Made by a program: the position numbers and the translations under genes. From contig NZ_CP109443.1 of the NCBI RefSeq assembly GCF_036227205.1, positions 1 through 40,608 of the forward strand: 40,608 nt of DNA. Reading direction: 5' to 3'. The notes below the pieces were generated by a model that saw nothing but the letters and a program-made list of their open reading frames with translations, had not been told where the DNA came from and ran no database searches. Shown here one piece after another: positions 1 to 40,608 of the stretch (position 1 is the stretch's first letter; every line of letters begins with the position of its first letter). Origin of the DNA: Amycolatopsis sp. NBC_01480 (GTDB taxonomy: Bacteria; Actinomycetota; Actinomycetes; Mycobacteriales; Pseudonocardiaceae).

Positions 1-2
1 TT

Positions 3-62
3 GCAACTGTTTCATTCATTTGGTAACGAATGAAAGAAATGAAATTAAACTAACTCAGTTGC
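3..62. promoter_or_regulatory. AT-rich nested dyad at window start
   Basis: This AT-rich stretch contains nested inverted repeats: GCAACTG (3-9) with CAGTTGC (56-62), and TTTCATT (10-16) with AATGAAA (38-44, and again at 29-35). If the replicon is circular, it lies directly upstream of the minus-strand coiled-coil gene that starts at 40590, so it may be that gene's operator/promoter. KfrA-type proteins are known to bind their own promoter region; applying that here is inference. It could also be part of an origin. Confidence 0.45.
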
Positions 63-93
63 GAGTGCGCCGATCGTTCTGCGGACATGCGAA

Positions 94-127
94 AGCCCCC
101 TCCGCCGTGACCGGGCAGAGGGGGGGC
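94..127 (-). terminator. Putative terminator after the SprT-like gene
   Basis: A GC-rich hairpin pairs AGCCCCC with GGGGGCT and, read on the minus strand, is followed by TTTCGC. It lies 34 bases past the stop of the minus-strand SprT-like gene, so it probably ends the operon that begins near 3090. The T tract is short, so termination strength is uncertain. Confidence 0.6.
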
Positions 128-160
128 TCCTGAGCTGGGACTACGTGGCGCGGCGGCCGG

Positions 161-811
161 TCAGCCGCCGGTGTCGGGGCGCTCGCGGTACTGCTCGCCG
201 CAGACCCCGCAGGTGATCGGGCCGAGCGCGAGCTTCGACGGCGCGATGCGGAACGGCCGGGCCGCCGAGCCGGTGCAGCCGCACACCGCCACGACGTTGT
301 TTCGCCCGCGGCCGCTCGGCGCCGGCGGCGCCTCGGGGACGACGTACCGGCTCGACGCGACGCGCAGGGCGGCCAGCTCGGCGTCGTAGACCTTGACCGT
401 TTTCGGGGTCGGCTGGGTCTGGGACCAGCCCCAGTGCTCGCTCTCGGTCGTAGTCAGGCCGAGCTCGTCGGCCAGCGGCTTGAACCGGGTGTTGTGGTAT
501 CGGCCGTTGTTGCTGGTCACGGAGATGCCTCGGGCGGCGGCCAGGGCGTGCACGGCTTCGTGCAACACCGCGGCGAACAGCTCGAACCACTCGCCCGCGA
601 GCTCGTCGACGATCGTCAGCTCCCCGGACCAGGTGCCGCCGTGCAGGTGCGAGACGCCCGCGGTCCTGCCCCGCCGGCCGCTGGTTCCCCACGTGATCGA
701 CACGTCGGGGACCTCGTCGTGCAGCCGCCGGATCGTCCGCCACAGGGCGGCCAGCGCGTCGAGCAGCTGCTGGCGGCCCTCGGGGATCGCTACGGTCTCG
801 GTGCTGCTCAT
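161..811 (-). CDS. SprT-like zinc metallopeptidase
   Basis: This 216-residue protein has an HExxH zinc-protease motif (HEAVH, residues 84-88) and a later histidine in a RYHN segment (H105) that fits the third zinc ligand of the SprT/Spartan family. A second zinc-binding element is suggested by C177/C179 and C201/C204 near the C-terminus. SprT-like proteins are associated with proteolysis of DNA-bound proteins; here the substrate is unknown. It is the last gene of a minus-strand operon that also carries SSB, which fits a role in handling damaged or incoming single-stranded DNA (inference). No signal peptide is visible, so it is expected to be cytoplasmic. The family assignment rests on motif and architecture. 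Confidence 0.8.
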   Translation of the reverse strand: MSSTETVAIPEGRQQLLDALAALWRTIRRLHDEVPDVSITWGTSGRRGRTAGVSHLHGGTWSGELTIVDELAGEWFELFAAVLHEAVHALAAARGISVTSNNGRYHNTRFKPLADELGLTTTESEHWGWSQTQPTPKTVKVYDAELAALRVASSRYVVPEAPPAPSGRGRNNVVAVCGCTGSAARPFRIAPSKLALGPITCGVCGEQYRERPDTGG

Positions 812-910
812 CGGTCCTGCTCTCCCTCGTGCTCCTGCTGCGGTGGATCATCTCTCGGTCGGCGGTTGCCCGCCCACAGGGGCGGGGCCACCGTGTCGGC
901 GGTCCCGCCG

Positions 911-935
911 GGACCTGCACAAACGCGTCCGTCAG
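911..935 (-). repeat. 25-bp repeat, copy 1, overlapping a stop codon
   Basis: This 25-bp sequence matches 1226..1250 at 23 of 25 positions. Read on the minus strand each copy starts at the TGA stop codon (932-934 here) of the gene before it and continues into the intergenic gap. It contains a variant of the dispersed GGACCTGC motif. Confidence 0.7.
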
Positions 936-1198
936 GGGCGCAGTTCGCGCTCGGCGGGGTCGTACTCGTGGTCCGCCCGGATCACGAACTCGCTGGGGCC
1001 GGTCCGGATCGCCCAGCAGTGCTCGCCCTCGTAGGTGAACTGCACGGCCGTGGCGGACGGCTGCGCGTCCATCGCCGCGACGGCGGCGGCGTCGACCTCC
1101 CGGTCAGCCTCGGTTTCGCGCTTGAGCATCCAGGCGTCGTAGGCGGCGTCCGGGTCGTACTCGTCCGCCTCGGCCTGCGCGTCTCCTGCTTCAGCCAT
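932..1198 (-). CDS. Small acidic hypothetical protein (88 aa)
   Basis: I do not recognise this 88-residue protein. The N-terminal half is very acidic and alanine-rich. The C-terminal half has alternating hydrophobic residues (VQFTYEGEHCWAIRTG, then EFVIRADHEYD) that would suit a small beta sheet. It sits between SSB (48 bases upstream) and the SprT-like gene (120 bases downstream) on the same strand, so it is probably co-transcribed with them. No membrane segment or catalytic motif is visible. The ATG start follows a GAAAGGATC Shine-Dalgarno-like stretch. Confidence 0.7.
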   Translation of the reverse strand: MAEAGDAQAEADEYDPDAAYDAWMLKRETEADREVDAAAVAAMDAQPSATAVQFTYEGEHCWAIRTGPSEFVIRADHEYDPAERELRP

Positions 1199-1225
1199 GA
1201 CATGATCCTTTCAGTTCTGGGGCTC

Positions 1226-1250
1226 GGACCTGCGGAAACGCGTCCGTCAG
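1226..1250 (-). repeat. 25-bp repeat, copy 2, overlapping the ssb stop codon
   Basis: Second copy of the sequence at 911..935. On the minus strand it begins at the ssb stop codon (1247-1249) and ends with the reverse complement of GGACCTGCGGAAA, one of six perfect copies of that 13-mer in the window. Confidence 0.75.
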
Positions 1251-1708
1251 AACGGCGGCTCGTCCGGGAACGACGTCGGCGCCGGCGCGCTGCCCCATTG
1301 GTCGGGGCTCGCGGCCGCCGAGCTCGCGCCGCCCCCGCCGGAGCGGCTGACCTTGTTGACCTTCGCCGTGGCGTACTTGAGCGAGGGGCCGATCTCGTCC
1401 ACCTCCAGCTCGACCACGGTGCGCTTCTCGCCCTCCTTGGTCTCGAACGACCGCTGCTTGAGCCTGCCCTGCACGACCACGTGCGACCCGCGGGTCAGGG
1501 ACTCGGCCACGTTCTCGGCGGCCTGGCGCCAGATGTTGCAGCGCAGGAACAGCGCCTCGCCGTCCTTCCACTCCCCCGACGCCTTGTCCAGCGTGCGCGG
1601 GGTGGACGCCACGGTGAAGTTCGCGACGGCCGCGCCGGACGGGGTGAACCTCAGCTCGGGCTCGGCGGTCAAATTGCCTACCACGCTGATTACGGTGTCG
1701 CCTGCCAT
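1247..1708 (-). CDS. ssb: Single-stranded DNA-binding protein
   Basis: This 153-residue protein is a canonical bacterial SSB. An N-terminal OB-fold (roughly residues 1-110) begins [20 protein letters not shown] and includes [16 protein letters not shown] and [17 protein letters not shown] glycine/serine-rich linker follows, and the acidic protein-interaction tip is PDEPPF. It coats single-stranded DNA during replication, repair and conjugative entry. Plasmid-borne SSBs are often early-expressed entry genes. Consistent with that, the operon promoter near 3097-3126 has the same design as the methyltransferase promoter. The ATG start follows a GGAGAGATCGAC segment. Length and tail are typical of actinobacterial SSBs. 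Confidence 0.95.
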
Positions 1709-1796
1709 GTCGATCTCTCCTCGGATTTCCGTTGTGCTGCTTGGGTTTCCGGGGTGACGGTGGTCGCCCGCCCGCCGGAGCCGTAGGCTTCCGGCT

Positions 1797-1825
1797 GGAC
1801 GGGCCAGGTATCAACTGGCCCGTCC
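1797..1825 (-). other. Intra-operon perfect hairpin upstream of ssb
   Basis: GGACGGGCCAG (1797-1807) and CTGGCCCGTCC (1815-1825) form a perfect 11-bp stem with a 7-base loop, in the gap between the 31-residue gene and ssb. No T tract follows on either strand. It could be an attenuator or an RNA-processing/stability element that sets ssb expression apart from the upstream genes. Confidence 0.55.
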
Positions 1826-1843
1826 GCCACCTCGTGTGCTGCT

Positions 1844-1939
1844 CTACTGCGTTGCGCCGCATCCGTCCTTGACGCACACCCACTTGCCGTTGACGCGGAC
1901 GAAGTAATGTCCGTCGCCGTTCGCGGGGTCGCAGTGCAT
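1844..1939 (-). CDS. 31-aa cysteine-containing small protein
   Basis: The encoded peptide begins MHCDPANGDGHYFVRVNGKW and ends in a VCVKDGCGATQ tail. The start is well supported: a strong GGGGGGAGGTGA Shine-Dalgarno sequence lies just upstream of the ATG. That sequence also contains the stop codon of the preceding 50-residue gene, so translation of the two is probably coupled. Three cysteines and a histidine could bind zinc. The aromatic beta-rich core resembles the tiny zinc-ribbon-like proteins common on actinobacterial plasmids, but I cannot assign a function. Confidence 0.65.
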   Translation of the reverse strand: MHCDPANGDGHYFVRVNGKWVCVKDGCGATQ

Positions 1940-1944
1940 GACGC

Positions 1945-2097
1945 TCACCTCCCCCCGAATTCGCGTTCCGGCTCGGGGTCCTCCTGCTCGGCCGTGCGGC
2001 CGGGCTCGGCCTGCCTGCGGGCGTTGCGGGCCTCGTTGATCTCGTCCTGCTGCCGGGTCACGGTGTCGTGGAACGCCCACGCCGGTTCGGCGGTCAC
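1945..2097 (-). CDS. 50-aa charged helical small protein
   Basis: A GTG-initiated frame encodes 50 residues starting VTAEPAWAFHDTVTRQQDEI, rich in Glu, Arg and Gln and probably helical. GGGAGG lies about 8 bases before the start, and the stop codon is buried in the Shine-Dalgarno of the following 31-residue gene, which favours a real, coupled gene. It continues the minus-strand operon. No family is recognised. A non-coding reading is still possible because of its size and GC-rich bias. Confidence 0.5.
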   Translation of the reverse strand: MTAEPAWAFHDTVTRQQDEINEARNARRQAEPGRTAEQEDPEPEREFGGR

Positions 2098-2140
2098 GGC
2101 CGGGCCTCCCGCTCGGGCTCGACCTCGGCGGCCTTCCTGC

Positions 2141-2656
2141 TCACGGCTCGGGGATCTGGCGGACCCGGCTGGCCAGGAAGGCGCCGGGAGCGTCGGCGGA
2201 CAGGGCGTACTCGCGGTCGCTGCGCGTGATCTGGCCCAGCACCGCGGCCGGGTCCTCGCCGGTCTCGCTGCAGCGCTTGCTCAGCACGGTCGACAGCGCG
2301 CCGGCGCCCTCGGCGTCGGCCAGGAACCGGACGTCCTCGGGCGCGTAGACGGTGGCCAGGGCCTGCTTGAACCGCTCGGCCCACGGGATCACCCGCGCCG
2401 GCGGCTGCTCGGCCGCCATCCGGTCCTCCTGCTCGGCCATGAACTGCTCGACCAGCTGCGCCGCCAGCTCGGGCCGCTCGGCCTTCAGTCCCGCCAGGAA
2501 CCGCGGCAGCGCCTCGGCGAACGTCCGGCTGAACGTCGCCGCGTACTGCGCCTGCGTGAGCTCACGCCCGGCGTTCACCTCGTCGACCAGCTCCATGACC
2601 TCCCCCGACAGCGCGTCGATCACGTCGGTGGCGGTCGCGTGCTCCGGCAGTTTCAT
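2141..2656 (-). CDS. Hypothetical alpha-helical protein (171 aa)
   Basis: This 171-residue protein is mostly predicted helical (for example LSGEVMELVDEVNAGRELTQ and ELAAQLVEQFMAEQEDRMAA), with no membrane segment and one cysteine. I do not recognise the family. It is the second gene of the SSB/SprT operon, 74 bases after the 111-residue gene; the gap holds a GGCGGGGG/CCCCCGCC hairpin (2694-2722) that could attenuate transcription. The ATG is preceded by an AAGGAAA Shine-Dalgarno-like sequence. Confidence 0.75.
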   Translation of the reverse strand: MKLPEHATATDVIDALSGEVMELVDEVNAGRELTQAQYAATFSRTFAEALPRFLAGLKAERPELAAQLVEQFMAEQEDRMAAEQPPARVIPWAERFKQALATVYAPEDVRFLADAEGAGALSTVLSKRCSETGEDPAAVLGQITRSDREYALSADAPGAFLASRVRQIPEP

Positions 2657-2730
2657 CGTGATTTTCCTTTCCTCGCAACGGTTTTACGGGTGGGGGCGGG
2701 GGCCAGATCGGCCGACCCCCGCCGGGGCGG

Positions 2731-3066
2731 TCAGTAGTCGTACTCGGGGTCGGCGAACAGCCGGATGGCCATCAGCAGGCCCGCGCGGAAGTCGTCGGTG
2801 ACCTCGTCCTCGTTGGCCTCGAAGCGCTTGAGTGCGGCCTGCAGTCGGGCCTCGCGCAGGGTCGGGAACTCGCGCAGCGCCTCCACGATCGACTCGTCGG
2901 GGGTCATCCCGCTGTAGGTCTGCCGGTCGGTGGCCTTGATCAGGTGGTCCTCGATGCCCATGGCGACGTACTTGCGCGTCTCGTTGACGGCCGCCGTCTT
3001 GATCTCCTCGGCCAGGCCCGCCATCTGCTCCACCAGGTCCGACACGCTCGCGGTCCGCTTCGCCAT
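2731..3066 (-). CDS. Hypothetical protein, first gene of SSB/SprT operon (111 aa)
   Basis: This 111-residue, largely helical protein starts MAKRTASVSDLVEQMAGLAE and ends in an acidic RLFADPEYDY tail. No known domain is recognised. It is the promoter-proximal gene: a GAGGGAGA Shine-Dalgarno precedes the ATG, and the TAGACT -10 element lies about 30 bases upstream. Its position at the head of an operon with SSB and the SprT-like protease, under a palindrome-bearing promoter, hints at an establishment or DNA-processing role. That is inference only. Confidence 0.75.
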   Translation of the reverse strand: MAKRTASVSDLVEQMAGLAEEIKTAAVNETRKYVAMGIEDHLIKATDRQTYSGMTPDESIVEALREFPTLREARLQAALKRFEANEDEVTDDFRAGLLMAIRLFADPEYDY

Positions 3067-3096
3067 TTTCGTCTCCCTCGCTCTTGGTGTACCTTC

Positions 3097-3126
3097 AGTC
3101 TACACGTTTTAACTCTTAAGAGTCAA
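3097..3126 (-). promoter_or_regulatory. Promoter with palindromic operator, SSB operon
   Basis: On the minus strand a sigma-70-like promoter reads TTGACT (3126-3121), an 18-bp spacer, then TAGACT (3102-3097). Positions 3109-3126 form a near-perfect palindrome, TTAACTCTTAAGAGTCAA, covering the -35 box and most of the spacer, as expected for a repressor site. The arrangement recurs at 29182-29210 ahead of the methyltransferase. The 13-mer GGACCTGCGGAAA ends four bases upstream of the -35 box in both places. Confidence 0.8.
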
Positions 3127-3258
3127 GGCATTTCCGCAGGTCCGGGCACTTTTTTCGCGCGCCGGCAGGTGCCCCTCCCCCTCTCCGCAGCGGTGTCGGG
3201 GTCCGGCGGCGGAGCCCCGGCGGGTTCGGGCTGGCCCCGTCCGGCCGCCCGCGGCCGG
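3109..3258. repeat. Duplicated promoter-upstream block, copy A
   Basis: This block is homologous to 29193-29344. The core 3181-3246 matches 29264-29329 at 65 of 66 positions; the one difference falls in the loop of a GGGGTCCG...CGGAGCCCC hairpin. Shorter blocks of similarity continue to about 3460 (for example CTCTCGTTGCGGCGT near 3318). The rest of 3259-3823 holds no gene that I can support; long GC-rich frames cross it in several registers without recognisable domains. Confidence 0.8.
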
Positions 3259-3823
3259 TGCTTGAAACCAGGCGAGGGCGGGCAGGAGCCGGGGCTCCTG
3301 CTGGTTCCTCTCGTTGCGGCGTACCCGAAGGGCTTGCACGGCGTGGGTGGGTCGGAGGTCGTCCGGACGGGTGGACTCGGCGCGCTTTTTGCCGGGTTCA
3401 CCTGTCCGGATGTGCCGGAGGCCCGCCCACGCCGTGCTGGGCTTGCCTGCGCCGTGACGAGAGGGGCCAGCAGTCCCGGCTCCAGCCCGCCTCGCCCACC
3501 CACACGAGGTGCACCGCCTCCGCGGACTGGCGGACCACCTTCTCGCGCTCGTTCTTCGACGCCACCGGCGCCGGTATCCGCGCCAGGCCCCGCGGCTCGC
3601 AGCCGCCGCGCCAGCGGACCGCCAGGTCCACGTTCGTGCTGGTCCTGGCGCTGCTCGGGCACCTGGACCGCCCGGCCGCGCCTCGCTCGACGACCGGGCC
3701 CGGTGCGACGTCGAGAGGTTTCTGTCCCGCGAAGCGGGTCCGCTCGATCATGTGGCGCACCGGGCCCGCTGGCGTCGACCACGACAACTCGGTCCGGACC
3801 AGTACCGGAACCGCCGAATCACC

Positions 3824-3853
3824 CGACGCCGTATAACGATCTATACGGCGTCG
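3824..3853. repeat. 12-bp perfect dyad with 6-bp centre, site 1
   Basis: CGACGCCGTATA (3824-3835) and TATACGGCGTCG (3842-3853) are perfect inverted arms around ACGATC. The dyad lies just past the stop codon of the replication gene. It shares its inner arm GCCGTATA and 6-bp spacing with the dyad at 7214-7241. It could be a terminator, a replication-protein site, or a tyrosine-recombinase core site, since 11-12-bp arms around 6 bp is that format. Confidence 0.7.
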
Positions 3854-3859
3854 CGACGA

Positions 3860-5719
3860 TCATGCTGCGCCCAATTCCCCTTGAACCGCAAGGGAAGTCC
3901 GGGGGCTTCCCCCTGTCCTCCACAGTGGATCTCTGCGTCCTAAATGGACAGTCAGGGGTGCGGCGGTCAGGGTCTTCTCATCGCTGGTCCAGCTGGTGCT
4001 GGCGCTGAAGCGCTCAGCGGCTCCAGTGATCCGGGCGCGGTGGTTGAGCCAGGTCAGCCAGGCGCGGCGTTCCGTGCGGTGCATGGCCCCCAGGCGGGCC
4101 TGGCACAGCTCGACGCGGGCAGCCTGCTGGACCTCGGAAAGCTGGTCCCACCAGGTGCGTTGCACGTGCAAGCTCCGCAGGGTCCGGGCGGCCGGGTGCT
4201 GGGAGTCGGCGAACTGCTCCCCCGTCGCCTTCGTGTGCTCGACCAGCTGGCAGCGCAGCCGCCACAACCGCCGTTCCCGGCTGTGCCGGGAACGCAGCTC
4301 GGCCGGGTCGGCGAGCCCGCGCTGGGCTGGGGGGGTGGTGTACCACCTAGTGGGGGAAGTTTCCCGCAACTTCTCGATCCGACCAGCGGCTGCGGGCCCT
4401 GGAAGCCAGGCGTCACAGTCGTTCGCACCGTCTCCGTAGGAGCGTGCGCGGTAAAGGATGCCGCGCTCAGCGGCGAAATCACGGGCTCGCCGGACCGTCT
4501 TCGTGTCGGTGTGCGCGGCCTCGGCCCACGAACGCACCGACAGGGAGCCCTCCCGGCGCACGATCTGCTCGGCCAGGACGTCAAGCACGGCGTCCAGGCT
4601 GCGGGCGAACTGCGGCCGCCGTCCGGTCAGGGCGACCTCGTGCGCGGCGGCCTGGCGCAACGCTTCGCTGATCAGGGCCTGTTCATGCTGGTCCGCGGCC
4701 TTCTGCTCGTCGGTGCGCGGCGGCAGCGACACGGCCGCGCGGCGGGTCTTCTTCCGCCGGCGGCGCGTCCGGCCGTTCTCGGCGATCGCCTTGTGCCAGT
4801 ACTCGCGGCGCCAACACTCGAGCCCGAGGTGGCGGCCGCGCTGCGGGCTGGCGCGGGCGAAACGGCGCCACGCCTCGGCCTCGGTGACGTGTTCCTCGGC
4901 GGCCGCGATGGTCACCGCGACGCACCAGAGCCACCGGCGCCAGTTCGCCTCGCCCATCTCGGCGGCCTTCGTCTCGGGCTGGTTCGCCTCGGCCCACGCG
5001 CGACCCGGTCCCCACCCGGCCCGCGCCCACGCGCATGCGTCGCCGAACTCGCCCTCGGAGCGGCTGTCCGCCACTGCCCGGCCCGACCTCGACTTACGGC
5101 GGCGGTCGGTGCGCGAGCCTGGGACCTGCGGCTTTGAGTCCCGGCGCCGCTTGGCGCGGGGCTGCTCGGGAAGGTCGGCGGCCTGCAGCGTCGAGCTGAG
5201 GATCGGGCAGGGCAGGCCCAGCCGGTGCGGTGCGCCGAGCAAGCGCAGGCTCTTGCGGACGGTCGCCGGGACGCCGTGGTGGTCGGCCTGCTCGCCGGCC
5301 AGCTGGCGGAACTGGCCCAGCAGCTGATCGGGCAGCACCGCGACGACGTGGCGGCCGCCGGGTCGGCCGGATGCCCGGACGATGACCGGGCATCCGTGGT
5401 CCTCGCACCAGGTGCGCAGCGCGTCGGCGACGGCCTCCCCGGCCTCGGGCTCGGCGACGACGTCGGCGGGGTCGACGTCGACACACCAGGCGTCTCCGGC
5501 GAGCGTGCCCACGATCGTCACGACGTCGGTTTCGTGCTCCAGCTTGGCGCGCGCGAGCTCGATACTGGCGACGCTGCGGACGCTGCGGTTATCGGCCCGG
5601 ACCAGCACGAACGGGCCGATGAACAGGCGCTCGTCGAGCTCGGCGACCTCGACCGGGCTGGACAGAACGGGTGATGTGATCGGCGCGACGCCTTCGGCCT
5701 GCGTGTCGTGGGCAGGCAA
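3860..5719 (-). CDS. PrimPol-type plasmid replication protein
   Basis: The first ~170 residues of this 619-residue protein look like an archaeo-eukaryotic-type primase-polymerase (PrimPol) domain. A DVD metal-binding motif (D81, D83) follows DAWCV, SGRPGGRH (117-124) provides the catalytic histidine, and RKSLRLLGAPHRLG matches the later basic motif. A basic linker (around 190-225) and a helical region with probable winged-helix elements follow. Actinobacterial plasmid replication initiators often fuse such domains, so it probably primes and/or initiates replication at a nearby origin. The start is uncertain: TTG at 5719 has AAAGGAG about 20 bases upstream, further than usual. The assignment as Rep is inference from domain and context. 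Confidence 0.75.
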   Translation of the reverse strand: MPAHDTQAEGVAPITSPVLSSPVEVAELDERLFIGPFVLVRADNRSVRSVASIELARAKLEHETDVVTIVGTLAGDAWCVDVDPADVVAEPEAGEAVADALRTWCEDHGCPVIVRASGRPGGRHVVAVLPDQLLGQFRQLAGEQADHHGVPATVRKSLRLLGAPHRLGLPCPILSSTLQAADLPEQPRAKRRRDSKPQVPGSRTDRRRKSRSGRAVADSRSEGEFGDACAWARAGWGPGRAWAEANQPETKAAEMGEANWRRWLWCVAVTIAAAEEHVTEAEAWRRFARASPQRGRHLGLECWRREYWHKAIAENGRTRRRRKKTRRAAVSLPPRTDEQKAADQHEQALISEALRQAAAHEVALTGRRPQFARSLDAVLDVLAEQIVRREGSLSVRSWAEAAHTDTKTVRRARDFAAERGILYRARSYGDGANDCDAWLPGPAAAGRIEKLRETSPTRWYTTPPAQRGLADPAELRSRHSRERRLWRLRCQLVEHTKATGEQFADSQHPAARTLRSLHVQRTWWDQLSEVQQAARVELCQARLGAMHRTERRAWLTWLNHRARITGAAERFSASTSWTSDEKTLTAAPLTVHLGRRDPLWRTGGSPRTSLAVQGELGAA

Positions 5720-5951
5720 AGGGGTACCGCGCCGGGGCTCCTTTGGTATGGTTGGCTCCAGCTTGAGCAGGACACCACAAAGCCCGTGACCTCCCCCTTC
5801 AAAGCGAGATCGGGACCAGTGGTGAAAAATCGAATATTCAGTTAGTGGTACTGCGGCAAACGTCCTTCAGAGTTCGCACCTCTTGAGGGCGTTTTCGCAT
5901 GTCTAGGCCATTTTCAGGCCGTCCTCCTTCTTCTGCTCGCCGATCTACGAG
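5720..5951. other. AT-rich leader, candidate origin region
   Basis: This 232-base gap between the replication protein and the small DNA-binding-like gene contains the most AT-rich patch nearby (about 5820-5850, GTGAAAAATCGAATATTCAG). No protein gene is supported here. An AT-rich segment next to the replication gene is a reasonable oriV or rep-promoter candidate. I see no clear iteron array. Confidence 0.35.
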
Positions 5952-6155
5952 CTAGGCGCTCTCGGCGAGCGTCGGCTGGCTGGGGTTTGCAAGCTCGCGG
6001 GTGATCCACTGCTCGAAGAGATCAACGGGCCGAATCTTGCGGGCTTTGCAGTAGGCCACCAAGTCGTTCTTCAGCTCCGACTTGACCGGGAGTTTGATCT
6101 CAGCATCGCGGTTTGTGCGCGGCCTGCCGGGTCCTCGTCCTGTAGCCATGCGCAT
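5952..6155 (-). CDS. Small basic protein, possible ribbon-helix-helix repressor
   Basis: This 67-residue protein has a basic arm (MRMATGRGPGRPRTNRDAEI), then a short strand-like IKLPVKSEL and two helices (KNDLVAYCKARK, PVDLFEQWITREL). That order suits a ribbon-helix-helix DNA-binding fold, in which the strand contacts the DNA. Its place just upstream of the replication gene on the same strand makes a copy-number or rep regulator plausible. No strong Shine-Dalgarno is seen and a second ATG follows at codon 3, so the exact start is uncertain. Confidence 0.65.
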   Translation of the reverse strand: MRMATGRGPGRPRTNRDAEIKLPVKSELKNDLVAYCKARKIRPVDLFEQWITRELANPSQPTLAESA

Positions 6156-6257
6156 GTTCTATCGGTAAGCGCGTGGGTGGGTGTGGTCGACACGCCGTGA
6201 TCAACCGGGTTTTTCGGGCCGGAATATCCTCCTGGGGAAACCGTCCACTCCAGGACG

Positions 6258-6656
6258 TCAGACTCGCCACACGCGTGTCGGGATTCCGGCGAGCTCGGCC
6301 CATCCGGCACAGTGGGTCGCGCCTCGGCTGCGGTCACGGATGAAGGCGAGACATAGGTCCGGACCTGCGGAAACCATGGCCAGGTTCCGGATCTGCCCCG
6401 CGCGCGGGCAGATCGAGCGGCCTCGACGGACCCGGCGGTGTCCGGGCGGGCAGCTGCGGCCGCACGAACCGGTCCAGTCGGCGGGCCACTGCTCGACGTC
6501 ACCACCCCAGTGGGTCCAGCACGCTTCGGCGAGTGTGTCGGCGCCGGCGGCGCAGCCGACCAGCAGGACGTTCTTCGGGTGCCAGACCGCGGTCAGGGCG
6601 TCGCGGACGGTCGCGGTGTCGGTCCATGTTCGGGAGCCGGTAATGAGGATGCGCAC
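6258..6656 (-). CDS. SLOG-fold protein, DUF2493 (YspA/YpsA-like)
   Basis: A GTG start with GGAGGG 9 bases upstream gives a 132-residue protein opening VRILITGSRTW, followed by LVGCAAGADTLAEACW, a RNLAMVSAGPDLCLAFI segment, and SRGATHCAGWAELAGIP near the end. These match the DUF2493/YspA branch of the SLOG nucleotide-binding superfamily (GSR loop, G-AGAD, RN-M, AF--SRGT-H). SLOG proteins are proposed to bind or process nucleotide-derived ligands; the role here is unknown. The gene is alone on its strand between the small DNA-binding gene and a non-coding stretch. The 13-mer GGACCTGCGGAAA lies inside it (6361-6373), read antisense. Confidence 0.8.
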   Translation of the reverse strand: MRILITGSRTWTDTATVRDALTAVWHPKNVLLVGCAAGADTLAEACWTHWGGDVEQWPADWTGSCGRSCPPGHRRVRRGRSICPRAGQIRNLAMVSAGPDLCLAFIRDRSRGATHCAGWAELAGIPTRVWRV

Positions 6657-7159
6657 GGCGTGGCCCTCCTGCCTGCTGGTTCGGCACTGACCGGGCCTCC
6701 CCTGACCCGATACGAAGCCGCCGAAGCCGTGCGAGGGTGCTGCTCCTGGGTGCCGAAGGGGCATCGCGTAGCGACGGTTCCCGGTGGGTGCAGGGGCCCG
6801 GCGGGGTTCGCCCTGGACGGCGCGCTCGCGCGGTGGATACTCGCGGCTCGGGTCAGGGGTTGTTCTTCGGTGGACACGGCGATGCCCCGGGCCGCGAAGC
6901 GGTTCCCGGGGCATTCCTGCTGGTCCTGGCCGGTTTCGACATCCCGCCGGGAGGACGGCCGAGCTGCTGGACGGGTCAGCACGCTCGACGGCGGGCGTCG
7001 ATCCTCGGTATCTCCACCACGACCCTGATGGGTCCCCCCAAGGCGGAACAGGAAGGTGGTTGGGCGAAGTGGGCCACCATCCCGGCGGCGGCGTGGACCG
7101 AATTTGCACTCCGCCGCCCAGTCAGGGTAGCCCGTTTGGCCCAAGCTTCGCTTGCGCAG
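6657..7159. other. Non-coding stretch with a strong hairpin
   Basis: No gene is supported in these 500 bases: frames are long only through GC bias and lack starts with ribosome sites. The main feature is a very stable hairpin at 6882-6914, in which ATGCCCCGGG pairs with CCCGGGGCAT and an inner CCGC-GAA-GCGG extends the stem. An ATTCCTGCTGGTCC motif (6913-6926, a dispersed repeat) abuts it. A replication-related structure or small RNA is possible but not shown. Confidence 0.4.
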
Positions 7160-7199
7160 AAAAAGGTGCCCGGCCTGCGTGGCAAGCAGGCCGGGCACC
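7160..7199 (-). terminator. Rho-independent terminator of the 7.2-7.9 kb trio
   Basis: GGTGCCCGGCCTGC (7165-7178) pairs perfectly with GCAGGCCGGGCACC (7186-7199) around a 7-base loop. On the minus strand the stem is followed by TTTTT (7164-7160). This is a textbook terminator for the three minus-strand genes ending at 7230. Confidence 0.85.
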
Positions 7200-7213
7200 G
7201 GTCCGATCGACGT

Positions 7214-7241
7214 CGAGCGGTATAGGTCGTTATACGGCTCG
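7214..7241. repeat. 11-bp dyad with 6-bp centre, site 2
   Basis: CGAGCGGTATA (7214-7224) and TATACGGCTCG (7231-7241) form arms with one mismatch around GGTCGT. The TAA stop of the 55-residue gene lies inside it. Format and inner arm sequence match the dyad at 3824-3853; the two flank the replication-gene block. Confidence 0.65.
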
Positions 7242-7397
7242 CTGGGGTTCGGGCTCGGTGTCGTCGCGTTGAGCCCGAGGTTTCGGCACCGGCGTCTCGG
7301 CGCTGGGGACGAACAGGTCGAGCTGGCCGCCGATCGGCGCGTGCAGGTCGACGGTGTTCTCGCGCTGGGCCCCGCGACGCTGGGTCTTGCGGCTCAC
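7230..7397 (-). CDS. 55-aa hypothetical protein, third gene of trio
   Basis: A GTG-initiated frame encodes 55 residues beginning VSRKTQRRGAQRENTVDLHA and ending EPEPQRAV. Its start overlaps the stop of the 69-residue gene (GTGA), and a convincing terminator follows 30 bases after the TAA, so it fits as the last member of a coupled three-gene unit. The N-terminus is basic and the C-terminus charged, suggesting a mostly disordered protein. No family is recognised. Confidence 0.6.
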   Translation of the reverse strand: MSRKTQRRGAQRENTVDLHAPIGGQLDLFVPSAETPVPKPRAQRDDTEPEPQRAV

Positions 7398-7603
7398 GCC
7401 GTCACCGCCTCGGCGAAGGCGCCGCTCAGCTCGTCGGCCGACTCAACGACGGGCAGCACGGCCCGGGTCGCGGCGGGCACATCGGCCGGGACCAGCGCGG
7501 ATGCGGCCGCCAATGCCTCGGCGACGTTGGCTCGGGTGGCCGTTGCGACCATCCGGCCGCCCGGGAGCTCGATCACGGCGACGTACCCGCCGGCGGCGCT
7601 CAT
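7394..7603 (-). CDS. 69-aa hypothetical protein, second gene of trio
   Basis: This small protein starts MSAAGGYVAVIELPGGRMVA and continues with alanine-rich helical sequence. The ATG overlaps the stop codon of the 109-residue gene (ATGA) and its own stop overlaps the next GTG start, so all three genes are probably translated in series. No signal peptide, cysteine or known motif is present. Confidence 0.7.
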   Translation of the reverse strand: MSAAGGYVAVIELPGGRMVATATRANVAEALAAASALVPADVPAATRAVLPVVESADELSGAFAEAVTA

Positions 7604-7929
7604 GACGCCTGCTCTTCGAGTACAGCGATCGGCTCGACGTCCTCGCGGACCGCGGCGGCCTGCAGCGGTGCGGGCAGCTCGGCGAGACGGGCACGCTCGA
7701 CCTGGCGGGCACGCTGCGCGAGGTGGTCGCGCACCTCGACCGCGCGGTCATGTGCCCGGTACATCCGGCCGAACGCCAGGCCGAGCGGCACGGCCGCCAG
7801 GCCAGCGGCGATCGGGAGGACCTCCACTCCGATGGCGACCAGGGAGCCGCCGAGCAGGAGATTCGGCGCGTCGATCAGTGCGGAATAGGCGGTCGACTTC
7901 CATACTGCCCTTGCTGGGATACTGGACAC
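7600..7929 (-). CDS. Small membrane protein, first gene of trio (109 aa)
   Basis: This 109-residue protein has a hydrophobic stretch around residues 22-55 (NLLLGGSLVAIGVEVLPIAA, then GLAAVPLGLAFGRMY), enough for one or two membrane helices, and a charged helical C-terminal half rich in Arg and Glu. The GTG start has a GAAAGGGA ribosome site. It is transcribed away from parA, and the 155-base gap between them holds the partition iterons, so the partition proteins may also influence this trio. Function unknown. Confidence 0.7.
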   Translation of the reverse strand: MSSIPARAVWKSTAYSALIDAPNLLLGGSLVAIGVEVLPIAAGLAAVPLGLAFGRMYRAHDRAVEVRDHLAQRARQVERARLAELPAPLQAAAVREDVEPIAVLEEQAS

Positions 7930-8016
7930 GGATTCGTCCCTTTCGTAGACGGTGAGTGGACGGTCCCGCCCCGGTCAGCGCTCTAATCGCCGCCCGGGGC
8001 ACCTTCTGATCATACG

Positions 8017-8048
8017 TGCTAGCAACTATGCTAGCAACGTTGCTAGCA
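8017..8048. promoter_or_regulatory. Partition iteron array 1 (three TGCTAGCA repeats)
   Basis: Copies of TGCTAGCAA sit at 8017-8025, 8029-8037 and 8041-8048 (the last lacks the final A), exactly 12 bp apart; TTGCTAGCAA is itself palindromic. The array ends about 36 bases before the chosen parA start, overlapping its expected promoter. An identical-format array occurs at 9013-9044. Ribbon-helix-helix ParB-type proteins bind such iterons as operator and centromere. Confidence 0.85.
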
Positions 8049-8084
8049 TATAAGTTGCCAACAGGTTTAGGATCAGTGCTTGTG

Positions 8085-8879
8085 ATGGAGCCAATAACAG
8101 AGATAGCAAGCTCTCTGGTAATCGCAGTGGTCAACCAGAAGGGCGGCACGGGCAAGACGACGTCGACCATCAACCTGGGCGTTGCCCTTCGGTCGTTCGG
8201 CATCCGAACGCTGGTTATCGACATGGACCAGCAGGCGAACGCGACCTCTGGGCTCGGCATCGATAGCGGAACCGCGGCGCGCACGATCTACGAAGTGCTG
8301 CACCGCGACCCGGCCGTGCGGTGCTCGCTGATGGACGCGGTCGTCGAGACGCCGTACGGCGTCATGGTCGTTCCGGGCTCGGAAGCGCTGATCGAGATCG
8401 AGCAGGGCGCGGACGATCCCGGCCGGGAGTACCGGCTTAAGAAGGCGATCGCGCGGCTTGACATGCCGCACGTGGTGCTGCTCGACTGCCCGCCTTCCCT
8501 CGGCCGTTGCACCACCATGTCCTTGATCGCAGCCCAGGTTGCGGTCGCCCCGGTTAAGCCAGGCCCCGACGAGCTCGAAGCGCTCGCGAGACTGGAGGGG
8601 ACGATCGAGAAGCTGGTGGCCAACGAAGTCAACGAGTACCTGGTACTCGGCGGCGTACTTGCCGTGGAGTACTCCGGCAGTAGCGAGCTGCACAAGGACA
8701 TCCGTAAGAGGCTGAGCAGGCGATACGGCAAGCGGTATCTCGGCGAGGTGTCGAAGACGGTGCGAGTCGGCGAGGCGAAGGCACGGAAGCGCCCGCTGGT
8801 GATCGAGTTCCCGGACTCGACGGCGGCGCAGGACTACATGGCCATCGGCCGAGGAATCGCTTCGAGGATCGCGTCATGA
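8085..8879 (+). CDS. parA: ParA-family partition ATPase
   Basis: This 264-residue ATPase has the deviant Walker A motif KGGTGKTTS (residues 19-27), Walker A' in LVIDMDQQANATSG and Walker B in VVLLDCPPS, as in ParA/MinD partition ATPases. It drives active plasmid segregation over the nucleoid with its DNA-binding partner. I chose ATG at 8085: the frame is open back to 8016, but that extension would translate the iteron array, and the homologous core begins at SSLVIAVVNQKGG. The short N-terminus without an HTH is typical of type Ib ParA proteins, which leave autoregulation to a small ParB. Its stop overlaps the next ATG (ATGA). Confidence 0.93.
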   Translation: MEPITEIASSLVIAVVNQKGGTGKTTSTINLGVALRSFGIRTLVIDMDQQANATSGLGIDSGTAARTIYEVLHRDPAVRCSLMDAVVETPYGVMVVPGSEALIEIEQGADDPGREYRLKKAIARLDMPHVVLLDCPPSLGRCTTMSLIAAQVAVAPVKPGPDELEALARLEGTIEKLVANEVNEYLVLGGVLAVEYSGSSELHKDIRKRLSRRYGKRYLGEVSKTVRVGEAKARKRPLVIEFPDSTAAQDYMAIGRGIASRIAS

Positions 8880-9304
8880 CCAAAGACAAGGGCCTTCCCG
8901 ACGACGTCGACCCGTTCGCGCGCCGCGCTGCGGCCGCCGGATCGTTCCTGCCGCCGCCTCCTCCGCCGGATGACAAAGAAGCTCCGGACCAGCAGGAATC
9001 CCCTTCCGACTCTGCTAGCAACAATGCTAGCAACTCTGCTAGCATTGGGGCAGGCAAGGGTAAGGAGGGGACTTCGGTGTCGACGACTATGGAGGAGACG
9101 GTGGCCACGCCACCCCCGCCTCCGACGAAAGAGCCGATTGGACGCACGCAGATGAACGCACGCGTGCTGACGGACCGGTTCAAGCTGCTGAAGAAGTACC
9201 AGCACAAGCACGGCGCCACGATGCAAGCGGTCGTCGACCAGATGCTCGACGAGTACTTGATCAACCGCGGGCTGCTGCCCCGCGTTGACGACTTCCAGCA
9301 ATAA
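8876..9304 (+). CDS. ParB-like ribbon-helix-helix centromere-binding protein
   Basis: This 142-residue protein has a long disordered N-terminal half with polyproline runs and, at its C-terminus, a ribbon-helix-helix-like segment (about 91-134: TQMNARVLTDRFKLLKKYQH and then MQAVVDQMLDEYLINRG). Overlap with parA makes it the likely centromere-binding partner of a type Ib partition system. Unusually, codons 46-57 (SASNNASNSAS) consist of three iterons, the same array found upstream of parA. The disordered region thus doubles as a DNA site. RHH assignment is from pattern, not from a search. Confidence 0.82.
   Translation: MTKDKGLPDDVDPFARRAAAAGSFLPPPPPPDDKEAPDQQESPSDSASNNASNSASIGAGKGKEGTSVSTTMEETVATPPPPPTKEPIGRTQMNARVLTDRFKLLKKYQHKHGATMQAVVDQMLDEYLINRGLLPRVDDFQQ
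9013..9044. repeat. Partition iteron array 2, inside the parB-like gene
   Basis: TGCTAGCAA occurs at 9013-9021 and 9025-9033, and TGCTAGCA at 9037-9044, again at 12-bp spacing and with the last copy ending in T, like array 1. It lies wholly within coding sequence and encodes a low-complexity Ser/Asn/Ala tract. It probably serves as a second ParB-binding site or centromere. Confidence 0.85.
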
Positions 9305-9309
9305 AAGAA

Positions 9310-9340
9310 GCCCCGGGTGGTGTAGGGCACCAGCCGGGGC
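9310..9340. terminator. Hairpin between parB-like gene and membrane gene
   Basis: GCCCCGG (9310-9316) pairs with CCGGGGC (9334-9340), with inner GGTG/CACC pairing. A T-rich tail (TTCTTTTAT) exists only on the minus strand; on the plus strand it is a GC hairpin without T tract. It may reduce read-through from parAB into the membrane gene. Confidence 0.5.
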
Positions 9341-9364
9341 GATGGACACAGATTGGAACCGACT

Positions 9365-10570
9365 ATGTCCGAGACCAATGGTACGGCCTTGCCTACCAGC
9401 ACGAACGGCACCAATGGGGGGACGGCGATGCTGAAGCGCAACGGCTTCGCGAAGCTGCTGCCGCTCGCGGCCGAGACCAGGGCGAAGACGGGGGAGCGGC
9501 CCGTCGAGCCGCCCGCCGCGCCGAGCTCGCCGGCGGCGAAGCCGTCGAAGCTCCCGAAGGCCGCGAAGCTCTCGGCGGCCGAGCAGGTCGAGCGGGACCT
9601 GGCCGACGCGCAGCTGCAGGTCCACAAGGACCGGAGCATGGTCGAGCTGCAGGCCGACACCGCACGGCTGGACAAGCTCTCGCCGGGCGAGCGGAAGGCG
9701 GAGCGGAAGCAGGCGGAGAAGCTGCGCGCGGCCGAGAGGAAGCTGCAGCTGCTCCAGAAGTCCACCGATGTCAGCCAGCGGACCAGCGCGTTCAAGGCTG
9801 AGGCGAAGATGGCGGGCGACGCGCAGAGTGAGCAGGTGTGGCAGGCGCGGGCGAAGGCGCGGCGTGTCCGGCTGATGGATCCGACGTCGCGGCTGGCCAC
9901 GATCTACCGGTCGCAGCTGGCGACGTCGACGGTGCTGATGCTGCTCGCGGCGATCGGCATCGTGTGGTGCTCGGTGACGGTGGGGCAGTCGCTCGGCGGC
10001 GGGCTCTCGTACACGATCGAGCCGCTGTTCTCCGTGCCGCTGCTGGTGATCATGGCGCTGCACGCCCTGGCCGCGCAGAACCGCACCACGTTCCTGGAGG
10101 ACATCCAGGCGTGGAAGGTGCGCGCGGTCGAGATCGCGCTGTTCGCGATCACGATCGGCCTGCAGGTCTCGGCGGTGCTGCCCAAGCTGGCGTCCGCGGG
10201 AGCGAACAGCGCGACGCTGCTGATCACGCACCTGTTCCCGCCCGCGCTGATCGTGCTCGCGGTGACGCTGCAGCCGATGGCCTCGGCGTTCATGTCGCGG
10301 CTGCTGACCACGGTGTACATCGAGGCCGGGGTGGACACGAAGCGCCTCGGGTCCGATGAGGTCAACCTGCTGCAGCGGGTGAAGACGATCAACACGCTGT
10401 GGGTCGCCGGACAGCTTCGCTCGGCGAACCCGGAAGACCCGGCCGACAAGTCCGCGGGTCCCTCGGTGAAGGCCGTGCAGGACGTGCTCGGCATCCGCAA
10501 GGAAGCCGTGCAGGCCGGTGTCGACGGCTGGTGGCAGATGTACGGACCTGCGGAAACGCACCGGCCGTAG
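9365..10570 (+). CDS. Four-helix membrane protein with coiled-coil N-terminus, Spd-like
   Basis: The 401-residue protein has a Pro/Ala-rich start, a highly charged coiled-coil region (about 70-165) and four hydrophobic helices (about 187-207, 220-236, 252-273, 288-306), with a soluble tail of some 95 residues. This layout resembles the Spd/DUF2637-like membrane proteins of actinobacterial conjugative plasmids, which are linked to intramycelial spread; I cannot confirm homology by eye. ATG 9365 is chosen; ATG 9430, with a GGGGGG ribosome site, is a good alternative that removes 22 residues. The 13-mer GGACCTGCGGAAA (10544-10556) lies in its last codons. Confidence 0.7.
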   Translation: MSETNGTALPTSTNGTNGGTAMLKRNGFAKLLPLAAETRAKTGERPVEPPAAPSSPAAKPSKLPKAAKLSAAEQVERDLADAQLQVHKDRSMVELQADTARLDKLSPGERKAERKQAEKLRAAERKLQLLQKSTDVSQRTSAFKAEAKMAGDAQSEQVWQARAKARRVRLMDPTSRLATIYRSQLATSTVLMLLAAIGIVWCSVTVGQSLGGGLSYTIEPLFSVPLLVIMALHALAAQNRTTFLEDIQAWKVRAVEIALFAITIGLQVSAVLPKLASAGANSATLLITHLFPPALIVLAVTLQPMASAFMSRLLTTVYIEAGVDTKRLGSDEVNLLQRVKTINTLWVAGQLRSANPEDPADKSAGPSVKAVQDVLGIRKEAVQAGVDGWWQMYGPAETHRP

Positions 10571-10592
10571 CCTGACCAGCAGGACGAACAAG

Positions 10593-10622
10593 AGCCCCCG
10601 GGACTTCGGTCCCGGGGGCTTT
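10593..10622. terminator. Bidirectional terminator, TTCG tetraloop
   Basis: AGCCCCCGGGAC pairs perfectly with GTCCCGGGGGCT around a TTCG tetraloop and is followed by TTTG on the plus strand. It separates the plus-strand membrane gene (ends 10570) from the convergent minus-strand dehydrogenase (ends 10640). Confidence 0.85.
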
Positions 10623-10639
10623 GTCGTGGGGGAGGGCGG

Positions 10640-11575
10640 CTACTTCGTCCGGCGCTCGACCACGACGTTCGACGGCGTGCTGCCGCCGAGCACCGCGCGG
10701 ATCTGCTCGGCAGCGACGCCGTAGCAGAGCGCGGACGTCCCGGGCACGGTCCGGGACATGTGCGGGCTGATGATCACCCCGGGGCTGGTCCAGAGCGGGT
10801 GATCGGCCGGAAGTGGCTCGGGGTCGGTGACGTCGAGCGCGGCCCGCAGCCGTTCGGCCTTGAGCTCGGCGACCAGCGCGTCCGTGTCGACGATCCGGCC
10901 GCGCGCGGCGTTGACCAGCAGGGCGCCGTCCGGCATGGCGGCCAGGAACGTGTCGTCCACCAGGCCCTCGGTCTCGGGTGTGAGCGGCGCGAGGATCACC
11001 ACGACGTCGTGCTCGGGGAGCAGGGCGGGCAGCTCGTCGGCGGTGTGGACGCCGGCGCGGGCGTTGCGGACCACCAGCGTGGCCTCGGCCTCGAAGGCGG
11101 GCAGCCTCCTGGCGACGGCCATCCCGATGGCGCCGGCGCCCACGATCAGGACGCGCTTGCCCGCGAGCGTGTCCGCGTCGACCTTGCGGTGCGCCCACGT
11201 GCCGCGGTCCTGGTAGCGCACCAGCGCGGGCCACTGCCGGTACAGCGCGAGGATCGCCGAGAGCACCCATTCCGAGACGGGCCCGGCGACGGCCCCGCGG
11301 GCGGTCGCGAGCAGGACGTCGGCGGGGACGTCGCCGGACCACTCGTCGGCTCCGGCGGTGAGTAGCTGGACAAGCTGCAGGTCCGGGAGCTGCGCCAGCA
11401 GGGGAATCGGGCGGTGGCTACCGCGGTAGGGCGGAATGAGAACACCCGCCGAGCGGTGCTCGGCGGGCAGTTCCGGCGCGGCCGGGGCGTAGCGCACAAC
11501 CTCGACGCCGTCGACGTCGGCGAGCAGCTGGGCGCCCACCTCGTCGTCGTGCTCCTGGCTGACAAGAACCTGCAT
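10640..11575 (-). CDS. D-2-hydroxyacid dehydrogenase family protein
   Basis: This 311-residue enzyme shows the family layout: an N-terminal catalytic half, a Rossmann NAD(P)-binding motif GAGAIG (146-151) with basic R170 after the second strand, and catalytic Arg225 (NAARGR), Glu253 (DPEPLP) and His272 (SPHMS). It should reduce a 2-keto acid or oxidise a D-2-hydroxy acid using NAD(P)H in the cytoplasm; the substrate cannot be read from the sequence. It follows the GntR-kinase gene by 27 bases on the same strand, so the two form a regulated metabolic cargo operon that stands out from the maintenance and transfer genes. Confidence 0.88.
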   Translation of the reverse strand: MQVLVSQEHDDEVGAQLLADVDGVEVVRYAPAAPELPAEHRSAGVLIPPYRGSHRPIPLLAQLPDLQLVQLLTAGADEWSGDVPADVLLATARGAVAGPVSEWVLSAILALYRQWPALVRYQDRGTWAHRKVDADTLAGKRVLIVGAGAIGMAVARRLPAFEAEATLVVRNARAGVHTADELPALLPEHDVVVILAPLTPETEGLVDDTFLAAMPDGALLVNAARGRIVDTDALVAELKAERLRAALDVTDPEPLPADHPLWTSPGVIISPHMSRTVPGTSALCYGVAAEQIRAVLGGSTPSNVVVERRTK

Positions 11576-11602
11576 TCGGGCCCTTTCTCGTGGCCCGCCG
11601 GT

Positions 11603-12475
11603 TCATCGGTGGGCGTGCACTCCCCACCGTTCCAGCACCTGCTCGGTCTGCTTGTGCAGGGGCGGGTCCTGGATCGAGTTGTTCAGGATGACGTGCTGGG
11701 CCATGGCCGGGGTGTACGTCATGTCCAGCCCGGCGACGTAGGCGTCCCAATTCTCGAGCTTGTAGTCGTCGCGGGCGGCGCCGCGCCGGCGGAGGTAGGT
11801 CCGCATGCTCTCCTCGTCGCAGCGCACCCACAGGCCCCGGACCTGCGCGGAGTGCGCGCTGAAGTCCGCGATGAACCGCTGGCACCACGCCGGGTCCTTC
11901 AGCTCCTTGGTGAACGGCGCCGTCACGATGACGCTGTTGCCGCAGGCGACGTTCTCCAACGCGACCTCGCGCAGCGACTCGTACTCGGCCGGGCGGATCT
12001 TGGTCAGGTAGGTCTCGCTCTCGCGGTCGCGCGGGTCCAGGCCGAGCGAGCGCAGCATCGACTCGACGACCGGCCGGGTGATCGAGTCCTTGTCGAGCAT
12101 CGCCCACCCGGTCGCGCGGGCGATGATCCGGCCGGTCTCGGTCTTGCCGGACCCGGCGTAGCCGCCGACGACGATCACCATCGGCTCCGGACGGCGGCTC
12201 CCGCCGCGTTCGTGCTGGTCCGGGCCCGGGTAGTTCACCAGGCGGCCCGCGCGGTCGCGGTTGATGACCAGTCCCTCGTCGGCCAGCTGCGCCATGGCGC
12301 GGGTGATCGTGGCGACGGAGGTCTTCCACTCGTCGGCGAGCACGCGCGTGGTGGGCAGCTGCTCCTGGTGCCGGTACTTCCCGGCCTCGATGTCGGTGCG
12401 GAAGGCGCGCGCGACCTCCAGGACGCTGCTGCCTCGCTGCAGATCTCCGGGTCCGGTCACGGCACTCTCCGTCAA
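11603..12475 (-). CDS. GntR-type regulator fused to a P-loop kinase
   Basis: Residues 15-82 form a GntR-family winged helix (EQLPTTRVLADEWKTSVATI, with ADEGLVINRDRAGR as the wing). After a linker, a P-loop NTP-binding domain begins at MVIVVGGYAGSGKTETG (Walker A 104-112) and continues to the C-terminus with a small-molecule-kinase-like pattern. The fusion suggests a regulator whose DNA binding responds to a phosphorylatable ligand, or a kinase that controls its own operon. Perfect inverted 12-mers at 12487-12498 and 12599-12610 lie immediately upstream and are likely operator sequences. Overlap-like spacing to the dehydrogenase suggests one operon. Confidence 0.8.
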   Translation of the reverse strand: MTESAVTGPGDLQRGSSVLEVARAFRTDIEAGKYRHQEQLPTTRVLADEWKTSVATITRAMAQLADEGLVINRDRAGRLVNYPGPDQHERGGSRRPEPMVIVVGGYAGSGKTETGRIIARATGWAMLDKDSITRPVVESMLRSLGLDPRDRESETYLTKIRPAEYESLREVALENVACGNSVIVTAPFTKELKDPAWCQRFIADFSAHSAQVRGLWVRCDEESMRTYLRRRGAARDDYKLENWDAYVAGLDMTYTPAMAQHVILNNSIQDPPLHKQTEQVLERWGVHAHR

Positions 12476-12486
12476 CTAGTGGAACA

Positions 12487-12627
12487 AGTCTGAATCAGAT
12501 AGTAACAGGCTGGACCAGTGATCGGCAGTGTGAACCGCTCCCCAGCTGGTGGAAATCTCCGGACCAGCAGGAATCTTGAAATACCCACTTGCGTAGCACT
12601 GATTCAGACTGTTACAGTCTGGTACAG
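12487..12627. promoter_or_regulatory. Mirrored operators between GntR-kinase and transfer genes
   Basis: AGTCTGAATCAG (12487-12498) and CTGATTCAGACT (12599-12610) are exact inverted copies. Each is followed by a similar extension, (T)GTTACAGTCTGGTACAG on the plus strand at 12611-12627 and TGTTACTATCTGATTCAG on the minus strand. A plus-strand promoter TTGCGT-N18-TACAGT overlaps the right copy. A regulator such as the adjacent GntR protein could therefore control both its own operon and the transfer genes from 12665. Between the copies lies a 19-bp sequence shared with 8982-9000. Confidence 0.65.
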
Positions 12628-12664
12628 CAAGAGGGACACGGAACACAGAACGAGGGTGGACACG

Positions 12665-12859
12665 ATGGCGATCATCTACTGGCTGACCGGGGCTTTCGCA
12701 CTTGCGGCGCTCGTCTGCGTCCGTTCGCGAGCAGCGGCCCCGGGGATGTTCTTCACCGCGTTGACCATCGTGCTGCTGATGATCACGCCGGTCGGGCACG
12801 ACGTCCTCGGCTTCCTCTTCCAGACCGGCTCGAAGATCGCGGAAGGCGGAGCCAAGTGA
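12665..12859 (+). CDS. Small membrane protein (64 aa), head of transfer operon
   Basis: ATG 12665 follows GAGGGTGG. The 64-residue protein has two hydrophobic helices (about 2-20, IIYWLTGAFALAALVCV; and about 27-45, MFFTALTIVLLMITPVG) and a short polar tail. Its stop codon overlaps the GTG of the next gene. It heads the run leading to the VirD4-like coupling protein, so a membrane accessory role in DNA transfer is plausible, but no family is recognised. A longer in-frame extension back to 12518 crosses the promoter and is rejected. Confidence 0.75.
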   Translation: MAIIYWLTGAFALAALVCVRSRAAAPGMFFTALTIVLLMITPVGHDVLGFLFQTGSKIAEGGAK

Positions 12860-13155
12860 TCAAGCGACTGCAGGACGTAATGGACGTCCTCGACGAACGT
12901 CTCAGCGACGGAATGGATCACCACGCCGAACGCAGCGGCTGGACGGTCGAGCGATCGGGCCGGTTCGGGCTGACCAGGACCTACGTCCGGCGGCAGTGCG
13001 GCAAGACGAACAGCGACGCGGAACCGAACCTCGCGCGCGAAGGTCGAACTGATGTTTACCCTGGAAGGCACCAGGTCGGAGACACCGACGTGGTTTTGGC
13101 GTGGCGGGAACTGGATTCGGCCTCCGGCCCCCGCCACTCGACACAAGGAGAGTGA
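12856..13155 (+). CDS. Hypothetical protein (99 aa), coupled to the membrane gene
   Basis: A GTG overlapping the previous stop (GTGA) opens a 99-residue frame beginning VIKRLQDVMDVLDERLSDGM and ending in SGPRHSTQGE. It is polar, with a strand-rich middle (WTVERSGRFGLTRTYVRRQC) and no membrane segment. It ends eight bases before the coupling-protein start, so it is co-transcribed with it. Function not recognised; a transfer accessory role is suggested only by position. Confidence 0.7.
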   Translation: MIKRLQDVMDVLDERLSDGMDHHAERSGWTVERSGRFGLTRTYVRRQCGKTNSDAEPNLAREGRTDVYPGRHQVGDTDVVLAWRELDSASGPRHSTQGE

Positions 13156-13163
13156 ACCTCCGT

Positions 13164-14906
13164 ATGTCTAGCAACGAGTTTGACACGTCCCGTGACGTCA
13201 AGACAGGACTGGGTGGGGCCGCGCTGCTGGCCGGTTCCATCGGCATCGGCCAGCTGCCCTACGACAGCGTGGACAGCATCTACCAGCCCGTCGCGCACGT
13301 CGTCGACACCGCGCTCACGGTCGGCGGGGTCGCCGGCGGCCTGCTGGTCGCCGGATCGGTCGCCCACGGCTTCTACGGCAACAGCCGCACCGCCCACCGG
13401 CGCCGGGTCTTCCACGCGCCCGGCTGGGCCAACCGACACAGCTTCGCCGACCATCTCGGCGCGAAGGCGATCCGCCGGGCCGGGCAGCAGACCCGGCCCT
13501 CGCTGGCCAACCGGGCCGACCGGCGCGCGGCCAAGGCGACGAACTCCGACTTTGGCCAGTTCCTCGGCAAGGCGGTGACGGGCTTCCGCCCGGCCCGCGG
13601 CTCCGAGGTCTTCGCCGACTTCCAGAAGTCCCTGCTCTTCGTCGCCCCGCCGGGCGCGGGCAAGACGGCCCTGATGCTGCACTCGCTGATGGACGCCCCC
13701 GGCTCGGTGCTGGCGACCTCGACGAAGCCGGACATCTACACGCTGACCTCCGAGCTGCGCGCCGAGCTCGGCCCGGTGTACCTGTTCAACCCGCAGAACG
13801 TCGGCGGGCTGCTGAGCACCTTCGGGTGGGACCCGCTGATCGGGTGCGAGCACTACCAGGTCGCGCAGGACCGGGCCACGGCCCTGGTCAAGGGCACGCG
13901 GGCGATCACCGCCATGCAGGAAGCCAGCTGGGGCGAGAAGTGCGTCGAGATCATGAGCAAGTACCTCATGGCGGCCCGGCTGTGGGGACAGGACCTCCGG
14001 GCCGTCGCATACTGGCTGGCGCACCCGGACGACGAGACCGCGGTCCGCATCCTGCAGCAGTTCCCGAGCCACGTCCCGGACGGCTGGGCGGCGTCACTGG
14101 AGGCGGAGATGCGCTCCAGCGCGGACCGCATGAAGGGCTCGATCTGGAGCCTGGCGCGCGGCTCGGTGTCGTTCATGTCGAACCCGGTGATCGCGCAGGC
14201 GTGCACCAAGGGCGCCGGGGAATCCTTTAACGTCAAGGAATTCGCGCTCTCGCGCGGCACGCTGTACCTGCTCGGCGACAGCTCCGACGAGACGATCGCG
14301 CCGCTGCTGGCGGCCCTGACCGACTACGTGTACCGCGACTTCAAGGCGCTGGCACAGGTCCAGCCCGGCGAGCGCCTGGACCCGCCGTTCGGGTTCTTCC
14401 TCGATGAGGTCACCAAGATCACGCCCGTGCCGCTGGCCGACTGGGCCGCGGACATCCGCAGCCACGGCGGCTACATCACGGCCATCACGCAGTCGTTCGC
14501 GCAGATCGAGGACCGCTGGGGCAAGGAAGGCTTGGCCGCGATCAAGGGCCTGTTCTCGAAGGTGATCCTGCCCGGCATCCAGAATCTGCAGGATCTGGAG
14601 GAGCTGTCCAAGCTGGTCGGCACCCGGGAGGTCGACGCCGTGAGCGAGGGCGAGACCGACAGCGCCTCGGGCCGGTCGAAGTCGCGCAACCGCAGCAAGC
14701 GCAAGGAGCTGATCCTGCCGCCGGAGGACATCCGGATGCTGCCCCCGATGCACGCGCTGATCATGATCAACGAGTCGAAGGCGGTCGTGACGAAGTTCAA
14801 GCACGGCCAGATCCGGGCCAAGAAGATGACCGAGGGCCTGCGGGCGGCCAAGGCCAAGGCTCGGCCCGACGACCCGGGCACCGTGAACGCGCAGGTGACG
14901 GCGTGA
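13164..14906 (+). CDS. VirD4/TraG-like type IV coupling protein
   Basis: This 580-residue ATPase has two N-terminal hydrophobic segments (about 15-30 and 46-70), Walker A APPGAGKT (161-168), the TSTKPDIY segment typical of VirD4/TraG/TraD proteins, and Walker B GFFLDEVTKI followed by a SHGGYITAITQS motif III. Such proteins form hexamers at the membrane that dock the relaxosome and pump DNA. ATG 13164 is chosen, with AAGGAG 13 bases upstream; a GTG at 13152 is possible. It is shorter than many TraG proteins. Its C-terminus is basic and its stop overlaps the next gene (GTGA). It pairs functionally with the TraA relaxase downstream. Confidence 0.9.
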   Translation: MSSNEFDTSRDVKTGLGGAALLAGSIGIGQLPYDSVDSIYQPVAHVVDTALTVGGVAGGLLVAGSVAHGFYGNSRTAHRRRVFHAPGWANRHSFADHLGAKAIRRAGQQTRPSLANRADRRAAKATNSDFGQFLGKAVTGFRPARGSEVFADFQKSLLFVAPPGAGKTALMLHSLMDAPGSVLATSTKPDIYTLTSELRAELGPVYLFNPQNVGGLLSTFGWDPLIGCEHYQVAQDRATALVKGTRAITAMQEASWGEKCVEIMSKYLMAARLWGQDLRAVAYWLAHPDDETAVRILQQFPSHVPDGWAASLEAEMRSSADRMKGSIWSLARGSVSFMSNPVIAQACTKGAGESFNVKEFALSRGTLYLLGDSSDETIAPLLAALTDYVYRDFKALAQVQPGERLDPPFGFFLDEVTKITPVPLADWAADIRSHGGYITAITQSFAQIEDRWGKEGLAAIKGLFSKVILPGIQNLQDLEELSKLVGTREVDAVSEGETDSASGRSKSRNRSKRKELILPPEDIRMLPPMHALIMINESKAVVTKFKHGQIRAKKMTEGLRAAKAKARPDDPGTVNAQVTA

Positions 14907-15865
14907 GCGAAGTCGAAGACCTCACGGCCGAGCACCGCGAGTTCGCGGCCGAGGTCAACGGGCACCTGACGAAGGTCACCGACGACCTTCGGCAGGTGTC
15001 CGGCTGGGCCGGGGAAACCGGCCCGGTGATCGAGTCGCACACCGACGCGCTGGCCGAGCACGCCGAGCAGCTGGAGAAGGACACCGAGCTGCTGGCGGGC
15101 CTGCGCGAAGACATCAACGCCATCCTCAAGGAGTTGCGCCGCAAGGCGAAGTACCAGCCGATCGACTGGCGGGCGCTGACCGCCGAGGAGGCGGAGGTGC
15201 TGTGGGTCGAGCTCGGCGAATGGGTTTCCGCCGAGCTGGTCGACGTCTACAGCGCCAGCCGGGCGCAGCTGCCGGACTGCTGGCCACTGCACCCCGCCGC
15301 GGTGCGGCACCTGTCGTGGCTGTGGACGGCGTACCAGGCCGCCTACGACCAGGCGGCCGGGCCGAACCCGGCCGCCGAGTGGAACGTGCGCTGGCACGGC
15401 GACGGGCTCGCCGAGCTGCAGGCGTCGGTGCTGCGGGACACTTCCACCCGAGGGCTGCGCAAGTGCTCGCTGGGGATGCACTTCGACCAGCCGCTGCCCG
15501 GAGTCCCGGGGGCGCCGCAGCCGGGCGGGCAGGTCCCTCCTCGAGTTCCGGTCGGGCACGCCCCGGGGCAGCAGCAGGGCCCCGGACCGTACGGACCTCC
15601 GCCGATGCCCGGAACGCCGGCGCCCTGGCAACAGCAGGGTCCGCCGCAGTTCGAGCCGCGCCCTGGTACCGCTCCGCTCCCGGTTCCGCCGGGCGGGCAG
15701 CCCTCGGGTCCGAACTACACGCAGGACGACCCGGCGGGGGAATTGGCCCGGCGGGAGTTCTGGTGGCCACAGCTGGTGCGGGCCCGGGAGGTCGACGTCG
15801 CCGCGCGGCGGGAGACCGAACGGCTGGCCAAGGAGGCCGCCGAGCAGGAAGCCGCCAACAACTGA
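14903..15865 (+). CDS. DUF4913-like protein with coiled coil and proline-rich region
   Basis: The 320-residue protein starts with a coiled coil (about 8-80) and continues with a domain (about 86-197) carrying the W...WV...Y...LPDCW..HP pattern followed by a late cysteine, as I recall for DUF4913 of actinobacterial plasmids and phages. A Pro/Gly/Gln-rich disordered stretch (200-280) and a charged helix close it. It overlaps the coupling-protein stop and is followed by a strong terminator, so it ends the transfer operon. A scaffold or adaptor to the coupling protein is a reasonable guess from the coiled coil and coupling. Confidence 0.7.
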   Translation: MSEVEDLTAEHREFAAEVNGHLTKVTDDLRQVSGWAGETGPVIESHTDALAEHAEQLEKDTELLAGLREDINAILKELRRKAKYQPIDWRALTAEEAEVLWVELGEWVSAELVDVYSASRAQLPDCWPLHPAAVRHLSWLWTAYQAAYDQAAGPNPAAEWNVRWHGDGLAELQASVLRDTSTRGLRKCSLGMHFDQPLPGVPGAPQPGGQVPPRVPVGHAPGQQQGPGPYGPPPMPGTPAPWQQQGPPQFEPRPGTAPLPVPPGGQPSGPNYTQDDPAGELARREFWWPQLVRAREVDVAARRETERLAKEAAEQEAANN

Positions 15866-15878
15866 ATCACCGGCCACT

Positions 15879-15920
15879 AAGGCCCCTGAACCGGCGTATC
15901 CGCTGGTCCAGGGGCCTTTT
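15879..15920 (+). terminator. Rho-independent terminator of the coupling-protein operon
   Basis: AAGGCCCCTG (15879-15888) pairs with CAGGGGCCTT (15909-15918) and the stem is followed by T residues to 15920. It lies just past the DUF4913-like gene. Confidence 0.88.
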
Positions 15921-15953
15921 CCGTATCCGGGCCGGGGCGGGGACGTCGGCGGG

Positions 15954-16310
15954 GTGAAGTGGCACCGGCGGGCCCTGGTCCCGCCCGGACCAGACCCACG
16001 GCGCCGCCGGGTTCTCCATGATCACCCTGCAGCCGGGTATGGTCCTTTGCACTGGTACGGCTGGTCGGCCGATACCGCCGAGCGCGGGTTCAAGACGCTG
16101 CGGGACCTCGGCTTGCTGCAGGTGTTCATGCGGTCCAAGAAGGCACCGCTGAGCCCCACTGGCTTGACCGAGGTCAACCAGTACTACCTCCTCGGCCCGT
16201 TCGCGCAAGCACGCACGGCGCCGACCACCGAAGACTTCATGGCGCAGGCCTTGGCGACATTCGACGCGCCGGCGCCCGCCGATCCGAGCAGAGAGAAGAC
16301 CACCGCATGA
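15954..16310 (+). CDS. Winged-helix-like protein, possibly a truncated remnant (118 aa)
   Basis: A GTG-initiated frame encodes 118 residues. The middle (about 32-57, HWYGWSADTAERGFKTLRDL then GLLQV) and the following KKAPLSPTGLTEVNQYYLLG read like the recognition helix and wing of a winged-helix domain. The first 30 residues are Arg/Pro-rich and unlike a normal domain start, so the gene may be the 3' remnant of a longer one, or the start may be wrong. It overlaps the DUF3800 gene (ATGA). It begins only about 35 bases after a terminator, so it needs its own promoter, which I do not see. Confidence 0.6.
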   Translation: MKWHRRALVPPGPDPRRRRVLHDHPAAGYGPLHWYGWSADTAERGFKTLRDLGLLQVFMRSKKAPLSPTGLTEVNQYYLLGPFAQARTAPTTEDFMAQALATFDAPAPADPSREKTTA

Positions 16311-17050
16311 GCACCCCGCCCCCCGGCGGATCCGCCGGCACCCCGCCCGCGGCGCTGCCGCCCGCTGCCCCCGTGCGGCTGTTCTACATCGACGACTCCG
16401 GCGCGGAAGACACCGGATGGGCGGTGTTCGCCTGGATCGAGTGCACGTTCCCCAACTGGTCGAACGGCCTTCGGGCGTGGCTGGACCTGCGGAAATCGCT
16501 GTACGCGCAGTACCAGATCCCGCCATCCGCCGAGCTGCACGCGACCCAGTTCATCAACGGACGCGGGAACCCCTCGCAGAACCCCGGGGTGAACATGTCC
16601 AAGCGAGCGCGCCAGGCGGTCGCCGAGCAGGCGCTGGCGACGATCTGCGCGTCCGCCGAGCTGCACGTCGGCGCGGTCTACCGCCAGACACCGGCTCGCA
16701 GGAAGGCGTACGCAACCGAGCGGGACGCCACCTACGTGGGCCTGGTCGACCACCTCGACACCCGGCTCGGCGCGGCGGGGGAGAACGGAATGATCATCAT
16801 GGACGGCAACGGCACCGCGTCGGGCGCCTACTACGCCGCGCACCGCGGGCTCAAGCTGAGCTCGCGCAACCTGATCGAGGACCCGCTGTTCGTCCCGGCG
16901 CACCGCTCGGCCTGGGTCCAGATGGCGGACTTCGTGGCCTGGACGACGTACCAGGGCCTGCAGCGGCACCCGGGCAAGCGGTTCACCTGGGACTGGTACG
17001 ACCGGTACCTGCGGGCCTGCGACGTCAACGGCGGCCCGGTGGAGGTCTGA
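16307..17050 (+). CDS. DUF3800 family protein
   Basis: This 247-residue protein carries the DUF3800 signature: FYIDDSG (26-32) near the N-terminus, acidic residues in the middle (MIIMDGNGT) and WVQMADFVAWTTYQGLQ near the C-terminus. The family is predicted to have an RNase H-like fold with conserved acidic residues, and is frequent on mobile elements and near defence genes; its biochemical role is not settled. Here it is translationally coupled to the winged-helix-like gene, a two-gene unit inserted between the coupling protein and the relaxase. One copy of GGACCTGCGGAAA falls in its codons (16483-16495). Confidence 0.85.
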   Translation: MSTPPPGGSAGTPPAALPPAAPVRLFYIDDSGAEDTGWAVFAWIECTFPNWSNGLRAWLDLRKSLYAQYQIPPSAELHATQFINGRGNPSQNPGVNMSKRARQAVAEQALATICASAELHVGAVYRQTPARRKAYATERDATYVGLVDHLDTRLGAAGENGMIIMDGNGTASGAYYAAHRGLKLSSRNLIEDPLFVPAHRSAWVQMADFVAWTTYQGLQRHPGKRFTWDWYDRYLRACDVNGGPVEV

Positions 17051-17071
17051 AAGACCCCCGAAATAAAGCTA

Positions 17072-17102
17072 GACCTGCCAATCCACATGTGTGGGGCAGG
17101 TC
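17072..17102. other. Strong two-part hairpin after DUF3800 gene
   Basis: GACCTGCC (17072-17079) pairs with GGCAGGTC (17095-17102) and an inner CCACA-TG-TGTGG stem extends it. No T tract follows, so it may be a weak terminator or an mRNA 3' stabilising structure. The gap 17103-17289 holds no gene; short direct repeats (ACTGCACA, near 17125) are the only other feature. Confidence 0.6.
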
Positions 17103-17289
17103 CGCAAGAAGACTTTAGCACGTCACTGCACATGACTGCACACGGATGTACTCCACGGCACAGCGACGCGAAACTGCCGTCTCAGCGGGAGGTATCGACC
17201 GTTCACTCCGGCGCTACGGCTCGGCTGGTGCCGCGCGCTGGACGTCCGCCGTATCCTGAAGGGCAAGCCAGCGGCGAAAGGGCGCGGCC

Positions 17290-17769
17290 ATGCCGGTCAG
17301 CTTCAGCGAGCACAGCGTCGATCCGGACGACCCGGACGGCGCTTTTCGTCGTCTCGCCAGCCCGGACTCGATCGCGGCCGCCGGCGCCCTGCAGGACCCG
17401 TCTCCGTGGGTCGAGCCGGACTACAGCACCGTGGCGAAAGAGCACGAAATCGCAGGTCCGGGCCCTCATCGGAACTGGCCGGGCCCACCCCTGGTGATGC
17501 CCGCCGGCCTCCTGCCGGACGGCCTGCCCTACAGCGGCGACGATATGGACAACGCCCGCCGGATCGAAGGCACGGTCTCGCGCAACGAAGTCGAAGCGGA
17601 CGCCTGCGTGCGCGCCTTTGAACGTCAGCAGCGGCTTCTGCGGCGCGAGGCGGGCATCGAACGCGGTTACCGTGACGCGACTGGTCGGCACGACCCACCT
17701 GCGGCTTACGAGGCGATCGTCGAGCTGCACCGGCGGGAGCGCGAACAGCGCCGCCGGCGCGCCAGCTGA
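17290..17769 (+). CDS. Hypothetical protein (159 aa)
   Basis: An ATG with AAAGGG about 9 bases upstream opens a 159-residue frame starting MPVSFSEHSVDPDDPDGAFR. The first 85 residues are Pro/Gly/Asp-rich and probably disordered; the last 70 form a charged helix rich in Arg and Glu. No family or catalytic motif is recognised. It converges on the TraA relaxase, with a bidirectional terminator in between. An antisense frame over the same region has no comparable ribosome site. Confidence 0.55.
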   Translation: MPVSFSEHSVDPDDPDGAFRRLASPDSIAAAGALQDPSPWVEPDYSTVAKEHEIAGPGPHRNWPGPPLVMPAGLLPDGLPYSGDDMDNARRIEGTVSRNEVEADACVRAFERQQRLLRREAGIERGYRDATGRHDPPAAYEAIVELHRREREQRRRRAS

Positions 17770-17796
17770 CCCGCTGCTCGGACCTTCTTCACCAGC

Positions 17797-17834
17797 CCTC
17801 TGACCGGCCGGACCTGCGCCGGACCGGTCAGAGG
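17797..17834. terminator. Bidirectional terminator at the traA 3' end
   Basis: CCTCTGACCGG (17797-17807) and CCGGTCAGAGG (17824-17834) are perfect 11-bp arms. The hairpin overlaps the traA stop codon and separates two convergent genes. T tracts are short on both sides. Confidence 0.65.
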
Positions 17835-20800
17835 TGCATCTCGCGCTCGGCGTTCCGGGACTGCTCGCGGGCCTGCTGAGCGGCCAGGTCGCGCAGCCGC
17901 TGCTGCTGGTTCTCCTGCTGGGCCTCGCGGTCGACGCGCTCGCGGTCGGCCCGGCGGCGCTCCTGCTCGGCGGCCTCGTCGCGGTCGGTGTCCCACCCGC
18001 TGCGCAGGTCCCGCCCGGCGATCGTCTCGTCCGAGAGCTTCGCGACGGTCTCGGCGTTCTTGATGGTCAGGTCCACGTCGTCGCGGACCTTGCCCAGCGC
18101 CACCCGGTCGGAGGCCTCGGCCTCGATCGGGAACAGCTGCTCCTGGGCCGGGTCGACCTCGACCGGCGCGGGGAACCGCTCCTCGTCGACCTCGGCCATC
18201 TCGTCGAGCCGGTACCGGGTGCCGTAGTCGCCCCGCTCGTCCTCGCGGTCCGCTTCGGCGGGCTTGCTGGCCTTCTCGGCGTCCTCGCGCTGCTGGTCCA
18301 GCTCGTCCCACGTGACGTCCTCGACGACGTCGGCGTCCTCGATGTCGGCCTCGGCCTGCACCTGGCGCTCGTCGGCGGACTCGGGCTCGGCGGGCAGCAG
18401 CTCGCCGTCGAGCGCGTCGTCGACCGCCAGCTCCGTCCCCGCGACCGGCGCGTCGGCGTCGACGGCCGGGTCCGTGCTGACCTCGGTCTCGAACAGCGTC
18501 GGCTCGTCGGCCTCGACGTCCGGACCTGCCGCCGTGTCCTGCTCGGCCTCGACGGCCTCGGGCTCGACCACCTCGGCGTCGACGACCTCGACCTGCGGCT
18601 CGACGACGGGGCGGTCCTCATCCATCGGCAGCAGTTCGCCCTCGACGGCCGAAGCGTCGTACTCGGCGGCCGCGACGCGGGCGTAGTCGGTGTTCGCGCG
18701 GCCGCGCTCGCCGAGCAGGGCCATCTGCTCGGCCTCGTCGGGCTGCTCGACCTGCAGCTCGCCCCGCCGGTCCAGCTCTTCGGTCGCGATGGCGGCCTTG
18801 TCGGCCACCTCGGTGGTGTGGGCGGCCCACCGTTCGCGGGCCTCCTCCAGGCGCTCGTACCGCTCGGCCGCGGCGGCGTGCCGCTCGCGCAGCCGGTCGG
18901 CGCGCTCGGCGCGGTCGACCAGCTGCTGCAGCTCCGGCGTGATCTCGCCCTCGGTCACCGCGGCCTCGGCCTCGACCTGGGCCCAGCGGGTCACCGACTC
19001 GCGCCGGTACTCCTCGGCCAGGATCTCGGCCTGCTCCAGCTCGCGGGCGACGTAGACCGGCGCCCACTCCTGCTCGCGCTCCCAGCGGTCGACCTGCGCG
19101 CGCAGCTCGTCGACCGAGAGTGTCTGGTGGTCGGCCTGCTGCTCCGGCCGTCCCAGCGCCTCCCACGCCCGGTGCCACGTGATGTGCTGAACCGGGTCCT
19201 GCTCGCGCGACGGCGCCGAGCCGATGGTCATCTGGTCGTCGTCGATCCCGTACATCTCGCGGTACGTGCCCACGGCGGCGACGCGCGCGGCCCAGTCCTG
19301 GCGGGCGGCCATGTCGGTCTCGTCGGGCAGTGGGCCGAGCTCCATCAGTGCCCAGTCCGGCGGCGCGAGCACGGCGGCGCGGGCCATCATCTCGGTCCGC
19401 TCGTCCATCTTGCGGCCGAGCTCCTGGGCGTACTCGCTGACGGTGCCCGCGGCCGACTGCAGGCGGCGCGTCCACCGGCCCGGGACCGGCCGGTCGCCGG
19501 CGGCCGCCACGATCTTCTCGATCCGCGAGCGGAGCGTGGCGCTCATCGACGTGGCGTTGTCCAGCGAGCGCTCGTCGGCGGCCAGCGCGGCGGTCAGGAC
19601 GCGCTCGACGTCGAACCCGCGCAGTTCGGCGTTCTGCAGCGACGTCATCAGCCGCTCGTGGCCCTCTTCCTTGCTGATCCAGTCCAGCCGGTCCGGGCCG
19701 AGCCCGGCGAGCAGGACGTCGTTGTGGTGGTCGGCCATCGCGTCGCGCGCGGCCAGCGTCCACACCGCGCCGATCTCCTGCAGCGAGTCGGCCGACTCCA
19801 GCGCCGCGCGGTAGGTCTCGGTGGCCGAAACCTGCGCGCCGTCGTTGCCCAGAACCTCGCGCAGCACGTCGGTCGCGGCGACGCTGTAGGTCTCCGGGTC
19901 GTGCTGGTCGGCGTCGGACTCGGTAACCGCGTAGAAGTAGTTCGCGTCCCGGCCTCGGGTGCCCTCGACGTAGGCCGAGTTGCGGGACATGCCGCGCTCG
20001 ACCAGCGAGTGCGAGGTGTCGGTGGTGCGGCCCTGCACCGAGTGCACAGTGCCCGCGTATGCGAGGGTCGCGTGGTCCTCGACGTAGTCGGGCAGCAGCC
20101 AGACCTTCGAGCCGTCGCGGTGGCGCTCGACCTCCAGGCGGCCGCGCTCGTCGACCCCGAGCACGGTCATGAGCTCGCGGTTAACGACCATCCGCCCGTT
20201 TTCGCTGACCGGGTTGTGGTCGTTGAGTCGAGTCTGGATGACGTCGCCGACACCGCACGCGTTGTCATCGCTAAGCCGCGCGATCTCTTCGCCGCTGACC
20301 TTCCCGAGGGCGACCAGCTCATCCCGAACGCGCCGGGAAAGCTCGGCGGCGTCCTCGTTCGACTTGACGACCAGGACGGACTCGCGGCCTTCGAGGACGT
20401 CGGCCATGTAGCCGCGCACCGCGGCCTCGCCCATCTCGACCTTCGAGCCGCCACGCAGTCGACCGTGCTGCTCGTAGGCGGTCAGCGCCTCGGCGTCGCC
20501 GACGCGGAACTTCAGGCTGGCGTCCTGCTCCCACTGGTTACGGAAGCGCCAGACCTGCGCGAGCTCGAACGGGGTCGCGTCGCGGGTCATCAGGTCGAGC
20601 AGGCCGCCGGTGCCCACGGCGGCGAGCTGGTGGTGGTCCCCGGTGTACAGCAACTTGCCGTCCGCCTGGCGGACCAGGCGCGCGATCTTCGCCAGCTTGT
20701 CGGTGTCGGCCATCCCGGCCTCGTCGACCACGATCATGGTCCCGCGCGCCAGTGCCTCCTTCGGTGCGCTGCCGTCCTCGGGCATGTACTTCGCCAGGAA

Positions 20801-22660
20801 CATGGCCGTGTTCAGCGCCTCCAGGCCCTCGCCTTCGAGCACGTCGGTAGCGCGCTGGCTCGTCGCCAGGCCCATCACCGGCGCGCCGAACTGCTCGCGC
20901 CACAGCCGGTCCAGCTGGCCCACGGTCGTGGACTTGCCGGTCCCGGCCGGGCCGATCAACGTGTCGGCGGCCTTGCCGCTGGTGAGGATGCCGACGACGG
21001 CGTTCAGCTGGTCCGGCGACAGTCCGGCGGCCTGCAGGTCGGCCCGCACCGCGGCGACCCGCTCGGCGACCAGCTGCGGACCGGCGACCGTGTGCGCCTC
21101 GGCGACCAGCGCCTTCTCGGCCGAGATCTGGTCACGCGTGGCGTAGCGCAGCGACGACGCGGCCCGGTAGATCGGCTGGCCCTCAGCGACGCCACCCTCG
21201 CGCAGCGCGTCGGGGACGCGCACCCGGTCGCGACCGCTGAGCGCGAGGACGTCGGCCGGGCCCTCCGGCGACACCGCGCGGGCCACCAGGCGGTTGATCT
21301 CCTCGGGCGCGGCCTGGCCCCACGAGACCTCGCCGATCAGCTTGTTCAACTCCAACGCCAAGGCCGTCTCGTCCCACGTGGCGTGCATGCCCTGCGTCCG
21401 GTTCACGGCCTCGACGATCAGCTCGTCCTCGGTCGCGAACTTCGGCTGACCGGCGGGCAGGCCGTCCTTCGCGATCTTCTCGGCAGCGGCGGCGACGTTG
21501 GCGACCTGGTCCTTCAGCACGTCCTCGCCCTGGCGACGGGCGTAGCGCTCGGCCAGCGCCGCAGGCGACTCGACGCTCTTCGCCTTGCGGGTGTTGGCCC
21601 ACGCCTCGCGCCGCATCGCGGCCATCGCCTGACGACCCGGCTCGTGGCCGTGCTCGGTGCGGTAGTCCTCGACCAGGGTCTCGAGTCGCTTGTCGATCGC
21701 GGCCCGCCGGCCGGACGACTCGTCGCACAGAACGCGGTCGACGCCGACGATCTCGCGGGTCTTGCCGTCCGCGCGCCACGCGAACCGAGCACCGGTCGCC
21801 TCGGTGACCAGCTCCTCCACGCGGCGCTCGTACACGACGTCCGCCGCGCCCTTGAGCGGCTTGAACTGCTGGCCGTCGACCGCGTAGATCCGGCCGTCCT
21901 CGGTCATCGTGCGGTTCAGGATCGCGGCGTGCGTGTGGATGTGCGGGTCGCCCTCACGGCTGGAGGAGTGCTCCCACAGCGTCATGACCAGACCCTTGAC
22001 CTTGGCGTACTCGCCGACCGTCGCGCGGGTTCCATCCTCGCGCGTGACCGTGGTGTGGCGGCCGACGCGGGTCGTCGTCACCCCGCTCTGGATGAAGTCG
22101 AGCGCTTCGCGGACCGCGCGGTTGTGTGCCTCGGTGACCTTCGCTGCGAGCTCGTGCTGGCCGTTAGCCTCCAGCGCCGCGCGGTACACGCTGACGCTCT
22201 TCACCGGCGAGAAAGTCAGGTCGTAGTAGCTCACGGCCTGCCGCTTGGTCGCCCTCACCTCCCGGCGGATCTGCTCCTGCCGCTCCTCGCCCGCGTTCGG
22301 CTCGGCGGCGAGCGCGGCGGCCAGCCGGTCGGCCTGGCTCGCGTAGGTCCGCGGCCTGCGGCCGAGCGGGACCGCGTTGCCCTCGGCGTCGGTCTTGTCG
22401 AAGTGCTCCAGGCGCCCGTACACGGCGCGCATCTGCTCCGCCGTAACTTGTTGGCCATCGGCCAACCCGAGCATTTCCAGGCCGTTACCAGCCCAAACGC
22501 CGTCCGGCTCGCCGAGCTCGGCACCCTTGAGCATGTACTCCGCACCGTGGCTCGACGCGTCCCGTGAATGCGCAGCGTGATCGTGCTCCGCGCAGCCGGC
22601 GGCCCGCAGCAGGTATTCGGCACCTGCCATCCCGGCCGAGATCGCGGTCATGCGGAGCAT
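17828..22660 (-). CDS. traA: TraA-type MobF conjugative relaxase-helicase
   Basis: This 1610-residue protein is a MobF relaxase fused to an SF1 helicase. The TrwC-like N-terminus has candidate nicking tyrosines in AEYLLRAAG (Y16) and AEYMLKGAE (Y42), the SYYDLTFSPVKS motif (144-155) and the metal-binding triad HIHTH (240-244). The helicase shows Walker A GPAGTGKS (570-577), Walker B VVDEAGM (644-650), TGDHHQL (673-679) and a late VHSVQGRTTD motif. A long acidic, coiled-coil C-terminus follows. It nicks oriT, stays bound to the 5' end and unwinds the transferred strand, handing it to the coupling protein. The candidate oriT lies 0.45-0.55 kb upstream. ATG 22660 lacks a strong ribosome site, but the sequence after it matches the usual family start (MLRMTAISAG). 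Confidence 0.95.
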   Translation of the reverse strand: MLRMTAISAGMAGAEYLLRAAGCAEHDHAAHSRDASSHGAEYMLKGAELGEPDGVWAGNGLEMLGLADGQQVTAEQMRAVYGRLEHFDKTDAEGNAVPLGRRPRTYASQADRLAAALAAEPNAGEERQEQIRREVRATKRQAVSYYDLTFSPVKSVSVYRAALEANGQHELAAKVTEAHNRAVREALDFIQSGVTTTRVGRHTTVTREDGTRATVGEYAKVKGLVMTLWEHSSSREGDPHIHTHAAILNRTMTEDGRIYAVDGQQFKPLKGAADVVYERRVEELVTEATGARFAWRADGKTREIVGVDRVLCDESSGRRAAIDKRLETLVEDYRTEHGHEPGRQAMAAMRREAWANTRKAKSVESPAALAERYARRQGEDVLKDQVANVAAAAEKIAKDGLPAGQPKFATEDELIVEAVNRTQGMHATWDETALALELNKLIGEVSWGQAAPEEINRLVARAVSPEGPADVLALSGRDRVRVPDALREGGVAEGQPIYRAASSLRYATRDQISAEKALVAEAHTVAGPQLVAERVAAVRADLQAAGLSPDQLNAVVGILTSGKAADTLIGPAGTGKSTTVGQLDRLWREQFGAPVMGLATSQRATDVLEGEGLEALNTAMFLAKYMPEDGSAPKEALARGTMIVVDEAGMADTDKLAKIARLVRQADGKLLYTGDHHQLAAVGTGGLLDLMTRDATPFELAQVWRFRNQWEQDASLKFRVGDAEALTAYEQHGRLRGGSKVEMGEAAVRGYMADVLEGRESVLVVKSNEDAAELSRRVRDELVALGKVSGEEIARLSDDNACGVGDVIQTRLNDHNPVSENGRMVVNRELMTVLGVDERGRLEVERHRDGSKVWLLPDYVEDHATLAYAGTVHSVQGRTTDTSHSLVERGMSRNSAYVEGTRGRDANYFYAVTESDADQHDPETYSVAATDVLREVLGNDGAQVSATETYRAALESADSLQEIGAVWTLAARDAMADHHNDVLLAGLGPDRLDWISKEEGHERLMTSLQNAELRGFDVERVLTAALAADERSLDNATSMSATLRSRIEKIVAAAGDRPVPGRWTRRLQSAAGTVSEYAQELGRKMDERTEMMARAAVLAPPDWALMELGPLPDETDMAARQDWAARVAAVGTYREMYGIDDDQMTIGSAPSREQDPVQHITWHRAWEALGRPEQQADHQTLSVDELRAQVDRWEREQEWAPVYVARELEQAEILAEEYRRESVTRWAQVEAEAAVTEGEITPELQQLVDRAERADRLRERHAAAAERYERLEEARERWAAHTTEVADKAAIATEELDRRGELQVEQPDEAEQMALLGERGRANTDYARVAAAEYDASAVEGELLPMDEDRPVVEPQVEVVDAEVVEPEAVEAEQDTAAGPDVEADEPTLFETEVSTDPAVDADAPVAGTELAVDDALDGELLPAEPESADERQVQAEADIEDADVVEDVTWDELDQQREDAEKASKPAEADREDERGDYGTRYRLDEMAEVDEERFPAPVEVDPAQEQLFPIEAEASDRVALGKVRDDVDLTIKNAETVAKLSDETIAGRDLRSGWDTDRDEAAEQERRRADRERVDREAQQENQQQRLRDLAAQQAREQSRNAEREMHL

Positions 22661-23105
22661 GAAGCGATCTTACCAGGCGCATCGCTGATGCATTGGCACA
22701 CGATCTTGAATCCTTTTATCTCTTGGGTGAGCAGATGACAACCGGAACGGCAATCGAGAACTAGCAGGGCACAAAACAGGCGGACACACAGGTGAGGGAC
22801 AGAAAGTGGACATAAACACACAGGGTGACAGCAGGGCAGGGCGGAAGGCACCCCGGTTGGCCCGCACCTCCGGCCCGGACGCGCCCCGCGCGGCTGGGCC
22901 GGGCCTCCCCCCGAGCCGCCGCCTGCTGCTCCCCAACCCAGACACGGCATCCGCAATGCAGCGGCCCGCGCCAGCTCGCCCCGCCCCCAGTCGCGTGCCT
23001 CGACCGCGAGCAGAGCCCCCGCTTGACCGGAGGGCGGCAACGGTCCCGGGTCGGTTCTTCCCTCCCCCGCCCCCGGCCAGCTTCGGCGGCCGTCCGGCCC
23101 GAGGA
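22661..23105. other. traA leader with direct repeats
   Basis: No gene is supported here. The part next to traA (22680-22850) is relatively AT-rich and contains two related direct repeats, ACACACAGGTGAGGGACAG (22784-22802) and ACACACAGGGTGACAG (22816-22831), possible binding sites for a transfer regulator or relaxosome protein. The remainder to 23105 is GC-rich without clear structure. Confidence 0.5.
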
Positions 23106-23214
23106 CTGAACCAAGGGTTCAGCGAAAAAGGGCACCTTTTGCCATATCTTGCTCTACCGGCCCAGCGGCTGAGCGCGGCCAGAGAGTAACTCTCTGGCAT
23201 ATCTTGCTCTACCG
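23106..23214. other. Candidate origin of transfer (oriT)
   Basis: Three perfect hairpins, each with a 3-base loop, lie in 92 bases: CTGAACC-AAG-GGTTCAG (23106-23122), AAAAGG-GCA-CCTTTT (23126-23140) and CCAGAGAG-TAA-CTCTCTGG (23179-23197). The second and third are each followed, within two bases, by an identical 17-mer, CATATCTTGCTCTACCG (23143-23159 and 23198-23214). In MobF systems the relaxase recognises an inverted repeat just 5' of nic, so the 17-mer is the best nic-site candidate. The site lies between traA and a coiled-coil HTH gene. 23215-23403 holds no other supported feature. Confidence 0.75.
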
Positions 23215-23403
23215 CTTCCGCCCCGCCGGCCCTCCTGCTCGGCGCCCTTCGCTGACCGATCTCCGGCCGAAAATCGTGCACCAAAGCCAGACACAAGGTG
23301 GCCGTCGTCTCGCGGCCAGTGACGCTCGTCCCCGGCCGCTCACACGCGGCCCTGGAACGCGAAAAAGGGCCGACCGCAGCCGACCCTCGCTCGCACCGGG
23401 AGG

Positions 23404-23952
23404 TCACGCGCTGGCGGCATCCTCCTTGGATGCAGTGCCCCCGCTGGCGAGCCCGTCTGAGACGGGACGCTGCTGCACGTCCTCCACCGGAGGCGGCTCG
23501 GTCACGCCCGCCACGGCGGCGGATGGAACGCTCGCGACAGGACGTCCGACCGGACTCGGCTCCGACGCAGCCGTGCCCTTCGCCTCCCCCTCGCCCCTGG
23601 CGTCCTTGACCATCCGGCGCACCCGCTTCACCGACAGGCCTACCCACCCGGCAACCTCCTCGACCGACCGGCCGAGCTCGGTCAGCTCGGCCAGCGACCT
23701 GGCGGCGTCGCGCTCGCTCGCCACCCGCCGAGACACGGCGGCCGTCCGCAGCTGCTCCGCCTTCGCCTCCAGTGCCGCCAAGTCCTTGGCGAGCTTGGCG
23801 TCGACCCCATCGCCCGCCTTGACTGCGGACGCGTACCGAGCGAGCGCCGCGTCCTCGCGCGTCTTGCGCTCCGCCGCCGCCTTGTCCGCCGCGTCCCGCC
23901 GCGCCTTCAGCTCCGCCAACGTCCCCGGCTTGCCCTGCCCCTGCTGCGCCAT
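23404..23952 (-). CDS. Coiled-coil HTH protein beside oriT, possible relaxosome accessory
   Basis: ATG 23952 (GGAG about 9 bases upstream) gives 182 residues. Residues 12-90 are a charged coiled coil (LAELKARRDAADKAAAERKT and on), followed by a helix-turn-helix-like segment (about 95-116, RSVEEVAGWVGLSVKRVRRM) and a disordered Pro/Ala tail. It ends 190 bases from the oriT candidate and points toward it, so a role in binding oriT or regulating transfer, like accessory proteins of other relaxosomes, is plausible. Homology to a named family is not recognised. An upstream in-frame extension to 24057 crosses the operator at 24034 and is unlikely. Confidence 0.7.
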   Translation of the reverse strand: MAQQGQGKPGTLAELKARRDAADKAAAERKTREDAALARYASAVKAGDGVDAKLAKDLAALEAKAEQLRTAAVSRRVASERDAARSLAELTELGRSVEEVAGWVGLSVKRVRRMVKDARGEGEAKGTAASEPSPVGRPVASVPSAAVAGVTEPPPVEDVQQRPVSDGLASGGTASKEDAASA

Positions 23953-24033
23953 CTCGTGCTCCAAGTCCGTTCCTGCTGGTCCGACAGTGATCACCACAAG
24001 CCTAGCCCGAATGCCCGGCGCGAACCGGCGTTG

Positions 24034-24051
24034 CTTATCTGCCCAGATAAG
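24034..24051. promoter_or_regulatory. Palindromic operator CTTATCTG-CC-CAGATAAG
   Basis: A perfect 18-bp palindrome (8-bp arms, 2-bp centre) lies 15 bases before the GTG of the 191-residue gene and between two divergent genes. Related sites occur at 24674-24687 and at 30500-30530 and 30586-30598, suggesting one regulator. Confidence 0.7.
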
Positions 24052-24065
24052 AGACACTGGTCGGC

Positions 24066-24641
24066 GTGACCAAGTTCGAGGTAGCCGTGGAGGACCACGT
24101 CGCCGAGCGGGTGGGCGCCGTGGTCGAGGCGCACATCGAAGAGTCGACGGCCTGGTGGTCCGGCCAGCTCGCCGCGGTGCACGCCATCGGCAAACCGGCG
24201 GTGCGCCGGGCAGAGCTCGCCAAGCTCCGCGCCGAGCGCGACCGCCGGCGGGCCGCCGGGGAACACTTCGACACCATGTCGTCCGTCATCGTCTACCAGC
24301 TGCTCGCCGTGCTCGACGGGAAGGGCTGGCGGGGCCGTCGCTGGCGGCCGATCCCCCACGGCGAGGGTGAGCTGCCCGGCCGCCGATGGGGTGTCGCGCC
24401 GAACTCGCGCGGCTACCTGAGCGGCCGACTCCGGGTCCACTTGCCCGCGGACCTGGCCGAACTCATGCGGCGGGCGACCTGGTGGACGTCGGCACCGGCG
24501 ACGACCCGGCTGCAGGAGCTCGCCGGGTACCGCACCCTGTCCGCCGACCAGCTCGCCGAGCGCACCCGGCTGCGCACGCAGGTCATCACCACCGGCGACC
24601 TGATCCGGGAAGCCGCCGACCAGCTTCTCCCCCGCTCTTGA
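24066..24641 (+). CDS. Hypothetical protein (191 aa) under a palindromic operator
   Basis: This 191-residue GTG-initiated protein has a helical N-terminal half (FEVAVEDHVAERVGAVVEAH, WWSGQLAAVHAIGKPAVRRA) and an Arg/Trp-rich middle. No known domain, membrane segment or cysteine motif is visible. The short leader means the 24034-24051 palindrome probably overlaps its promoter, so expression is likely repressed by a DNA-binding protein. It is divergent from the oriT-adjacent HTH gene. A transfer or DNA-binding role is only suggested by position. Confidence 0.65.
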   Translation: MTKFEVAVEDHVAERVGAVVEAHIEESTAWWSGQLAAVHAIGKPAVRRAELAKLRAERDRRRAAGEHFDTMSSVIVYQLLAVLDGKGWRGRRWRPIPHGEGELPGRRWGVAPNSRGYLSGRLRVHLPADLAELMRRATWWTSAPATTRLQELAGYRTLSADQLAERTRLRTQVITTGDLIREAADQLLPRS

Positions 24642-24673
24642 AACGGCGATCCTGACACGCTGGCACGCATGAA

Positions 24674-24687
24674 ATCTGGGCAGATAA
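24674..24687. promoter_or_regulatory. Inverted second copy of the TTATCTG operator
   Basis: ATCTGGGCAGATAA is the exact reverse complement of 14 bases of the 24034-24051 operator (TTATCTGCCCAGAT). It lies about 75 bases upstream of the gene starting at 24763, so both flanking genes may answer to the same regulator. Confidence 0.65.
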
Positions 24688-24762
24688 AAGACAGCTGCGG
24701 GTCCTCGAAACACCCGTTGAGCTGCTTGTTTGCGCTTGACGCGATGCCGTACCGTTGACTTC

Positions 24763-25017
24763 ATGAGTGTGGGTCTGCGGTTGAACGGGGACGAGAACGA
24801 GGTGGCGGCGGTCGTCGAGCTGCTGGCCTCGGTACTGGAGATGGCGAGCAACGGCCGGACGTACCCGAACCGGGGCGGCTTCGGCGTGCGGGTGTACGCC
24901 GAAGTGCGGCCGCTGAGCTCGTCGTCGGGACCGGTGTCGGCGACGGCCGCCCGGATGGACCGCAGGAAGTTGCCGTCCGGTCGGCGCGCGGTGCGGGCTC
25001 GTGGTGATGTCCGGTGA
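24763..25017 (+). CDS. Hypothetical protein (84 aa), coupled to a broken gene
   Basis: ATG 24763 opens an 84-residue frame. It starts MSVGLRLNGDENEVAAVVEL, predicted beta-alpha, and ends in a basic tail. The compact first half (LRLNGDENEVAAVVELLASV then LEMASNG) resembles small ferredoxin-like modules in shape only. A TTGTTT-N18-TACCGT promoter may lie at about 24727-24755, which would make a short leader. Its stop overlaps the GTG of the following gene, so the two belong together. Function unknown. Confidence 0.6.
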   Translation: MSVGLRLNGDENEVAAVVELLASVLEMASNGRTYPNRGGFGVRVYAEVRPLSSSSGPVSATAARMDRRKLPSGRRAVRARGDVR

Positions 25018-26002
25018 CCAGCTATCAGGGGTGGTCGTCGGTGCCCGCGCACCTGATGACGAAGTCCAGCCTCGCGGACCTGGAGTACCCACGCACGGCC
25101 GATGGCTCAGAACCGGCGGGGTGGGTCGACGCGCGCGACGCGTGGCGCGGCAAGGACGACACGTTCGCGCTTGTACGACGCACAGTCCTGCGCGCCGACC
25201 GGCTCGACCGGTGGCCAGCTGCGCTCGGCCGCGCAACGTGCCGAGCGGGCATCGGCGAGGGTTGTGCGAGGACTGCGGCGCGCACTGCCAGCGTCCCCTC
25301 GGCACCGGTCGTGAGGGCATCGACGCCCGGCCGCTGTGTCCGGCATGTCGGCACATCGCGCTCATCCGTGCCGAGCAGGCGACGCTCGCACGGAAGCGAG
25401 CACGGACCGCGGGCGACGTGGCCGCGCTGCTCGCCGGGCTGCCGGTGGCGGTGGTCCAGGTGGATCTGCACGAACCGCCGATGACGGACGCGGGTCGACG
25501 TCGCCCTGTCACGGCCGGACGCGTCCGGGCCTGCGAGCTCGACGGGCGGCGGCTGCTCGACGTGACGGTGCGGCTGGTCGGTCCGCGTTCCCAGTGGCTG
25601 CCCGCCGGCGCGCTCGACCCGGCCGAGGTACTGCCCCGCCTTCGCCGGGCGCTGGCCGATCGGCGGCTGGTGGCCTGGTCGCATGCGGACCTCGCCGGGC
25701 TGCGCCAGGTCGACCCGGACGGCGGGTACCCGAGTGAGCGCGAAGAGATGGCCTGGTCTCCCGTGATGGACCGGTACGTCGAGACGGACGTCGACTCGAA
25801 CCTGACGGCGAACCGGGCGGCCGCGCGGTCGGTGGTGATCGGCCCGCTGGCCGAGCAGTGGCGTGGTCAGCTGGACCCACGCACCCGCCGTCTCGTGCCG
25901 TGCTTCGCACCGGGCACTCCGGACCGGCTGGCGTTGATGCTGTCCAGGATGGCCGCGTCGGTGGACGCGTCGGCGCTGGTGTCGACGACGTCGGCGAGCT
26001 GA
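25014..26002 (+). pseudogene. Zinc-ribbon protein gene broken by two single-base shifts
   Basis: The frame opening at GTG 25014 encodes VTSYQGWSSVPAHLMTKSSL through RGKDDTFAL. The natural continuation YDAQSCAPTGSTGGQ is in the next frame: an extra G follows the CTT at about 25170. A second extra G, in GAGGGTTG near 25257, shifts into the frame encoding RGLCEDCGAHC, a CPACRH zinc-binding half, and some 190 further residues to 26002. Removing the two Gs restores one protein of about 330 residues with a four-cysteine zinc motif. So it is either a pseudogene or carries two sequencing errors. The start overlaps the previous stop. The function of the family is unknown. Confidence 0.65.
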
Positions 26003-26012
26003 TTCCGGTCGG

Positions 26013-26423
26013 TCAGATCCGGCGGACGTCGTCCGGGTTGGCTTGAACCTGCACCTGGCGGGTGCCCAGCGGGGAGTAGATGGTGAACGAGACGGTGACC
26101 TTGCCCCACCCGGTGCCGGTCACCACTCCCCTGCTGCCCTGGGGTACGAACTCGCTGAAGCCACCGCCGAGGTTCCGGACGGTCATCACTTCGTGCCCGG
26201 CGGCGATCTGGGGCAGCGGCGCGGGCCCGCGCCCGCGGCCGACGCTCGGCCGGGCCGGGCCACGCGCCCGGACGCCGGCGTACACGAACGCAGCGCCGAG
26301 CACGGCCAGGAACACCGACACGAAGAACCCGAAGTTCAGGCCCTGGCAGACCACGAACACGCCGAGCGCGCACGCTCCCGCGAACAGGACGCGCCAGTCG
26401 GGCAGTGATCGACGTCGAGACAT
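26013..26423 (-). CDS. Small membrane protein with SH3-like C-terminal domain
   Basis: ATG 26423 gives 136 residues with two hydrophobic helices (about 12-30 and 31-49), an Arg/Gly/Pro linker and a C-terminal beta-rich domain (about 76-136: GHEVMTVRNLGGGFSEFVPQ, then GSRGVVTGTGWGKVTVSF). That domain resembles the end of the divergent 166-residue protein (GDKVRATGALGGDFISSVQR, GTTGRIVE, ATVQF), so both may carry the same SH3-like barrel. It is on the minus strand, convergent with the broken zinc-ribbon gene. No strong ribosome site is seen; a longer frame to 26570 exists but runs into the divergent promoter. Confidence 0.65.
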   Translation of the reverse strand: MSRRRSLPDWRVLFAGACALGVFVVCQGLNFGFFVSVFLAVLGAAFVYAGVRARGPARPSVGRGRGPAPLPQIAAGHEVMTVRNLGGGFSEFVPQGSRGVVTGTGWGKVTVSFTIYSPLGTRQVQVQANPDDVRRI

Positions 26424-26595
26424 GGGTGGATGCTGCCACGCCGTGTGCCCTGTTCGCGGGAGAACACGATCACGTCGCCGGGATGGTCGAACGGCGGGCC
26501 GCGCGCGGTGGGGGTAGTGATCAGGAACCCCTGGGACCTGCGGGTTTTCTCGGTTACGCTCGACAATCACGGATGGGGACGGGGAGGACGGACAC

Positions 26596-27096
26596 GTGAG
26601 CGGACGACCGGAAGCAACCGGGGGCGGCTACAACGACCGGGGCCCGGACGACTTCGACCGCGACGCCTGGCAGGAATTCACGCCCTGGCGGCCAGGTGAT
26701 CCCTCGACGGCCGGGGAAGCTCCGCCGAGCTACTACGGCGGGAACGCTCTCGATGACCAGATCTACCGGCCGGGTTCCGGTGACGGCCGGGCCGCCCCGC
26801 CGGCCGAGGAGCAGCAGAGCGGGAATCCGGGCGCGGTCGCGGACCAGGGCGGCCGCCGGGGCTCGTGGTGGACCGAGGCCAACCCGCGGAAGCTGCAGGG
26901 CGGCGACAAGGTGCGTGCGACCGGCGCGCTCGGTGGGGACTTCATCTCCAGCGTGCAGCGCGGCACGACGGGCCGGATCGTCGAGACGAGCAGTGGCCTG
27001 CTGGGCGGCGAGCGGGCGACCGTCCAGTTCGACAACGGGTACGAGCTCACGAACGTCCCGGTGGAAAAACTCGAGCGGCGCGGCTGGCTCGACTGA
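26596..27096 (+). CDS. Hypothetical protein with SH3-like C-terminal domain (166 aa)
   Basis: GTG 26596 follows GGGGAGG. The first ~100 residues are disordered (Gly/Pro/Asp-rich, with a Tyr-rich patch PSYYGG). The last 65 form a beta-rich domain (about 105-166) similar to that of the divergent membrane protein, with a conserved GG-F...V..G..G.IV core and a final ERRGWLD. One is membrane-anchored and one soluble, which suggests paired partners binding the same kind of ligand. The 172-base divergent gap contains GGACCTGCGG (26534-26543). Function unknown. Confidence 0.7.
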   Translation: MSGRPEATGGGYNDRGPDDFDRDAWQEFTPWRPGDPSTAGEAPPSYYGGNALDDQIYRPGSGDGRAAPPAEEQQSGNPGAVADQGGRRGSWWTEANPRKLQGGDKVRATGALGGDFISSVQRGTTGRIVETSSGLLGGERATVQFDNGYELTNVPVEKLERRGWLD

Positions 27097-27111
27097 CTGG
27101 CGGCCGCGGAC

Positions 27112-27495
27112 CTATGTCCTCGGCGCCAGCGTCGCCTCGAGGCCCTTATCACCCTCGCGCAGACTCAGCACCTGGTCCTCACCAGGGTGCCGCACCGCTT
27201 TCGGCACGTTGTACAGCGCGGTGGCGAACGGGACCGTCACGTCCGGGTCGTTGAAGTCCGCGCCGCACGGGCACCGCACCTCCGCCAGCAGCGTGATCCT
27301 CAGTCCCTCGGTGCGCCCGCACTCCGGGCACGTGACCGTGCGGTCCTGTCCATCCGGCCCGGTGATCACGAGCGGGCCGTGAATGGACGTGCCCGTGTTC
27401 GTCCACGGATTGCGGTCCGGGTCCATCATCAGGCGCTGATGTTTCTGCAGGACATCGAAGCGCTCCCACGGCTCGCCGAGCTGATCATCGGTCAT
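27112..27495 (-). CDS. Zinc-ribbon hypothetical protein (127 aa)
   Basis: ATG 27495 gives a 127-residue protein with a clear zinc ribbon: TCPECGRTEG and, 18 residues on, RCPCGADF. The flanking sequence is beta-rich. Such ribbons often bind nucleic acid or serve as structural modules; no more can be said. It lies just downstream of the cytosine methyltransferase on the same strand (gap 84 bases) and could be co-transcribed with it. The frame extends upstream to 27531, but the internal ATG fits the sequence better. Confidence 0.65.
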   Translation of the reverse strand: MTDDQLGEPWERFDVLQKHQRLMMDPDRNPWTNTGTSIHGPLVITGPDGQDRTVTCPECGRTEGLRITLLAEVRCPCGADFNDPDVTVPFATALYNVPKAVRHPGEDQVLSLREGDKGLEATLAPRT

Positions 27496-27579
27496 GCCCG
27501 CCAGTATTGCGCCGCTTCTCCGGTCTTGCACCCACCCCGGGCCGCCCCTTCAGGAAGAGCGGCCCGGTGTGGGCGCGGA

Positions 27580-29094
27580 CTACAAGACCTTCGCGATGGC
27601 TTGGCCGAGCCACTGGGCGACGTTCGAGCTGACGGCGTTGCCCGCCTGCATGGTCTGCTCGCCCCGGTTGCCGGTGACCTCGTAGGAGTCGGGGAACCGC
27701 TGGGCGCGCAGCTGCTCGCGGGGCTGCAGCATCCGATACCGGACCTCGTTGACGTCGACCGCGACGTCCTGGACCAGGCCGTGCGCATCGCGCGTGGCCA
27801 CGGTCGAGAGCGGCCGGTCCGGGCGGTGCGGCTTCGCGCCGCGCCGGTACGGGATGACCAGCGAGTGGTGATCGCGGGTGGTCACCGCGCCGAACGGCTC
27901 GTCGCGGACGTCCTTCACCGCGTGCTTCGGGTCCAGGTTGCCGCCGAAGTTCTTGACGTAGAACGCGCCCTCCGTGCCGGGCGGGATGGTCAGTCCGTGG
28001 TGGTTGCCACCCGCCGACACGGTGCTCAGCGCGTCGTCGAGGCCAGTGGCGGTGCCGTTCCTGCGCAGCACCGTCACGAACGGCGGCACGGTCAGTCCGT
28101 CGCCGACCTTCACCGTCCGCGCGTACAACGGCGCTGCGCTGGCCGGAAACGTGCGGCCGTCCTCGTCGGTGCCGTGGGTCAGCGTGACCACGGTCGGCTC
28201 GGCGAACATCTCCAGCCCTAGCCGGATCTTGCGCAGCGTGTTCGGCTTGAGCTCCGGCAGCTTGTGCAGGTGGCGCTCGCCGATCTTCACCCCGAGGTTC
28301 GACCAGTCGATCGCGGCGGCCGCCGGGAGGACGTACGGCTCGACCAGCGCGTGACGGCACGCCCGGTTCGGGCACCGGTAGTCGTACTGCTGGCGGTACT
28401 TGCCGATCTTGCGGCGGGTCGGGTCCGGGTCGCGCCAGGACTGCCGCGCGCGGACCTGCTCGGCGCACTCCGAGCACCAGGCCAGCGGCTTCGGTGCGAC
28501 GTCGGGCAACCGGATGCCCGTGCGCGTGAGGGTCATGTACAGCCGGTCCCGCCACTGCGGGGCGTGCGGGTTCGTCTCGTCACCGATGTGCGCTGAGGAG
28601 ACGCTGGTGAACTGGCAGTTGTAGCCGAGCACCTTCATGGCGCTCACCCAGACGTCGAACAGCTCCCAGTCGATCACGTCAACCACGTTCTCGACCAGCA
28701 CCGCGCGGTACCTGTGCACCTCGGTCGCCCGGATGACGTCCCAGAAGGTGGCGCGGGTCCGCTCGAACGCGCTGTCGTCGCGCGGCTTCTCCTCCTCGTC
28801 GAGCCCTTGCATGTCCAGCAGGTCCAGCTGCGCCTTCTTCCGCTTTCGCCCGCCAGCCGGGCTGATCTCGGTGCAGATCGGCGACGCCCACAGAATGTCG
28901 GTCCGTGGCAAGCGGCGCATGTCGTAGTTCGAGACGTCGGCGCACAGGTGGCGCGCGTTCTGGAAGTTCAGCTCATGGGTCTCGATCGCGCGTGCCCAGT
29001 GGTTGGCGGCCAGCTTGAGCTCGAACCCCGCGCCCGTCAGGCCGATGCTCGAACCCCCAGCGCCACAGAAGATGTCCGTGAACGTGAGCGACAA
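27580..29094 (-). CDS. Orphan C5-cytosine DNA methyltransferase
   Basis: The 504-residue enzyme has motif I DIFCGAGGSS (7-16), motif IV SPICT (71-75, catalytic Cys74 in place of the usual PPC), motif VI VENV (134-137), motif VIII QWRDR (Q180, R182, R184) and motif X AGNAVSSNVA near the end. A zinc-ribbon-like insert (WCSECAE...YRCPNRACRH) sits in the middle. It should transfer methyl from SAM to a cytosine in a specific sequence. No restriction enzyme lies next to it, so protection of incoming plasmid DNA from host restriction is plausible. It starts at TTG 29094 with AAGGAGG upstream, under the palindrome-bearing promoter at 29182-29210. Confidence 0.9.
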   Translation of the reverse strand: MSLTFTDIFCGAGGSSIGLTGAGFELKLAANHWARAIETHELNFQNARHLCADVSNYDMRRLPRTDILWASPICTEISPAGGRKRKKAQLDLLDMQGLDEEEKPRDDSAFERTRATFWDVIRATEVHRYRAVLVENVVDVIDWELFDVWVSAMKVLGYNCQFTSVSSAHIGDETNPHAPQWRDRLYMTLTRTGIRLPDVAPKPLAWCSECAEQVRARQSWRDPDPTRRKIGKYRQQYDYRCPNRACRHALVEPYVLPAAAAIDWSNLGVKIGERHLHKLPELKPNTLRKIRLGLEMFAEPTVVTLTHGTDEDGRTFPASAAPLYARTVKVGDGLTVPPFVTVLRRNGTATGLDDALSTVSAGGNHHGLTIPPGTEGAFYVKNFGGNLDPKHAVKDVRDEPFGAVTTRDHHSLVIPYRRGAKPHRPDRPLSTVATRDAHGLVQDVAVDVNEVRYRMLQPREQLRAQRFPDSYEVTGNRGEQTMQAGNAVSSNVAQWLGQAIAKVL

Positions 29095-29181
29095 TGGGAT
29101 CTCCTCCTTCGTGGGGAAGCCCGGTCGGGAGCGTCGAACTGTGAGAGGTGAGGCCGCTCCCGGCCGGTGCGTTGTACCTCC

Positions 29182-29210
29182 AGTCTAGATTTTTGACTCT
29201 TAAGAGTCAA
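29182..29210 (-). promoter_or_regulatory. Promoter with perfect palindromic operator, methyltransferase
   Basis: On the minus strand TTGACT (29210-29205), a 17-bp spacer and TAGACT (29187-29182) form a sigma-70-like promoter. TTGACTCTTAAGAGTCAA (29193-29210) is a perfect 18-bp palindrome over the -35 box and spacer. The design duplicates 3097-3126, including the adjacent GGACCTGCGGAAA motif (29215-29227, antisense) four bases upstream of the -35. Confidence 0.85.
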
Positions 29211-29344
29211 GTAGTTTCCGCAGGTCCGAGCGCTTTTTTCGCGCGCCGACGGGCGACCTTCCCCTCTCCGCAGCGGTGTCGGGGTCCGGTGGCGGAGCCC
29301 CGGCGGGTTCGGGCTGGCCCCGTCCGGCCTCCGGGCCGGTGCCC
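29193..29344. repeat. Duplicated promoter-upstream block, copy B
   Basis: Homologous to 3109-3258; 29264-29329 matches 3181-3246 at 65 of 66 bases. Beyond it, 29345-29635 holds no supported gene but keeps scattered identity with copy A (CTCTCGTTGCGGCGT near 29443, CCTGCGCCG near 29583), so the original duplication was at least 350 bp. A minus-strand frame over copy B ending RKKRSDLRKLLDS is broken in copy A by a 1-base difference in a C run, which argues against coding. Confidence 0.8.
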
Positions 29345-29635
29345 GGGGACTCGCGGCCAGGCACGCCGCCGGCGGAGGCCTTCGCCGAGGCGGGGCCGCT
29401 CGTCATCGCCGGGCGAGGTCACTTCGTCGCGCGGGTTGGTCCTCTCGTTGCGGCGTGCCGCTGGCGAAAGCACGGCCAGCTTGGGCCGGAGGGTGCCCCG
29501 CACGGGGTGGATCGTGCGTTGTCCCGCGATTCGCCCGGGCGGCGGCCCGCCCGCAGTGACCGAGCTGGATGTGCTCGGTTTCGCCTGCGCCGCAAGGAAA
29601 GTACGGGCCGCGTCGTGGCCGAGCCGGGCACGGGC

Positions 29636-29941
29636 CTACAGGCCTGTGTGCTCGGAACCGTCCTGGTTCCGCAGGGTCATCCCGGTGCGCCCGCACCCGG
29701 TGCACCACGTCAGCTCCAGCTCGACCGGGGCGACCTCGAAGGGTGTCACCGGTTCGTCGAACGCGAGGCCGTACTGCGGCCCGCGGTACACGGTGGCGCT
29801 GCCGCTGGTGCGGCACTTCCCGCACCGGACATCCTGGTCGACGACGCGGCCGAGGAAGTGACCGTGGCCGCCGCGCTCGCTGGTCAGCTCGAAGGTGGCC
29901 AGGTCGGGGTACTGCTCGGCGGTGACGGGTTCGGCGGCCAT
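29636..29941 (-). CDS. Zinc-ribbon hypothetical protein (101 aa)
   Basis: ATG 29941 gives 101 residues beginning MAAEPVTAEQYPDLATFELT. It has a two-part zinc ribbon: RCGKCRTSG and, 38 residues later, WCTGCGRTG, around a beta-rich middle. It resembles the 127-residue ribbon protein at 27112 in general plan but not closely in sequence. It is the second gene after the 153-residue gene (20-base gap) on the minus strand. No clear ribosome site is seen upstream, so coupling to the gene before it is possible. Function unknown. Confidence 0.65.
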   Translation of the reverse strand: MAAEPVTAEQYPDLATFELTSERGGHGHFLGRVVDQDVRCGKCRTSGSATVYRGPQYGLAFDEPVTPFEVAPVELELTWCTGCGRTGMTLRNQDGSEHTGL

Positions 29942-29961
29942 GGTGATGACGGTAGCGCGAG

Positions 29962-30423
29962 TCAGCGCGGCAGCTGCTCGCGGAAGACGGGAAGCGGGCC
30001 GAGGTGGCAGACGGCTGCGGCGTAGCCGAGGCGGGCGTGCAGCTGGTCGACCAGCTGCTTCTCGTGCTCGGTGAACATGCCCGCGCCGCGGTCGGCCACG
30101 AGTGTCCGGTACGCCGTCTCGACGGTCTCGACCTCGTGCTCGAAGAACGGGATGGCGCCGTCGGCCTCGACGCCGGCGTGCTCCGCGGCGGCCACGGCGG
30201 CGCCGGCGCGCATGCGCAGGGCCTTCATCATGGCCGAGACCGGAGACTCGGCGTTCCGTTCCTCGTGCGTGCCGTACCGGTGCGTCAGGTTCCACGCGGC
30301 GTCCAGCATGCGCTCGATCTGCTCGAGCTCGGCCTGGCTGATCCGGATCGCCAGCGCGTCAGCGCGCGCCGGCGTCGTGACCAGCTGCGGCGGCTCACTT
30401 CGGCGGCGGCTGAAGATGGCCAT
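29962..30423 (-). CDS. Helical hypothetical protein (153 aa)
   Basis: ATG 30423 follows GAAGGGTGAG. The 153-residue protein is largely helical: a basic start (MAIFSRRRSEPPQLVTTPAR), then ISQAELEQIERMLDAAWNLT and long amphipathic helices to the end. No known domain is recognised. It is divergent from the 139-residue gene; the shared 190-base gap holds the TATCTGCGATA operators, so it is likely controlled together with the tyrosine recombinase unit on the other side. Confidence 0.7.
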   Translation of the reverse strand: MAIFSRRRSEPPQLVTTPARADALAIRISQAELEQIERMLDAAWNLTHRYGTHEERNAESPVSAMMKALRMRAGAAVAAAEHAGVEADGAIPFFEHEVETVETAYRTLVADRGAGMFTEHEKQLVDQLHARLGYAAAVCHLGPLPVFREQLPR

Positions 30424-30499
30424 GCGCTCACCCTTCCTGATCATCGAGCCGGGCATCCCGTCGCGGGATGAGATTCGGCGTCGCGGCCTCGGCGCACCT

Positions 30500-30530
30500 T
30501 ATCGCAGATAGTTCCCTATTATCTGCGATA
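30500..30530. promoter_or_regulatory. Operator dyad TATCGCAGATA / TATCTGCGATA
   Basis: TATCGCAGATA (30500-30510) and TATCTGCGATA (30520-30530) are perfect inverted arms with a 9-bp centre, in the divergent gap 30424-30612. They share TATCTG with the 24034 and 24674 operators. Confidence 0.75.
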
Positions 30531-30585
30531 GCGGCCGCGGGGACCTGCGCGGACGCCTCCCGGCGGCCGGGGTGACTCGGCTCGC

Positions 30586-30598
30586 TTATCTGCGATAG
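30586..30598 (+). promoter_or_regulatory. Third TATCTGCGATA site, before the recombinase unit
   Basis: TTATCTGCGATAG repeats the right arm of the 30500-30530 dyad, 15 bases before the start at 30613, where binding would block transcription or initiation of the recombinase unit. Confidence 0.7.
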
Positions 30599-30612
30599 GA
30601 GATGTTCGCCCC

Positions 30613-31032
30613 ATGAGCACCCCGCCGGCGCGCCGACGACCCGCCGCTACCGACCTTCGCCGTGGCGGCCGCTTCGGCGAGCACGTCCGGCCCTCCTACC
30701 CCGACGATCTCCGGATTCAGTCGCTCGTGAGGGTCGTGTTCGCCCCGGAACCGATGTTCCCCGGCATGTCGACGCTCCCGCCCGAGGATCCGGCGCTGGT
30801 ACAGCAGCTGCTCGACGAAGCCCCGCGGCCCGAGCAGATCGGGGTCGACGACTGGAACCGGCGGCTGCGCGCCGACGAAGTGGCCGAGATCTGGGGCACC
30901 CCGATGGAGGGGCCCGACACCCGGCTGGGCTGGCTGCGCCGCGCGGATGAGATCGCCCGCGCCTGGGGCAAGCCGCTGTTCGGCCCCGGCGGGGTGCTGC
31001 CGGATACCACGCTCGACGACGCCGCGCGCTGA
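30613..31032 (+). CDS. Hypothetical protein (139 aa), coupled to the recombinase
   Basis: ATG 30613, with AGGAGA about 12 bases upstream, opens a 139-residue frame. The N-terminus is Arg/Pro-rich; the second half has a repeated pattern, ADEVAEIWGTPMEGPDTRLG and ADEIARAWGKPLFGPGGVLP, two copies of a short helix followed by a (I/A)WGxPxxGP turn. Each could be a small DNA-binding or interaction module. The stop overlaps the recombinase start (TGATG), so the two are made together and this protein may assist or regulate recombination. Confidence 0.65.
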   Translation: MSTPPARRRPAATDLRRGGRFGEHVRPSYPDDLRIQSLVRVVFAPEPMFPGMSTLPPEDPALVQQLLDEAPRPEQIGVDDWNRRLRADEVAEIWGTPMEGPDTRLGWLRRADEIARAWGKPLFGPGGVLPDTTLDDAAR

Positions 31033-31973
31033 TGGGAACCATCCACCGGTTGCCCGGCATCGTGGCCACCGGTCCGGAGCTCGGCCGCGCGGCGGACGCG
31101 TTCCTGAACGGCGTCACCAACCCGAACACCGCGAAGGCGTACGCCATCGCCGTTCGCGGCCTGGCCGCCGAGTTCGGCATCAAAACGCCGATCGGCGTGC
31201 TCGACACGGAGCAGGGCGTCGACGAGCTTGCGAAGTGGTTCACCGAACGGTGGGGCGGGGCAGCGCCCACGACGTTCAACGCCCGGATGGACGCGCTGCG
31301 CTCGGCGTCGGCCTGGTGGCAGGACCAGCAGTGGCTCGACGGCGACCCGACGCGGCGGCTGCAGCGTCGCGGGGCGCCGGCACCCGGGGACCAGTCCATC
31401 GACCGGGCCGAGCTGGGCCGGTTCCTCGCGCGGCCGGACCTGCCGCTGCGTGAGCGGACGCTGTGGCAGCTGCTGTACGAGTCAGCCGCCCGCACCGAGG
31501 AAGTCCTGGCGCTCGACGTCCCGGACCTCGACCGGCCGAACCGCCGAGCCCCGGTCCGGCGCAAGGGCGGCGCGGCCGACACGATCGCCTGGCAGACCAA
31601 GACGGCCCGGCTCCTGCCCCGGCTCCTCGAGGGACGGACCGAGGGCCCGCTGTTCCTGACCCACCGGCGAGCCCGGGTCGAGCTGGCGTCGGGCGACATC
31701 GACCCGGCGAGCGGCCGGGCCCGGCTGTCCTACCGCCGCGCGGAGGAACTGCTGGGCGAGTGGACCGCGGACCTGCAGTCGGGGCCGTGGAACCTGCACT
31801 GGCTGCGGCACAGCGCGCTGACGCACGCGGCCGAGGACGGCGCGAGCACGCCTATGCTCATGGCCCTGTCCGGGCACACGAACGTCAACTCACTGGGCCG
31901 GTACTCGAAGGTCTCGGCGTCCGCCCTCGCTCGATGGCAGGCAGGCCGAGACCCTGTGGCGCGGCGCCGCTGA
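31032..31973 (+). CDS. Tyrosine recombinase (integrase family)
   Basis: This 313-residue protein has the full catalytic set of tyrosine recombinases: Arg154 (SAARTEEVL), Lys178 (RRKGG), His256-x-x-Arg259 (LHWLRH), His282 (LSGHTN) and the nucleophile Tyr291 (GRYSK). Residues 14-105 form a SAM-like core-binding domain. It cuts and rejoins DNA at short inverted-arm sites. On a plasmid it could resolve multimers or drive integration; the two 6-bp-centre dyads at 3824 and 7214 are possible targets but are not next to it. It is translated with the 139-residue gene, downstream of the TATCTGCGATA operators. Confidence 0.92.
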   Translation: MGTIHRLPGIVATGPELGRAADAFLNGVTNPNTAKAYAIAVRGLAAEFGIKTPIGVLDTEQGVDELAKWFTERWGGAAPTTFNARMDALRSASAWWQDQQWLDGDPTRRLQRRGAPAPGDQSIDRAELGRFLARPDLPLRERTLWQLLYESAARTEEVLALDVPDLDRPNRRAPVRRKGGAADTIAWQTKTARLLPRLLEGRTEGPLFLTHRRARVELASGDIDPASGRARLSYRRAEELLGEWTADLQSGPWNLHWLRHSALTHAAEDGASTPMLMALSGHTNVNSLGRYSKVSASALARWQAGRDPVARRR

Positions 31974-32026
31974 GTGACCCAAGGCAGGCCGTCACTCGTT
32001 CGGGAACGTGCCGGACACTGTTGCGT

Positions 32027-32308
32027 GTGACCAAAACTGTCGACGACGCGTACCTCACTGCCCTGTCGCTGGTGCGCAACCGCGCTGCCTGCACGGGGAC
32101 CATGCCCGCGGACGAACCGATCGTCATGGAGATGATCGAGACCTACGACGGGTTCGCCCGGCGCCACGGCGTCGACGGGCTTCAGGAGCTGGTGGCCAGC
32201 CTCGCCCTGGTGGCCACGACGCTGCTGGGCCAGGTGAGCCAGGTCCGCGAAATGGACGAGACGGCCGTCCTCGACGAGCTCACCCTGGCGGCGCGAAGCG
32301 GGAGGTAG
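32027..32308 (+). CDS. Hypothetical helical protein (93 aa)
   Basis: A GTG at 32027 opens a 93-residue frame beginning VTKTVDDAYLTALSLVRNRA. It is all-helical in appearance, with a hydrophobic helix LVASLALVATTLLGQVSQV that is amphipathic enough to be soluble. There is no Shine-Dalgarno, so a leaderless transcript is possible. An inverted repeat (32324-32359) follows the stop. No family is recognised. Confidence 0.6.
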   Translation: MTKTVDDAYLTALSLVRNRAACTGTMPADEPIVMEMIETYDGFARRHGVDGLQELVASLALVATTLLGQVSQVREMDETAVLDELTLAARSGR

Positions 32309-32323
32309 TCCGCTCACCCCTAC

Positions 32324-32359
32324 GACAGAACCACGCCAAGCCACTGTCGCGGTTCTGTC
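32324..32359. terminator. 9-bp inverted repeat after the 93-aa gene
   Basis: GACAGAACC (32324-32332) and GGTTCTGTC (32351-32359) are perfect arms with an 18-base loop, 15 bases past the stop. No T tract, so a weak terminator or an operator. The remaining gap to 32540 holds no supported gene. Confidence 0.45.
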
Positions 32360-32540
32360 CGGTGGGCTCGACCGCGCCCGGTGCTGCGTGTTTCCAAGTA
32401 CGACGCTGCCGCCCTGGTCAGGGCTGTTTCATCAGGAAACGCCGGGACGTGCAACCGCAACCCTGCTGACATTCGGGCCCGTCGCCTCGACGCTGGAAGC
32501 ACCGGACAGCCCGGGAATCCAGCGAGAATCGAGGAACGCG

Positions 32541-33032
32541 ATGAACGCCATGAAGACCACCGCGGCCGCCACCAGCAGCGCCATGGAGACCGGCACGGGT
32601 GAGCCGGTGCACCACGCGACGAACGCCGTGGTGCTCGCGCCGAGCGCGCGCCGGGAGATGTGTGTTCTGCTGGTCGAGCGGGACCAGGCGCCGCACGCGG
32701 GGCAGTGGGGGCTGCCGGGCGGGGTGTGTCAGCCCGGGGAGTCGCCGGCCGAGGTCGCGGTGCGGCGAGCCCGGGAGAAAACCGGCATCGACCTGACCGG
32801 CGCCGAGCTGGTGCATGCCTCCTCGCGGGACGAAGGTCGCGACACAGCAGGCCGCTACGTGACCGTGTCGTACGCGGTGCTACTGCCGCAACCGGTCCCG
32901 GTGCAGGTTGGCGACATGGTCCGGCAGGCGCGTTGGTGGCCGGTAGCCGAGGCGCTGCGCGAGCAGCTGGCGTTCGACCACGAGCGGATCATCCGAGACG
33001 CCCTGGCCGTGACCGACCGGTCGATCGGCTAA
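32541..33032 (+). CDS. Nudix-fold protein with a degenerate Nudix box
   Basis: ATG 32541 has GAGGAA nearby. The 163-residue protein shows a Nudix layout: strand NAVVLAPSARREMCVLLVER, then GQWGLPGGVCQPGE and a box (61-83) whose helix reads RRAREKTGI. Compared with the consensus REUXEEXGU, the first Glu is Arg76 and the last is Lys80; only Glu67 and Glu79 of the acidic set remain. Nudix enzymes cleave nucleoside diphosphate derivatives using these metal ligands, so catalysis may be altered or lost and the protein might only bind its ligand. It stands alone, ended by a strong terminator. Confidence 0.82.
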   Translation: MNAMKTTAAATSSAMETGTGEPVHHATNAVVLAPSARREMCVLLVERDQAPHAGQWGLPGGVCQPGESPAEVAVRRAREKTGIDLTGAELVHASSRDEGRDTAGRYVTVSYAVLLPQPVPVQVGDMVRQARWWPVAEALREQLAFDHERIIRDALAVTDRSIG

Positions 33033-33048
33033 ACCCAAGCTGGCACAA

Positions 33049-33084
33049 CGAGAACGGCCCCGCAGTGAAGCGGGGCCGTTCTCG
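33049..33084. terminator. Bidirectional terminator between Nudix and DUF397 genes
   Basis: CGAGAACGGCCCCGC (33049-33063) pairs perfectly with GCGGGGCCGTTCTCG (33070-33084) around a 6-base loop. It lies between two convergent genes and serves both. Confidence 0.88.
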
Positions 33085-33098
33085 TGTGCCAGGCGTCG

Positions 33099-33338
33099 TC
33101 AGATGATCCTGTTGTCGAACTCGCCGTCCTTCGCTCCGGCCAACATCGCCGTGAGCTCGCGTTCGTTGAACACCAACACCGGGCTGGCGTCCCCGAGCTT
33201 CGAGTCGCGCACCCCGGCCCAGCCGGGGACGGAGAAATTGAACTCGAAGCACCCGTTGGCGCCGCCGTTGCTGTAGCTGGATTTGCCCCACCCGGTGGCG
33301 GTGGTGCTGAGGGCGGCCCGTGCCGCGTCCGCGTCCAT
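33099..33338 (-). CDS. DUF397 protein, partner of the XRE regulator
   Basis: This 79-residue protein has the DUF397 signature: WGKSSYSNGGANGCFEF, then GVRDSKLGDASPVLVF and a GEFDNR end. In Streptomyces and relatives such proteins are encoded beside XRE-family regulators (WhiJ/BldB-type loci) and are thought to act with them. Here its ATG overlaps the stop codon of the XRE gene (TAATG), so the two are made in a fixed ratio. It is cytoplasmic, with no membrane segment. Confidence 0.9.
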   Translation of the reverse strand: MDADAARAALSTTATGWGKSSYSNGGANGCFEFNFSVPGWAGVRDSKLGDASPVLVFNERELTAMLAGAKDGEFDNRII

Positions 33339-34261
33339 TACGTCGTGTCCTTTGCTGCGATGCTGATCAGTTCCGGTGTCCGCTCGGGCTTCTCGGCTTG
33401 AACCTGCAGGCGCTCGAAGATGCGCCGGAAGTCCTCCACCTGGTCCGGTGGGTCGTAGTAGATGCCCTGCTGTCGGCTCTCGACGTAGGCGGTGCCGGAG
33501 GCACCGACGAACTCGGTCGGGTAGTCGAGCAGGGCGAAGGTGCCTTCGGCGCCGGCGTGCGCGCCGGAGCGGTGCGTGAGGATCTGGATGTCGACGTTGG
33601 GCAACTCGTTGAGCTTGATCAGGTGATCGAGCTGCGACCGCATGACCTCGGGGCCGCCGACCTGACGTCGCAGAGCGTTCTCGTCGAGCACGCACCAGAT
33701 CCGGGGTGGTTCGTCGTCCCGGGTGATGATGGCCTGTCGGGCCAGGCGTAGCTCGACGGCCTTGCTCACCTGTTCGTCGGTCATCCGCTGCTCGCCGGCG
33801 CGGTAGAGCGCTTCGGCGTATTCACGCTTCTGGAACAGCCCGGGTACCCACAACGCGTCAAAGCTGCTGATCCGGGCCGCAGCCGACTCAAGTCCTAAGT
33901 AGAGGTTGAACCACTCGGGAACCGTGCTGGTGAAACCCATCCACCAGTCGGTGCCCTTCTTCGCGGTCTTGATCAGCTCGCGGAAGAACGGCACGCGCTC
34001 CGGTGTGCCGTAGAGGTTCAGCAGTACCTCAAGATCGGCGGGAGCGGGCAGATTCCGGCCGGTCTCGATGTGGAAGATGACCGTCTTCGCCTTGCCGATC
34101 CTGCGCGCCGCGTCATCGGGTTTGAACCCGGCGGCTTCGCGTAGTCGTCGCAGCTCAATGGCGATGTAGTTCTTGAGTGCGGTAGGCCCTGGCGTGCCCA
34201 CAGGGTCACCTCCTCCGGACTCCTCGACGAACGGCGACAACGGTTCACCCGGATAGGCCAT
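33338..34261 (-). CDS. XRE-family regulator with DUF5753-type C-terminal domain
   Basis: From ATG 34261 the protein has 307 residues: an N-terminal XRE helix-turn-helix (ELRRLREAAGFKPDDAARRI, then KTVIFHIETGRNLPAPADL) and a long C-terminal domain with the RLARQAIITRDDEPPRIWCV, LRRQVGGPEVMRSQLDHLIK pattern of DUF5753. Such regulators with DUF397 partners are widespread in actinomycetes and often affect development or secondary metabolism; the target here is probably its own operator at 34265-34303. A GTG at 34282 would add seven residues encoded by the operator itself. Neither start has a Shine-Dalgarno, so a leaderless message is possible. Confidence 0.88.
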   Translation of the reverse strand: MAYPGEPLSPFVEESGGGDPVGTPGPTALKNYIAIELRRLREAAGFKPDDAARRIGKAKTVIFHIETGRNLPAPADLEVLLNLYGTPERVPFFRELIKTAKKGTDWWMGFTSTVPEWFNLYLGLESAAARISSFDALWVPGLFQKREYAEALYRAGEQRMTDEQVSKAVELRLARQAIITRDDEPPRIWCVLDENALRRQVGGPEVMRSQLDHLIKLNELPNVDIQILTHRSGAHAGAEGTFALLDYPTEFVGASGTAYVESRQQGIYYDPPDQVEDFRRIFERLQVQAEKPERTPELISIAAKDTT

Positions 34262-34264
34262 GCG

Positions 34265-34303
34265 CTGAATGTAGACGTTCACAATGTGAGCGTCTACATT
34301 CAG
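34265..34303. promoter_or_regulatory. 39-bp operator dyad at the XRE gene start
   Basis: Perfect arms CTGAATGTAGACG (34265-34277) and CGTCTACATTCAG (34291-34303) enclose an inner TCACA-A-TGTGA palindrome, making one dyad with a single mismatch. It touches the start codon region of the XRE gene, the expected place for autorepression. Confidence 0.8.
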
Positions 34304-34340
34304 AGACGGTTACCAACCGAACCAGTTACAACGGTAGCCC

Positions 34341-34551
34341 CTGGCGGTGCGGTGAGTCGGAACGGCCTTCCCCTCCCGGGTAGCGAGCTCGGGCGCGGGT
34401 CTGTCCCCTGATCGAAGCCGCACCGCCAGGACCAGCACTAACTCCCTGGTGAGCACGCCGCGCTGCGGGGCGCGGGCCTGCGTTTTCGGTCCACCAGGGA
34501 CCCAAGCGGCGGCAACCCGTTCGACCCCCCTCGTGTTGAGCGGGTTGCCGC
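34341..34551 (+). other. Structured leader upstream of the small membrane gene
   Basis: Two perfect pairings lie in the gap between the XRE operator and ATG 34570. CTGGCGGTGCGG (34341-34352) pairs with CCGCACCGCCAG (34418-34429), closing a 65-base loop. GCGGCAACCCG (34509-34519) pairs with CGGGTTGCCGC (34541-34551), followed by TTTCC and then the TGGAGG ribosome site. The layout (long-range stem, then a terminator-like hairpin before the Shine-Dalgarno) resembles an attenuator or riboswitch, but no known class is recognised. Confidence 0.5.
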
Positions 34552-34569
34552 TTTCCACTGGAGGCACCG

Positions 34570-34701
34570 ATGTGGCAGACACTGCTCGGCCTGGCGCCGC
34601 TGACGGTCGTCGCGCTCGGCCTCGGGACCTGGACCTGCTGGGACATCGCCCGCTCTTTCCGCGCCCCTGGTGAAGACGCCCGAGGTGGCCGCCGTGGCTG
34701 A
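34570..34701 (+). CDS. 43-aa single-helix membrane protein
   Basis: ATG 34570 has a TGGAGG ribosome site at ideal spacing. The 43 residues start MWQTLLGLAPLTVVALGLGT, one hydrophobic helix, and end in a charged Arg/Gly tail. It would sit in the cytoplasmic membrane. The next gene's GTG lies inside its last codons (GTGGCTGA), so it opens a coupled chain of five small genes. Function unknown. Confidence 0.65.
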   Translation: MWQTLLGLAPLTVVALGLGTWTCWDIARSFRAPGEDARGGRRG

Positions 34702-35014
34702 CCGGATCTACACCGTGCCCATGACCAGCGCGTTCGACGGGCTGGCGCACGAACTCACGGACGAAGCATTCGCCGAGTCGACGACCGGGGACTACGTCGC
34801 GCTGTGCGGTGCCGAGATCCGCCCGACGCCCTGCACCGCGCCGATCGGCCGGACCTGCCCGGCCTGCCTGCAGCTGCTGCTCGTCGCGCGCGGGCTCGCT
34901 CCGGAGCGGCCGGTGTACGTCACGGTCCCGGAGCAGTCGCGCGGCCGCGCCCGGCACCGGCGTCCCGGCCGCCTGCAGGCGCTGCTGTCGCACAGCGGGC
35001 GGAGCTCGCGGTGA
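34694..35014 (+). CDS. Cysteine-containing hypothetical protein (106 aa)
   Basis: GTG 34694 has GAGGTGG six bases upstream and overlaps the previous gene's stop; an earlier GTG at 34670 lacks a ribosome site. The 106-residue protein has C...C...CPAC (YVALCGAEIRPTPCTAPIGR, then TCPACLQLLLVA), a likely small zinc-binding module, and a basic Arg-rich C-terminus. Similar short proteins occur on many actinobacterial mobile elements with no assigned role. Its stop overlaps the following GTG. Confidence 0.65.
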   Translation: MADRIYTVPMTSAFDGLAHELTDEAFAESTTGDYVALCGAEIRPTPCTAPIGRTCPACLQLLLVARGLAPERPVYVTVPEQSRGRARHRRPGRLQALLSHSGRSSR

Positions 35015-35187
35015 GCCGGGACAACATCGTCGAGTCGGCGCTGCGCCTGCGACACCGTGCTTTCGAGCTGCGCGCCACCGGGGAACCCCGGGCGATCGCG
35101 GCCGCCGAGGTCGCCGAGCGCGCCGCCGACTCCGTGCTCGCCCGGGTCGAGCAGGCCGAGGACCAGCCCGGCGGTGATCGACCGTGA
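35011..35187 (+). CDS. 58-aa helical small protein
   Basis: GTG 35011 overlaps the preceding stop (GTGA). The 58 residues start VSRDNIVESALRLRHRAFEL and are one long amphipathic Ala/Arg/Glu-rich helix pair with a Pro/Gly-rich end. No motif is recognised. Overlaps at both ends with neighbouring genes support reality despite the small size. Confidence 0.55.
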   Translation: MSRDNIVESALRLRHRAFELRATGEPRAIAAAEVAERAADSVLARVEQAEDQPGGDRP

Positions 35188-35537
35188 CCGCGAAGTTCGA
35201 CCTGCTGATCGAGACGGCGGTCCGACTGGGCTGGCGCGTCGTGCCGCAGATCTTGTACCGGGGCAACGACAACGCGCTGGTCCGCAGCTCGGGCTCGTGC
35301 ACGGACATCGTGACCATTCCCCTGACGGGCTGGTCGACGGTCGTCCGGCTCGCCGGCGGGCCCGCGCCGGGCGACCTGCGAGCCACCGGAACCGAGGTGT
35401 GGCGCCACGTCGTGCCGCTGCAGCTCGCGCTGATGTGGGTCGGCAGCGACGCCGACGACGACTCGGCACTGTCCAAGTGGGACAGCAACATCTGGTTCAC
35501 CGCGGCACCGAAGAACGAGGACGGGGACAAGCCGTGA
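35184..35537 (+). CDS. Hypothetical protein (117 aa) in the coupled small-gene chain
   Basis: GTG 35184 overlaps the previous stop. The 117 residues start VTAKFDLLIETAVRLGWRVV and alternate short strands and helices, with Trp-rich segments (GWSTVVRLAGG, LALMWVGSDADDD, SNIWFTAAP). This looks like a compact alpha/beta domain. No catalytic pattern or known family is visible. Its stop overlaps the next gene (GTGA). Confidence 0.7.
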   Translation: MTAKFDLLIETAVRLGWRVVPQILYRGNDNALVRSSGSCTDIVTIPLTGWSTVVRLAGGPAPGDLRATGTEVWRHVVPLQLALMWVGSDADDDSALSKWDSNIWFTAAPKNEDGDKP

Positions 35538-35698
35538 GCGACGAACTCGTGCCGCACGAACCGCAGCCGCTGAGCAAGGAGCAGGCCGAGCGTGCGCTGA
35601 TGGCCTACATCGCCGACCCGGACACACGGCCCGAGGACGCGGACGCCGTCCTCGAACGGCTGCGCGAGCAGTACCACGCTCGACGCGGCAATCCCTGA
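35534..35698 (+). CDS. 54-aa acidic helical small protein
   Basis: GTG 35534 overlaps the stop of the 117-residue gene. The 54 residues start VSDELVPHEPQPLSKEQAER and form a polar, probably helical protein ending in QYHARRGNP. It is the last gene of the coupled chain and is followed 18 bases later by a terminator. No family is recognised. Confidence 0.6.
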   Translation: MSDELVPHEPQPLSKEQAERALMAYIADPDTRPEDADAVLERLREQYHARRGNP

Positions 35699-35715
35699 CC
35701 ACCTGGCGCCCGCAA

Positions 35716-35761
35716 GCCACGGCCCCGCACAGCTTCGCCTCCCAGCTGCCGGGGCCGTGGC
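35716..35761 (+). terminator. Terminator of the small-gene chain
   Basis: GCCACGGCCCCG (35716-35727) pairs perfectly with CGGGGCCGTGGC (35750-35761). No T tract, but the position directly after the chain fits a terminator. Confidence 0.65.
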
Positions 35762-35802
35762 GCGTTCACCTGGACTTTCTCCCCGGCTACCCGTGAACTA
35801 CC

Positions 35803-35820
35803 CTCGAACACGTGTTCGAG
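35803..35820. promoter_or_regulatory. 18-bp perfect palindrome spanning a GTG start codon
   Basis: CTCGAACACGTGTTCGAG is perfectly palindromic and the GTG start of the 129-residue gene (35812) is its centre-right. A TACCCT -10-like hexamer ends about nine bases before the GTG, so the message is probably leaderless and the palindrome would overlap the transcription start. Confidence 0.6.
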
Positions 35821-36201
35821 ATTACTGGGCGGGTCCTCCTCGACGAACAGGAGCAGACCGGCCCGCACCCGCGCCAGGCCCTGCGGCTCGTCGAGCCGCC
35901 GGTCCCGGTCGAGATCAGGGTCTCGTCGTTCCTGCCCGACCGCAAACCCCGGTGGGCCGAGCGGCCGATCTGGCTGCGGGTCGCCGGGATCGACCTCCAC
36001 CCGGTGCGGGGCCTGCTCTACGCCTGGGTCCGCTCGGAGACGAACGACTGGTACGGCGTCGTGAGCATGGAACTCGGCTCGCGGCGCGGCCAGCTGCGCG
36101 TCGTGCTGCCCGGCCAGCTGGTGCCCGCCGCCGACCTGCGCCCGGTGCGCGACGGCGACGCCGGCGGCACGGTCAGGGACGGCACGGCTGGTAGTCGGTG
36201 A
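35812..36201 (+). CDS. Beta-rich hypothetical protein (129 aa), probably leaderless
   Basis: GTG 35812 opens a 129-residue frame starting VFEITGRVLLDEQEQTGPHP. Several strands follow (VPVEIRVSSFLPD, PIWLRVAGIDLHP, GLLYAWVRSETNDWYGVVSM), suggesting a beta barrel or sandwich, then a Gly/Arg tail. No Shine-Dalgarno is present, consistent with leaderless translation. The last 29 bases overlap the convergent membrane gene. Function unknown. Confidence 0.7.
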   Translation: MFEITGRVLLDEQEQTGPHPRQALRLVEPPVPVEIRVSSFLPDRKPRWAERPIWLRVAGIDLHPVRGLLYAWVRSETNDWYGVVSMELGSRRGQLRVVLPGQLVPAADLRPVRDGDAGGTVRDGTAGSR

Positions 36202-37078
36202 TGAGGTAGCCGTTGCCGAACTGGCGCTCGAACGTCAGCATCCCGATCTGCGGACCCGCGTGCTCGTCGCCGCCGCTGATGAAGTTCGTGAACGTCAGGT
36301 GGCAGGCGTCCAGGTGCAGCGGGGCGCCGGCGGGCGGCGGGCTGGTCTCCTCGGCCTGGGTCGGGATGCCGAGCTGGTTGACGTAGTCGTAGAACGTCCG
36401 GACCTGCGTGCGCAGCTTCGCCAGCGCGCCCATGCAGTCCGCGGCCTGGTGCGCGGCGGCGAACTCGGCGGCCGCGGTCGGGCTGAACGCGAAGCACACC
36501 CGGTCGGCTTTCGTTGGCACGGCAACGGCTTCGACGAGAGCGAACACGGCGCTGCGCGGGCTGGTCGGCAGCAGCTTCGACACGTTGTGCTGGTGCGCCT
36601 CGGCGGCCTGGCGGGCCTGCTCGGCGGCGCGGTCCTGCGCCCCGGCCCACCAGGCGAGCCCGCCGAGCACGACCAGCGCGACCGCGGGCACCAGCGCAGC
36701 GCGCGGGACCCACTTGCGCCAGCCGAACCGGTGTCGCCTGATGGTCGACGCGGCGACGGCGCCGAGCGCCAGGCCCCACGCGGTCGCAACCAGCGAGCCC
36801 GGGACCTGCGGCATCAGCACGAAAGCGGCCAGGGTCAGCCCGACGATCAGGCCCCACGACTCGTCCACCAGGCGCCGGACGCCCGGCAGGATGACGATCA
36901 AGGTCGGCACGACCGCGTAGACCACGGTCGGCCACCAGTCCCACCCGCTCCACCAGAACAGCAGGAATGCCAGCAGGCCCACGCCGAGCAGGACGCGCCG
37001 CTGGATCTTCTGCCCGGCCTGCCCCGGGGCCAAGACGCTGAGTACCTGCTGGCCGCCGCTGCCGAATCTCCCCACCAT
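36173..37078 (-). CDS. Five-helix membrane protein with extracytoplasmic cysteine domain
   Basis: From ATG 37078 the 301-residue protein has a polar start, five hydrophobic helices (about 29-43, 50-65, 75-90, 96-111, 125-145), then a soluble domain of about 150 residues with four cysteines (RVCFAF, ADCMGAL, DACHLTF, YQPCRP). An odd number of helices with a cytoplasmic N-terminus would place this domain outside, where the cysteines could form two disulfides. The fold looks NTF2-like by eye (helix then curved sheet), which could also suggest a VirB8-like shape, but this is not established. It closes the minus-strand unit that begins at 40590. A GTG at 37093 is the alternative start. Confidence 0.7.
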   Translation of the reverse strand: MVGRFGSGGQQVLSVLAPGQAGQKIQRRVLLGVGLLAFLLFWWSGWDWWPTVVYAVVPTLIVILPGVRRLVDESWGLIVGLTLAAFVLMPQVPGSLVATAWGLALGAVAASTIRRHRFGWRKWVPRAALVPAVALVVLGGLAWWAGAQDRAAEQARQAAEAHQHNVSKLLPTSPRSAVFALVEAVAVPTKADRVCFAFSPTAAAEFAAAHQAADCMGALAKLRTQVRTFYDYVNQLGIPTQAEETSPPPAGAPLHLDACHLTFTNFISGGDEHAGPQIGMLTFERQFGNGYLITDYQPCRP

Positions 37079-37149
37079 GACTCCATAGTCCACCTGGGAC
37101 GGATCTTGGCCAGCGGGTTTCTACTCAGACCCCGGGCGGGACGCCCGGG

Positions 37150-37425
37150 TCAGTCGACGACGGAGGCAGTCCCGGTCACGGTCGGGACGGCGGGGGTCAG
37201 CAGCGGGAGCAGCTGGTCGTCGGGGATGTCGATGGCAACGATGGCCGCGGCCAGCGTGGACGGGTCGCCACGGGCCATGTCGAGGCAGCTCCACGGGTCG
37301 CCGTTCTCGTCGAGGTCACGCGGCGGTGAGGGCTCGTCGTCGATCCAGCGCGCCGGCCACGCGGCGATCAGTTCGGGCTCGTCCGGGGTGTCCCGGTCGG
37401 TGGTGACGACGGCGTACAGCTTCAT
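37150..37425 (-). CDS. Hypothetical protein (91 aa)
   Basis: ATG 37425 follows AAGGACC. The 91 residues start MKLYAVVTTDRDTPDEPELI, with a WPARWIDDEPSPPRDL acidic stretch and a C-terminal IVAIDIPDDQLLPLLTPAVP. It looks like a small alpha/beta protein. It lies 17 bases after the PD-(D/E)XK nuclease-like gene on the same strand, so the two are probably made together and it could be its partner. No family is recognised. Confidence 0.7.
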   Translation of the reverse strand: MKLYAVVTTDRDTPDEPELIAAWPARWIDDEPSPPRDLDENGDPWSCLDMARGDPSTLAAAIVAIDIPDDQLLPLLTPAVPTVTGTASVVD

Positions 37426-37442
37426 GATCGGGTCCTTTTCGG

Positions 37443-38585
37443 TCAGGCGATGGGGAACTGCAGGCCGTTGCGGGTGATGATCTGTCCGGCGATCTCGCGG
37501 GCGGTGTCGCGGTGGTGGTCGCCGACGTCGCGGCGGCCGAGCAGCTGGTCGACCAGCCGGTGCAGTGGCCAGGTGATGAGCACGCCGTGGCGAGCGAGCA
37601 GCAGGCCCACGCGCCGGATGCGGTACAGGTCGGCGGTGTCCAGCCACGCGTAGAGCAGGATCTGCCACACCCAGCGGCCGACCTTCTCGGCGTCGCGGGT
37701 GCTGATCACGGTCTTGACGTCGATCAGCGTGCTGCCCTGCTCGCCGATGCCGGTCTCGGGGTCGACCGCGCCGAGCAGGATGTCCGCGTCGGCCCACTGG
37801 GGCACGATCGTGGGCGCAGCGATGCCGAGCGGCTGGCCACTGGCGGGGTTCCCGCCGAGTTTACGCAGGTCCCAGTGTGCGCCGGTGGCGTGCAGCTTCG
37901 CCGAGAGCGCGACCAGCTCGGCCACCTGGCGCTCGTCGACCAGGCCGCGCAGCTGCTCGACGCTCGGGCGCCGGGCGCCGGTGAACAGTGCGCCAAGCCG
38001 ATCGTCGACCTGCCCGCTGCGGTGGATGTCCTCGGCGGCGGAGAGCAGCCAGCTCGACCTCGCCAGCCCGGCCTCGGCGCCTGCCGAGCCCAGCGTCCCG
38101 GTCGGCGCGTGCGCGGCGAGGTAGGAACGGCTGCGCTCGAGCAATTCCGCCCACGCGCCCGCGGCCGCCGGCGGGACGGCGCCGCTGCGGTCGACCCCGA
38201 TGCCTCCGAGGTCCAGCCACGACGTCGCTCCCGGGCGGATGCCGAGCGCGCGGGCCCGGTACTCCGGCGGGAGGTCGCGGTGCGTCGGGTACCGGGCGGC
38301 CTGCTCGTGGGCCCATCCCCACGTCGCCCACCCGGCCCGGATCATCCCGAGCAGGGCGTAGTACGGCGGCGCGGGCTGCACCAGGTCGGCCACGCGCTGC
38401 CCGAACGCCCCGCCGATCTCAGCCCAGTGGCGCCCGGTGACCTCCCGGACCTGCGGACGGACCGGTTCGACGTCGCGGATGGCGGCCGCGACCTGCTCGA
38501 CCACGGCCGGGGTCCGGACCAGCGTCTCGGCGCACCAGGCCGCCAGTTTGCTACGCGGGTCGCGCAGCTCGGTCGTCAGTGACAC
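37443..38585 (-). CDS. PD-(D/E)XK nuclease-like protein
   Basis: The second half of this 380-residue protein carries a PD-(D/E)XK nuclease pattern: D266/D268 in ADADILLG, then D289-V-K291 in STLIDVKTV, and a helix with Q308 and Y312 in RWVWQILLYAWLD, as in RecB/Cas4-like nucleases. Near the N-terminus WAEIGGAFGQRV (E56) resembles the family's first motif. It may cut DNA or RNA, depending on partners. GTG 38585 lies six bases after the upstream stop, so it is part of a five-gene minus-strand unit with a coiled-coil protein and a membrane protein. Homology has not been tested by search; it is a motif-level call. Confidence 0.7.
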   Translation of the reverse strand: MSLTTELRDPRSKLAAWCAETLVRTPAVVEQVAAAIRDVEPVRPQVREVTGRHWAEIGGAFGQRVADLVQPAPPYYALLGMIRAGWATWGWAHEQAARYPTHRDLPPEYRARALGIRPGATSWLDLGGIGVDRSGAVPPAAAGAWAELLERSRSYLAAHAPTGTLGSAGAEAGLARSSWLLSAAEDIHRSGQVDDRLGALFTGARRPSVEQLRGLVDERQVAELVALSAKLHATGAHWDLRKLGGNPASGQPLGIAAPTIVPQWADADILLGAVDPETGIGEQGSTLIDVKTVISTRDAEKVGRWVWQILLYAWLDTADLYRIRRVGLLLARHGVLITWPLHRLVDQLLGRRDVGDHHRDTAREIAGQIITRNGLQFPIA

Positions 38586-38591
38586 CGCCGG

Positions 38592-38948
38592 TCAGCTCCT
38601 GGGCGCGTGCTGCCGGGACAGCTCGTCGATCATCGCCCGAACCTCGGACGTCAGCGGCGGAACCACGCAGTCCTCGCCCACCTCTTCCATGGAGACGGCG
38701 ACCGGGCCGGCCCACCCGGTCGGGTGGTGGTAGCCGACCGCGGACAGCACCGTGTCGGCGAGCGGGTTGCTCCGCTGCCCGGCGAAGCTATCGGTGAACC
38801 ACGCCCGCAACCGGCCCATGCCCTGCGAGCCGAGATCCGGAATCTCGCGCCGGATCGCCTCGTAGGCGCTCTCCCCGGCCGGGATCTGCCCGTACGTCAC
38901 GCGCCCGTCCGTGTGCAGCACGGCGTAGCCCTCGACGGCATCGGTCAT
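38592..38948 (-). CDS. Hypothetical protein (118 aa) upstream of the nuclease
   Basis: ATG 38948 has an excellent GAGGAGGAAG ribosome site. The 118-residue protein starts MTDAVEGYAVLHTDGRVTYG and has the outline of a small alpha/beta protein (YAVLHTDGRVTYGQIP; ESAYEAIRREIP; VEDCVVPPLT region). Short proteins with this kind of HTDG start occur on actinobacterial plasmids, but the role is unknown. It sits six bases before the nuclease-like gene, suggesting a shared function. Confidence 0.75.
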   Translation of the reverse strand: MTDAVEGYAVLHTDGRVTYGQIPAGESAYEAIRREIPDLGSQGMGRLRAWFTDSFAGQRSNPLADTVLSAVGYHHPTGWAGPVAVSMEEVGEDCVVPPLTSEVRAMIDELSRQHAPRS

Positions 38949-39030
38949 GACTTCCTCCTCGTCGACCCGGCGGGCCGGTCGTCGTCCGATCGGTTGGCGT
39001 GCAACGGAAAACCGGTCAGCGTACCGCCGG

Positions 39031-40590
39031 TCACCGACGTTTCCCGGAACCTTCACCGGGCTGGGTAGCGGCCTGCAGCTGGGTCCGCAGGTCGGCGAGC
39101 TGCCGGTCGTAGGTCGTGCGCAGGTCGGCCAGGCGCCGCTCGGTCTCCTCGGTGCCCGCGGTCCGGGCGTCGGTCACCCGCTGCTCGGCGGCCTGCAGCT
39201 CCCGGGTGTGCGCCCCGCGCTCGGTCTCCAGCTGGGCCTTCACGCCCGCCAGTTCCTCCCGGGCCTGCCCGGCCCGCTCGGTGGCCGTGCGCAGCTCGTC
39301 GGCGAGCGTGGCGCGCTCGGCCTCATGCCGGGTGCGCTGCGCCTCCAGCTCCCCGCGGTGCCGCTCGTCGTCGGCCTCGATCTTCGTGCGCAGCTGACCG
39401 AGCTCGGCCTGCGCCTGGCCCTGGGCGGTCTTGGCATCCTCGGCGGCCTGCGTGGCGCGGGCGGCGGTCTCCTCGGCGACCCGAACACGCTGGTCCGCGT
39501 CCTGGCGCGCCTGCTCGGCGGCTTCCTCGGCGAGCCGGATCTGCTCGTCGGCGGCGGCCTGGTGCTCGACGATCGCGCGGTCGCGCTCCTCCCGGGCCTC
39601 GGTCACCTTCGCCTCGGCGGCCTCCTCGGCGAGCCGGACGCTCTCGGCAGCGGCCTGCTCGGCCTCCCGGACCTGCCGTTCGGCCCGCGCCGTAGTCTCG
39701 CCCATCGCCTCGACGGCGGCCCGCTCGGCGGACTCGGCGTTCTCGACGCGGCCCTGGTCGAGCTCGGCCTGCTCCCGCTGCGCGGCTTCGGCGGCCGCCA
39801 CCCGCTCGCCCGCCTCCCGCTCGACCTGCTCCAGCCGCTCGGCCATTTCCAGGGTCGCGGACCGGGCCTCCTCCTCGCCGGCGCGCGCCCGGTCGGCGGC
39901 GGCGGCGGCTTCGCGGGCGCGCTGCTCGGCGGCCAGCTTCACCTCGCGGGCCTGGCCGACGAGTTTGTCGGCGTCGTGCTGCACCGACTCGAACTCGGCC
40001 TGCCGGGCGTCATCGTCGCCGATGCGGGAGATCGCGCTGCGCAGCTGGTCCATGTGACGGGCGTTGACGGCCTGCTGGTCGGCGAACAGCTGGACGACGC
40101 GTTCCACGATGACGGGCACGGTCTCGCGGGCCAGCTGCACCGGGCGCTCGTTGCTCGGGTCGGTGGGCACCGGCGTGGCCAGCGCCTCGCGCGGCCCGAC
40201 GTCCTCCAGGCGCTCCTTGAGCCGGAACGCGGTCATCCCGGAGTGCGCGGGCTTGCCCTCGGCGTCGCGCACCACGTCGCAGTAGACGGGCGCCGGTCCG
40301 CCTTTCGCGCCCGGCTTGCGCGGCCGGGGCGCCTCGAAGCAGCCTGGGTAGCCGCAGAAGCGCGACCACACCGCCTTGGGCTGGGTCGTCCGCATCCACT
40401 CGTGCAGCCCGAACAGGTCGCCCTGCTGCTCGCCGAACTCCGCCGTCACCTGCTCGGCGGCCTCGGCCGTGAGCGCGCCGACCTCGACGGCCTCGCCGAT
40501 CGCCGCGCGCACCGCCTCCCGAGCGGTCGCCACGTCCGCGACCTGCGGGTTTACCTGCTCTGCCCGGCCCGAACCATCGTTCTCCGTCAT
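39031..40590 (-). CDS. Long coiled-coil protein with zinc motif, KfrA-like
   Basis: The first ~160 residues of this 519-residue protein include a cysteine/histidine set (FCGYPGC with C79 and C84, then C104 and H116) and a DNA-binding-like helical start. From about 170 to 505 it is a nearly unbroken Glu/Ala/Arg/Gln coiled coil. This plan (small N-terminal DNA-binding part plus long coiled coil) recalls KfrA, a plasmid stability protein that binds its promoter and forms filaments. If the plasmid is circular, the AT-rich dyad at 3-62 is its likely operator. Similarity to KfrA is architectural; the zinc motif is not part of classic KfrA. Confidence 0.8.
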   Translation of the reverse strand: MTENDGSGRAEQVNPQVADVATAREAVRAAIGEAVEVGALTAEAAEQVTAEFGEQQGDLFGLHEWMRTTQPKAVWSRFCGYPGCFEAPRPRKPGAKGGPAPVYCDVVRDAEGKPAHSGMTAFRLKERLEDVGPREALATPVPTDPSNERPVQLARETVPVIVERVVQLFADQQAVNARHMDQLRSAISRIGDDDARQAEFESVQHDADKLVGQAREVKLAAEQRAREAAAAADRARAGEEEARSATLEMAERLEQVEREAGERVAAAEAAQREQAELDQGRVENAESAERAAVEAMGETTARAERQVREAEQAAAESVRLAEEAAEAKVTEAREERDRAIVEHQAAADEQIRLAEEAAEQARQDADQRVRVAEETAARATQAAEDAKTAQGQAQAELGQLRTKIEADDERHRGELEAQRTRHEAERATLADELRTATERAGQAREELAGVKAQLETERGAHTRELQAAEQRVTDARTAGTEETERRLADLRTTYDRQLADLRTQLQAATQPGEGSGKRR

Positions 40591-40608
40591 GCCCTAAGAG
40601 TATCATTT

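What the first reader, a model, noticed from the sequence alone, without database searches (positions are those of the whole stretch)
23106..23214. Candidate oriT: three 3-nt-loop hairpins and a twin 17-bp repeat
Three perfect hairpins with 3-base loops occur in 92 bases, and two of them sit directly before identical CATATCTTGCTCTACCG copies 55 bp apart. The site lies between the traA gene and a coiled-coil HTH gene. MobF relaxases recognise a hairpin just 5' of nic. Two complete hairpin-plus-17-mer units would mean a double nic site or a nic site plus a termination site, which would be unusual.
Basis: partly seen in the sequence, partly recalled or inferred. Interest (0 to 1): 0.82.

Follow-up and report, generated by a model that had tools for sequence, protein, structure and literature searches.

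The report
Paired borrowed transfer-start sites on plasmid
A plasmid of a soil bacterium carries two side-by-side DNA start sites for transfer between cells that look made for a different transfer enzyme than the one it encodes, so it may be able to hitch a ride with other plasmids.

Summary
In detail: two identical 17-mers 55 bp apart, each right behind a perfect hairpin (23126-23214). The oriT reading is supported; its link to the neighbouring MobF relaxase TraA is not. In 16 of 25 related MobF loci another site, hairpin + CATAGGTGTG, lies just 5' of traA, and 0 of 25 have the 17-mer within 1 kb. Of 39 examined 17-mer relatives in family genomes, 5 sit behind a hairpin and 3 of these 5 lie beside MOBP-type relaxase genes; 0 of the other 34 do. 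As an independent test, Rhodococcus opacus pRoPD630_3, typed MOBP, has hairpin + ATATCTTGCTCTGC about 160 bp 5' of its mobC-like gene. TATCTTG^C is one base from the published MOBP nick consensus. No PF03432 relaxase was detected in the host genome. Best reading: two orphan MOBP-type oriT cores ('oriT mimics') in tandem on a MobF plasmid, usable in trans by another element's relaxase. Nicking and transfer are untested, no close relative of the plasmid could be read, and use by TraA is not excluded. New variant of a known kind.

The parts
23126..23140 (+). core-proximal hairpin 1, AAAAGG-gca-CCTTTT (a further GC/GC pairing across a bulge is possible, by eye)
23143..23159 (+). MOBP-type nick core 1, CATATCTTGCTCTACCG; predicted nick between G23151 and C23152 (inferred from the MOBP consensus)
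23178..23198 (+). core-proximal hairpin 2, GCCAGAGAG-taa-CTCTCTGGC
23198..23214 (+). MOBP-type nick core 2, identical 17-mer; predicted nick between G23206 and C23207 (inferred)
23106..23122 (+). third hairpin CTGAACC-aag-GGTTCAG, not attached to a core; Amycolatopsis sp. AA4 (L202) also has two further hairpins 5' of its core-proximal one; role unknown
22679..22702 (+). hairpin GCATC-gct-GATGC + ATTGGCACACG at the place where other MobF loci have hairpin + CATAGGTGTG; core diverged (5 of 10 letters, by eye), candidate MobF site
17828..22660 (-). traA, MobF relaxase-helicase (1610 aa); Y16, Y42, D147, H231, H242, H244 invariant in 9 aligned relaxase domains
23404..24057 (-). coiled-coil + HTH protein; similar proteins (by eye) at the same place in L024, L025 and L041; likely MobF accessory protein
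13101..14906 (+). VirD4/TraG-type coupling protein

Best explanation
The 23126-23214 region is a tandem pair of MOBP-type (RP4/VirD2-like) oriT cores: each is a hairpin followed within 0-2 nt by a nick core (C)ATATCTTG^CTC on the + strand. The plasmid's own relaxase is of another family (MobF), and no MOBP relaxase or MobC was detected on it, so the sites most likely work in trans: when an element with the matching MOBP relaxase/MobC is in the cell, that relaxase nicks one of the cores and the plasmid is exported, leading strand away from traA, with traA entering last. The two different stems on identical cores would suit helpers, or accessory proteins, of different specificity, or give one spare. 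Shown: the anatomy, the association of hairpin-bearing relatives with MOBP genes, absence of the 17-mer at the MobF loci read, no PF03432 match in the genome. Inferred: nick position, action in trans, benefit of the pair.
For: Of 39 examined non-window matches (of 42) to the 17-mer at up to 2 mismatches in 297 family genomes, 5 have a >=6-bp hairpin ending within 8 nt 5'; these 5 all keep CATATCTTGCTC. 3 of the 5 have a PF03432 relaxase within 1.5 kb (L202, L203, L205; L202 with MobC), on the strand opposite the site; 0 of the other 34 have a tblastn hit to such a relaxase (Fisher p 0.001, a grouping made after seeing the hairpins). Independent test: R. opacus pRoPD630_3 (L214), fetched only for its relaxase and typed MOBP by PLSDB, has CTAAAACCC-ca-GGGTTTTAG + AATATCTTGCTCTGC upstream of its mobC-like gene. 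A[TA]CT[TC]GCT lies once on the antisense strand and not on the sense strand in the scanned stretch of 7 of 7 MOBP loci, with a >=5-bp hairpin in 5 of 7 (three of the seven had been chosen by the 17-mer). MOBP consensus (C/T)ATCCTG(C/T) with a variable inverted repeat just 5': PMC3772185 (passages). Host genome: 0 PF03432 matches at E<=0.001; window: no hit to 4 MOBP relaxases (E<=1e-5) or 6 MobC-type proteins (E<=1e-3). Precedent for relaxase-less oriT mimics, sometimes 2 or 3 per plasmid and most often of different subtypes: PMC8136818 (passages).
Against: The core has T where the MOBP consensus has C (ATCTTG for ATCCTG). NCBIfam MobP matches of the L202 and L203 relaxases are far below the curated cut-off, so their MOBP label rests on PF03432 and on homologs that PLSDB types MOBP. 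2 of the 5 hairpin-bearing relatives (L204, L206) have no relaxase in the stretch read, and L205 and L206 share flanking sequence, so the five are not fully independent. 5 further places keep CATATCTTGCTC with neither hairpin nor relaxase (L200, L201, L207, L208, L209). L211 and L212 (relaxase homologs) have the short motif but no hairpin by my rule, and the variant letters of that motif were chosen after reading L211-L213. PLSDB calls L211 non-mobilizable. No close relative of this plasmid could be read (0 of the 79 other genus genomes at E<=1e-60). The window lacks the canonical MobF site, so TraA might use the twin.
Confidence: 0.62

Rival explanations
1. The twin is the oriT of the plasmid's own MobF relaxase TraA, with two nic units (nick plus termination, or double nic).
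For: It lies upstream of traA, pointing away from it like the MobF sites of relatives; a hairpin directly 5' of the core is also the layout of MobF nic sites; the window has no canonical CATAGGTGTG site with a stem; six residues in TraA's first 380 are fixed in its 16-member clade and absent from the 4 outgroup relaxases aligned, so its specificity may have shifted. L025 has a far site GATGCCTTGCTGTATCG (5 mismatches).
Against: 0 of 25 MobF loci have the 17-mer at 4 or fewer mismatches within 1 kb of traA; 16 of 25 have a different site just 5' of traA; hairpin-bearing 17-mer relatives sit beside MOBP genes in 3 of 5, and a TraA tblastn (E<=1e-5) found nothing in those stretches.
Confidence: 0.17
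2. Remnant of a former MOBP mobilisation module: the plasmid once had its own MOBP relaxase/MobC, lost it, and the sites are relics with no present use.
For: No relaxase or MobC detected; L204 and L206 have transposase-type genes near the site and no relaxase in the stretch read.
Against: The two cores are identical over 17 bp and both hairpins are perfect although the stems differ, which suggests upkeep.
Confidence: 0.13
3. Another HUH enzyme's site (rolling-circle double-strand origin) or a binding site for the coiled-coil HTH protein.
For: ATCTTG resembles nick sites of pC194-type rolling-circle plasmids (recalled); an HTH gene is adjacent.
Against: A double-strand DNA binder would not need a different perfect stem at each copy; 3 of 5 hairpin-bearing relatives and the independently fetched L214 have MOBP-type relaxases.
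Confidence: 0.08

Closest known systems
RP4-like MOBP oriT (consensus (C/T)ATCCTG(C/T) behind an inverted repeat; PMC3772185, passages)
   Same: inverted repeat immediately 5' of a TATCxTGC core on one strand
   Different: T for C in the core; two units in 89 bp; no PF03432 relaxase detected in the genome
   Same: hairpin + ATATCTTGCTC, core on the strand opposite the relaxase gene
   Different: one unit found per locus, next to mobC-type and relaxase genes
oriT mimics of staphylococcal plasmids mobilised by pWBG749 (PMC8136818, passages)
   Same: oriT without its relaxase; some plasmids hold 2 or 3, most often of different subtypes
   Different: the documented carriers there lack a relaxase gene, whereas this plasmid has a MobF relaxase; sequence unrelated as far as compared (not aligned)
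F/R1 MobF oriT (oligo CTTGTTTTTGCGTGGGGTGTGGTGCTTTTGGT, PMC4949242, passage)
   Same: inverted repeat 5' of nic (PMC5422253, passages)
   Different: its core GTGGGGTGTGG resembles the CATAGGTGTG site next to actinobacterial traA, not the 17-mer

Membership tests
MOBP-type oriT | nick core (C/T)ATCCTG(C/T) | tested here: inconclusive
   TATCTTGC fits 7 of 8 positions; the same variant in L202, L203, L205 and L214, which have PF03432 or MOBP-typed relaxases
MOBP-type oriT | inverted repeat immediately 5' of the core | tested here: met
   both units
MOBP-type oriT | cut by a MOBP relaxase | not testable with these tools
   needs an oligo cleavage assay
complete MOBP mobilisation module | PF03432 relaxase and MobC adjacent | tested here: not met
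oriT mimic (orphan oriT used in trans) | oriT of a relaxase family not encoded on the replicon | tested here: met
   MobF relaxase found; no MOBP relaxase detected; holds only if the site is a MOBP oriT
oriT mimic (orphan oriT used in trans) | mobilised by a helper element | not testable with these tools
   needs mating
MobF oriT of actinobacterial TraA | hairpin + CATAGGTGTG near traA | tested here: not met
   16 of 25 relatives have it; the twin does not have that core
MobF oriT of actinobacterial TraA | site conserved at traA of relatives | tested here: not met
   0 of 25 loci within 1 kb; the closest TraA clade could not be read

The most novel reading that the evidence does not exclude
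A MobF plasmid hedges its transfer routes: besides its own relaxase it keeps a tandem pair of MOBP oriT mimics whose different stems fit two different helper relaxosomes, so one replicon can leave the cell by its own system or by at least two others.
Probability: 0.3. Interest if true: 0.75.

Novelty: new variant of a known kind. Interest (0 to 1): 0.6.

Why it matters
oriT sites of actinobacterial plasmids seem little charted: a 2021 survey found none of the known oriTDB sequences in its predicted Mycolicibacterium plasmids (PMC8190616, passages). This gives testable motifs for two relaxase families at once (hairpin + ATATCTTGCTC for MOBP; hairpin + CATAGGTGTG for MobF) and suggests that orphan oriT sharing, described for Staphylococcus, E. 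coli and Acinetobacter (PMC8136818, passages), may also link plasmids of antibiotic-producing actinomycetes. Paired identical cores with different stems allow a direct test of stem versus core in choosing the helper.

Tried and rejected
Exact 17-mer in genome contigs: 20 stretches from scattered phyla, about what chance gives for 17 bases (my estimate); not examined further. Plasmid DNA similarity of 23050-23300: 6 records, short matches, none over the twin. I first took the twin as a variant of the far MobF-like site of L024, L025 and L041 (13 of 17 letters to L025, ungapped, by eye); dropped. The window's near-traA stretch also matches the canonical MobF surroundings partly on the other strand (by eye); left open. 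Accessory protein tblastn in plasmids: no match. TraA in the genus: only the own genome. Text searches for ATATCTTGC plus oriT (77 papers hold both) and CATAGGTGTG (80 papers): I saw only the 10 listed each time, by title and start of abstract, and none looked related; this does not show that the motifs are unpublished. Dropped before counting: L029 (MobF locus fetched with only 48 bases upstream), so 25 of 26 fetched MobF loci are counted; 3 of 42 non-window 17-mer places (G181, G289, G225) were not fetched.

Full report
Setting. The window is contig C2 of a 2-contig, 10.1-Mb genome; the protein search gives that contig as 40,608 bases, so the window is the whole contig; its ends do not overlap, so circularity is not shown. 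It encodes a MobF relaxase TraA (17828-22660, minus; NF041492 and PF08751), a VirD4/TraG-type coupling protein (13101-14906), a ParA-type ATPase, SSB, an integrase and a C5 methylase. The genus is that of Amycolatopsis sp. AA4: the same-genus genome G223 has a 306,129-base contig whose relaxase is 100% identical to that of AA4's replicon of the same length.

Observation. Hairpins and 17-mers are as described. At up to 2 mismatches the 17-mer is found only at these two places in the genome. The hairpin cluster alone occurs in 25 of 200 shuffles, the repeat in 2 of 200, but a hairpin abutting a given position is rare (0.28%) and both copies have one. The stems differ, the cores are identical.

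Is it TraA's oriT? TraA relatives on named plasmids are at most about 42% identical (60 of 520 records listed). I fetched 26 MobF loci and dropped one without upstream sequence (L029). In 16 of 25 the best match to CATAGGTGTG near traA is at least 8 of 10, on the strand opposite traA, and directly behind a stem of at least 3 bp; it lies 29-80 nt 5' of the start used, in one (L164) just inside the annotated start. Stems covary (CATT/AATG, CACA/TGTG, CATC/GATG). Two of the 16 (L023, L163) match only 8 of 10, which 43 and 33 of 300 shuffles also reach. L034 and L035 have 9 of 10 without the adjacent stem, L040 has 7 of 10 with a stem, and L032, L038, L039, L166, L167 and L168 fail the rule. The layout lines up without gaps with the F/R1 nic (by eye; oligo in PMC4949242, passage). 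This looks like the MobF oriT of actinobacteria. The window keeps a stem there (GCATC-gct-GATGC at 22679), but its core has diverged (5 of 10), its best match near traA is CACAGGTGAG without a stem, and no canonical site with a stem was found in the window. Within 1 kb upstream of traA the best 17-mer match has 5-7 mismatches in 25 of 25 loci; the shorter MOBP-type motif occurs in 3 of 25 (L028, L036, L040), never with a hairpin.

Where else is the 17-mer? With up to 2 mismatches, 39 of 297 family genomes (own included) match, at 44 places, 2 of them the window's. I examined 39 of the other 42 (not G181, G289, G225), as a rule with 1.5 kb or more on each side, less at contig ends. 5 of 39 have a hairpin of at least 6 bp ending within 8 nt 5' of the match: L202 GGAAAACC-gtata-GGTTTTCC, L203 GCGATCAGC-acg-GCTGATCGC, L204 TTTTCC-ccg-GGAAAA, L205 GTAGACC-gaa-GGTCTAC, L206 AGTAGACC-gaa-GGTCTACT. 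L205 and L206 share flanking sequence, so they are not independent. All five keep CATATCTTGCTC; so do five places without a hairpin (L200, L201, L207, L208, L209). L202, L203 and L205 encode a PF03432 (MobA/VirD2-like) relaxase within 1.5 kb, over the Pfam cut-off, on the strand opposite the site; L202 also has MobC. Their NCBIfam MobP matches, where tested (L202, L203), are below the cut-off. L204 and L206 have transposase or IS21-type genes nearby and no relaxase hit, also in the neighbouring stretches L233 and L234. None of the 34 places without a hairpin has a hit to these relaxases (Fisher p 0.001, a grouping made after the fact). TraA has no tblastn hit in the stretches L171-L209 (E<=1e-5).

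Independent test. Plasmids were then fetched by homology to the L202 relaxase only (4 of 315 records): Saccharothrix AJ9571 (L211), A. keratiniphila pXL100 (L212), Streptomyces NBC_00212 (L213), R. opacus pRoPD630_3 (L214); PLSDB types the last three MOBP and calls L211 non-mobilizable. L214 has CTAAAACCC-ca-GGGTTTTAG + AATATCTTGCTCTGC about 160 bp 5' of its mobC-like gene. L211-L213 have TATCTCGCTCC, TATCTCGCTAC and TAACTCGCTTC upstream of mobC. The motif A[TA]CT[TC]GCT is found once, antisense, and not sense, in the scanned stretch of 7 of 7 MOBP loci, with a hairpin of at least 5 bp in 5 of 7. L202, L203 and L205 had been chosen by the 17-mer, and the variant letters were set after reading L211-L213, so only the L214 match is a clean test. 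In 22 fetched genome stretches (236,717 bases, most chosen for a 17-mer match) 28 motifs occur, 3 with a hairpin of at least 6 bp; each of L202, L203 and L205 has one, which accounts for the three. The window has 5 motifs, 2 with a hairpin, namely the twin.

Literature. MOBP relaxases RP4 TraI and VirD2 require ATCCTG, consensus (C/T)ATCCTG(C/T), behind a more variable inverted repeat (PMC3772185, passages). TATCTTGC differs at one position. Relaxase-less oriT mimics, with some plasmids holding 2 or 3 and most often of different subtypes, are described for staphylococci (PMC8136818, passages).

No cognate enzyme found. PF03432 has no match in the host genome at E<=0.001 (1 of 14 control genomes rings). 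Four MOBP relaxases and six MobC-type proteins have no tblastn hit in the window. The host chromosome has a second MobF relaxase.

Conclusion. The twin is best read as two MOBP-type oriT cores without their relaxase on a MobF plasmid, available to a helper in trans. I rate this 0.62; TraA's own oriT 0.17, a dead relic 0.13, another function 0.08. The nick sites (23151/23152 and 23206/23207), use in trans and the benefit of the pair are inferences.

Noticed in passing
L023-L028, L030, L031, L033, L036, L037, L041, L162-L165, just 5' of traA: Probable MobF oriT of actinobacteria: covarying small hairpin + CATAGGTGTG on the strand opposite traA, 16 of 25 loci (Pseudonocardia, Amycolatopsis, Prauserella, Streptomyces, Natronoglycomyces, Nocardiopsis), similar in layout to the F/R1 nic site.
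   Followed up: partly
L024:1452, L025:2103, L041:4521 (minus strand): A second hairpin site CATC-nnnn-GATG + C(A/C)T(A/T)GCTGT 326-357 nt further from traA in three Amycolatopsis/Prauserella plasmids; the core differs from the near site by GG to GC, the same change as in the G144C variant of the R1 oriT used as a competitor in PMC4949242.
   Followed up: partly
L034, L035 about 400-500 nt 5' of mobF: Streptomyces MobF loci have two CCCATG/CATGGG palindromes (one imperfect in L035) less than about 100 bp apart.
   Followed up: no
window 8030 (minus): CTAGCAA-cg-TTGCTAG followed by CATAGTTGCTAGCA next to parA: possible centromere or origin repeats.
   Followed up: no
G000:C1:7822456-7823652: A second MobF relaxase (open frame 1712 aa) on the host chromosome, about 28% identical to TraA.
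   Followed up: no
L024 and L041: Palindrome (T)ATCTGGCCAGAT(A) near the far site; it seems to recur near the accessory gene, inferred from repeated ORF ends and not counted: possible operator of a plasmid regulator.
   Followed up: no
L204, L206: Hairpin + CATATCTTGCTCCGCCG near transposase/IS21-type genes without a relaxase hit in the stretches read: further possible orphan MOBP oriTs.
   Followed up: partly
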